33,218 bases of DNA from Methanomassiliicoccales archaeon (lineage in GTDB: Archaea > Thermoplasmatota > Thermoplasmata > Methanomassiliicoccales > UBA472), in contig JAPKYJ010000015.1 in the NCBI GenBank assembly GCA_026394375.1, forward strand, positions 79,265 through 112,482. The letters are read 5' to 3'. A program made the position numbers and the translations under genes. This document shows positions 1 through 33,218 of this stretch, piece after piece (the stretch's first letter is position 1; the number at the start of each line of letters is the position of its first letter). The notes beneath the pieces are model-generated. The model had not been told where the DNA came from. It saw only the letters and a program-made list of their open reading frames with translations, and did no database searches.

Positions 1-1037
1 TTGCCCGTGCCCGGAGGTCCGCGCACGACGATGCATTCCGATCCCTGGGCTTCCAGGATGACCAGGTCCTGGCTGGAATCGGTGGGCAAGGCAAGATTGA
101 TTTCTCGATCGGGGACGGAGTCGATGTCGGCCTTCTTGGCCAGCTCCGTGCCCCCCGGCCTGAGGGCGGGCGCTTCCAGCAGATCGTCCACTATCCCCTG
201 GTCCGCCTCTCCCGCCCCTGCTCGGGCGAGCATGTCCTCGTAATCGCGGAAAATGGCGGTCGAGCCCTGAGGGAAGGACCCGATGATGGGTATGCCCTCG
301 AGGTGCAGTTTCTCTTCCTGCATCCTCGCCAGGTCCTCCGCAGTCATAGGCTGCAATGACCTGACGAACTCCCCTGCTTCGGCATCTCTCAGATCGAGAC
401 CGGCATGGCGGAGCAATCCTTGCATCCCCAGCAACAGGTGGCTCCCCACATCTTCCTTGGGAGCACCTTCGAGCAGGTCGTCGATCTGGTCCTGGACGTC
501 TTCGGGGAGGGTGATACCGCATTCCTTTCTCAGAGCAGCCACGAGCGCTCGGTTCACCACCGGCTCCTCGTTCTCTAAGAAGTTGAGGTACCAACCGCAG
601 AGGCCTTCGCGTCTGCGTTCCAGGACGATGGGGAATAGAATCAACGGTGCGCGGACAACGCTCTCCTTGCCAGCCTTGCCCACTAGGAAGGGAAAGCCGA
701 GGTAGGTGTCCCGGACGCCCGTTTCTTCGAAGATGAGGCGCGAGGACCGTTCGAGCTGGATCAGGCTGGAGCGGACCGACTCCGCTTCCTCCGACTGGTC
801 CGAGTCCCGCACCAAACAGGTCGGTCCACGGGTGCGCACCGCCTTCGCCAGCACATCCTCCACATAGTCCAGCTCCTCTCTCCAGAGCGAAGCCAGATCG
901 AAGTTCCAGCGTTTCTCGATTCGCCTGAGAAGGATCGAGCGGTTCCGCCAATCCACGTGCAGCATCCTGTCGCGGTAGACCCGCAGACGCTCCGTGTAAC
1001 GCGTCAGCTGCTCCGCGACCACTTGATTCCCATCCAC
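1..1037 (-). CDS. DUF4011-type superfamily 1 helicase/ATPase, N-terminal part
   Basis: The gene runs off the left edge, leaving about 345 N-terminal residues. It opens with a GTG at 1037. An AT-rich TATA-like stretch (ATTAATAT, about 1063-1070) lies about 30 bases upstream. The N-terminal segment has the pattern of DUF4011 domains: a basic stretch RNRSILLRRIEKRW near residues 31-44, then a GVRDTYLGFPFLVGK segment followed by RAPLILFPIVLERR. The last visible residues, GPPGTG, are the Walker A loop of a P-loop helicase, so the ATPase core lies outside the window. Family members are large proteins combining an N-terminal regulatory region with a UvrD/Dna2-like helicase. Their substrate is mostly unknown, and nucleic-acid unwinding is inferred. 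It is monocistronic as far as can be seen. Confidence 0.85.
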   Translation of the reverse strand, partial: MDGNQVVAEQLTRYTERLRVYRDRMLHVDWRNRSILLRRIEKRWNFDLASLWREELDYVEDVLAKAVRTRGPTCLVRDSDQSEEAESVRSSLIQLERSSRLIFEETGVRDTYLGFPFLVGKAGKESVVRAPLILFPIVLERRREGLCGWYLNFLENEEPVVNRALVAALRKECGITLPEDVQDQIDDLLEGAPKEDVGSHLLLGMQGLLRHAGLDLRDAEAGEFVRSLQPMTAEDLARMQEEKLHLEGIPIIGSFPQGSTAIFRDYEDMLARAGAGEADQGIVDDLLEAPALRPGGTELAKKADIDSVPDREINLALPTDSSQDLVILEAQGSECIVVRGPPGTG

Positions 1038-1184
1038 CTTTGGAAGAAGCAGGAAGCCAGATATTAATGATTTCGAACTTGCGAATGTATTTCGGAACCG
1101 GGGGTGGCCTGGAACGACGATGTGCTCGGAATCCCGCCCCTCGATGGATTATCACCGAAGCGGTCAGAAGCGAGATCAGGTCGC

Positions 1185-1403
1185 TCAGGCCTTTTTGGCC
1201 TTCTTCTTGACCTTTGCCTTCGGCTTGGCCTTGGGCTTCTTGGCCACGGGCTTCTTCTTCGGTGGGGCCTTCTTCACGACCTTGCTCATGGGTGCCTCAC
1301 AGCAAACGACCAAGCAATCATCGCAACCGCAGACCTCCTCGACCACGATCACCAGTCCACATTCCTCGCACTCGTACTTCTCACCCTTTTTCTTCTTCAC
1401 CAT
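1185..1403 (-). CDS. Desulforedoxin-like metal-binding protein with lysine-rich tail
   Basis: A 72-residue protein. Residues 8-39 (YECEECGLVIVV, then CGC, then LVVCCEAPM) match the small desulforedoxin/desulfoferrodoxin N-terminal fold, in which four cysteines bind iron or zinc. The second half is almost only K, A, P and V in KKA/KPKAK repeats, like histone H1 or other nucleic-acid-binding tails. I chose the ATG at 1403 because GAGGTGAG lies just upstream. A longer reading from 1466 would overlap the TATA-like GATACATATC at about 1446-1455. The metal site is inferred from cysteine spacing. The tail suggests DNA or RNA association, but no function is established. Confidence 0.72.
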   Translation of the reverse strand: MVKKKKGEKYECEECGLVIVVEEVCGCDDCLVVCCEAPMSKVVKKAPPKKKPVAKKPKAKPKAKVKKKAKKA

Positions 1404-1628
1404 CTGTCTCACCTCATGCGATCCGGCCGTTCTGACCGGTTCTGGATGATATGTATCACTGCGCATTGTTAATGAATGCTATCTATGGAATGGTGCGCTC
1501 GCATGGATACGTCGAACCTATCACCCGAGCCTCCAAAACGGCCGATTGACGCTATCTGGCTGGTTGACTATTGGGGCTGCTCCTATTCTAGAAAGTAATT
1601 TATAGACTCAGGGCATTGAGCGCAGGCG

Positions 1629-1835
1629 ATGGAAGAGTCCGCATTTCCCAGGAAGGTCAAGGTGACCCTCTCACTCCTGCTTATCATAGGCGCTCTCTCG
1701 ATGTACTGGGGATGGGGTCTCATCTATGGCAGCTGGAACATTTTCGAACCGCAGCACATGGGCGTGTATGCCATATTCGTGGTCATGATGGGGTTCGGCG
1801 TTCTGGGACTGCTGCTCGCCGCGAAAGAGAAGTGA
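1629..1835 (+). CDS. Small two-helix membrane protein
   Basis: A 68-residue protein with a short charged N-terminus, two hydrophobic helices (about residues 11-32 and 45-64) and a charged AAKEK end, so it is an integral membrane protein. The loop carries YGSWNIFEPQHMGVY. The two halves of the membrane protein at 6176-6640 have a similar AG(S/G)W(N/E)(I/F)Y segment. The TATA box TTTATA at 1599-1604 lies 26-30 bases before the ATG, so transcript and reading frame probably start at the same base. Function unknown. It is convergent with proS. Confidence 0.65.
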   Translation: MEESAFPRKVKVTLSLLLIIGALSMYWGWGLIYGSWNIFEPQHMGVYAIFVVMMGFGVLGLLLAAKEK

Positions 1836-1894
1836 TCGGGCTTCTGCTGCCGCCTTGGTCTCCGAGTCCAGCCTCTCTTCTATGAGCGACCAGC

Positions 1895-3295
1895 CTACAT
1901 CGCCCTTGCAGCATACGCGAGTGTGCTCGTGTCCTTCCCGCAGACGATGCACTTGCTTTGGTGCCCCTGCTCGCCATATGGTGTTCCCAGGAGCTTGAGC
2001 TCGGTCTTGGCCTCGATCGCATGACCGCAGACCTCCGAGCCGCACCAGCCGAAACGCAGGATCTTCTTTGGCGGGTTCTCGAGCGATTCGATGTCTGCGA
2101 CCGAAGAATCCAATCGTTTCTTCGCCGCCCCCATCATCTCGGAGGATATCTTGTTCAGAAGTCCCTGGACGTCCTTCACCAGGTCGGTCCTTTGCATTGC
2201 GCCCTTGGTGCCGTCGAATCGGATGGCGTAGGCCACCTTGCCCTCGGCGATGTCCCTCTGTCCCAGTTCCAGCCTAAGAGGTACGCCCTTGATCTCCCAG
2301 TTGTAGAACTTGCTGCCCGGCCGTTCGTCCTTCTCGTCGATGTGCACCCTGATCTCCGCGGCGGCGAGCTCCTCGCGCAGATTTCGTGCCTCGGTCAGGA
2401 CCTCCTCCACCTTGCCCTTGGCCAGGATGGGGATGATGACCACCTGGATAGGTGCGACGTCCGGAGGAAGCACCAGACCCTTATCATCGCCGTGGAAGCC
2501 GACCACCGCCCCGACCAATCGCTCGGACATGCCGAAGGTCGTCTGGTGAACGTACTTCAACGTGCCGTCGACGTCCTCGTACTTGATCTCGAAGGGGCGG
2601 GAGAAGTTGTCTCTGTAGTGGTGGATGGAACCCAGCTGCAGGCTCCGTCCCTCTAGCATCGGAGTGTCTACGCCCACAGTGTAGTAGGCACCGGGGAACT
2701 TGTCCCAGTCGGTACGCTTGAGCAGGAAGTACGGCAGACAAAGATGTTCCATGAGGTTCTCCAGGATGACGAAGTCCTCCTCCACCTGACGCTCCGCATC
2801 CTCATCGGTGGTGTGGCAGGTGTGCGATTCGAAGAAATGTATCTCCCTTACACGGATGAACGCCCGGGTCTGCTTGGTCTCGTAGCGGAAGGTGTTGACG
2901 ATCTGGTAGGTCTTGAGAGGAAGGTCTTGATGTGAGCGCACCCAGAGCGCGAAAATCGGATACATCGCCGTTTCCGAGGTGGGACGGAGGCAAAGGCGGA
3001 TATCTAGCGGATTGAGCCCCGCGTGGGTCACCCAGTACACCTCGGCGTCGAAGCCCTTGATGTGCTCCTTCTCTTTCTGGAACTCCGTTTCGGGGATGAG
3101 CAGGGGGAAGCAGACCTCTTGGTGATCGGTGGCGTCGAGCTCGTGGCGGATGTACTCGTCGATAGAGCGCATGACCTTCCAGCCATACGGGGTCCAGACG
3201 TTCATGCCCTTGACGGGGTAGCGCTTATCAGTGAGCCCCGCTAGCTCCACGATCTCATTGTACCATTCACCGAAATCATCGGACTTCTTGATCAT
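1895..3295 (-). CDS. proS: Prolyl-tRNA synthetase (archaeal/eukaryote-like type)
   Basis: This class II aminoacyl-tRNA synthetase charges tRNA-Pro with proline in the cytoplasm. The 466-residue protein has the archaeal-type architecture: motif 1 region near GWKVMRSIDEYIRHEL, motif 2 region LRPTSETAMYP followed by QIVNTFRYETKQTRAFIRVREIHFFE, an anticodon-binding domain (QVVIIPILAK onward), and a C-terminal domain with the four cysteines expected for zinc (CGSEVC, then CIVC). The start is the ATG at 3295. The open frame continues upstream but that part overlaps prs and does not resemble the family. A TATA-like CATATAAAC at about 3340-3349 supports this start. Transcribed in the same direction as prs, 74 bases upstream, but with its own promoter. 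Confidence 0.97.
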   Translation of the reverse strand: MIKKSDDFGEWYNEIVELAGLTDKRYPVKGMNVWTPYGWKVMRSIDEYIRHELDATDHQEVCFPLLIPETEFQKEKEHIKGFDAEVYWVTHAGLNPLDIRLCLRPTSETAMYPIFALWVRSHQDLPLKTYQIVNTFRYETKQTRAFIRVREIHFFESHTCHTTDEDAERQVEEDFVILENLMEHLCLPYFLLKRTDWDKFPGAYYTVGVDTPMLEGRSLQLGSIHHYRDNFSRPFEIKYEDVDGTLKYVHQTTFGMSERLVGAVVGFHGDDKGLVLPPDVAPIQVVIIPILAKGKVEEVLTEARNLREELAAAEIRVHIDEKDERPGSKFYNWEIKGVPLRLELGQRDIAEGKVAYAIRFDGTKGAMQRTDLVKDVQGLLNKISSEMMGAAKKRLDSSVADIESLENPPKKILRFGWCGSEVCGHAIEAKTELKLLGTPYGEQGHQSKCIVCGKDTSTLAYAARAM

Positions 3296-3337
3296 GGGGA
3301 ACCACCGCCTGGTGAGAACGGAATAAGGTTCGACATT

Positions 3338-3352
3338 AAAAGGTTTATATGT
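3338..3352 (-). promoter_or_regulatory. TATA-like promoter of proS
   Basis: On the minus strand this reads ATACATATAAACC, an archaeal TATA box between prs and proS. Transcription would start about 20-30 bases before the proS ATG at 3295. It shows that proS need not depend on read-through from prs. Confidence 0.55.
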
Positions 3353-3369
3353 ATTCCCTGGGACTAGAT

Positions 3370-4218
3370 CTAGATCGCCTTGGCCACTTCTTTTGCCACT
3401 GAGATGGCCGAGACCTCGTTCTCCAACGTGTTCGTGCACACCACTCTGTCGCAGGCATTGCGCAGCTTGTCCAGGGCGCCAGAGACGAAGAGCCCGTGAG
3501 TGCAGGCCGCGGTCACTCTCTTGGCGCCCAATCTCTTCAGCTCGTTGCTGGCCGCGATGATCGTGCCTCCGGTGGAGATGATGTCGTCCACGATGAGCAC
3601 GTCCTTGCCTCGGGCATCGATCTGGCTGGGCGAGATGCGCACCTCCGTGCCGCTCAACCTGGTCTTGGTCAGATGATCGTGATCGCATCCAAGGACGTTG
3701 GCAACCTCTCTCGCTCTCTCCTCAGCTCCCTCGTCGGGCGCAAGCACCAAATCGATCTCATGGTTCAGAAAGAACTCGCCTATGGCCGGAGCGGCAGAGA
3801 TGTTCTTGGCCCCGGCCCGGTCGAACCATTGGAGTATCTCTGGCTTGTGCAGATCGATGCTGAAAAGCCTGTCGGCCTCGGTCGCAAGGGCCTCTACCAT
3901 CACTTTGGCGCTGAGCGCTTCACCGGGATTGAAGCGCCTGTCCTGCCGGGCATAGCCGAAATACGGGACGACTGTGGTGATCTTGTCTGCGCCCAGGCCT
4001 CGGACCGCATCCTGCAACAGCAGAAGCTCGATGAGGTGGCTGTCCGGATAGGAGTTCTGGACGATGACCACCTCGCCGCTAAGGCTTTCGCGTTCGATGC
4101 GCACATAGGCCTCGCCATCCGGGAATCGCTTCACCGAGGCCTCTACGATCTCCGCCCCAGTCTGCTGGGCCAAATCCCGAGCGAGCGATTTCGAGGCGGA
4201 GCCGCAGAGAACGATCAT
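3370..4218 (-). CDS. prs: Ribose-phosphate pyrophosphokinase (PRPP synthetase)
   Basis: The enzyme makes 5-phosphoribosyl-1-pyrophosphate from ribose 5-phosphate and ATP, feeding nucleotide, histidine and tryptophan synthesis. The 282-residue protein has the PRPP synthetase landmarks: KRFPDGE near the start, VVPYFGYARQDRRF in the ATP-binding flexible-loop region, FSIDLHKPEILQWF, and the PRPP-binding loop DVLIVDDIISTGGT. The length suits the short archaeal forms. I use the ATG at 4218 (MIVLCGSAS). Eighteen more in-frame residues upstream do not look conserved and overlap the promoter. GTATTAAG near 4244-4251 is a plausible TATA box for a leaderless message. Divergent from herA. Confidence 0.96.
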   Translation of the reverse strand: MIVLCGSASKSLARDLAQQTGAEIVEASVKRFPDGEAYVRIERESLSGEVVIVQNSYPDSHLIELLLLQDAVRGLGADKITTVVPYFGYARQDRRFNPGEALSAKVMVEALATEADRLFSIDLHKPEILQWFDRAGAKNISAAPAIGEFFLNHEIDLVLAPDEGAEERAREVANVLGCDHDHLTKTRLSGTEVRISPSQIDARGKDVLIVDDIISTGGTIIAASNELKRLGAKRVTAACTHGLFVSGALDKLRNACDRVVCTNTLENEVSAISVAKEVAKAI

Positions 4219-4242
4219 CTCCGTCGGAATCGGTCTGGTGCA

Positions 4243-4290
4243 CTTAATACATTTGGTGGCGCTGGATACCAAAGATATTTATCATATTCG
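4243..4290. promoter_or_regulatory. Divergent promoters for prs and herA
   Basis: The interval between the two divergent starts (4218 and 4310) carries GTATTAAG on the minus strand, about 28 bases before prs. It also carries GATATTTATCATATT on the plus strand (about 4274-4288), about 25-31 bases before the herA ATG. Both spacings fit archaeal TATA-to-start distances and leaderless or nearly leaderless mRNAs. Confidence 0.5.
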
Positions 4291-4309
4291 CTGGATATCT
4301 CTGCTCGGG

Positions 4310-5875
4310 ATGGGAATGCAGACCGATTCTACCGTGGAGGCTCCAGTCAGCACGAGCGATCAGAAGGAGCACCACTCCGAGGCCCCGCCCGCTCCGAAGC
4401 ACCCTGCCAAAGACGGATTGAACGCCGTGGGCATCATTTTTGGGACCGTTGGCACTGCGGAATTCCACTTCCGCGTCTTCGGCGACATCGAGACCATGGA
4501 ATACGTGCAGGTGGAGCACCAGCACGAGGGCTGGGTGCTTGGTCGCGTCACGGCCATGGAGCGCAAGACCGATCTCTCCCTGGAAAGGGCCAAGAAGCTC
4601 CAGGACGGAGAAGAGATACTGATCGACGAGATAGTCATCGCCAAGGTGGACGTGGTTGGCTTCCGGGATGACCGGGGTTTGCTGCAAGTGCCCCGCACTC
4701 CTTTCCGTGCTGGGGACCACGTCTACAAGGCGACGGGCAACCTGATTAAGGACGTCATCGGACTGCGCGAGAACACCGACACTGGTGCGTACCTGGGGCT
4801 GCTCTTCGGCCACGACATCCGAGTGGAGGTGGACATCAACGCCATGGTGCAGAAGCACGTCTCCATCCTCGCCAAGACCGGCGGAGGCAAGAGCTTTCTG
4901 TGCGGCGACCTCATCGAGGAGCTGATGAAGCACGAGGTCACCACCATGGTCTTCGATCCTCACGGAGAATATGGAGCGATGCGCGAGAAAGGCACTTTGG
5001 CCAAGAGCCAGCGCAATTTCGGGGTGTCCACGCGCGGCTATTCGGACCAGATCATGGAGTTCGCCACCGACACCACCATAAATCCCAAGGCCAAACCCCT
5101 CAAGTTCACCCTCTCGAATCTCGATGCTCGAGACGTGCTGTCGCTCACCAGCATCAAGAACGGCAAGGCCTACTTGACCTCCCTGAGGAAGGCCATCGAG
5201 TCCGTCAAGGCGGCCAAGAAGGAGTACTCGCTCAAGGACCTGATCAACGTTCTGGAGGCGGACGAGGAAGGGGAGAACGCCACCCTCATCAATGAGCTGG
5301 AGTACCTCAACGAGGTCAACCTCTTCGCTTCGCAAGGTACGAAGATCGACGACCTCATCGTCAAGGGCAAGACGACCATCATCAACTTCAAGGGCACCCC
5401 GCCTGACATCCAGGAGATAATCGTCAATCGAATCGCTTCGGCCTGTTTCGAGCTGCGCAAGCTGGGTAAGACCCCACCTATGATGATGGTGGTGGAGGAG
5501 GCGCACAACTACTGTCCGCAGCAAGGGGTGGTAGCATCCTCCAAGATATTCCGCACCATCGCCTCCGAGGGACGCAAGTTCGGCCTCGGACTGACGATCA
5601 TATCGCAGCGCGCGGCCAAGATTGACAAGAACGTGCTCTCGCAGTGCAACACCCAGATAATCCTCAAGGTCACCAACCCCAATGACCTGAAGGCCATCTC
5701 CGCCTCTCTGGAAGGCATTTCCGCCGGCATGGAGGACGAGATCCAGCGCCTGCCCATCGGCGTGGCCCTCATCATGGGCGCGAACATCCAGATGCCGCTG
5801 TTCGTGGAAGTGCGTCCGCGGGAGAGCAAGCACGGCGGCGAGAGCGTGGAGGTCGTGCCCTCCAGAAGGGTATGA
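4310..5875 (+). CDS. herA: HerA-family bipolar DNA helicase/ATPase
   Basis: HerA is a hexameric DNA-translocating ATPase that works with the NurA nuclease and Mre11-Rad50 in end resection during recombinational repair. The protein (about 521 residues) has an N-terminal HAS-barrel-like region (VGIIFGTVGTAEFHFRVFG), Walker A AKTGGGKS near residues 187-194, DPHGEY after it, Walker B MMMVVEEAHN near residue 390, and TIASEGRKFGLGLTIISQR with the sensor and arginine-finger region. The ATG at 4310 or 4316 fits the TATA position. A reading from 4238 would cover the promoter. NurA and Mre11-Rad50 are not in this window. The next gene starts one base after the stop, so the two are probably co-transcribed. 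Confidence 0.93.
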   Translation: MGMQTDSTVEAPVSTSDQKEHHSEAPPAPKHPAKDGLNAVGIIFGTVGTAEFHFRVFGDIETMEYVQVEHQHEGWVLGRVTAMERKTDLSLERAKKLQDGEEILIDEIVIAKVDVVGFRDDRGLLQVPRTPFRAGDHVYKATGNLIKDVIGLRENTDTGAYLGLLFGHDIRVEVDINAMVQKHVSILAKTGGGKSFLCGDLIEELMKHEVTTMVFDPHGEYGAMREKGTLAKSQRNFGVSTRGYSDQIMEFATDTTINPKAKPLKFTLSNLDARDVLSLTSIKNGKAYLTSLRKAIESVKAAKKEYSLKDLINVLEADEEGENATLINELEYLNEVNLFASQGTKIDDLIVKGKTTIINFKGTPPDIQEIIVNRIASACFELRKLGKTPPMMMVVEEAHNYCPQQGVVASSKIFRTIASEGRKFGLGLTIISQRAAKIDKNVLSQCNTQIILKVTNPNDLKAISASLEGISAGMEDEIQRLPIGVALIMGANIQMPLFVEVRPRESKHGGESVEVVPSRRV

Positions 5876-5876
5876 G

Positions 5877-6170
5877 ATGCAGGACCGCATCACCGAGGAG
5901 AAGCTCTCCAAGTATCTGGACACGACCAAACGAGCGCTTGACAAGCTGAAGATAGCCGCTCCTTCCCGCTCCTTCGGCAAGAAGATGGCGGATTCCTTCC
6001 TGGAGATGGCGAACGCCTATTACTCCGACGCATTGCATTTCAAGGAGAAGGGCGACTACGTGAACGCCTTCGCCTGCGTGAACTACGCACATGCCTGGCT
6101 GGATGCCGGGGCGCGCATCGGCCTTTTCGAGGTGGGCGAGGACGACCGCCTTTTCACTCTGTACGAGTGA
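5877..6170 (+). CDS. DUF357 family protein
   Basis: A 97-residue helical protein. The segment FLEMANAYYSDALHFKEKGDYVNAFACVNYAHAWLDAGARIGLFEV matches the archaeal DUF357 family, whose members are small cytoplasmic helical-bundle proteins of unknown function. It begins one base after the herA stop, so the two genes are translationally coupled, which hints at a role near HerA. That link is inference from position only. Convergent with the membrane protein downstream. Confidence 0.85.
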   Translation: MQDRITEEKLSKYLDTTKRALDKLKIAAPSRSFGKKMADSFLEMANAYYSDALHFKEKGDYVNAFACVNYAHAWLDAGARIGLFEVGEDDRLFTLYE

Positions 6171-6175
6171 GCCCT

Positions 6176-6640
6176 CTACCAGCGCCGCCAGAACGAGCGC
6201 CAGACCAGGCTCGAGATGCCGCCGACGATTAGCAGCGAGACGATGAGCACGCCCAGATTCTGATAGATGTTCCAGCTGCCTGCGAAGAAGAACAGCCAGA
6301 TGACGAGGAACACCAGCCACCCTACCCACAGTAGGCTGGAAGCGATGCCCCTGGCCCCGGTCCAGCGTCTGAATTGTGGCCCAAACGAAGCATCCTCGGC
6401 GGCCGCTCTCTCGACCATCTTCAGCCCGAAGGAGGCCCACATGGCCGCCAACGCGCCGATGGCCACCAGCACCGAGACGATGATGATGGCCAGACTCTTG
6501 TAGAATTCCCAGCCTCCAGCGTAGAAGAAGAGCCAGAGGATGAAGAAAGACAACCAGCCCACTCCGAGAATGATGGTAGCGGTTACCCTCCAGGCGAATC
6601 CGCGCACTGCCATGGGGATCTTCGGTTCCAGGTCGTCCAT
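6176..6640 (-). CDS. Four-helix membrane protein with internal duplication
   Basis: A 154-residue integral membrane protein with four predicted helices in two repeated halves. The first half has WLSFFILWLFFYAGGWEFY and the second WLVFLVIWLFFFAGSWNIY, each followed by a second hydrophobic helix ending in WASF or WRSF. A soluble loop (about residues 70-95) joins them. The pattern indicates an old tandem duplication of a two-helix unit. I recognise no characterised family. CTTAAATAG at about 6669-6677 on the minus strand is a TATA-like element about 30 bases before the ATG. Lies downstream of the pantoate kinase operon but probably has its own promoter. Confidence 0.75.
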   Translation of the reverse strand: MDDLEPKIPMAVRGFAWRVTATIILGVGWLSFFILWLFFYAGGWEFYKSLAIIIVSVLVAIGALAAMWASFGLKMVERAAAEDASFGPQFRRWTGARGIASSLLWVGWLVFLVIWLFFFAGSWNIYQNLGVLIVSLLIVGGISSLVWRSFWRRW

Positions 6641-6702
6641 GCTCTTCCCTGCAGAGACAATGATTTCTCCTATTTAAGCGGTGGCTAGAACCCCAAGCGA
6701 GC

Positions 6703-7572
6703 TCAGCGAGGTGATTCGATGATCCTCGGTCCGCGCCAGTCGACCTTCGTGCGGTAGACGGTGCCGAACGGCCTCAGCGCCTCCTCCAACCGTTCCACGT
6801 CCCCCACGGCAAAGACCGAGCTGCCCAGCATGACCATGCTCGCCTGCCCGTGCTTCTCCGCCGCCTGCACCGCCTCTTCCACTCTTGGTGGGGCCAGTTC
6901 CGAGCGCTTCATGAAGTCCCGGGAGAGGCGCATGAGGTTGTTCAAGGTGGGAGCGGCGGACATCTTCTCCACGCACTCATTCCCTACCTTGTTCAGCCTC
7001 TCCCTTTTCCTCGGGTCGGAGAGCACCTCGGCCGTGGATATGGGATCGCCGACCACGCACAGGACGAGTTCCGGTTCGGCGTTGATGCGGTCCACCTGTC
7101 CGAACGGCGGCACTCCTTCCTTCCTACGGAAAGTGATTCCCCCGCGGGACAGAGCGGCCACGTCCCCCAACCCAGTGCGGTGCCTAAGCTCCGACTTGTG
7201 CGCCGCCCGGATGGCCTCGCTGAACGGTAGGCCAATGATCTCGGAGAGAGCGTGTGCCGCAGATAGGGCGCCGGCCGCGCTCATACCGAATCCCTGGCCG
7301 ATGGGCAGGTCGTGGACCAGGTCCACCACTACGTCCAGTTTTCTCTGGCCCAGGATGTAAGAGACGGCGTCCATAGTGACCGGGGCGTCCATTTCCACGC
7401 CGGCGAATCGAACGGTCTTCTTCCCTTCTCCCTCCTCCGCCTGGAGGGTGCAATGCGTCCCTAATCCAACACACAACCCCGCCCCCCTCGAACCGCTGCG
7501 GAGGGCGTCTTTATGTTCGCGGATCTGGAAGAAACCGGTGATGTGACCGGGACAGAATGATGTCTTTCTCAT
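6703..7572 (-). CDS. Pantoate kinase (GHMP family)
   Basis: Archaeal pantoate kinase phosphorylates pantoate to 4-phosphopantoate, the archaeal route into coenzyme A. It replaces the bacterial pantothenate kinase step. The 289-residue protein has the GHMP landmarks: CPGHITGFFQI at the N-terminus with an archaeal pantoate-kinase flavour, the ATP-binding glycine-rich loop DLPIGQGFGMSAAGALSAAHA near residues 86-106, and LGDVAALSRGGITFR after it. It starts 15 bases after the stop of coaBC, another CoA-pathway gene, which supports the assignment over other GHMP kinases. Third gene of the tmk-coaBC-pantoate kinase operon. Confidence 0.92.
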   Translation of the reverse strand: MRKTSFCPGHITGFFQIREHKDALRSGSRGAGLCVGLGTHCTLQAEEGEGKKTVRFAGVEMDAPVTMDAVSYILGQRKLDVVVDLVHDLPIGQGFGMSAAGALSAAHALSEIIGLPFSEAIRAAHKSELRHRTGLGDVAALSRGGITFRRKEGVPPFGQVDRINAEPELVLCVVGDPISTAEVLSDPRKRERLNKVGNECVEKMSAAPTLNNLMRLSRDFMKRSELAPPRVEEAVQAAEKHGQASMVMLGSSVFAVGDVERLEEALRPFGTVYRTKVDWRGPRIIESPR

Positions 7573-7587
7573 GCTCTTCGCCTCACG

Positions 7588-8781
7588 TCAGAATGAAATG
7601 ATCTCGTCCATGATGGCCTCGGCCAGTGCGGACTTGCTCCCGTCCACTTTCCTTTCTTCCCCGTCGGAGCGGAGGATGAACGCCTTGGTCTTGCCCGCCG
7701 AGACATCTCGGAGGTCGTTGGCCACGATGAGGTCCAGCGAAGCCTCCTTCAGCCTCTTCCTAGCCTTCGCCTTCAGTTCCTTCTCGGGGATGCCGTGTTC
7801 CGCCTTGAAGCCCACTAGAACTTTCGCTCTCGAGCGCAGGGTGTCGAGCACCTTGGGCAGGGAGCACAGCCTCAGGACGACATCCTTCTCATCGGACGGG
7901 ATCTTGCCTTTCGATCTCGCCGGTGCGAAATCCGAGAGCGCGGCAGGCATGATGACGATGTCTTGGTCCGCCTTCTTGATCATCTGGGTAAGGTCAGCCA
8001 CGCTCACGAAGCGCTTCGTCTCGATGAACGAAGGCATGCCAACGGAGGCACGCCCCATCCACAGCTCCACCTCCGCCCCCCGTTCGAAGGCGGCGGTGGC
8101 GATCTCGATGGCCGTCTCCCCTGAACCCTTGTTGGTGATGATCCGCATCTCATCGATCGCCTCCTCCGAGGAGCCGCCGATGACCAGTACACTCTTTCCC
8201 GTCATGTCTTTCTTTCCCAGGGTTCGGATCACCGCCTCCACGAGTTCCTCGTTGGTGGCGATCTTCGACTTCTTGTTCTCGATGCGCGGACCGATGAATT
8301 GCACTCCCACCTCCTGAAGCAAGCGGACGTTCTTCCGGATGATGGGGTTCTGGAACATGGCCAGGTGCATGGCCGGGGCGATGAGGACGGGCGTCCCCGA
8401 ACCCAAAGCGGTCGTGGCCATGGTGGTCACCGGGGTATCGTCGATGCCACAGGCGATCTTGGAGATGGTGTTGGCGGTGCAAGGCGCGATGAGGTACAGG
8501 TCCGCTTTGTCGGGAGAGTTGCCAAGGAGAGAGACGTGCTGCACGCGTCCATCGATCACATCGATGACATCGTTCCCGGTGGCGAACTCCATGGACCAGG
8601 GGGTGATGAGGTTGAGCGCTTCCTGGCTGAGAACGGCGTGCACCTGCGCTCCATGGCGTATGAGGTCCCGGGCAAGCTCAAAGCATTCCACAGCGGCGAT
8701 GCTGCCCGTAACCCCGAGGACGATGCGTCGCCCCTCGAGCTTCTTGCTCTTCGTACCCCGAAGGCCGTCCGTCGGGTGCAT
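7588..8781 (-). CDS. coaBC: Bifunctional phosphopantothenoylcysteine decarboxylase / phosphopantothenate-cysteine ligase
   Basis: This two-domain CoA enzyme couples 4'-phosphopantothenate with cysteine and then decarboxylates the product. The N-terminal flavin-dependent CoaC domain (about residues 18-190) shows VLGVTGSIAAVECFELAR, the catalytic-histidine region ending QHVSLLGNSPDKADLYLIAPCTANTISKIA, and PVLIAPAMHLAMFQNP. The C-terminal CoaB domain has VLVIGGSSEEAIDEMRIITN and KVLVGFKAEHG. The 397-residue length is typical for archaeal and bacterial Dfp/CoaBC. Follows tmk by 24 bases and precedes pantoate kinase. Confidence 0.95.
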   Translation of the reverse strand: MHPTDGLRGTKSKKLEGRRIVLGVTGSIAAVECFELARDLIRHGAQVHAVLSQEALNLITPWSMEFATGNDVIDVIDGRVQHVSLLGNSPDKADLYLIAPCTANTISKIACGIDDTPVTTMATTALGSGTPVLIAPAMHLAMFQNPIIRKNVRLLQEVGVQFIGPRIENKKSKIATNEELVEAVIRTLGKKDMTGKSVLVIGGSSEEAIDEMRIITNKGSGETAIEIATAAFERGAEVELWMGRASVGMPSFIETKRFVSVADLTQMIKKADQDIVIMPAALSDFAPARSKGKIPSDEKDVVLRLCSLPKVLDTLRSRAKVLVGFKAEHGIPEKELKAKARKRLKEASLDLIVANDLRDVSAGKTKAFILRSDGEERKVDGSKSALAEAIMDEIISF

Positions 8782-8805
8782 GACGCCCCATTCCCCATTT
8801 GCCGT

Positions 8806-9477
8806 TTAAAGCTTGTTGCGAATCAGTCGCAGGGCGTCCTGGGTCACCTGCCCCGCCGACCGGGAGGCATCGAGGGTATGGAGGGAGACATCTTCCATGG
8901 CCAGGCTACGGTAGATCAGGTCGACGTCCTGCAGATACTCCATCGACTCGAATTTCGTCTTGCCTTTTCGGCTCTTCAGGCGTTCCAGGGCGGCGCTGAC
9001 CTTCATCGTCAGAAGAATGGTCAGATCGGGCTGGATGATGATGGGGCGATTGACCTCTTTGAGCCATTCCACCGCCTTTTTGGCGCCCATAGCCTCCTTG
9101 AGCAGTGCTCCCTGGTAGGCCAAGGTGGATGCGTAGTAACGATCGCAGATGACCACGTTCCCCTGTTCCAACCACGACGCGATCTGGCGTGTATGCTCGG
9201 CCCGGTCAACCATGAAAAGAAGGGCTTCGGCGAAAGTGCCGACGTCCTCAGCATTGGCCCGGCGCACGCAATCCCCCAGCCAGGAATCGCTCGGTTCGGC
9301 GGTGAGAATAACCCTTCCTGGTAGTTCCCGCAAGAGCTCGGAGTGCACCATGCGGGAGACGGTGCTCTTGCCCGTTCCGTCCACTCCCTCGAAGACCACG
9401 AACAGGCCCTTCGTCGCCACGGAAGCGGGCTCGGTGGCCGCGAGGGAATCCTCCTCATCCTGCGCCAAGGCGGTCAT
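8806..9477 (-). CDS. tmk: Thymidylate kinase
   Basis: The enzyme phosphorylates dTMP to dTDP. The 223-residue protein has the P-loop FEGVDGTGKST near residues 29-39, the dTMP-binding region LTAEPSDSWLG, the DR(Y/F) motif ICDRYYASTLAYQGA, and a C-terminal LID-like segment RKGKTKFESMEYLQDV. About 22 residues before the P-loop domain are acidic and unusual. No later ATG would keep the P-loop, so I leave the start at 9477. First gene of the operon leading to coaBC and pantoate kinase. Confidence 0.93.
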   Translation of the reverse strand: MTALAQDEEDSLAATEPASVATKGLFVVFEGVDGTGKSTVSRMVHSELLRELPGRVILTAEPSDSWLGDCVRRANAEDVGTFAEALLFMVDRAEHTRQIASWLEQGNVVICDRYYASTLAYQGALLKEAMGAKKAVEWLKEVNRPIIIQPDLTILLTMKVSAALERLKSRKGKTKFESMEYLQDVDLIYRSLAMEDVSLHTLDASRSAGQVTQDALRLIRNKL

Positions 9478-9520
9478 CGGCAGGTATCAACGCCCTGCGG
9501 GGAGAAAAAGTCGTCGGCTG

Positions 9521-9541
9521 GCATAAGGCTGCTCCTTATGC
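9521..9541. promoter_or_regulatory. Palindrome in the tmk/alanine dehydrogenase divergent region
   Basis: GCATAAGG and CCTTATGC form a perfect 8-bp inverted repeat with a 5-base spacer in the 199-base gap between the divergent tmk and alanine dehydrogenase genes. The half-site contains a TATA-like CTTATG in each direction, so it may be a regulator site overlapping the tmk promoter. The plus-strand gene has its own TTTATC near 9619-9624. Confidence 0.4.
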
Positions 9542-9676
9542 GATCAGGGATCGGGCCGCCACCAACAGCTATCCTAAGCGCGAGATGCCTGGACACGTGT
9601 TCGCACGTCCCACGTTGCCTTTATCTTCGAGCAGAGGTGTGCGTCTCCCGCGGGATGGCCGCGAAACGGTGGACCC

Positions 9677-10696
9677 ATGGCGGAACGGCAGGTGAAGGTC
9701 AAGACCCTCATCCTAACGGGGACGCAGGTGAAGAAACTCCTGGATATGAAGGAGGTGCTAGGAGCGGTCGAGGATGCCTTCAGGTACAAAGGCCTGGGCC
9801 AGGTGCAGATGCCTCCGAAGACCTATCTCTTTTTCAAGGAGCAGGACGGCGACCTGCGGACCATGCCCTCCTACGTGGAGGACGCGGGCGTGGCCGCGGT
9901 CAAGATCGTGAATGTGCATCCGCAGAACGCCAAGTACGGGTTGAGAACGGTCATGGGGACATTGCTCCTGGTCGATCCACGGACCGGGGAACCGATGGCC
10001 TTCATGGACGCCACACACATCACCGCCATGCGCACCGGAGCGGCCGGCGCGATCGCATCTAAGTACCTTGCCCGGTCGAACCCCAAGGTGATTGGGGTCA
10101 TAGGCGCGGGTAATCAGGCCCGGACGCAGGTGCTCGGACTCGTCACCCTTTACGGCGGGCTGGACGAGCTGAGGGTCTACGACCTGCAGGTGGGAAGGAG
10201 CAAGGCGTTGGTCAAAGAACTGCAAGAAGAGTACCGCTGGGAGATAAGCAATATCAAGGTGGCGGAGAGCCCGGAGGACTGCGTCCGCGGCGCCGACATC
10301 ATCACCACGGTCACTCCCTCACGAACGCCGATAGTCAAGGATGAATGGGTCTCGCCCGGGATGCATTTCAACTGCATCGGCGCGGACGCCCCGGGCAAGC
10401 AGGAGATGGACCCGAGGATACTGAAGCGGTCCTACCTGGTCATCGATGATTGGGAGCAGGCCAGCCATTCGGGGGAGATCAACGTGCCTCTGAGCAAGGG
10501 CGAGCTCACGCGGACGGACGTGGACGCGGAGATCGGCGCGGTCGTGGCTGGTCTTAGCCCAAAGAGAACGAGCGATGATCAGGTGACGGTGTTCTGCTCC
10601 ACCGGGCTGGCGGTGCAGGATTGCTTGACGGCGAAGCTGGTCTACGAAGCGGCGTGTCGACTGGGCGTGGGGCGGCACCTGAACATCATAGACTGA
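9677..10696 (+). CDS. Alanine dehydrogenase / ornithine cyclodeaminase family protein
   Basis: A 339-residue NAD-dependent enzyme of the ornithine cyclodeaminase/mu-crystallin superfamily, which in archaea includes an alanine dehydrogenase. Visible marks are the substrate-binding segment GDLRTMPSYVEDAGVAAVKIVNVHP, ATHITAMRTGAAGAIASKYLAR, and the Rossmann loop VIGVIGAGNQARTQ near residue 140, with HFNCIGADAPGKQEMDP after it. Archaeal relatives convert alanine and pyruvate or act on ornithine. The sequence alone does not decide the substrate. It stands alone on the plus strand and converges on gcvPB. Confidence 0.9.
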   Translation: MAERQVKVKTLILTGTQVKKLLDMKEVLGAVEDAFRYKGLGQVQMPPKTYLFFKEQDGDLRTMPSYVEDAGVAAVKIVNVHPQNAKYGLRTVMGTLLLVDPRTGEPMAFMDATHITAMRTGAAGAIASKYLARSNPKVIGVIGAGNQARTQVLGLVTLYGGLDELRVYDLQVGRSKALVKELQEEYRWEISNIKVAESPEDCVRGADIITTVTPSRTPIVKDEWVSPGMHFNCIGADAPGKQEMDPRILKRSYLVIDDWEQASHSGEINVPLSKGELTRTDVDAEIGAVVAGLSPKRTSDDQVTVFCSTGLAVQDCLTAKLVYEAACRLGVGRHLNIID

Positions 10697-10721
10697 CCCT
10701 CGCCCGACCAGAGATGACGGT

Positions 10722-12209
10722 TCAGAGGGTCTCGGTTTTTTCCTTTGCCATCTTCTTCCTGTAGGCGCGCCAACTGAGGATGGCTTCTTTGGCTGCATAC
10801 ACCTCGTCCACTCGTTTGACGGCGGCGTTGTGCGGTGCTTCCCGGACCGTCTGCGGGTCGTCCTCGAGGGCGATCCTCCTCATGACCGCGGCGAACTCGT
10901 CCAGCGATTCCTTCGTCTCCGTTTCCGTGGGCTCGATCATCAGCGCTTCCTCCACCAGGCCAGGGAAGTACACGGTCGGAGCATGATATCCGAAATCCAG
11001 CAGGCGTTTGGCCACGTCGAAGGCCCTGATCCCTTTCTCCTCTTTGAGCTTCTTGGCGCTCACCACGAACTCGTGCTTGCGCAGATCGCCGTAAGGCAAC
11101 GGATAGACGTCCTTCAGCTCGTGCTTGAGGTAGTTGGAGTTGAGCACCGCCCCGTCGGAGGCGGCCCGCAATCCGTCCCCGCCCTTCCTCAAGATGTAGG
11201 AGTAGGCCCGGACCAGCACGGCGAAGTTGCCGTAGAACGCCCTGACCTTGCCGATGGAATCCGGCTGGTCGTAGTCAAGGTGGAACTTGCCATCCTTCTT
11301 TACGATGCGCGGAACGGGCAGGAAGGGCAGCAATCGCTCTCTCACCCCCACTGGCCCGGCTCCCGGTCCGCCGCCCCCGTGAGGGGTGGCGAAGGTCTTG
11401 TGCAGATTGAAGTGCACGATATCGAAATCCATTATCCCCGGGGTGGTACGTCCCATGACCGCGTTCAGGTTGGCGCCGTCGTAGTAGAGGAGCGCCCCGG
11501 CCTCGTGCACGATGCGGGCGATCTCCCGGATATCGGATTCGAAGATGCCCAGCGTGTTAGGGTTGGTGATCATGAACGCGGCGGTCTTCTCCGAGACCGC
11601 GGCCTTGAGCGCTTCCACGCCCACCCGGCCCTCGTCCGACGAAGGGATCTCTATGACCTCGAAGCCGGCCATGGCGGCGGATGCGGGGTTGGTGCCGTGG
11701 GCGGAGTCCGGGACCACCACCTCGGTGCGCTGCTCGCCAGATTTGGCATGATAGGCCTTGGTCAGAAGCATGCCAGTGAACTCGCCATGTGCCCCGGCCG
11801 CCGGTTGAAGGGTGATGGCGTCCATGCCCGAGATCTCGCACAACGCCCTCTCCAGCTCGTACATGAGCTGCAGCGCCCCTTGCACCGTCTCCTCGTCCTG
11901 ATAGGGGTGGATGTTCTGCACCGTCGATAGGGAAGCGAGTACGTCCGCGTATTTGGGATTGAATTTCATGGTGCACGAGCCCAGCGGATACATCCCGTTG
12001 TCGATGCCGAAGGTCATCTGGCTCAAGTTGATGTAGTGTTTGACGACTTCCCTCTCTGGGAGGGAGGGCAGGTCGAGCTCCGAACGGATCAGCTCGCTGG
12101 GGGCGTAGTCCTCCAGCCCCCTCCCCTCATCATCGAACGGCAGGTCGAAGTCGGTCCGTCCGTCCTTCTCCATGATGAGGCGACGCTCATAGCGAGCTTG
12201 GCGGTACAT
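10722..12209 (-). CDS. gcvPB: Glycine dehydrogenase (decarboxylating) subunit 2, P-protein
   Basis: One half of the two-subunit P-protein of the glycine cleavage system. With GcvPA it decarboxylates glycine and passes aminomethyl to lipoyl-GcvH. The 495-residue protein carries the pyridoxal-phosphate lysine in HFNLHKTFATPHGGGGPG and the family start MYRQARYERRLI. ATG at 12207-12209 shares its A with the TGA of gcvPA, so translation is coupled. GcvT, GcvH and lipoamide dehydrogenase are not in this window. Confidence 0.96.
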   Translation of the reverse strand: MYRQARYERRLIMEKDGRTDFDLPFDDEGRGLEDYAPSELIRSELDLPSLPEREVVKHYINLSQMTFGIDNGMYPLGSCTMKFNPKYADVLASLSTVQNIHPYQDEETVQGALQLMYELERALCEISGMDAITLQPAAGAHGEFTGMLLTKAYHAKSGEQRTEVVVPDSAHGTNPASAAMAGFEVIEIPSSDEGRVGVEALKAAVSEKTAAFMITNPNTLGIFESDIREIARIVHEAGALLYYDGANLNAVMGRTTPGIMDFDIVHFNLHKTFATPHGGGGPGAGPVGVRERLLPFLPVPRIVKKDGKFHLDYDQPDSIGKVRAFYGNFAVLVRAYSYILRKGGDGLRAASDGAVLNSNYLKHELKDVYPLPYGDLRKHEFVVSAKKLKEEKGIRAFDVAKRLLDFGYHAPTVYFPGLVEEALMIEPTETETKESLDEFAAVMRRIALEDDPQTVREAPHNAAVKRVDEVYAAKEAILSWRAYRKKMAKEKTETL

Positions 12210-13531
12210 CAGACCACGTCCTTCAGGGCGGCGATCAGCCCGGAATGGTCTTCGTCCGAGTGCATCTCTGTGGAGCAGAGCAGCATGTGCTCGTTCAGCC
12301 TAGGGATGTGCTCGACCAAAGGCAATCCGCCGATGATGCCTTTCTTCAGCAGCAGCTTGTTCAGCTTCTCTGGTCTGACGGGAGTGCGGACGACGAACTC
12401 GTTGAAATGGTAAGCGTCGAAGAAGGGCGATTCGAACCCGTCGATCTCTCCGATCATGTCCGCTAGCTTCCGGGCCCTGACCATGTTCACCTTGGCCAAC
12501 GATAGCAGCCCTTCCTTCCCCAGCACGCTCAGGTAGGCGGAGGCGGCCACGGCCATCAGAGCTTCATTGGTGCAGATGTTGGAGGTGGCCTTGGAGCGCC
12601 TTATGTGCTGCTCCCGGGTCTGCAGCGTCATGCAGAAAGCCCTTTCCCCCTCTGCATCTCGCGTCATTCCGATCACCCGTCCAGGCATCTTGCGCACATG
12701 CTCCTGTCGGCAGGCGAAGATGCCTAGCAGCGGACCTCCGAAGTTCATGGGGATGCCCAATGGCTGGCCTTCACCGATGACTATGTCCGCGCCGTAGTCG
12801 CCAGGGGCCTTGAGCGCCCCAAGCGAGATCGGGTTCACGCCCACCACCAGCGCCACCTCCGGGAACTGCTCCTTCAACAGGTGAGCATGGGAATCAAGGA
12901 CCCCGAAGAAGTTCGGTACTTCCACGTAGACACCAGAGGTCTCGGCGTCCACCTTCGATCGCAGGTCCTCCAGGTCCAGCTCGCCCGTGTAGGGGTCGTA
13001 GGAATATTCCACCACTTCGATCTTCGGCCCCCAGGCGTAGTTCTTGAGCACGCTCTTCTTCTCCCAGCTGAGCGCCTCGGGAATGAGGAACCGGCGCTTC
13101 TCGTTGAGACGCGTGCACATGGTGGCCGCTTCGCCCAGGGCGGTGGAGGCGTCGTAATTGGAGGAATTAACGGCATCCAGCCCGGTGAGCTCCGCCATGT
13201 AGCTCTGGTATTCGAATAGGGCCTGCAGCATGCCCTGGCTCACCTCCGCTTGATATGGGGTGTATGAGGTCAGGAACTCGGAGCGGGAGAGGATGGTTCG
13301 GACGGCAGAGGGTATGAAATGATGGTAGACGCCTGCTCCCAGGAAGCAAGGATGATCGTCGGCGGTGAGATTCTTGGAGAGGGTCTGGCGGACCTCGCGC
13401 AGCACCTCCATCTCCGATATCCCCTTCGGCAAGCGCAGGCCTTTCGTGCGCACATCCTCGGGGATGTCCTCGAACAGCTGGTCCAAGCTCCGCATGCCGA
13501 GCTCTGCCAACATCTCTTCCTGGTGCCTCAT
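12209..13531 (-). CDS. gcvPA: Glycine dehydrogenase (decarboxylating) subunit 1, P-protein
   Basis: Partner of GcvPB in the heterodimeric P-protein, glycine cleavage. The 440-residue protein starts RHQEEMLAELG, followed by FLGAGVYHHFIPSAVRTILSRSEFLTSYTPYQAE and EYQSYMAELTGLDAVNSSNYD, hallmarks of this subunit. It has a PLP-type fold but no catalytic lysine, which GcvPB supplies. GGGCGGAAAG just before the ATG is a possible ribosome site. ATTAAT at about 13560-13565 is a TATA-like element. First gene of the operon. Confidence 0.96.
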   Translation of the reverse strand: MRHQEEMLAELGMRSLDQLFEDIPEDVRTKGLRLPKGISEMEVLREVRQTLSKNLTADDHPCFLGAGVYHHFIPSAVRTILSRSEFLTSYTPYQAEVSQGMLQALFEYQSYMAELTGLDAVNSSNYDASTALGEAATMCTRLNEKRRFLIPEALSWEKKSVLKNYAWGPKIEVVEYSYDPYTGELDLEDLRSKVDAETSGVYVEVPNFFGVLDSHAHLLKEQFPEVALVVGVNPISLGALKAPGDYGADIVIGEGQPLGIPMNFGGPLLGIFACRQEHVRKMPGRVIGMTRDAEGERAFCMTLQTREQHIRRSKATSNICTNEALMAVAASAYLSVLGKEGLLSLAKVNMVRARKLADMIGEIDGFESPFFDAYHFNEFVVRTPVRPEKLNKLLLKKGIIGGLPLVEHIPRLNEHMLLCSTEMHSDEDHSGLIAALKDVV

Positions 13532-13659
13532 CTTTCCGCCCTCGCTACATTGTCCGCTAGATTAATACCTTGCCATATTCCGTGCGTCTGGCTAGCATAT
13601 GACGGAGTGGCATCCGAATGAGATCGGAATCCACTATCTCGCCGAGAGACGAAGATTCT

Positions 13660-14070
13660 CTAGAGGCCAGGAGCGTTTGAAAGCGAGACCAGGCGGGAGA
13701 AGAATGCTGGCAGGCTCTCGATGTCTTTGATCTCCATCTTGACCAGCCTGACCAATCGCCGGCGAACGTTGTCGTCGTAGCGGACGCCGTTGGCGACCAA
13801 GGCGGAGCGCAGCAGCCGCGCCAGCTGCCCCCCTTTCCGGTCCCAATCGGTGAGGATGACAGCGCTCTTCCTTTCCGTGGCGAGGCGTTCGGCAAGGGAG
13901 AAGATAGAGTTCGGACCATGCACCTGCCACACCTCGCCGCCCACGCCGAGAAGGGAGAGGGCGGCCCGGTCCTTCTGCCCTTCGATCAGTATCACCTGCT
14001 CTGGAGCGCGAGAGCTCAGTTCCTCCAGGATTTTCATGAGCTCCTTCAAGGTCTCCTCAGGGTCGAGCAT
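13660..14070 (-). CDS. Toprim-domain protein (small primase-like)
   Basis: A 136-residue protein whose core is a Toprim fold: VILIEGQKDRAALSLLGV supplies the conserved glutamate and VILTDWDRKGG the DxD pair that binds magnesium. Such small Toprim proteins in archaea and bacteria (for example RNase M5-like and primase-like members) cleave or join nucleic acid. The exact activity cannot be told here. Start ATG at 14070 (MLDPEETLKELM); a longer reading would run through the DUF167 gene. It overlaps the DUF167 stop by 14 bases, so they form an operon. Confidence 0.85.
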   Translation of the reverse strand: MLDPEETLKELMKILEELSSRAPEQVILIEGQKDRAALSLLGVGGEVWQVHGPNSIFSLAERLATERKSAVILTDWDRKGGQLARLLRSALVANGVRYDDNVRRRLVRLVKMEIKDIESLPAFFSRLVSLSNAPGL

Positions 14071-14374
14071 GCCACCCCTCCAGCATCTTCTTCGCGCGCT
14101 CCAGGTCCCCGGTGACAAGGACGGTCTTCGTTCGCGAGGTATGACCTCGCAACACGGAGACCTTCGCCTGGAGCAATGCCTCCAGCAGTTCAACTAGCTC
14201 CTTGTTCGCCTCCCCTTTCTCGGGAGGGGCCTTGAGCTTGACGACCAGTCGGCCGCGCCACTGATCGAAGCCCTCCACCTCTGAACGGCCCGACTTGGGA
14301 GAGACGATGACGTCCAGCTCTAGACCGGAAGCGGTCTCCCGGAACAAGACTCCACGGCTCACGATTACCAGCAC
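14057..14374 (-). CDS. DUF167 (YggU-like) family protein
   Basis: About 105 residues. The segments LDVIVSPKSGRSEVEGFDQWRGRLVVKLKAPPEKGEANKELVELL and SVLRGHTSRTKTVLVTG match the DUF167/YggU family, small basic proteins of unknown function found in all domains. A GTG at 14374 (VLVIVSRG) or at 14362 (VSRG) is the likely start; no ATG fits. Its 3' end overlaps the Toprim gene. Divergent from GINS51 with about 87 bases between. Confidence 0.82.
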   Translation of the reverse strand: MLVIVSRGVLFRETASGLELDVIVSPKSGRSEVEGFDQWRGRLVVKLKAPPEKGEANKELVELLEALLQAKVSVLRGHTSRTKTVLVTGDLERAKKMLEGWHARP

Positions 14375-14461
14375 CGCGATTTGGTTAGAAAGACGTTGCC
14401 CACCTCTTTCCGAAGCAAAGTACCGAGAAGCATCAAATATCAACAGCCGAATCTGTCCTCG

Positions 14462-15274
14462 ATGGCGCCGCTGCCGGAGTCCCTCACCTACGAGGACGTG
14501 ATGAAAGCGTTCAGGGAGGAGAAGCGTTCCAACACGATCACCGAGATCAGGAAGGACTTTTACATCACAGCAAGGCAGCTGGTAGAGCAGCTCAAGCGCG
14601 ACCACGAAAGGGAGAGCGCCCTCGACCCCTACTCCGCCAAGGCGAGAGGGCTGGGGCAGCAGATCAACCGGCTCACCGAGAAGACGATGCAGATATTCGA
14701 TTTCCGAGCGGAGAAGGTAACGCTCATGGCCATCCGGGCGGCGAGCGGGGGAAAGCTGGACGAGTCCCGCCTCACGCCGGAGGAGAAGGCGCTCCTGGAG
14801 AGCGTGCTGCAGCGGACCAAGGCCAGCCGGGAGGCGATATTCTCGTCGGGCGAGAGATGCCGCGAGGTGATCCCCGCTCCGACCGTGGCGCCCATGCCCG
14901 TTCCTCCGGTCCCGAAGACCGTGGTGCAAGAGAGACCGCCCTCGGTCCAGCCCGAAGGAGCGGAGGCGAAGGTTGCTCCAGGAGTTGAGGAAGCATCTTC
15001 CCGGCAACCTGGGCACGATGGCCACGGAGGGGAGCAAAGGAAGCTCGTTCCCGAACCACCATCCACTTCCACAACCCAACTGATGAGCGAGCGCCCTACG
15101 GAAGCGAAAGGTGCGGAGGTGCTGCTGCGGATCCTCGAGGACATTCCTTCATTCGCAGGACCGGATTCGGTCTACAAGCTGCACAAGGAGGATGTCATCA
15201 CGCTCCCCGCCTCGATCGGGCGGGCGTTGATCAAGCGCGGCAAGGCGGAAGAGATCACGCCCGGTTCCATGTAA
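14462..15274 (+). CDS. GINS complex subunit Gins51 (Gins15)
   Basis: GINS binds MCM and Cdc45/GAN and is needed for replication-fork progress. The 270-residue protein shows the A-then-B domain order of archaeal Gins51. The helical A domain is at the N-terminus (LTYEDVMKAFREEKRSNTITEI... INRLTEKTMQIFDFRAEKV). There is a long Pro/Glu-rich linker (about residues 145-215). The C-terminal B domain has YKLHKEDVITLPASIGRALIKRGKAEEI. ATG 14462 is 26 bases after the TATA-like AAATATC at about 14435-14441, so it may be leaderless. Divergent from the DUF167-Toprim pair. Confidence 0.85.
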   Translation: MAPLPESLTYEDVMKAFREEKRSNTITEIRKDFYITARQLVEQLKRDHERESALDPYSAKARGLGQQINRLTEKTMQIFDFRAEKVTLMAIRAASGGKLDESRLTPEEKALLESVLQRTKASREAIFSSGERCREVIPAPTVAPMPVPPVPKTVVQERPPSVQPEGAEAKVAPGVEEASSRQPGHDGHGGEQRKLVPEPPSTSTTQLMSERPTEAKGAEVLLRILEDIPSFAGPDSVYKLHKEDVITLPASIGRALIKRGKAEEITPGSM

Positions 15275-15326
15275 AACAGAAAAAGCCAGCGGCCTTTTCC
15301 GCGGTCAGGCACGGACTTCGTGCGCG

Positions 15327-15340
15327 ATATCTTTATGTAG
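15327..15340 (+). promoter_or_regulatory. TATA-like promoter of tRNA-Lys
   Basis: ATATCTTTATGT sits 25-38 bases before the tRNA 5' end, the usual distance for an archaeal tRNA promoter. It belongs to the core genome, upstream of the integration point. Confidence 0.5.
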
Positions 15341-15364
15341 GCTAATCAGTATTGGCCGAAAGAC

Positions 15365-15441
15365 GGGCCCGTAGCTCAGCTAGGTGGAGCAATCGGCTCT
15401 TAACCGATGGGTCGTGGGTTCGAATCCCACCGGGCCCGCCA
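15365..15441 (+). tRNA. tRNA-Lys(CTT), intact, with encoded CCA
   Basis: A complete cloverleaf. The acceptor arms GGGCCCG and CGGGCCC pair perfectly. The anticodon stem is ATCGG/CCGAT with loop CTCTTAA, giving anticodon CTT for lysine. The T arm is GTGGG TTCGAAT CCCAC, with discriminator G and genomic CCA. Its 3' end is the target of the integrated island: the last 15 bases plus CCA are repeated at the right end of the island, and the gene stays functional. Confidence 0.96.
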
Positions 15442-15443
15442 CT
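15426..15443 (+). repeat. Left attachment site (attL) in the tRNA-Lys 3' end
   Basis: CCCACCGGGCCCGCCACT, 18 bases, identical to 28753-28770. It covers the 3' T stem, acceptor strand and CCA of tRNA-Lys plus two bases, which is the usual target of tRNA-directed tyrosine recombinases. The base before each copy differs (T on the left, A on the right), so the identity block is sharply bounded. Confidence 0.85.
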
Positions 15444-15790
15444 AAGCATATCCAGTGTTGTCGTGTTTTCGGTCAATAACGCCGTTTTTGGGGGTTATTG
15501 AATTTCGGCTCCACGCTTCCCTGAGCTCTCCGCCGGCTAGGCCCTGCTTGATGCTCGCGTAGTAGCGCTGCGTCGTCGCAGGGCTAGCGTGCCTCAGCTG
15601 CAGAGACATCGCGGGGAGGAGCTTCGGGTCGAGGTTCACGGTCATCGAGGTGATCGTCGACCTGAGGTCCTTGATTATGAACCTCACGCCCGAGGCCTCC
15701 TCGACCAGGTCCTTGATGCTCCGGAGGGACTTGTCGCTGTAGAATCCGTCGGCGCCGGCCCTGAGAATGCGAACATCATTTTCCCCAGCC
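15442..15790 (-). pseudogene. Tyrosine recombinase, C-terminal remnant
   Basis: Its stop codon touches the last base of tRNA-Lys, a typical position for an integrase beside its att site. The minus-strand frame reads GADGFYSDKSLRSIKDLVEEASG, then IKDLRSTITSM, LQLRHASPATTQRYYASI, with the R of DLR, the LRH motif and the catalytic Y. No frame upstream supplies the first half of the catalytic domain. The fragment has no ATG of its own at its true 5' end, and the neighbouring frame overlaps it out of phase around 15684-15790. It is truncated or frameshifted and should be inactive. Confidence 0.8.
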
Positions 15791-16001
15791 AGATGGTCCG
15801 CCGGTCCCTCGCGGCGATCATGAGCTCCTCCAGCTTCCGATCGAAAGCGTCGACGTCCAGCGGCTTCCCCCTCGAGCAGGAGAAGAGCAGCTCCGACACC
15901 AGGTCGATGGCGTCCTCGACCCCTCGCCAGTAGTCGATCGGCATGCCGTCAATCATCTTCAGCTCGATGTGCTCGAGCTCCGTCATCTCGTTCATGGTCA
16001 T
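15684..16001 (-). CDS. Small acidic protein, possibly the 5' part of the broken integrase locus
   Basis: A 105-residue reading frame starting MTMNEMTELEHIELKMIDG with a helical acidic body (GVEDAIDLVSELLF, FDRKLEELMIAARDRR). From about residue 70 it reads through the integrase remnant out of frame, ending SGASRTWSRRPRA, which is shadow sequence. Either a short gene lost its stop or a frameshift near 15790 separated the integrase into two frames. Its ATG overlaps the stop of the ribbon-helix-helix gene upstream by four bases (ATGA), so the first half was a real co-translated gene. Function unknown. Confidence 0.45.
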   Translation of the reverse strand: MTMNEMTELEHIELKMIDGMPIDYWRGVEDAIDLVSELLFSCSRGKPLDVDAFDRKLEELMIAARDRRTIWLGKMMFAFSGPAPTDSTATSPSGASRTWSRRPRA

Positions 16002-16162
16002 GCCTCCAGAGCTTGCTGCTCGTCCATCGCGGCGATCTCGTTCCTCAGCGCCCTCAGGAGCAGGGAGCGGGCGTAGACGGACGGCGGCAAAGCCATCCGC
16101 TTGGCCATGTCTTTGAGCTCCTGGAGGTCTTTCTCGTCAAGCATTATGGTCAGTCCCTTCAT
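15998..16162 (-). CDS. Ribbon-helix-helix (CopG-like) regulator
   Basis: A 54-residue protein, MKGLTIMLDEKDLQELKDMA followed by LPPSVYARSLLLRALRNEI. The pattern is a short beta strand (KGLTIML) and two helices, as in Arc/CopG proteins that bind DNA as dimers through the strand. It is translated into the next gene by an ATGA overlap and is divergent from a second ribbon-helix-helix gene at 16256. It probably represses the leftmost operon through the palindromes at 16175-16226. Confidence 0.7.
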   Translation of the reverse strand: MKGLTIMLDEKDLQELKDMAKRMALPPSVYARSLLLRALRNEIAAMDEQQALEA

Positions 16163-16174
16163 GTGTTCACCATA

Positions 16175-16264
16175 TTAGGCATTCCCTAACCATGCCTAAC
16201 ATTGTCGTATATTAGCGTATACGCTATTAAGCCTTCCTATGGCAATTTGCCCGACATGGTTAGG
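16175..16264. promoter_or_regulatory. Divergent operator region with nested palindromes
   Basis: Between the two divergent ribbon-helix-helix genes are TTAGGCAT (16175-16182) with its inverse ATGCCTAA (16192-16199), and a perfect 14-bp palindrome TAGCGTATACGCTA (16213-16226). CCTAACCATG at 16185-16194 is inverted as CATGGTTAGG at 16255-16264, over the second start codon. GTATATTA just left of the 14-mer is a TATA candidate for the plus-strand gene. Symmetric short sites are what ribbon-helix-helix dimers bind. Confidence 0.55.
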
Positions 16265-16402
16265 CAAAGGGAGAAGCTGACCGTCACGGTTCCACAGGAG
16301 CTAATCGATTGGCTGGATGAGATGGTGAAGAAGAGGGTATTCGCAAGCAGATCCCACGGGGTGGAGCTCTGTATCATGGAGTACAGGGAGAGGCACGGCT
16401 AG
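16256..16402 (+). CDS. Ribbon-helix-helix (CopG/MetJ-like) protein
   Basis: A 48-residue protein. RQREKLTVTVPQELIDWLDEMVKK forms the strand and first helix, and SRSHGVELCIMEYRERH the second helix. It is the common size of archaeal plasmid and virus regulators. The start is the ATG at 16256, not the frame opening at 16202, which would place 18 residues across the operator. It is followed by two membrane-protein genes in the same direction. Confidence 0.75.
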   Translation: MVRQREKLTVTVPQELIDWLDEMVKKRVFASRSHGVELCIMEYRERHG

Positions 16403-16413
16403 AAGGTAAAATT

Positions 16414-16764
16414 GTGACCTCAGGCCTCGAAGGACTGGTAGTGGTTGCCGCTTCTACTTCTGGTGCCGCGATCTACCTAATCTCCCAGCTCAAGCGTTTG
16501 AGCAACGTGCAGCCTCAAGGACAAGTCGTCTTTTCCCCGGGTCGGTCACTCCAATTGATGTTCTTTGCGGCAGGCCTCTTGGCGTTCCTCACCATAGGGG
16601 CAGCAATACCCCTCGTTTGGGATCAACCCGAGAATCCTCTGCTGGAGCTGCTCGCTTACCTAGCCTTTTTCGCTCTATTGTTGACAGTTGTATCGATTGT
16701 CTATCTGGCCAGGAACTGGAAGGACCTGGTTGATCGGAGGGAAGAAGAAGATGACAAGCGCTGA
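16414..16764 (+). CDS. Membrane protein, three helices, function unknown
   Basis: A 116-residue protein with GTG start and AAGGT just upstream. Hydrophobic segments lie near residues 5-24, 47-66 and 76-97, and the end is very charged (RREEEDDKR). No family recognised. It overlaps the next gene by 14 bases, so the two are made together and may form a complex. Confidence 0.6.
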   Translation: MTSGLEGLVVVAASTSGAAIYLISQLKRLSNVQPQGQVVFSPGRSLQLMFFAAGLLAFLTIGAAIPLVWDQPENPLLELLAYLAFFALLLTVVSIVYLARNWKDLVDRREEEDDKR

Positions 16765-17095
16765 GGGGCTTGCCGCAGTCAGCACCGGATTCGCTGGACT
16801 TGCCCTTGTTTCCAATCTTCTCATGTCGTACTTCATTGAGAGGGCCAAGGAGAAGGTTGGCAAGCACAGATGGCAACAGTACGGAGATACCGCGTTCTTC
16901 CTGGCGGTTTGCAGCCTGTTCAACATAGCTGCGGGGGTCCTAGGAGCGCTGGGGATCGCACTACTCACAGGCGGATGGATCAATGATGCAGGTGCTTCCG
17001 TGATAGCAGCCATTGTTATCGGTCTTGGGGGATTAGGCACGCTGATGGCATTCACCTCGATTTTTAGGCACCTGGAATTGAAACATGGTATGTAA
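16751..17095 (+). CDS. Membrane protein, partner of the preceding gene
   Basis: A 114-residue protein starting MTSAEGLAAVSTGFAGLA. Helices lie near residues 5-28, 45-70 and 78-103, with a charged stretch IERAKEKVGKHRWQQYGD between the first two. ATG 16751 lies inside the end of the upstream gene, preceded by GGAGGGAAGAAGAAG. A longer frame from 16688 is out of place within that gene. The family is unknown. The pair is under the same promoter as the ribbon-helix-helix gene. Confidence 0.6.
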   Translation: MTSAEGLAAVSTGFAGLALVSNLLMSYFIERAKEKVGKHRWQQYGDTAFFLAVCSLFNIAAGVLGALGIALLTGGWINDAGASVIAAIVIGLGGLGTLMAFTSIFRHLELKHGM

Positions 17096-17282
17096 TGCAT
17101 TCCTCCTGGAATACGAGGCCTCCGGAGCTCGCGCCTGCAGTTACCGCTTGCAGACCTGCCCCCAGCCTTCATAGGCTTCCATGACGATTTGGTTGTCTGT
17201 GAGTCTAGGAAGGTGACTTGATAGACTCGCTGAGAACGTGAATCCTGTCTCGTCTCTTCTAAGGCTTGTTTATTGAGATAAT

Positions 17283-18143
17283 TCATGGCTTCTTTCTAAT
17301 CTTCAATTGAGGTTTCATGATACCCAGGTTTGCCTCCGAAGCGATTTTGAAAACGGCATCGATCGTCATGCACAAGGTGACAAGGCCTAGAGTAGTATAG
17401 CGAATATCTGCAATCTGTGCCTTTGTTAGAGGTTTTCGTTTACCTGGATATGGATGAAAGTTCATGATGACCTCATTTCCCGACACAAAAAAATCTCTAT
17501 GGGCGATCCAATTACGGAGTTCTACGACCCCCAATGGGAATCCCTTGTCTGCCGACATGCTTCTTACAAAATCACGGATTTCCCTTTTATCATTCTTGGA
17601 TAAGACGCGGTGCTTCCTCCGTAAGTCCAGTTTCTTCTGAATTTGGTCGATGCCATGGCGAATGGATCTCTGTTTCTTTTCCTTATTCAGCTGCGCTTCA
17701 GAATATCCTAGCGCTTCACCATCTGTTTTTCGAACAAGCCAATTTAATCGGAGTAAGGTCGGCCGTAGGATGAATTCAAGATCGTGAGCAACCAGCAATA
17801 ATTCGAGCAGTGATGGATCACCCCCATTCATTCCTATTTCGTTGAGGATTTCATGGGCATTTGCCATTACTTTCACGTCTTCATAAATGGAAGGCTCGAC
17901 AAATGTTCCCTTGAAGCTGAGATTCTTTCTGATTGCTCTCTTCTCTTGGATAGTGACATTTCTATAGAGCTCACAACTCATTTTTGACACTGCAATAAAC
18001 AGTCTGTCCCATTCACCAAGGTCAGCAGAACCTTCATTAAGGTCTCGGTAATAGACGAAAGCAAAATCCGCGAGTCTATCTGGATTATTCTTCACCAACT
18101 CTAGGATTTTCTTATATTCATCCTGCGAATTCCAGAATACCAC
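17283..18143 (-). CDS. HEPN-like protein with RNxxxH motif
   Basis: A 286-residue, mostly helical protein. Its C-terminal half contains VVELRNWIAHRDFFVSG, an R-x4-H motif (R210 to H215) with a polar residue after the arginine. This is the ribonuclease signature of HEPN proteins found in toxin-antitoxin and abortive infection systems. The context is a mobile island, and the gene is alone on the minus strand. The rest of the protein shows no family I recognise, and the fold is inferred from the motif only. Lower GC than the core genes. Confidence 0.5.
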   Translation of the reverse strand: MVFWNSQDEYKKILELVKNNPDRLADFAFVYYRDLNEGSADLGEWDRLFIAVSKMSCELYRNVTIQEKRAIRKNLSFKGTFVEPSIYEDVKVMANAHEILNEIGMNGGDPSLLELLLVAHDLEFILRPTLLRLNWLVRKTDGEALGYSEAQLNKEKKQRSIRHGIDQIQKKLDLRRKHRVLSKNDKREIRDFVRSMSADKGFPLGVVELRNWIAHRDFFVSGNEVIMNFHPYPGKRKPLTKAQIADIRYTTLGLVTLCMTIDAVFKIASEANLGIMKPQLKIRKKP

Positions 18144-18301
18144 AGAATCACATTGCCCAGGTGGATAATGAATCCTCTATTCCTCTCAGCTGTCTTCCAG
18201 TGGATTCTCAAAATTGCGTTTGGGGTCAACCTGCTTGGCTAATATTTATCGAGGATGTCAGCCATTGAGCTAATTGCAGACGCTGCTGGATGCCACTTCA
18301 T

Positions 18302-19420
18302 ATGACTGCATACAAGACTCAGCACTACTTGCCGATGTTCTACATTCGTCGCTTCTCCAGCGATGGGACTGGTCTCTTCCTTCTTTGCGTCGATCAGGGA
18401 ACCATCATAAGAAGGAACCTCAGAGCTGTTGGCTCCGAGCACTACTTTTATGCCGATAAGGAGAATGCAAAGGACTTTGAAACGATAATGTCAGCCATTG
18501 AGAAGAGTCATTCAGAGATATTGGACAAGATAGACGAGGTCAAGGGTTTCGACCGACTCGACGAGAACGACTGGCCTGAGCTGTTGCGCTTTGTCCTTCT
18601 GTGCTCAAGAAGAACCAAGGCATCCAAGATGGAAGCTGAGTCCATCATGAATACCATCATGGCTGCTATGAAGCCAGATATAATGATGTCGCTGCGGTCG
18701 CAGGGCGTTCCCATCTCCGACGTACACAGCATCCGTGTGCAACTCAAGCACGCCGACAGCACTGGCATTCTCGTGGCGCTCGGAGAAGGTCCGCTCTTGA
18801 TATCTGACTTGGCGGTGGCGCTCGTGCGCAACGCGACCGATATTCCATTTATCTGTGGGGATTCACCTGTAGTCTTGTACAATCAAGTCATCCCAACGAT
18901 GACCGCACTGCAGTCACCCGGATTAATGATTCTTTTTCCAATCAGCGAAGAAATGTCAATTCTCTTCTTTGACAAGGAGCTGTACCGGCTCAAGATTCAG
19001 GGCAATGGAATCATCCGCATCGACAAGACAAGCGACGTTGACGAATTGAACAGGCTCCAGATTGTAAATTGCCTTGACTACATCATGTTCTCAAAGGCGT
19101 CAATGACGGCCTACTTGAAGAATCTCTCAAGCAGGCAATTGCGATCATCCATCGAGCAACCACGCACTGAATGCATCATGAGAAAGGAGGAGAATGGCGC
19201 TCAGACGTACCTCAAGACGACTGGCAGACATAGTCAATTCAGGGCGCACTTGTCATTCGTCCGCGTCGACGTTGGCCATGCTAGGCTTCTGCGCTTACAA
19301 GCCGCGGATCTTGCCTTAAGGCCACTCAGTCGTGAAGTCCTCGTAAGGAGTCCTGAGATATCTCGTGCTGTTAGGGAGTCAGAAGAGAAATTCATTGCTT
19401 CGCCATGTTCACGAGAATAG
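18302..19420 (+). CDS. DUF4238 domain protein
   Basis: The N-terminus MTAYKTQHYLPMFYIRRFSSDG, then VGSEHYFYADKENAKDFE, has the QHY(L/V)P-x-FY-L/I-R-x-F pattern of DUF4238. A later segment FICGDSPVV with ILFPISEEMSILFF also fits that family. DUF4238 proteins are common in prophages and islands and their role is unknown. I use the ATG at 18302; one at 18290 adds MPLH. TAATATTTATC at about 18240-18250 is the likely TATA box. The last 70 residues are less conserved and richer in arginine. Confidence 0.75.
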   Translation: MTAYKTQHYLPMFYIRRFSSDGTGLFLLCVDQGTIIRRNLRAVGSEHYFYADKENAKDFETIMSAIEKSHSEILDKIDEVKGFDRLDENDWPELLRFVLLCSRRTKASKMEAESIMNTIMAAMKPDIMMSLRSQGVPISDVHSIRVQLKHADSTGILVALGEGPLLISDLAVALVRNATDIPFICGDSPVVLYNQVIPTMTALQSPGLMILFPISEEMSILFFDKELYRLKIQGNGIIRIDKTSDVDELNRLQIVNCLDYIMFSKASMTAYLKNLSSRQLRSSIEQPRTECIMRKEENGAQTYLKTTGRHSQFRAHLSFVRVDVGHARLLRLQAADLALRPLSREVLVRSPEISRAVRESEEKFIASPCSRE

Positions 19421-19708
19421 ACCTCCTCTCCTCTGGAACTCCGGCCGCCGATCGTGTCTTTCCCGCTGGCACTAACTCAAGGATTGGTAGCCAGGCCCCA
19501 ATTCCGAGGCCTCCCGGGCACGCGATTCCCTGACTTTCGGCCTCGGGAGCTCATCGGCGAGGATCCGGATGTCGACCAGGGAAATTCCTAGCAGTACTGA
19601 AGGCCGCCGGGGGTCGCCAACTGCCAAAATGGCGGAGAACCTCAAAGCCATCGGCCGAGGCTCGAGAGGCTGCAGGACGCATCGAAGCAGGCATCTAGCA
19701 GCAAATCA
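19421..19708. other. Gene-free spacer, GC-rich
   Basis: No reading frame here has a convincing start or codon pattern. The composition is GC-rich unlike the flanking AT-richer genes. On the minus strand one stretch reads as fairly continuous coding-like sequence without a start, so it may be a relic of a lost gene. Confidence 0.4.
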
Positions 19709-20605
19709 CTAGCTTCTCCACAAGCCATACGCTTTGGATTCCTCAATCTCAAGTATGGTCATGCTGAGCAACATCAAGACGAGGGCTGGATCGCGGAACT
19801 CATCATGGTTGAAAGGATGCCCGTACCATTCTCTCTTTTCGACCCAGAAATGGTGGAGGCGATGCCTGTACTTGACAATGAAATCGACCAAGCCGTCGAC
19901 GTCTATGTTGAGCCTCAACGAAACGAAGAGCGGTGCGATTCTCGATTCGAAGTCGGGGTTCCCCCTAATCACTTTCAGAACGGAGTCTGAGCATAGCCGC
20001 AAATCGTTCGACGCCTTCATCGCCCCCTCCACGTCTTTGGTCTTCCCTTCACCGAAGAGGCCTTCCAGAACGTAGTAAAAATCCTGGAAGGCGTTGATGT
20101 ATCTCCGTGCGAGGAACTCGTTCCTTCCCTCTCTGAAGAAGGCGAGCGGGATTTCGATTCTCCATATTCTTGTTAGGTCCCCGTCAATGAATGACCTCCG
20201 GACTCTACGCAGCGGTTCTTCCGGTTCTCTCTTGGTGAACTTGACATTGTTTACGGTGAGCTTCCGTTTCTCCTCCTCGTTGTCTGGGAGCCACTCCTGG
20301 GTTATGTCATCATAGTGGACTCGCTGGACTCCATTTAATGTCAGCGCAGATTCGACCGTATGAAAGAGATTGAGAATCCGCGCATAGCGCTCGGGGTCCC
20401 CACCAATATCCAGACGGCTATGGTCCCCGTTGATTTCTAACTTGGGCGTTTCAGCGGGATCTGTCATCTCATATTCGATGCTCAGTCTAGTGAACACGCC
20501 CCTGTCGTCTCCTCCGAGGGTTATCAGGAATTCCTCAACTTTCTTGAATGCCATCGGGCCAACATAAGTCCTCGAAGTGACCCCACAGGAATATTTCACT
20601 CGCAT
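19709..20605 (-). CDS. Uncharacterised protein with RHxxxH motif
   Basis: A 298-residue protein. The N-terminal half is beta-rich (LSIEYEMTD, LEINGDHSRLDIGGD). The second half is helical with ARRYINAFQDFYYVLEGLFGEGKTKDVE and VDFIVKYRHRLHHFWVEKREWYGHP. The R247-x4-H252 motif RHRLHH resembles the HEPN signature, and the preceding AFxDFYxxLEGL helix fits a HEPN-like bundle. This is weaker than for the gene at 21935 but similar in kind. No family recognised. Transcribed alone toward the gene-free spacer. Confidence 0.45.
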   Translation of the reverse strand: MRVKYSCGVTSRTYVGPMAFKKVEEFLITLGGDDRGVFTRLSIEYEMTDPAETPKLEINGDHSRLDIGGDPERYARILNLFHTVESALTLNGVQRVHYDDITQEWLPDNEEEKRKLTVNNVKFTKREPEEPLRRVRRSFIDGDLTRIWRIEIPLAFFREGRNEFLARRYINAFQDFYYVLEGLFGEGKTKDVEGAMKASNDLRLCSDSVLKVIRGNPDFESRIAPLFVSLRLNIDVDGLVDFIVKYRHRLHHFWVEKREWYGHPFNHDEFRDPALVLMLLSMTILEIEESKAYGLWRS

Positions 20606-20674
20606 CTCCAGTTCCTCCTCAGGCGTGAAACCATCGGAACTTGAATTGGCTGACCGCGGCGAATAGCCTATCGG

Positions 20675-20720
20675 TCAAGGCCCAAGCGCCCGCTCGAGTT
20701 CCTCCTCGGCGAGGCTTCCG
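20675..20720 (-). pseudogene. Tyrosine recombinase, last residues only
   Basis: On the minus strand the frame ending at 20675 reads SLAEEELERALGP then stop. The intact recombinase at 25378 ends GGLAEEELERAFM. The DNA is also alike (CTCGAGTTCCTC then TCGGC). Upstream homology disappears. It is the scar of a recombinase gene whose remainder was deleted, next to the AT-rich nuclease gene. Confidence 0.6.
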
Positions 20721-20760
20721 GTGCTCTTGGCAGGCGGCCAGTTTGTAACCTATTGCACTG

Positions 20761-21726
20761 CTATAGTGGATCAAGCGGAGCAGAACCACAGATGGATCTG
20801 ATGTTGCCAGTGACTCGCTCAAGAGATTCCTCAAGGGAGGCGTAATTCAGAATGTGAATCCTATTGACAGGAGACCCTCTGATAATGTCGTGTGCTGCCT
20901 CCTTATCTAAACCTTGATAATTCTTCAACCAGTCTTCGACCTCCGTCGATAAATACACTGGGTCTGCTTCATTGACTTTATCCATGTAGGTGAATTGGTC
21001 ATGCGTCTGGCTCCTGTTCAGACATATCCCGGGTACTTCCTCAGCGAGATCCATAATGTCTATTGAATTTTCTATCTCTTCCAAAGTGACCTCATCTCGA
21101 AGGATAGACAAGGGTGCTGTTGTAACGATTATAGGAATCGTTAGCGTCGAAAAAGGAAAGACTCCAATTCTTTTCTTATTCGAAATCTTCTGATTGAGCA
21201 TAAAGGAATTAATCCCTATTCCGATTCTATGTATATTGATCGAGGCATAACTCACTTGACTAACTGCTTCTCGAATGACGTTGGGGTTGGAATCACTCTG
21301 GGTCACATCTAGACCAGAATCCGCGATTGGGAGTCCGAAAAGATTTTCGGAGCCCAATAAATATTCCAACTTTGGATTGAACAATTCCCTATTCTTTCTT
21401 CCCCGCGGAGCCTCGATAAAATATGAGAAAAGCATGTTGGAGCCCACATTTCTATATGAATGTGCATATTCATTAAATTTAAAGAAAAACCATTTCTGGT
21501 TTCTATCTTTATATTTACATTCTATAACATAATTAACCATTACCGATGCAGACCTAGAAATCGGATAATTCTGGGAGAACCAGCAGTCGTTAGAAAAAGT
21601 CTTTCCATCTCTCTCGTATTCATAGTCTCCATGATCTTGCAAGTTGAATTTGGCCATTTTCTTTATTACGGATGCTTCCAAAGGAATACCTGACTTCAAG
21701 ATTATGGATTTAAGGTTCTTCGTCAT
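20761..21726 (-). CDS. Predicted PD-(D/E)xK nuclease, restriction-like
   Basis: A 321-residue protein from AT-rich DNA. The N-terminal region has E17 (GIPLEASVIKKM), then GDYEYERDGKTFSNDCWF with D47, then YVIECKYKD with E69 and K71. This E...D...ExK order is the catalytic core of restriction-endonuclease-like PD-(D/E)xK proteins, and IECK is its most typical form. The rest is unassigned and could be the target-recognition or partner domain. No methyltransferase gene lies near, so it is not an ordinary restriction-modification pair. It begins just after a stretch rich in A/T, and its end abuts the recombinase scar at 20675. Confidence 0.6.
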   Translation of the reverse strand: MTKNLKSIILKSGIPLEASVIKKMAKFNLQDHGDYEYERDGKTFSNDCWFSQNYPISRSASVMVNYVIECKYKDRNQKWFFFKFNEYAHSYRNVGSNMLFSYFIEAPRGRKNRELFNPKLEYLLGSENLFGLPIADSGLDVTQSDSNPNVIREAVSQVSYASINIHRIGIGINSFMLNQKISNKKRIGVFPFSTLTIPIIVTTAPLSILRDEVTLEEIENSIDIMDLAEEVPGICLNRSQTHDQFTYMDKVNEADPVYLSTEVEDWLKNYQGLDKEAAHDIIRGSPVNRIHILNYASLEESLERVTGNIRSICGSAPLDPL

Positions 21727-21934
21727 CTTGCTTCAATTTTACATGGATAACTGGCTAATAATGATATTCCTGCTTCTTCCACAATATGACCTGCGGAGGA
21801 GAACGATCGACCGATATCGTCCCACTAATTCTTTCTTACCTCTAGCTCCTCCTCAGCGATTCGGACTATCGCAGGCCTGGAGTAGCTGCTTGCTCTTCTT
21901 CAGCCAGGCCTCCAGCATAATGGACACCAGTACG

Positions 21935-22567
21935 CTAGAATCCTTCGTCTAGCCATGTGCAGAAGACCTCTATCACCCCAAGGAGGTCGGGCGCGGCCGC
22001 TACAATGCCAAGATTCAGGTCATAATCCCACGGCTCTAGAGTGCAATCTGGATATCTCGTGCTTTGGTCATGCGTCCTCGCGATGAGCCCGAGCAGCGTT
22101 AGGAAGCCGTACATGGTCATCCGGTTCGTGAAGTCCTCAGGCTCGATCTCAGCCATTATCCCTCCGGGCAAGTCTTCGACCTTGATCTCTCCATAATTGG
22201 AGATTAGCTGTTCGAAGTCGTCTTTAGCTAACAGGGCGCACTTGTGCTTGATTTCGTTCAGTCTTCTGATGTGTTCACCAAGCCTGGTGACATCCGCCTC
22301 ACGGCCGTCGATCACTTCTTTCTGGGTCTTTTCGAGAGAGTGCTTGAGGATGGCAAGGAAGTCGTGGCTCTTCATATCCGAGAGGGTGAGACCCATGCGC
22401 TCTCCTAGCAACAGATATGCCTTTATTGCCTTCTCAGCTGCCTGGCAAAGGTGATAGGTCCCGGCTGCATGCAGTCCCGCCCCATGCAGCAATCTCGACG
22501 CCTTGGCATCGAGCCTAACGCACTTGATGAGTTCAGCTGCATATGTTACTTCGGCGTCCGCGGTCAT
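21935..22567 (-). CDS. HEPN domain protein
   Basis: About 210 residues. AGTYHLCQAAEKAIKAYLLLGERMG is a textbook HEPN helix (A-x-x-QAAEKA-x-KA), followed by KSHDFLAILKHSLEK and RRLNEIKHKC with an R-x5-H motif (about R102 to H108). HEPN proteins of mobile elements are often RNases, paired with MNT-type nucleotidyltransferases. No such partner is adjacent, although a nucleotidyltransferase lies at 26275. The ATG at 22567 follows TATATGC (about 22589-22600) at the TATA distance. A frame opening at 22693 would cross the promoter and the recombinase scar. Confidence 0.72.
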   Translation of the reverse strand: MTADAEVTYAAELIKCVRLDAKASRLLHGAGLHAAGTYHLCQAAEKAIKAYLLLGERMGLTLSDMKSHDFLAILKHSLEKTQKEVIDGREADVTRLGEHIRRLNEIKHKCALLAKDDFEQLISNYGEIKVEDLPGGIMAEIEPEDFTNRMTMYGFLTLLGLIARTHDQSTRYPDCTLEPWDYDLNLGIVAAAPDLLGVIEVFCTWLDEGF

Positions 22568-22685
22568 CGTCTTCAAAGTCAGCCAATGCATATAAGCAAT
22601 TTGCGCTGGCCAGTCCCCAGTGCACCGCCCATTCCCGTCCTTCCAGAAAACGGCTCGAATTGCGATATGGTGCCTTGCTTGAGCT

Positions 22686-22832
22686 TCAGACACCGAACCT
22701 CGTCGCGTCCCGATACGTCCTCGAGCGCTGCCGAATGTTCAGGTGGAGGTATATCTGCGTCGTTTCGATGTCCTCGTGGCCTAGGTCTTTCCGGACGGCC
22801 TCGAGCTTGATTCCTTTGTCTGACTGCCATTG
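22686..22832 (-). pseudogene. Tyrosine recombinase, C-terminal remnant
   Basis: The minus-strand frame reads GIKLEAVRKDLGHEDIETTQIYLHL, ending RDATRFGV and stop. LGHEDIETTQIYLH is the conserved C-terminal box with the second histidine region and the catalytic tyrosine of tyrosine recombinases. Upstream the frame hits a stop at about 22845 and no further homology is seen, so only the last 49 residues survive. It is of a different subfamily from the remnant at 15442 and from the gene at 25378. Confidence 0.8.
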
Positions 22833-22978
22833 ATCACCTCAAACGGAGGGTTCGAATCTTGTGCTGTATGATGGGCTCTTGGAGAACACCGAGACGCACG
22901 TCCAAGAACGGGCAATGAACGCGGTGGAGGCCATTCGGAAATGGAGACTGAGGTCGAATAACTTCCTATGCGAAGCTT

Positions 22979-23401
22979 TCAGGGTTCAAGGGGCACTCGG
23001 TCATGTGACGCAACCTCGGTCATGTATTGCCCATCGCAGATCCACACCTGTGGATGAGCCCCCCCAATTCCAATCAACTGCTCTCGCCTTTCTAGGATTA
23101 CCGCCATTATCGACTTGTTTGCATTTATCGCGATAACGACGATCACTAGGTGCTTCCCATCCTTGAGCGCCTTTTTATAACTATCGAGTTTCTCAGGAAG
23201 GAGAAACCCCGAGAGAGTCTCGAAAAACTCCATGCCAGTCTTGCCCCTATGCCCAAGATTGATTCTGACATATGGAATTTCTTGGTTTGTGTGCTCAACA
23301 ATCGGATTCTCCACTATTTCAGCGTGGAATACCTTCTTCAGGTACTTTCGTCTTGTCCGTTCAATCCTCATCATTAGTGCAATTTGCGCGTCTTGATTCA
23401 T
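22979..23401 (-). CDS. Uncharacterised protein
   Basis: A 140-residue protein starting MNQDAQIALMMRIERTRRKYLKK, with a beta-rich middle (HLVIVVIAINANKSIMAVILERR) and IGIGGAHPQVWICDGQYM near the end. The middle strands resemble an alpha/beta fold but I see no diagnostic motif. Possible coding status is supported by length and by its ATG. It is alone on the minus strand. Confidence 0.4.
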   Translation of the reverse strand: MNQDAQIALMMRIERTRRKYLKKVFHAEIVENPIVEHTNQEIPYVRINLGHRGKTGMEFFETLSGFLLPEKLDSYKKALKDGKHLVIVVIAINANKSIMAVILERREQLIGIGGAHPQVWICDGQYMTEVASHDRVPLEP

Positions 23402-23426
23402 AGAGTTGGTTCAGGAGGGCGGGGTT

Positions 23427-23540
23427 ATGAAACTTGGCGTGAGAATCTCAAGAATAGATTCATATGGTGACTTGGTCGCTAGAGAATGGAGTATCTTTCA
23501 TCTCAGTTCAATGATTAGGGGCTGTGGATTTGGAGTCTAA
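23427..23540 (+). CDS. Possible small protein (37 residues)
   Basis: ATG at 23427 is preceded by AGGAGG with an 8-base spacing, the best Shine-Dalgarno in the island. It encodes MKLGVRISRIDSYGDLVARE followed by a short hydrophobic tail. No homology recognised and no promoter is obvious. Too short to be sure it is a gene. Confidence 0.25.
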   Translation: MKLGVRISRIDSYGDLVAREWSIFHLSSMIRGCGFGV

Positions 23541-23778
23541 GACATCTGCACCCTTACTTCCTTGTCCTCATTATGGACCTCTTATCCAACTTCGGCTAAA
23601 GCTTAAGGTCGAGGGAATCTGATGCGGCACGACCCAGGACCAACGATCGCGCGTCCCATGACCGATGAAATGCTGAGCCTTCTATAGCGCTCTCCCGCTT
23701 CATCGGCGGAAGGGGATTGAGCAGGGGTGGGTCTTCAGAGAAGAGAAGAGCGCTGAATCCCAAAGGCAACTTTCGGGT
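23541..23778. other. Gene-free spacer before the TGT-like gene end
   Basis: About 240 bases with no supported gene on either strand. Stop codons interrupt all frames. Confidence 0.5.
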
Positions 23779-25008
23779 TTAGAAATCCTCCGATGTCTTT
23801 TGTCTACTGATTGCATTTAGAATCGTTTGGAGCTCCTTCGTCGCTGCTTTCTTGTCAGAGACGTGATCAAGGTACTTTCCCTTGTCTATAAGTTTGGATG
23901 CCTGGGACATCTCCTTATGTGCGGCGTGAAGACGATGTATCTTTAAATCCTGTTGAAGTGCCTTGAGGTCCTCATTCGTGTTCGAACGGTTATAAATATC
24001 AATAGGCGACTTGATTCGACTGCATGTGGGGCATTGGCATCGAAGCGTGTGCGACTCCATGAGCTTCTTGAGACCTTCGCATGTATATGCTCCATAGGTA
24101 TCGGTCGTGTAGTATCTTTTCTTGGGAATCTTACCTTGAATCTTCTGCGGAGTCTCCGGGTCCGCATCGAATCCCCTTCGCATTCCTCCGAATGAGTCGA
24201 ACCCGTATACCGAAACCAGCAGATCGTAGGTGGGTTGAACGGACGAAGCGTGAGTGCCATGCCAGTTGAAGTGGGGGACGTTCGTGCCGTGGATGAGAAG
24301 ACTATCCCAGTTAGGTACGCTATCGATAATCCCCCTCATCCTTGATTGCTTGATTTTGGCACCGCCGCAATCGAAAGTGAGCGATTCGAATCCGTTCTCA
24401 AGATAGGTCTTTGTGATCTTCTTGGCGGTTTCTTCGCTTATGGCATAAGGGACCATTCCAGAGATGGCATATTCCTCTAGGAAGTCTCCCTTCCTGGTCG
24501 AATAGACTGAGGACCCTATCTTAGCCCATTGTAACTCATGGGCATCATCCATGATCATCGGGGGAATGAGGATATCGATGCCCTCGATGTCGAATAGGTC
24601 GAACACCTTTTGCACCATCTTCTCCGTTGGGGCCGGGAACGGCCTGAAATCCATTGGGTCTTCGTTGGGACTTCGTTCATTGACAAAGTAAGGGAATGCA
24701 ATGTTGATGCCGGAGTCGCCAATGTCTGATAGTGTGTTTTGAAGGGCGTTCTTGATATTGTGGTGCTCAGAGTCACTCGTGACGATTGCCCTTAACCGCT
24801 TTGGGTTAATCTTCAACCCAATTTCATTGATAATCGTCCTCTCAACCTGTTTCTTAGCGATGTCAGTTTCAATCTGGGATTCAGTGCTAATGTTCGCGGC
24901 CTTCAGCGGAAGGTCCACCCTCTTTCTGTTGATCGTTACCCTGGTGTGCTTGGCCCTTCTATCGTCGCGGTCCTTTCTTGCATCAATTCCTATTCTTGCT
25001 CTTGACAT
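23779..25008 (-). CDS. tRNA-guanine transglycosylase-like protein; DpdA-like DNA-modification candidate
   Basis: A 409-residue protein (from the ATG at 25008). It has the order of parts of the TGT/DpdA barrel. First come alternating strands and helices (GINIAFPYFV, GIDILIPPMIM, then ESLTFDCGGAKIK). Then YDLLVSVYGFDSFGGMRRGF is the counterpart of the TGT segment with FDC and PTR. Finally there is a zinc site CQCPTC with a histidine near 28 residues later (HRLHAAH). Family TGT enzymes swap guanine for a 7-deazaguanine in tRNA; DpdA relatives do so in DNA of phages and islands. The catalytic aspartates are not obvious: the FDC-like D may be F-G here. In an island with a ribbon-helix-helix partner, a DNA role is my inference. 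A second, divergent TGT function in RNA remains possible. Confidence 0.55.
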   Translation of the reverse strand: MSRARIGIDARKDRDDRRAKHTRVTINRKRVDLPLKAANISTESQIETDIAKKQVERTIINEIGLKINPKRLRAIVTSDSEHHNIKNALQNTLSDIGDSGINIAFPYFVNERSPNEDPMDFRPFPAPTEKMVQKVFDLFDIEGIDILIPPMIMDDAHELQWAKIGSSVYSTRKGDFLEEYAISGMVPYAISEETAKKITKTYLENGFESLTFDCGGAKIKQSRMRGIIDSVPNWDSLLIHGTNVPHFNWHGTHASSVQPTYDLLVSVYGFDSFGGMRRGFDADPETPQKIQGKIPKKRYYTTDTYGAYTCEGLKKLMESHTLRCQCPTCSRIKSPIDIYNRSNTNEDLKALQQDLKIHRLHAAHKEMSQASKLIDKGKYLDHVSDKKAATKELQTILNAISRQKTSEDF

Positions 25009-25159
25009 ACCTCTCACCGCTCCAATTTTTCTGGATGAACTCGTCCAATGCCTCTTTTATGAAATCGCTCTGCGTTTTCCACAAGCCAGTCTCCGCTACG
25101 ATCGTCTCTATCTCAGCCTTCATGGCCTCAGAGATTCGGACGGCTACGAAAGGGCACAT
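24983..25159 (-). CDS. Ribbon-helix-helix regulator, first gene of the TGT-like operon
   Basis: A 58-residue protein: MCPFVAVRISEAMKAEIETI then TGLWKTQSDFIKEALDEFI. Strand plus two helices with the S-x-F-I-x-E-A-L second helix typical of CopG-type repressors. TATA AACATAAATA at 25181-25190 lies 22-31 bases before the ATG, so it is leaderless. Its 3' end overlaps the TGT-like gene by 26 bases, which carries its own GGTGAGAGG. It probably binds the TGTTATACA repeats just upstream and so controls its own operon. Confidence 0.75.
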   Translation of the reverse strand: MCPFVAVRISEAMKAEIETIVAETGLWKTQSDFIKEALDEFIQKNWSGERYVKSKNRN

Positions 25160-25180
25160 AAATAGGGATTGGTTACACCC

Positions 25181-25254
25181 TATTTATGTTTTACAGTCTG
25201 TTATACAAATTGTTATACAGGAAGGATTATGGATGTATAACATTTCGTTATACA
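25181..25254 (-). promoter_or_regulatory. Promoter and TGTTATACA operator cluster of the RHH/TGT-like operon
   Basis: The TATA box AACATAAATA (minus strand, 25181-25190) is followed upstream by four copies of a 9-mer: TGTTATACA at 25199-25207 and 25211-25219, the inverse TGTATAACA at 25234-25242, and CGTTATACA (one mismatch) at 25246-25254. Centre spacing of the first pair is 12 bases, about one helical turn. This is the pattern of cooperative ribbon-helix-helix binding. Confidence 0.65.
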
Positions 25255-25345
25255 ATTGCCAATTTGAATTATCTGGCAATAAGAAATATTGAATCTAACA
25301 ACTCATAATTGGATACTAATCGCGGTTGCTGACATCATAAATGAA

Positions 25346-25372
25346 TAATAACTTCTGTTAAAAAAGTTATTA
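25346..25372 (-). terminator. AT-rich hairpin after the integrase
   Basis: TAATAACTT (25346-25354) and AAGTTATTA (25364-25372) form a perfect 9-bp inverted repeat with a 9-base loop, six bases past the integrase stop. It may end transcription of the integrase or bind a regulator. Confidence 0.45.
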
Positions 25373-25377
25373 CCGTC

Positions 25378-25932
25378 TTACATGAACGCCCTCTCGAGTT
25401 CCTCTTCGGCCAAGCCGCCAGCCCTCTGGATGTAGTACTGCGCGATCTTCAGCTGGCCCCAGCCGAAGAGGTCGCAGAGGACCCGGGGGTTCTTGACCTT
25501 GTACGCCAGCCTCGTGGCCGCCGTCACCCGGAGCGAATGCGGATAGGTCCGGGCCTCAAGCCCGGACCTCTCGGCTATACGCTGCACGATCCGGTAGACG
25601 GTGATTCGGTGTATTCCGAGCCGCTCGTAGGCGGTAAAGTAGGCCCTGACCGCGTCCCACGCCCTCCGAGACATCTTGAGCGCGGGGATGGTCCTCGCCC
25701 CCCACCTGGTCTTCGGGGTCCAGCCGTCCCTGTCGCTCGACGGGATGATGATGTGCCCCTTCTGGAAGTTGAGCCAGGACCTCTGCAGGTGCGCAATCTC
25801 CCCCTCCCTCATGCCCAGGTCGCCGGCGAGCAGCAGGATCAGGAGCTCTTCCGGGCGGTCGGGGTCCGCGGCCTGCAGCAGCTGCTCGTATTGCTCTTCA
25901 TCGAGAGCGTCGTCGCGGGATCCCATGATCAT
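25378..25932 (-). CDS. Tyrosine recombinase (integrase), intact catalytic domain
   Basis: A 184-residue protein with the complete tyrosine recombinase catalytic set: R in GDLGMREGEIAHLQRSW (near residue 42), H-x-x-R in YPHSLRVTAATRLAYKV, and the nucleophile in IAQYYIQRAGG. It lacks the usual N-terminal core-binding domain, so it is a short form or relies on a partner. It is GC-rich unlike its AT-rich neighbours, suggesting a separate origin. The likely start is ATG 25932 or 25926, with TATA CTTATAAG at 25952-25959. It is the only complete recombinase, so probably responsible for the latest integration event, though it is 2.8 kb from the right att. Confidence 0.9.
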   Translation of the reverse strand: MIMGSRDDALDEEQYEQLLQAADPDRPEELLILLLAGDLGMREGEIAHLQRSWLNFQKGHIIIPSSDRDGWTPKTRWGARTIPALKMSRRAWDAVRAYFTAYERLGIHRITVYRIVQRIAERSGLEARTYPHSLRVTAATRLAYKVKNPRVLCDLFGWGQLKIAQYYIQRAGGLAEEELERAFM

Positions 25933-25936
25933 CGAT

Positions 25937-26155
25937 ATGCAACCAATGGCACTTATAAGGTTGCATTGTGCAACATTTGAGGGTGTTGATCCTATAAGGT
26001 ATCGACCGAGAATAAGAAAGAATGCAACAATTCATGCTGAAATGTTGCATATTATGAGGCGCAAGATTGTGCATTCATTCCAGATTTGCCTCTTTATTCT
26101 TTTCTCTGAGCAAAGATGGGAATTCTATTGAGAATATGACTCGCTTCATGTTGCA
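25937..26155. promoter_or_regulatory. Integrase promoter with repeated TGCAAC sites
   Basis: ATGCAACC (25937-25944) and GGTTGCAT (25959-25966) are a perfect inverted repeat around the TATA box CTTATAAG. More copies are TGCAACA (25969-25975), ATGCAACA (26022-26029), its inverse TGTTGCAT (26043-26050), and ATGTTGCA (26148-26155). This looks like an operator array for the integrase, or arm-type recombinase binding sites. Confidence 0.55.
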
Positions 26156-26274
26156 CCTAGATACTTCGAATAAGTCTGAGGAAATGCCTTATTACATATT
26201 CATGAGGTGAGAATATGGTGGCGTCTTTCTTCCTAATTAGCTCGTGAGGTCTTAGACAGTCCACATTGGCTAAG
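26156..26274. other. AT-rich gap without genes
   Basis: About 120 bases between the integrase control region and the nucleotidyltransferase stop. I see no gene or clear signal. Confidence 0.5.
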
Positions 26275-27108
26275 CTAGGGTTCGTTCAGATTTACTTTGT
26301 TGGGTTTTACTGTCTTATCGATTACTATAATTCCCGCTTTCTCGAGATTCGATAGATATTGTCTAACTTGAGCGGGTTTCATTTTCAAACCATTGCTGAT
26401 CTTTGGCACTGTATTCAGGCCCCCTTTGATCTGTTCTAGAACTAACTTACTACCAAGTTTAACCTCAGCTATCTTACTCAGCTCCCTTTTCCAAGGAATA
26501 GAAATGCCATATTTCTTCTCCATCTCCTCTATCTTTATCAAAAGAAATACTTCCCAGATTCTACCTCCTATTAAATCATCATGTTGACTCTGGAATCGAC
26601 ATTCCGTCAAGAGTGTCTCTTTATCGATTCCCTTTCGATAAAGTACAATCATATCGTCAAGATCTCTATTGCGCTCGGTTACACTTTTCAAAAGAAAGAT
26701 GTCTTCTCTTGAGCATAGACTGAGAGAAATTTGGCTAAGGTCGCTGTAAAACTCTGATCGTTTTTTCATGCCCTGACTGAAAATTAGTTTGTCGCATATT
26801 GTTCCAACAAAAATGTCAATTCTCATGCCTCTTGATATAGTCAATATTCTTGCATCTACTAGACTCTTGCATTCAACAGGAGGTCGAATACTCACCTCAA
26901 AACCAAGCCTTGTTAATGCTTTGTTCAATTCTTCTGCGTGTTCTTCAGATTCCAGAATTAGATCAACATCTTTGGTGGCATCCTTCTCCCCCCTGATGGC
27001 CATCGCACCCCCACCGACCAAATATACCGATATGTTCTTGGAGCATATCTTACCAGCTTCAACTAATACCGATAAAACCTCTTCCTTGTTGAATTGGGTA
27101 GTCTCCAC
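26275..27108 (-). CDS. Nucleotidyltransferase-fold protein, AbiEii-like toxin candidate
   Basis: A 277-residue protein. VYLVGGGAMAIRGEKDATKDVDLIL (about residues 28-52) has the GG and DxD of the polymerase-beta nucleotidyltransferase fold, with MRIDIFVG as the third acidic strand. The C-terminus carries a winged helix-turn-helix (VPKISNGLKMKPAQVRQYLSNLEKAGIIVI). Such proteins include the AbiEii toxin of type IV toxin-antitoxin and abortive infection systems. The GTG start follows the stop of the preceding regulator with no gap. The regulator-then-nucleotidyltransferase order matches AbiEi/AbiEii. Function inferred. Confidence 0.65.
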   Translation of the reverse strand: METTQFNKEEVLSVLVEAGKICSKNISVYLVGGGAMAIRGEKDATKDVDLILESEEHAEELNKALTRLGFEVSIRPPVECKSLVDARILTISRGMRIDIFVGTICDKLIFSQGMKKRSEFYSDLSQISLSLCSREDIFLLKSVTERNRDLDDMIVLYRKGIDKETLLTECRFQSQHDDLIGGRIWEVFLLIKIEEMEKKYGISIPWKRELSKIAEVKLGSKLVLEQIKGGLNTVPKISNGLKMKPAQVRQYLSNLEKAGIIVIDKTVKPNKVNLNEP

Positions 27109-28041
27109 TTATTGCACCCCATATTGGCGATAAAGGTCATCAATGTCGATTCTACTTGGCAGAAACGGATTGGTAGTTTTCCTGCTAGACACGAAGTCGA
27201 TTATTTCTTTTACAAGCTTATTGATTCCAACAGATCTAGCTTCTCGCAATAAGTACTTGGAGTCGAACCCAGTCTTCTTTAGTAATAACATGGAGTAACT
27301 TATTCCCCGTGTGCTATATGGGTCTATCAGCAGATTGTGAATAGCCACATCTTCGGTTCTTAAGTCTGGATGCCAATACGAATAATAATAATAGTTTGTC
27401 TCAGAAACGAATTGCAGACCATAATTTGCCATTGCAGATATGCATGTTTTCTGGATTCCCGTAGAATCATCTAGTGAGGGGGTTGAAAAAATGCATTCTA
27501 AACCACCACTCCAAAGCAGAATCCCAAATTTTGTTTTCATTTCCACAATCTTAATGTTTACACCTTTTGAGAAATCCTGCAAGAACTGAGCCATAAAAAC
27601 GTCAGTGGATGAAATCATAATCTTGGATTCTTTCTGAGTCACCACCCCATAATTCCTTAGGCTCCAAACCAGGACTCTTACCGTATCCTGCTTAAGTTTG
27701 GTCTCTTTTGCTATTCGTTTAACGCTTTTGGGAAAATGCGATATTGCTAGGAGAACGAGAAGTTTTGACCCTATGATTGCATCGAGGGGGTGCTCATTCG
27801 ATAGAACATATCTCTTTAATGCTGCCGCATGGAGATCTGTACTCGGTAGGAATTGAATACCCCGGTCGCCATGGCTCGTTACTACTTTTTTCTTATTAAG
27901 CGCTTCAGCTATCCGGTAAACGGTTTTGTTCGATGAGCTTGTGGATTTTACAATATCATTCACTGACATGTTGCCTAGGCAAATCGCTCGAAATGCCTCA
28001 AGCTGATTCTTAGTGTAAGTAAAGGTGAAGTTAAACATCAT
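27109..28041 (-). CDS. Winged-helix regulator, AbiEi-like antitoxin candidate
   Basis: A 310-residue protein with two helix-turn-helix units: TKNQLEAFRAICLGNMSVNDIVKSTSSSNKTVYRIAEAL near the N-terminus, and FPKSVKRIAKETKLKQDTVRVLVWSL near residue 120, followed by a mixed C-terminal domain. The start is the ATG at 28041 or 28038: TATA TCTATATAAAG at 28061-28071 sits at the leaderless distance. A frame opening at 28113 spans the promoter. It is read into the nucleotidyltransferase gene without a gap. I call the pair AbiE-like by arrangement, not by seen family motifs. Confidence 0.65.
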   Translation of the reverse strand: MMFNFTFTYTKNQLEAFRAICLGNMSVNDIVKSTSSSNKTVYRIAEALNKKKVVTSHGDRGIQFLPSTDLHAAALKRYVLSNEHPLDAIIGSKLLVLLAISHFPKSVKRIAKETKLKQDTVRVLVWSLRNYGVVTQKESKIMISSTDVFMAQFLQDFSKGVNIKIVEMKTKFGILLWSGGLECIFSTPSLDDSTGIQKTCISAMANYGLQFVSETNYYYYSYWHPDLRTEDVAIHNLLIDPYSTRGISYSMLLLKKTGFDSKYLLREARSVGINKLVKEIIDFVSSRKTTNPFLPSRIDIDDLYRQYGVQ

Positions 28042-28060
28042 GTTACCAAATTGACATTTC

Positions 28061-28071
28061 TTTATATAGAT
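28061..28071 (-). promoter_or_regulatory. TATA box of the AbiE-like operon
   Basis: TCTATATAAAG on the minus strand, centred 25 bases before the ATG at 28041. A flanking inverted pair TTGACAA (28225-28231) and TTGTCAA (28247-28253) around ACTTATAATG lies further upstream and may be a second promoter or operator. Confidence 0.6.
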
Positions 28072-28275
28072 TTTGTCATTTTCATAACAGACAATTTTAC
28101 AATTAATACTCAATCATAGGCTATGAAAAAAGCGACATATTATGAACTGGTTATCGATTTTATGAAAACGAATTATCTTTAGATGTTCGATTCATTCGTT
28201 TCTTAATTCCTTATTGTAATGGATTTGACAATTTACTTATAATGATTTGTCAATTTCATTACACTCAATCGAAAC

Positions 28276-28307
28276 GGCATACATCTACTGCGCAGTAGAT
28301 GTATGCC
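28276..28307. repeat. Perfect 32-bp palindrome
   Basis: GGCATACATCTACTGC is followed at once by its exact reverse complement, so it forms a 16-bp hairpin stem or cruciform with no spacer. It stands in the intergenic AT-rich region upstream of the AbiE-like operon, 0.45 kb from the right att. It is too perfect to be random. Confidence 0.9.
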
Positions 28308-28599
28308 ACGACAACGAGGCAGAATACCTACGTTTTATCCAGTACCTATTGAGTCATATCCAAAAGATCCTACTGGCGTATTAGAAAAAGCTTGGAACGA
28401 TCGATCATTCCATTCTCTGGGGAATAATCCAGGTGAGACAACGGACACTCGGGGGGTCACTGCCGAGAATCCTGGGTTAACTAGCTTTCGAGTTACCCCA
28501 CTGTTACCCCACAGATACCCCCTAGTTGACCTTGAGTTAACCTACTACTCTCCTCTCTATCCAGATAGAGAAGAAAGAAGGAAAGGCGGCGTGTTGTGA
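28303..28599 (+). CDS. Possible small protein of doubtful coding status
   Basis: A 98-residue frame starting inside the palindrome (MPRQRGRIPTFYPVPIESYP) with a proline-rich end. There is no ribosome site or TATA box at a convincing distance, and its body overlaps the short repeats at 28440-28555. I list it only because it is the longest frame in this end of the island. Confidence 0.2.
   Translation: MPRQRGRIPTFYPVPIESYPKDPTGVLEKAWNDRSFHSLGNNPGETTDTRGVTAENPGLTSFRVTPLLPHRYPLVDLELTYYSPLYPDREERRKGGVL
28440..28555. repeat. Short TTACCCCA-type repeats near the right end
   Basis: A cluster of related 8-mers: GTTACCCCA follows GAGTTACCCCA, then AGATACCCCC, and the inverse pair TGGGTTAAC (about 28473) and GAGTTAACC (about 28534). 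They are about 12 bases apart, like iterons or arm-type integrase sites near the end of the element. Confidence 0.4.
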
Positions 28600-28752
28600 G
28601 TAGGGGAGAGGGGAGGGAGATGCGCAAGACCACCTTAGTGGCCCATGAAGGTGGGAAAGAAAAGAAAGGGTTTGGCCGGCTCGAACTCACGGGAAGCGGA
28701 GCCTCGTTATTGACGTCGAAACCCGACTAACTGGATGTGGCGGCTGGTGCTA

Positions 28753-28770
28753 CCCACCGGGCCCGCCACT
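28753..28770 (+). repeat. Right attachment site (attR)
   Basis: CCCACCGGGCCCGCCACT, the displaced copy of the tRNA-Lys 3' end, identical to 15426-15443. No cloverleaf 5' part precedes it, so it is not a second tRNA gene. GC-rich core genes resume right of it. Confidence 0.85.
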
Positions 28771-28975
28771 TCTGCATCCATTTAGTCGACACGATACTTC
28801 AATGAAAAACCCTATCGAATCCGACAGGACTTTCCCCTCGCCTTTTTCTCTACTCTGCCATCGGTTGCGCCTATATATCGCTACATGATTGAGAACCCGA
28901 TTCGCAGGATTGGCTTTGGGCCGATGTCGATAGCATAATAAAGGTGCAGCTGTCGTGATAGACAGGGCATATTAA

Positions 28976-29119
28976 ATGGCAATAACAATGAATTGGGGGG
29001 CACTGGGACTCGGATCAGTAATAGCTTTCGTCATAGGCTGGCTGATATTTGGTCTGCTTGGTGCGGTAGTATTGGCCGTCATAGTCTTGGTATTGATGGG
29101 AATTCTGAAATTCAGGTAG
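28976..29119 (+). CDS. Small membrane protein (47 residues)
   Basis: Almost all of the protein is a hydrophobic stretch (GLGSVIAFVIGWLIFGLLGA and then VVLAVIVLVLMGIL), followed by a short KFR end. It has the size of one or two transmembrane helices. GCATAATAAAGG at about 28933-28944 is a possible TATA box. The DNA is core-genome-like. Function unknown. Confidence 0.45.
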   Translation: MAITMNWGALGLGSVIAFVIGWLIFGLLGAVVLAVIVLVLMGILKFR

Positions 29120-29357
29120 GAAATGCCAGGGGGCTCGCAATACTGGCTACGCATGAGACGGTGCATCTGCCCCCGCCATCATTCTTGCCTTTCCGGCGGC
29201 TCCTCCTGCGGGGGACACAATTAGGCTCGTTTCGTATCTCCGATATCGGTCTGAGGAACGCTTAGATAGGCTCGGATATTGCAATGGAATGTTTTCACGC
29301 CGGGACGCGCTTAGCTTATCTACTCGAAGGGAATGATGCTGCGAGGAGCTAGCTCTC
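29120..29357. other. Intergenic stretch before the GPN-loop GTPase
   Basis: About 240 bases without a supported gene. GCTTATCTA near 29311-29319 is a possible TATA box for the GTPase at the expected distance. Confidence 0.4.
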
Positions 29358-30125
29358 ATGTCCGTTAACATCTACTTCATCGGCACCGCCGGCAGCGGCA
29401 AGTCATCGCTGGTCTACGCTTTCCAGGAATGGATGACGTTGCAGGGATTGGACTGCATCACCGTCAACCTGGACCCGGGAGCGGAGTACATCCCCTATCA
29501 ACCGGACGTGGACATCCGGGATTGGGTCAAGGTGGAGGAGGTCATGAAGGACTACGCCCTCGGTCCGAACGGAGCGCAGATCGTGTGCGCGGACATGATG
29601 GCCTTGAACGCGAAGGAACTGGCCGAGACCATCGAGAAGTTCAAGACCAACTACGTGCTCATCGATACCCCTGGGCAGATGGAGCTATTCGCCTTCCGGC
29701 AATCGAGCAACGTCCTGGTGGACGTCCTGGGAAAGCAGGAGTCGTTCCTGGTCTTCCTCTCTGACCCCTCTCTGGCCAAGACGCCCAACGGCCTCGTGGC
29801 CACCCTCCTGCTCTGCGCTATCACGCACTTCCGTTTCGACATTCCCTTACTGAACGTGCTCTCCAAGGCGGACACCCTCACCGAACAAGAGCTGGAGGCG
29901 ATCCTCAACTGGTCGGCGGAGCCGGAGGCGCTCTATAACGCGCTGACCACCAAGAACATCACCCCGAGCTCGGTGCAGAGCATCGAGCTCCTCAAGGCCA
30001 TGGAGAATGTGGGGATGTACAACGCAATCGTTCCCGTGTCATCGGAGGAACCGAGCGGCCTGGAAGATGTCTACAGCGCGGTGCAGCAATCCATGGCGGG
30101 AGGGGAGGATCTGCGCACCGACTGA
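29358..30125 (+). CDS. GPN-loop GTPase
   Basis: A 255-residue P-loop GTPase of the XAB1/GPN family, which in eukaryotes helps RNA polymerase II assembly and is universal in archaea. Walker A GTAGSGKSS is at residues 9-17, the signature GPN at residues 69-71 (YALGPNGAQ), and DTPGQME is the G3 motif near residue 110. LSKADTL is the G4-like guanine-binding motif. Length is typical for the archaeal single-copy form. Followed after 42 bases by a zinc-ribbon gene, probably the same transcript. Confidence 0.95.
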   Translation: MSVNIYFIGTAGSGKSSLVYAFQEWMTLQGLDCITVNLDPGAEYIPYQPDVDIRDWVKVEEVMKDYALGPNGAQIVCADMMALNAKELAETIEKFKTNYVLIDTPGQMELFAFRQSSNVLVDVLGKQESFLVFLSDPSLAKTPNGLVATLLLCAITHFRFDIPLLNVLSKADTLTEQELEAILNWSAEPEALYNALTTKNITPSSVQSIELLKAMENVGMYNAIVPVSSEEPSGLEDVYSAVQQSMAGGEDLRTD

Positions 30126-30167
30126 GCTGGCAGAACATTCTTAGCGCAACAGGGGTATCATTGGCGC

Positions 30168-30389
30168 GTGCGCCGCATCCTCATCTGTCCGCAGTGTGGT
30201 TCCACTGACATATTCTACGAAGCGGGCGGCATCACCGGGCAGGTCTACCACTGCAAGAAATGCGACTACATCGGTGCGCTGATCCTCGAGCAGGAGATGG
30301 ACGAAGAGAGCATGCCCCCTATCAAGAAGCAGGAGCCAGAGAGGCGACGCAAGAAGCGTATGTGGTTCTTTCGCAGAGGCAACGAATAG
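30168..30389 (+). CDS. Small zinc-ribbon protein
   Basis: A 73-residue protein with CPQCGSTD and YHCKKCDYIG, four cysteines spaced as a zinc ribbon, and a basic tail (RRRKKRMWFFRRG) suited to nucleic acid. It starts with GTG at 30168. Convergent with the PAN gene, after the GPN-loop GTPase. Its size and arrangement resemble archaeal ribbon proteins linked to transcription or translation. No specific family claimed. Confidence 0.75.
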   Translation: MRRILICPQCGSTDIFYEAGGITGQVYHCKKCDYIGALILEQEMDEESMPPIKKQEPERRRKKRMWFFRRGNE

Positions 30390-30502
30390 AGCGAAGGCGA
30401 TCCCCCGCCCACATCCCCTTTGAGCTGAAGAGGGGACCATCTGAAGCTCGCTTGGTACAGCACCAATGCCACAGATCCAGAACCAACTGTCGGTCGTACG
30501 AT

Positions 30503-31711
30503 CTAGGCGAACATGGCGCCTGGCTCGGAGCACTTTGAGTCTTCGGTCTCCAGCACCTTGACGATGGCCCGCTCGAAGTCGCACGTGGTCACCATATCCC
30601 GGTTATCCCGGATGGCGAACATGCCCGCCTCCATGCATATGGCCTTGATGTCCGCCCCGGTGGCCGTGTCCGTCTTGGCCGCCAGCTCGTTGGGCTGCAC
30701 GCTCTGGTCCACGTTCATCCTCATAGTATGGATCCTGAATATCGCCGTCCTCGCTTCGAAGTTGGGGATGGGGATCTCGATGATGCGGTCGAACCTTCCT
30801 GGCCTGAGCAGAGCTTCGTCCAGGATGTCCGGGCGGTTCGTGGCCCCGATGATCTTCACATCGCCGATCGGATTGAAGCCGTCCAGCTCTGCCAGTAACT
30901 GCATGAGGGTGCGCTGCACTTCGCGGTCCCCGGACGTCGCCACTTCCAGCCTCTTGGCGCCTATGGAATCCAGCTCGTCGATGAAGACGATGCTAGGTGC
31001 CTTCTCCCTGGCCAGTTCGAAGAGCTCGCGCACTAGCCGGGCACCTTCCCCGATGTATTTCTGCACCAGCTCCGAGCCGACCAGCCGGATGAAGGTGGCG
31101 CTGGTCTGGTGTGCCACCGCCTTGGCGAGCAGGGTCTTTCCGGTCCCCGGGGGACCGACCAGGAGAACGCCTCTGGGGGGCTCGATGCCCACTTTCTTGT
31201 AGAGCTCCGGCCTAAGCAGAGGATCCTCCACCGCCTCTCTGACCTCCAGGATCTGCTCATCCAGGCCGCCTATCTCCTTGTAGCTGACGTTGGGCTTGTC
31301 CAGGATCTCTGCGCCTATGACAATGGGGTCCAAGGAAGGCGGGAGTACGCCCATGACCGCCAGGGTCTGCTTGTTGAGCGCCACTCGCGCTCCGACCTCA
31401 AGATCCTCCGCTGGCACATACTCTGAAGTGGAAACGATGAAATCCGGACCGGTGGAGCTCTTCACTACCACCCTACCGTCGGCAAGCACGTCCTTTATTG
31501 AGCCGATGATCAGGGGCGGCGACTTGAGGCGCTCCATCTCCGAGCGCATGCGCTTGAGCTCCTTCTGCAGGCGGAATAGCTCGCTCTCCACGTAGCGTTT
31601 CTCGCCCTCCACCCTCCTTATCTCTTCCAGGAGCTCGGTGTTCCTCCGCTCGAGGACCTCGATCTTCTCGCGCATCTCGTTGGTGAGATCCTCCACCCGC
31701 GGCTCCTTCAT
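30503..31711 (-). CDS. pan: Proteasome-activating nucleotidase PAN
   Basis: PAN is the AAA+ hexamer that unfolds substrates and opens the archaeal 20S proteasome. The 402-residue protein has an N-terminal coiled coil (LTNEMREKIEVLERRNTELLEE... RYVESELFRLQKELKRMRSEMERL), an OB domain, Walker A GPPGTGKTLLAKA, Walker B IVFIDELDSIGAKR, and a second region RPGRFDRIIEIP with the arginine fingers. The last residues are PGAMFA; the usual HbYX tail (hydrophobic-tyrosine-any) is replaced by M-F-A. The ATG at 31711 (GAGG upstream) is a better start than a TTG at 31729. TATA CTTTATATT is at about 31743-31751. Confidence 0.97.
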   Translation of the reverse strand: MKEPRVEDLTNEMREKIEVLERRNTELLEEIRRVEGEKRYVESELFRLQKELKRMRSEMERLKSPPLIIGSIKDVLADGRVVVKSSTGPDFIVSTSEYVPAEDLEVGARVALNKQTLAVMGVLPPSLDPIVIGAEILDKPNVSYKEIGGLDEQILEVREAVEDPLLRPELYKKVGIEPPRGVLLVGPPGTGKTLLAKAVAHQTSATFIRLVGSELVQKYIGEGARLVRELFELAREKAPSIVFIDELDSIGAKRLEVATSGDREVQRTLMQLLAELDGFNPIGDVKIIGATNRPDILDEALLRPGRFDRIIEIPIPNFEARTAIFRIHTMRMNVDQSVQPNELAAKTDTATGADIKAICMEAGMFAIRDNRDMVTTCDFERAIVKVLETEDSKCSEPGAMFA

Positions 31712-31920
31712 GCTCTTTGCCTCAGTCAATTCTACCGGCTCTCAATATAAAGGGGGATGCTATTTGAAAGCTTCGAATTCCATGATGGTATTTGTTAGGA
31801 CCAGAATGGCGCCTTCATGTCGAGTGACGAACAAAGACCCAACCTCAGACGAAGCTAGTCGAGCGTGACTTTGTTCGAAATGGGAAAGAATTATCTAGCG
31901 AAGGGATGTTTTGAGGACCG

Positions 31921-32421
31921 ATGGCGTCTGCTTGTGAGCTATGTGGCAAGGATGTGCCTGAGACCAGGCCCACATGGATCGAGGGGACCCAGCTCAAGCT
32001 GTGCCGCGACTGCCAGAAGTTCGGTGACAAGGTCAAGCCTGGGGCCAAGGAATCGCCGACCAAGGTGGTCATCGAGTCACGGCTCCAGCAACGTGAGCGA
32101 CGCATGCGCACCCGTGACGTTTACCAGGAAGAGGAGAATTGGGAACTGGCGGAGGATTATTCCAAGCGAATCCGCGAGGCGCGCGAGGGCCGGGAATGGA
32201 AGGTTGAGACCCTGGCAGCGAAGATCAACGAGCGTGCCAGTCTGCTAGCCAAGCTGGAGGCGGGCAACATGAAGCCCACGGACGAGCTGGTGGTCAAGCT
32301 GGAGAAGGAGCTCAACATCGTGCTCATGGAGAAAGTCCCCCTGATAAAGCCGGACAAGCGAGCGATCGCCTCCTCGGGAATGACGATGGAGCATTTCATC
32401 AAGAAGGCTAAGAATCAATAG
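31921..32421 (+). CDS. MBF1-type transcription factor (archaeal multiprotein bridging factor)
   Basis: A 166-residue protein with a zinc ribbon CELCGKDVPETRPTWIEGTQLKLCRDC and a helix-turn-helix of the XRE type (LAAKINERASLLAKLEAGNMKPTDELVVKLEKEL), as in archaeal aMBF1, which associates with ribosomes and transcription. The last segment SSGMTMEHFIKKAKNQ is typical of the family. GAATTATCT, about 31888-31896, is a TATA box 28 bases before the ATG, which suggests a leaderless mRNA. Its end overlaps the DUF2240 gene by 7 bases. Confidence 0.93.
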   Translation: MASACELCGKDVPETRPTWIEGTQLKLCRDCQKFGDKVKPGAKESPTKVVIESRLQQRERRMRTRDVYQEEENWELAEDYSKRIREAREGREWKVETLAAKINERASLLAKLEAGNMKPTDELVVKLEKELNIVLMEKVPLIKPDKRAIASSGMTMEHFIKKAKNQ

Positions 32422-32885
32422 CGCTGCAGCAGCTCGGTCTTCACTTTGTCCAGGTAGGGCGAGATGTCCACGCCTGATTCCTTGGCGACTGCCAGGGCCG
32501 CCACCTCCACATCCACGCCCAGGCGTTCTTGGACATTGTTGACCCGGGCCACGGTCTCTCTCCTCTTCTGCCCGGTGGACTTGGTCACCTCATCGAGTAT
32601 CTGGGAGAAGACCGAAGGCTCCGGCTCTGCGTCCTTGAGCATCTCCTTGCAGGGACGGAAGTTGACCGGGATCTCCATCTCCTTGTGGCTGAACACCGGC
32701 TTCACATAGCCATCGGTGCGTTCCAAAAGGCCGCGCTTCAGACCCAGTTCCAGAAGCAACTGCGCCTCCTTGGGCGAGAACCAGCGGAAATCCATGGAGG
32801 CGGAGAAGACAAACTCCTTCTCGGTGAGAACGTTCTTACCCTTGCGTTTGAACAGCAGTGCCAGGCACGTTTCCAGATCGCCCAT
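32415..32885 (-). CDS. DUF2240 family protein
   Basis: A 156-residue protein with FRWFSPKEAQLLLELGLKRGLL near residues 33-54, the conserved core of the archaeal DUF2240 family, thought to be winged-helix-like. The second half is helical (EILDEVTKSTGQKRRETVARVNNVQERLGVDVEVAALAVAKESGVD). Function unknown. Convergent with MBF1, overlapping by 7 bases. Confidence 0.8.
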   Translation of the reverse strand: MGDLETCLALLFKRKGKNVLTEKEFVFSASMDFRWFSPKEAQLLLELGLKRGLLERTDGYVKPVFSHKEMEIPVNFRPCKEMLKDAEPEPSVFSQILDEVTKSTGQKRRETVARVNNVQERLGVDVEVAALAVAKESGVDISPYLDKVKTELLQRY

Positions 32886-32977
32886 GTTGCTTCCCTCGGA
32901 TCTCCCGCCTTTCTACCGCCTCACCTAAAAGATCATCACCTGGTCAGCTACCCATGATTAAGATCGTGGGCTTGTAA

Positions 32978-33218
32978 CTATGCTTTTCACAGCACGCTAC
33001 AGTTGGTCGGCTGACTCCTGCTTGCAAGGCAGGGGAGACCGCATTGTGCGTCTCCGGCGGCCTACTCCATCAGGAGCGTTCCAATGCCTTTCCCGCAGAC
33101 CGTTGCTGGTCTCATGCCCGATGGAGCGATGAAGTTTTAGCCCAGAGCTTCAGCGGTCTTTCTCTCCCAGGCGGAGAGTGCCTTACCCCTTGCGAGGTGT
33201 CTGGAAACTTCTGTGTGT
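32978..33218. ncRNA. Dense hairpin region, possible unassigned structured RNA (truncated)
   Basis: No coding frame is supported here. Hairpins in order: TGCT/AGCA (32981-32994); CCTGC/GCAGG with loop TTGCAAG (33017-33033); GGAGAC and GTCTCC with inner GCA/TGC and one bulge (33034-33055); CTCC/GGAG (33065-33076); AGACC/GGTCT (33097-33112); CTCTCC/GGAGAG (33162-33178). GCATTG (33041) can also pair with CAATGC (33082). I could not match it to RNase P or SRP RNA motifs, so the class, strand and ends are open. Confidence 0.35.

Follow-up and report, generated by a model that had tools for sequence, protein, structure and literature searches.

In mammals, the fold of tRNA-guanine transglycosylase (TGT), an enzyme that exchanges a base of transfer RNA, is found also in QTRT2, a non-catalytic subunit that pairs with the catalytic QTRT1. 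Archaeal TgtA (PF01702, TIGR00432; PDB 1IQ8) is a TIM barrel with a TP motif at strand 1, a GxD motif at strand 8, a C-terminal HN...E...K helix region and a CxCxxC-H zinc site, and it carries in addition the DSG general-acid motif of strand 3, the nucleophile Asp, a VQGG-type base-binding Gln and a PUA domain. DpdA (phage 9g type and bacterial dpd clusters; PDB 7UI4) belongs to the same superfamily, stands alone on mobile elements, retains the catalytic motifs and is accompanied by preQ0/dpd genes. Other TGT homologues, with other partners, were reported in BREX-related capture (BRC) systems (PMC12839542). As regards toxin-antitoxin systems, UPF0175 (COG2886) was predicted by Makarova et al. 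2009 to be a family of antitoxins to PIN toxins (PMC2701414), and the UPF0175-PIN and RHH-PIN systems of type II are small operons of overlapping genes, in which the ribbon-helix-helix (RHH) gene comes first and operator boxes are located upstream. In the literature that we found, no TGT-fold gene is described in UPF0175-PIN or RHH-PIN systems, and our search for a TGT linked with UPF0175/PIN modules retrieved none.

The window, i.e. the whole stretch of DNA analysed here (33,218 nt), belongs to contig C15 of an archaeal genome of 1.73 Mb. The initial annotation placed a TGT-like gene of this window in a tRNA-Lys island, and the island is real: the tRNA-Lys(CTT) gene (15365..15441, plus strand) is the integration target, and an exact 18-bp att repeat, made of the last 16 nt of the tRNA and 2 further nt, is present at its 3′ end (15426..15443, plus strand) and at the far end of a 13.3-kb region (28753..28770, plus strand). 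Between the two copies the GC content is 0.39-0.54, down from about 0.60, and the island encodes its own integrase, a tyrosine recombinase (25378..25932, minus strand; Pfam PF00589 1.5e-18, PHROG 9.5e-26). We did not recognise any dpd or preQ0 gene among the scanned island ORFs, and the TGT-like gene does stand alone, as had been claimed; TgtA and QueC of the host are encoded elsewhere in the genome, outside the island. Other genes of the island code for a DUF4238 protein (18290-19420), for a DUF6036 protein that resembles nucleotidyltransferases and has a winged helix at its C terminus (26275-27108) and, adjoining the latter, for a two-HTH regulator of the HVO_2833 type (27109-28113). A HEPN-like gene (21935-22693) and a weakly MauJ-like gene (19709-20605) are possible further conflict genes.

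The TGT-like gene (23779..25008, minus strand) encodes 409 aa from its ATG; a GTG 9 nt upstream, at 25017, is an alternative start that would give 412 aa. It is preceded on the same strand by a gene for a 58-aa RHH protein (24983..25159), the first of the pair, and the two ORFs, both real, overlap by 26 nt. The assignment to RHH is real, though weak, all the matches being below the Pfam cut-off and that to RHH_1 just under it (E=7.6e-4). Above the RHH gene, where four repeat sites had been annotated, we found five 9-bp boxes of the TGTnnnACA type (25187..25254), arranged in a 12-nt tandem register and in two clusters 35 nt apart; precisely, TGTTATACA is present three times without mismatch and CGTTATACA once, with TGTTTTACA as the fifth box. 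The whole window contains 8 box matches with at most one mismatch, against 1.7 expected, and none of 100 shuffles reached 8, the pattern having been chosen after inspection of the sequences. The boxes are probably the operator of the RHH protein. They lie upstream of both the RHH start and a TATA-like CATAAATA, and therefore, while the RHH gene and its sites stand, the term repressor used in the initial annotation is a guess about the sign of the regulation, repression at the boxes being likely.

The same arrangement was found at one other locus, L037 (genome G202), in which an RHH gene with overlapping ends is in front of the TGT-like gene. The two RHH proteins are homologous (alignment score of 78, against a maximum of 48 in 1000 shuffles), and the two TGT-like proteins form one branch with support 97/92, a grouping that may be partly an artefact because both are on long branches. 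Upstream of the L037 RHH gene there are four boxes (TGTCAGACA, TGTCTGACA, CGTCAGACG and TGTCGGACA), again in a 12-nt tandem register, with a cluster spacing of 36 nt. The two-cluster layout, likewise defined after the sequences had been inspected, was reached by none of 2000 shuffles for the window and for L037 alike. Since the layout is kept in L037 despite different core letters, it points to a functional, autoregulated RHH/TGT-like pair, as predicted from sequence. A small DNA-binding gene that comes first, overlaps a larger partner and is preceded by operator repeats is the layout of type II toxin-antitoxin systems; what differs from the RHH-PIN systems is that, in the window, the TGT-fold gene replaces PIN as the RHH partner.

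None of the profile libraries searched names the TGT-like family or recognises TGT in it at its own threshold. The search of PDB sequences with phmmer and profiles gave chance matches only, a viral fold library gave generic TIM barrels only (best E 2e-4), and PADLOC gave no match for the window protein. Its sequence profile matches, in the zinc region only, were to TIGR00432 (E=0.0026) and to Pfam TGT PF01702 (E=0.043; 13.3 bits, below the 26.3-bit cut-off), and the profile-profile comparison of the family with 7 genuine archaeal TgtA gave E=1.1e-5. A profile search and a structure prediction against TGT had been proposed as a check in the initial annotation, and the TGT TIM-barrel fold was indeed returned. 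The AlphaFold2 model of the window protein, built from 21 sequences, has a pLDDT of 74 and a pTM of 0.78, and its 50 best PDB matches in Foldseek are all TGT (best E=9e-9, probability 1.00). The model of a relative from Candidatus Altarchaeum, L121 (pLDDT 93.1, pTM 0.91), likewise has TGT as all of its 50 best PDB matches (best E=1.2e-7), and its closest folds include chains of the entries for the mouse heterodimeric TGT (QTRT1/QTRT2). As both models match TGT alone among the 50 best PDB entries, the predicted fold is that of TGT, and we consider the window protein to be a TGT homologue by modelled fold and zinc region.

The annotated motifs are all present in TGT order. They are the GFDSFGGMRRG segment (residues 269-279; 24172..24204, minus strand), the CxCxxC remnant of the TGT zinc site (C324, C326 and C329; 24022..24039, minus strand) and a following His, which fits H358 (codon at 23935..23937, minus strand), the probable fourth zinc ligand according to the comparison of KIHRLHAAHKEM with the TgtA HNL..E motif. 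The protein shares with TgtA also the TP and GxD motifs and the C-terminal helix region; the PUA domain is missing. As had been noticed, the catalytic residues are unlike those of ordinary TGT. In the TgtA alignment GFDSFG falls on GVDMMD, so that Gly274 is in the place of the nucleophile Asp (GxDxxD or GxDxFD), which is found at this aligned position in 0/44 family sequences, and the DSG motif is missing. This register was established by sequence alignment and predicted strands, not by superposition; predicted strand 8 (272-275) begins directly after D271, which is consistent with it. In the same inferred register the base-binding Gln is replaced by Pro: P150, present in 44/44 aligned sequences, and P187, present in 80% of them, seem to match the base-contact positions of strands 4 and 5. 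The residues conserved in the family are P34, E62, P150, D213, N243, D262, D271, Y305, E366 and K386. Among them, D213, N243 and D271 are located at the termini of predicted strands 6, 7 and 8 or close to them, hence an altered pocket, instead of simple decay, is plausible. The zinc site is kept in the window protein and in L124 only, and is lost in the other aligned relatives. The L124 protein (3943-5091, minus strand), the second member with a zinc motif, has CNCPVC, and this suggests an ancestral zinc site that most members have lost.

Searching whole genomes with the window protein and with profiles of the family yielded 53 family loci, which fall into three groups of archaea, namely the window's own phylum, the phylum with Methanosaeta and the phylum with Candidatus Altarchaeum. 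We left hits such as L006 and L026-L036 out of the family tallies, as they are TgtA-type proteins that match in the C-terminal zinc region only. The TGT-like proteins are a previously undescribed archaeal family. No close relatives of the window protein were present in the viral and genome contigs scanned, the subfamily scan of viral contigs gave no relatives, and tblastn gave no match in phages and only one weak, short match in plasmids; with other queries, relatives from Haloarcula were found on one plasmid. The window genome itself has a second member (L052, contig C3, 11000-23000), which is part of a complete antitoxin-PIN-TGT module and is convergent with the PIN gene.

In 48 of the 53 loci the TGT-like gene directly adjoins a gene for a winged-helix/UPF0175 antitoxin-like protein of about 190 aa. 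A further locus, L046, was added because its PIN gene continues across a contig break into L153, which bears the antitoxin-like gene; with L127 left out, as it is cut by a contig edge, the neighbour is thus present in 49 of 52 judgeable loci and missing only in the window, L037 and L112. UPF0175 was matched by 21 of 40 antitoxin-like genes and HTH_45 by 9. Their orientation relative to the TGT-like gene is the same strand (29), convergent (12) or divergent (7), and in most loci gene ends overlap or touch. PIN genes were detected in 36 loci by HMM, to which Pfam or visual inspection added about five; DUF3368 was matched by 11 of 27 PIN genes, and the acidic residues of PIN are mostly retained. 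The family is therefore linked, in most loci, to the same antitoxin and toxin families as the UPF0175-PIN systems, from which it differs by the added TGT-fold gene. PIN genes are missing in the window and in L037, so the window arrangement and the usual one may not work alike. A number of the modules are embedded in defence loci, among them restriction and BREX loci, with HsdM/HsdS (L128), HsdS (L039), DNA methylases (L043 and L153), PglZ with BrxL (L055) and DUF499 (L103). The antitoxin-like gene is found also with PIN alone; hence the module needs the TGT-like gene less than the TGT-like gene needs the module, of which it may be an optional accessory.

The role preferred in the initial annotation was that of a DpdA-type enzyme. 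An active enzyme of the TGT or DpdA type, putting 7-deazaguanine into DNA or RNA, would agree with the TGT fold, with the zinc site retained in the window protein, with a host that has QueC and TgtA, and with the proposal that TGT homologues are DNA modifiers in BREX-related capture systems (PMC12839542). Nevertheless, both the nucleophile and the general-acid Asp are missing, while DpdA of phage 9g retains DSG and DSSSW and genuine archaeal TgtA also retains the nucleophile and DSG. The window protein did not match the phage DpdA family phrog_887, for which a DpdA used as positive control gave 2e-98; the gene context is toxin-antitoxin-like and not Dpd-like, and neither dpd nor preQ0 genes were recognised on the island; and the zinc site, lost in nearly all relatives, is therefore not what the family conserves. 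The base-insertion role is thus unsupported, and an active enzyme of this kind is highly improbable. Barely credible is a decaying cargo gene with no present function: the 409-aa frame is open, the operator layout is retained in a distant relative and P34, E62, P150, D213, N243, D271, Y305 and K386 are shared with the family, against the long branch, the lost catalytic residues and the weak similarity to everything that would fit decay.

The TGT-like protein could also be a non-catalytic tRNA-binding partner, dimerising with the host TgtA or with PIN and tuning tRNA modification or cleavage in the manner of QTRT2. This fits the presence of a host TgtA and the QTRT1/QTRT2 chains among the closest folds of L121, and QTRT2 is itself a TGT-fold protein without a catalytic role; it is, however, eukaryotic, has QTRT1 as its partner and has no toxin-antitoxin linkage. 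We regard such a partner as rather unlikely, as the conserved E62, D213, N243, D262, D271, Y305 and K386 suggest a pocket kept in altered form and not left to drift, and as a tight linkage with an antitoxin-like gene is unexpected for a housekeeping partner. An accessory antitoxin or chaperone, restraining PIN or shielding tRNA, would account for the PIN genes that adjoin the TGT-like gene in most loci and, like an add-on, for the modules in which antitoxin-like gene and PIN exist without it; the window copy could then act against a nuclease elsewhere, e.g. that of the HEPN-like gene in the same island. This is a distinctly unlikely explanation, given that a dedicated antitoxin-like gene is already part of the module and that in the window and L037 the immediate partner is an RHH gene, with no PIN.

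A conflict-system component of a new kind is more likely than a DNA-base-modifying enzyme. Our computations show the fold, the operator layout, the disappearance of the catalytic residues of TGT and the association with either antitoxin-like/PIN or RHH genes. The reading that fits the family best is an RNA-binding effector with a remodelled TGT fold, acting in toxin-antitoxin-like or defence modules; its biochemical step is the part that we infer. For the window, we give about an even chance to a TIM-barrel protein that derives from TGT, has a replaced base-exchange site and serves as the effector in a toxin-antitoxin-like pair, which is autoregulated by RHH and carried by an integrative island. 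More tentatively, and with our expectation somewhat on the negative side, the family could represent a novel class of effectors of archaeal toxin-antitoxin or defence systems, with a TGT fold, a rebuilt active site targeting RNA and an exchangeable DNA-binding antitoxin (wHTH/UPF0175 or RHH), usually accompanied by a PIN ribonuclease.

According to this model, the RHH protein (the wHTH protein in the relatives) would bind both its own operator and the TGT-fold effector, so that operon expression stays low and the effector is neutralised. If it were lost or titrated, the TGT-fold protein would use its TGT-derived surface to engage an RNA, probably tRNA, and would then either act on it with the changed active site or present it to a nuclease such as PIN. 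Neutralisation, RNA target and toxicity or a defence role of the TGT-like protein are thus all putative. What emerges is a family scattered among archaea, derived from TGT and tied to genes of toxin-antitoxin and defence systems. Should it act as an effector, a fold of tRNA modification would have become either a weapon in conflicts or the subunit that directs PIN ribonucleases to RNA. The role of the family is testable in genetically tractable methanogens and haloarchaea.

Some individual loci have further peculiarities. In L055 (766-6559) the TGT-like gene comes straight after PglZ and BrxL, the latter with an N-terminal Swt1-like HEPN domain. The BRC systems (PMC12839542) likewise combine a TGT homologue with PglZ in defence loci, yet by description they have DUF6079, DUF4007, HerA, STAND and GNAT, none of which was seen as a partner of the TGT-like gene. 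In L128 the whole set is located between HsdM and HsdS, and in both L128 and L125 a gene of about 160 aa with a CxxCGN zinc-ribbon-like start is in PIN's place, beside the antitoxin-like gene. Finally, in L158, L164 and L166-L168 the antitoxin-like gene is paired with a different kind of PIN-like gene and the TGT-like gene is missing; these appear to be two-gene systems of the same class.

Follow-up and report, generated by a model that had tools for sequence, protein, structure and literature searches.

A perfect palindrome beside an operator-like promoter copy

The window analysed here, a stretch of 33,218 nucleotides, carries a perfect palindrome of 32 bp (28276-28307; no strand assigned) near the right end of an island inserted at a tRNA-Lys gene, within the intergenic stretch that holds the control sequences of a two-gene module to its left on the minus strand. 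We tentatively favour the reading that the palindrome serves at P2, where the module's operator occurs a second time, as a symmetric site for protein binding, and that template switching made it perfect only recently. The palindrome has the look of something local, either regulatory or mutational, rather than of a part of island integration.

The two 16-bp arms (GGCATACATCTACTGC and GCAGTAGATGTATGCC) meet with a spacer of 0 and pair at 16/16 positions (100% complementary), exactly as a prior inspection based on the DNA letters alone (the sequence-only reading) had described. This is the sole perfect inverted repeat in the window with an arm of at least 13 bp and a spacer of up to 30, the runner-up having a 12-bp arm and a 10-nt spacer. 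From base composition, the expected number of such palindromes is 9e-6 for the window and 4.7e-4 for the genome; the palindrome is real, and these figures exclude chance. The longest zero-spacer arm in a sample of its own genome (20 stretches; 323,759 of 1,732,336 bases) was 9 bp, and 293,946 bases from 20 related island regions yielded one palindrome with arms of at least 11 (spacer up to 4) and none with an arm of at least 13.

Only one copy of the palindrome is present in its own genome. Its 28-base core, with up to three mismatches permitted, matched one of the 400 genomes of the class, namely that of the window itself, and was absent from the other 399; the exact 28-base core had no match in the genome collection, and neither it nor the exact 18-base core had one in IMG/VR. 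The wider region 28110-28760 showed DNA similarity in relatives only as a single 25-base chance match (in genome G017), and 28200-28760 showed none in plasmids. The search for the same palindrome elsewhere, which the sequence-only reading had proposed, thus found no relative that carries it. A complete lack of conservation had been taken in advance to point to chance or to a recent local origin; the first is excluded by the numbers given above, which leaves the second as a possible explanation.

A two-gene module with a TATA-centred operator

The module comprises a regulator gene (27109-28041, minus strand) encoding two winged helix-turn-helix (HTH) domains and an HVO_2833_C domain, which is the probable antitoxin and autoregulator, and a DUF6036 nucleotidyltransferase gene (26275-27108, minus strand) with a C-terminal winged HTH, the probable toxin. 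HVO_2833_C was found in 24 of 29 regulator members and DUF6036 in all 29 nucleotidyltransferase members. The structure model of the regulator had a pLDDT of 94, with none of its 50 best fold matches reaching an E-value of 0.001 and no AbiEi or Rv2827c chain among them. For the nucleotidyltransferase, a profile matched MenT1 (E 2e-5) and the structure model gave fold matches to MenT1 and LnuA, the single sequence alone having no match in the PDB; AbiEii models matched some of its members only, for example PDLC02291 in 6/29. The module was not filed as AbiE because AbiEi and Rv2827c are missing from the 50 best fold matches of the regulator, and because the toxin is a DUF6036 protein with partial AbiEii matches.

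Relatives of the regulator were found in 45 of the 400 class genomes, including that of the window, and the two genes were adjacent as ORFs of at least 150 aa at 44 of 50 loci. A scan of a named genome collection retrieved 78 nucleotidyltransferase loci, from Thermoplasmata, ANME-2, Bathyarchaeota, Thaumarchaeota, Thermococci, DPANN archaea and others; 66 of these loci have a regulator on their own strand. The regulator had no phage relatives and none in IMG/VR. In the literature searched there was no mention of HVO_2833, PF24271, HVO_2832 or HTH_Cmi2, and no publication was recognised as dealing with the HVO_2833_C and DUF6036 module. The module loci are 26275-28089 in the window, together with L006-L034, L100-L119 and L140-L217.

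The putative operator and promoter of the module, P1 (28041-28089, minus strand), is an inverted repeat built around a TATA box, and the last base of P1 coincides with the A that opens the start codon, which makes the start leaderless. Its arms pair at 13/16 positions across a spacer of 17, with a shuffle fraction of 0.03. The same arrangement was observed in relatives, where an inverted repeat at the regulator start has a central TATA box and ends at the leaderless start codon. With shuffle fractions up to 0.05 counted as significant, such TATA-centred repeats reached this level at 21/50 module starts, a set to which two further ORFs were too short to be added and in which one ORF was counted twice (loci L008 and L119 overlap). 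In a fresh set of modules, from which 33 duplicates of earlier modules, along with modules short of upstream DNA, had been excluded, 13/35 were significant, as against 2/20 control ORFs with a TATA-like box, or 0/5 under a stricter choice of controls. Across both module sets the significant operators paired at 12-15 of the 16 arm positions, and never at all 16.

P2 and the palindrome as an operator-like site

P2 (28215-28263) is a second 49-bp copy of the operator with a TATA-like box at its centre and arms that are complementary at 15/17 positions; only 12 bp separate it from the palindrome. It is identical to P1 at 34/49 bases when compared on the opposite strand, a level reached by 0/2000 shuffles, and at 31/49 in the same direction. 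The motif TGACA, 13-19 bases, TGTCA occurs in the window at P1 and P2 only. The difference between 34 and 31 of 49, together with a TATA register like that of P1, weakly suggests that P2 faces rightward on the plus strand, in which case its RNA would start at 28263 and the palindrome would occupy about +14 to +45. In 12 of 45 modules a second operator-like copy was present at a shuffle fraction no higher than 0.05. In four related genomes (L014-L017) the operator-like sequence has a second, direct copy upstream of the same module, at about -118 relative to where the regulator begins, with shuffle fractions of at most 0.02.

Three roles had been put forward for the palindrome in the sequence-only reading, and that of a dimer-binding operator has the strongest support, given that only 12 bp lie between the palindrome and a second operator-like promoter copy; it is regarded here as a putative site. 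In the proposed scheme the palindrome would be a cis-regulatory DNA element in the intergenic region that serves the AbiE-like module near the right end of the tRNA-Lys island, with P2 acting as a rightward promoter that a symmetric (dimeric) protein bound to the palindrome would block or tune, and the two could together contribute to the complex that represses the module. The palindrome may have begun as a less perfect dyad, such as one around ACT-GCGC-AGT, that replication template switching perfected recently; pairing at 16/16 argues for such a recent event at the DNA level, since the significant operators fall short of full pairing. This shortfall of the operators, and the absence of the palindrome from every relative examined, also count against the operator reading. 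The centre of the palindrome is also perfectly symmetric, and an RNA hairpin explains this less well than would a protein dimer or an event at the DNA level. The palindrome arms do not resemble the half-sites of P1 and P2. Antitoxins of the AbiE/MenAT kind bind several inverted repeats at their own promoter, and for Rv2827c passages in PMC7319586 describe two sets.

Judged by analogy, the region around the palindrome is most like the promoter regions of the AbiE/MenAT type IV toxin-antitoxin systems (AbiEi-AbiEii; Rv2827c-Rv2826c; MenA-MenT), with which it shares a gene order in which the regulator comes before the nucleotidyltransferase, a nucleotidyltransferase whose profile and model match MenT1, and inverted repeats over the promoter, there being more than one set in Rv2827c according to the same passages of PMC7319586. 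The differences are that the regulator here is an HVO_2833_C protein with two winged HTH domains, with no AbiEi chain among its 50 best fold matches, that the DUF6036 toxin has a C-terminal winged HTH of its own, and that an archaeal TATA box lies inside the operator, at a start that is leaderless. AbiE itself has been reported for Thermoplasmatota in a passage of PMC12988326. The operators of dimeric winged-HTH proteins of the ArsR, MarR and TrmB types likewise have dyad symmetry in the promoter region, but the palindrome differs from them in being perfect over 32 bp, including its centre, and in having no second copy in the genome.

By itself the palindrome is a modest local feature. More general is the archaea-wide HVO_2833_C and DUF6036 module in whose promoter an inverted repeat encloses the TATA box, as this TATA-centred operator offers a model, directly open to testing, of how an archaeal family of AbiE-like toxin-antitoxin systems may be regulated, and P2 with the palindrome is a named site where a further layer of control could act.

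Palindromes upstream of related modules

Compact palindromes (arm of at least 11, spacer of up to 4) were sought upstream of 45 of the 50 module starts, those of L008, L010, L013, L019 and one of the two in L119 being left out. Six were found in 20,149 bases, at 3/45 loci (the window, L029 and L034), compared with 0.02 in shuffles and one in the 293,946 bases of the control islands. L029, L034 and L106, in the last of which the arm is 9 bases, have one such palindrome in common (L029:1403-1461, L034:2418-2476 and L106:2420-2440), with 4/13 pairs changed on both sides and pairing kept; this was equalled by 7/500 shuffles and concerns three sequences only. These palindromes, of family f16, are like that of the window in being compact, perfect or near-perfect and placed ahead of the same module, at a distance of 71-166 bases from the start, whereas they are AT-rich, have a 2-3 nt spacer, differ in sequence and lie closer to the start.

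Compact palindromes are therefore over-represented upstream of the module, yet they are not conserved there. None of the six modules most similar to that of the window (L006-L011, regulators 37-43% identical) has a palindrome, and in the prospective set a palindrome with an arm of at least 11 was found in 1/35 modules (0.05 expected), which may be something else. Together these two results indicate that the palindrome is not a conserved part of the module, and the prospective set weakens the idea that it is a general one.

Alternative explanations for the palindrome

The main rival, which we take seriously, if less readily, is that the palindrome is a functionless relic of a fold-back or template-switch mutation in which the copying of one arm made the palindrome perfect, perhaps at the junction between the AT-rich control region of the module and the att-proximal DNA. 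The uniqueness of its sequence, its perfect pairing and its lack of relatives are consistent with this origin, as is a shift in base composition at the palindrome, from 26% GC in 28001-28250 to 46% in the adjacent 250-base block (28251-28500); the AT-rich surroundings noted previously are thus found on its left side but not on its right. Passages in PMC8794818 describe how template switching creates and perfects hairpins in a single event, and the hairpins described there share with the palindrome perfect pairing and a short four-base loop-like centre. They differ in that here the ancestral sequence that would show the event is absent, which counts against a relic, and the palindrome adjoins an operator copy, as a random event need not. 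An ORF that starts in the right arm (28303-28599) also fits a relic, in that it does not look coding, its second codon positions being 49% GC where the range in ten other genes of the window is 32-44%; it was rejected as a gene, with no relative in 100 other genomes or IMG/VR.

It is unlikely, in our estimation, that the palindrome serves as an RNA hairpin (14-bp stem, GCGC loop) at the 5' end of a divergent P2 transcript, whether as a stabiliser, an attenuator or a small RNA under the module's own repressor. Both the register of the P2 TATA box, which as in P1 would place the start at 28263 and the hairpin from +14, and the predicted RNA fold of 28260-28330 (-24.6 kcal/mol, z -5.8, with equal stability in 0/200 shuffles) are consistent with such a hairpin. 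However, its four loop bases are self-complementary, a property for which an RNA has no need and which chance would give in 1 of 16 cases, there is no conserved relative with paired changes, and no Rfam family was found at the palindrome. We consider it very improbable, by extension, that P2 is a divergent promoter under the repressor of the toxin module and that its small RNA opens with a hairpin acting as a substrate of the nucleotidyltransferase, a decoy or an RNA antitoxin; if this were true, the module would gain a third part, made of RNA. The proposal that the hairpin stops transcription did not hold, as the stem is not followed by a T run on either strand and the terminator scan reported nothing there, and an intrinsic terminator was accordingly rejected.

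The palindrome was also considered as a transposon end or repeat, with two 16-bp ends placed head to head, and this was rejected because no other site in the genome matches the arm with up to one mismatch. In 60 other genomes the arm gave three single one-mismatch matches, and its reversed control gave two.

The tRNA-Lys island and its att sites

The target of the island is a tRNA-Lys (CTT) gene (15365-15441, plus strand). An 18-bp core comprising the 3' end of this tRNA (15426-15443, plus strand) recurs at 28753-28770 on the same strand, from which it follows that the element spans 15426-28770; the right att that the sequence-only reading had placed near the palindrome is thereby confirmed. 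Both att flanks contain the short blocks CATATCCAG, TCAATA and GGGTTT in inverted order, in arm-like arrays at 15444-15545 and 28672-28752, and by eye similar inverted blocks flank the cores of the tRNA islands L087, L091 and L094. An alignment of the left flank with the reversed right flank scored 48 (200 shuffles: mean 38.7, highest 76), which under this loose scoring is not significant; the relation between the flanks is accepted only on the ground that, by eye, all three related islands show these blocks too.

We regard it as improbable that the palindrome is a recombination, resolution or replication site of the island, be it an att accessory, a site of the hairpin-telomere type or an origin. 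Its position is suggestive, in that the right att core lies 445 bp to its right and three tandem 11-bp repeats (GTTACCCCACT, GTTACCCCACA and GATACCCCCTA; 28492-28524, plus strand, read from the sequence), which are possible integrase or accessory arm sites, are situated between the two. The short repeats had been described as lying beside the palindrome, but the copies of TTACCCCA (28493 and 28504) are at least 185 bp distant, and two such copies were also attained in 6/100 shuffles. Against this, in L087, L091 and L094, the three of 13 related loci tested in which the far att could be identified, the inverted arm sites are shared while no palindrome occurs within 600 bp of the far att (0/3), so that in this family of islands the palindrome does not belong to the att sites; its candidacy as an att or integrase accessory site was rejected on the same ground. 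Nor was a replication or protelomerase-like protein recognised in the ORFs scanned, the Pfam scan of 20 ORFs having returned no replication protein, and the earlier suggestion of a resolution or replication site is thus not borne out.

That the palindrome is an assembly artefact is barely credible, since although the genome is in 31 contigs, the palindrome lies well inside one of 112 kb, and fold-back chimeras yield long arms, unlike the 16-bp arms seen here.

Several further features of the island were recorded. The integrase frame adjoining the left att (15442-16001) is broken across two reading frames. A short tyrosine recombinase of 184 aa is encoded at 25378-25932, with no relative in IMG/VR, a relative of 66% identity in genome G003 and a copy elsewhere in its own genome (L043:1657-2199) that is 93% identical. 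Between the recombinase gene and the gene for a 412-aa protein (p412; 23779-25017) is a cluster of inverted and direct repeats (25156-25372; ACATAAATAGGG..CCCTATTTATGT and copies of TGTTATACA), and the 412-aa protein itself shows weak similarity (E 0.0026) to the archaeal tRNA-guanine transglycosylase TgtA.
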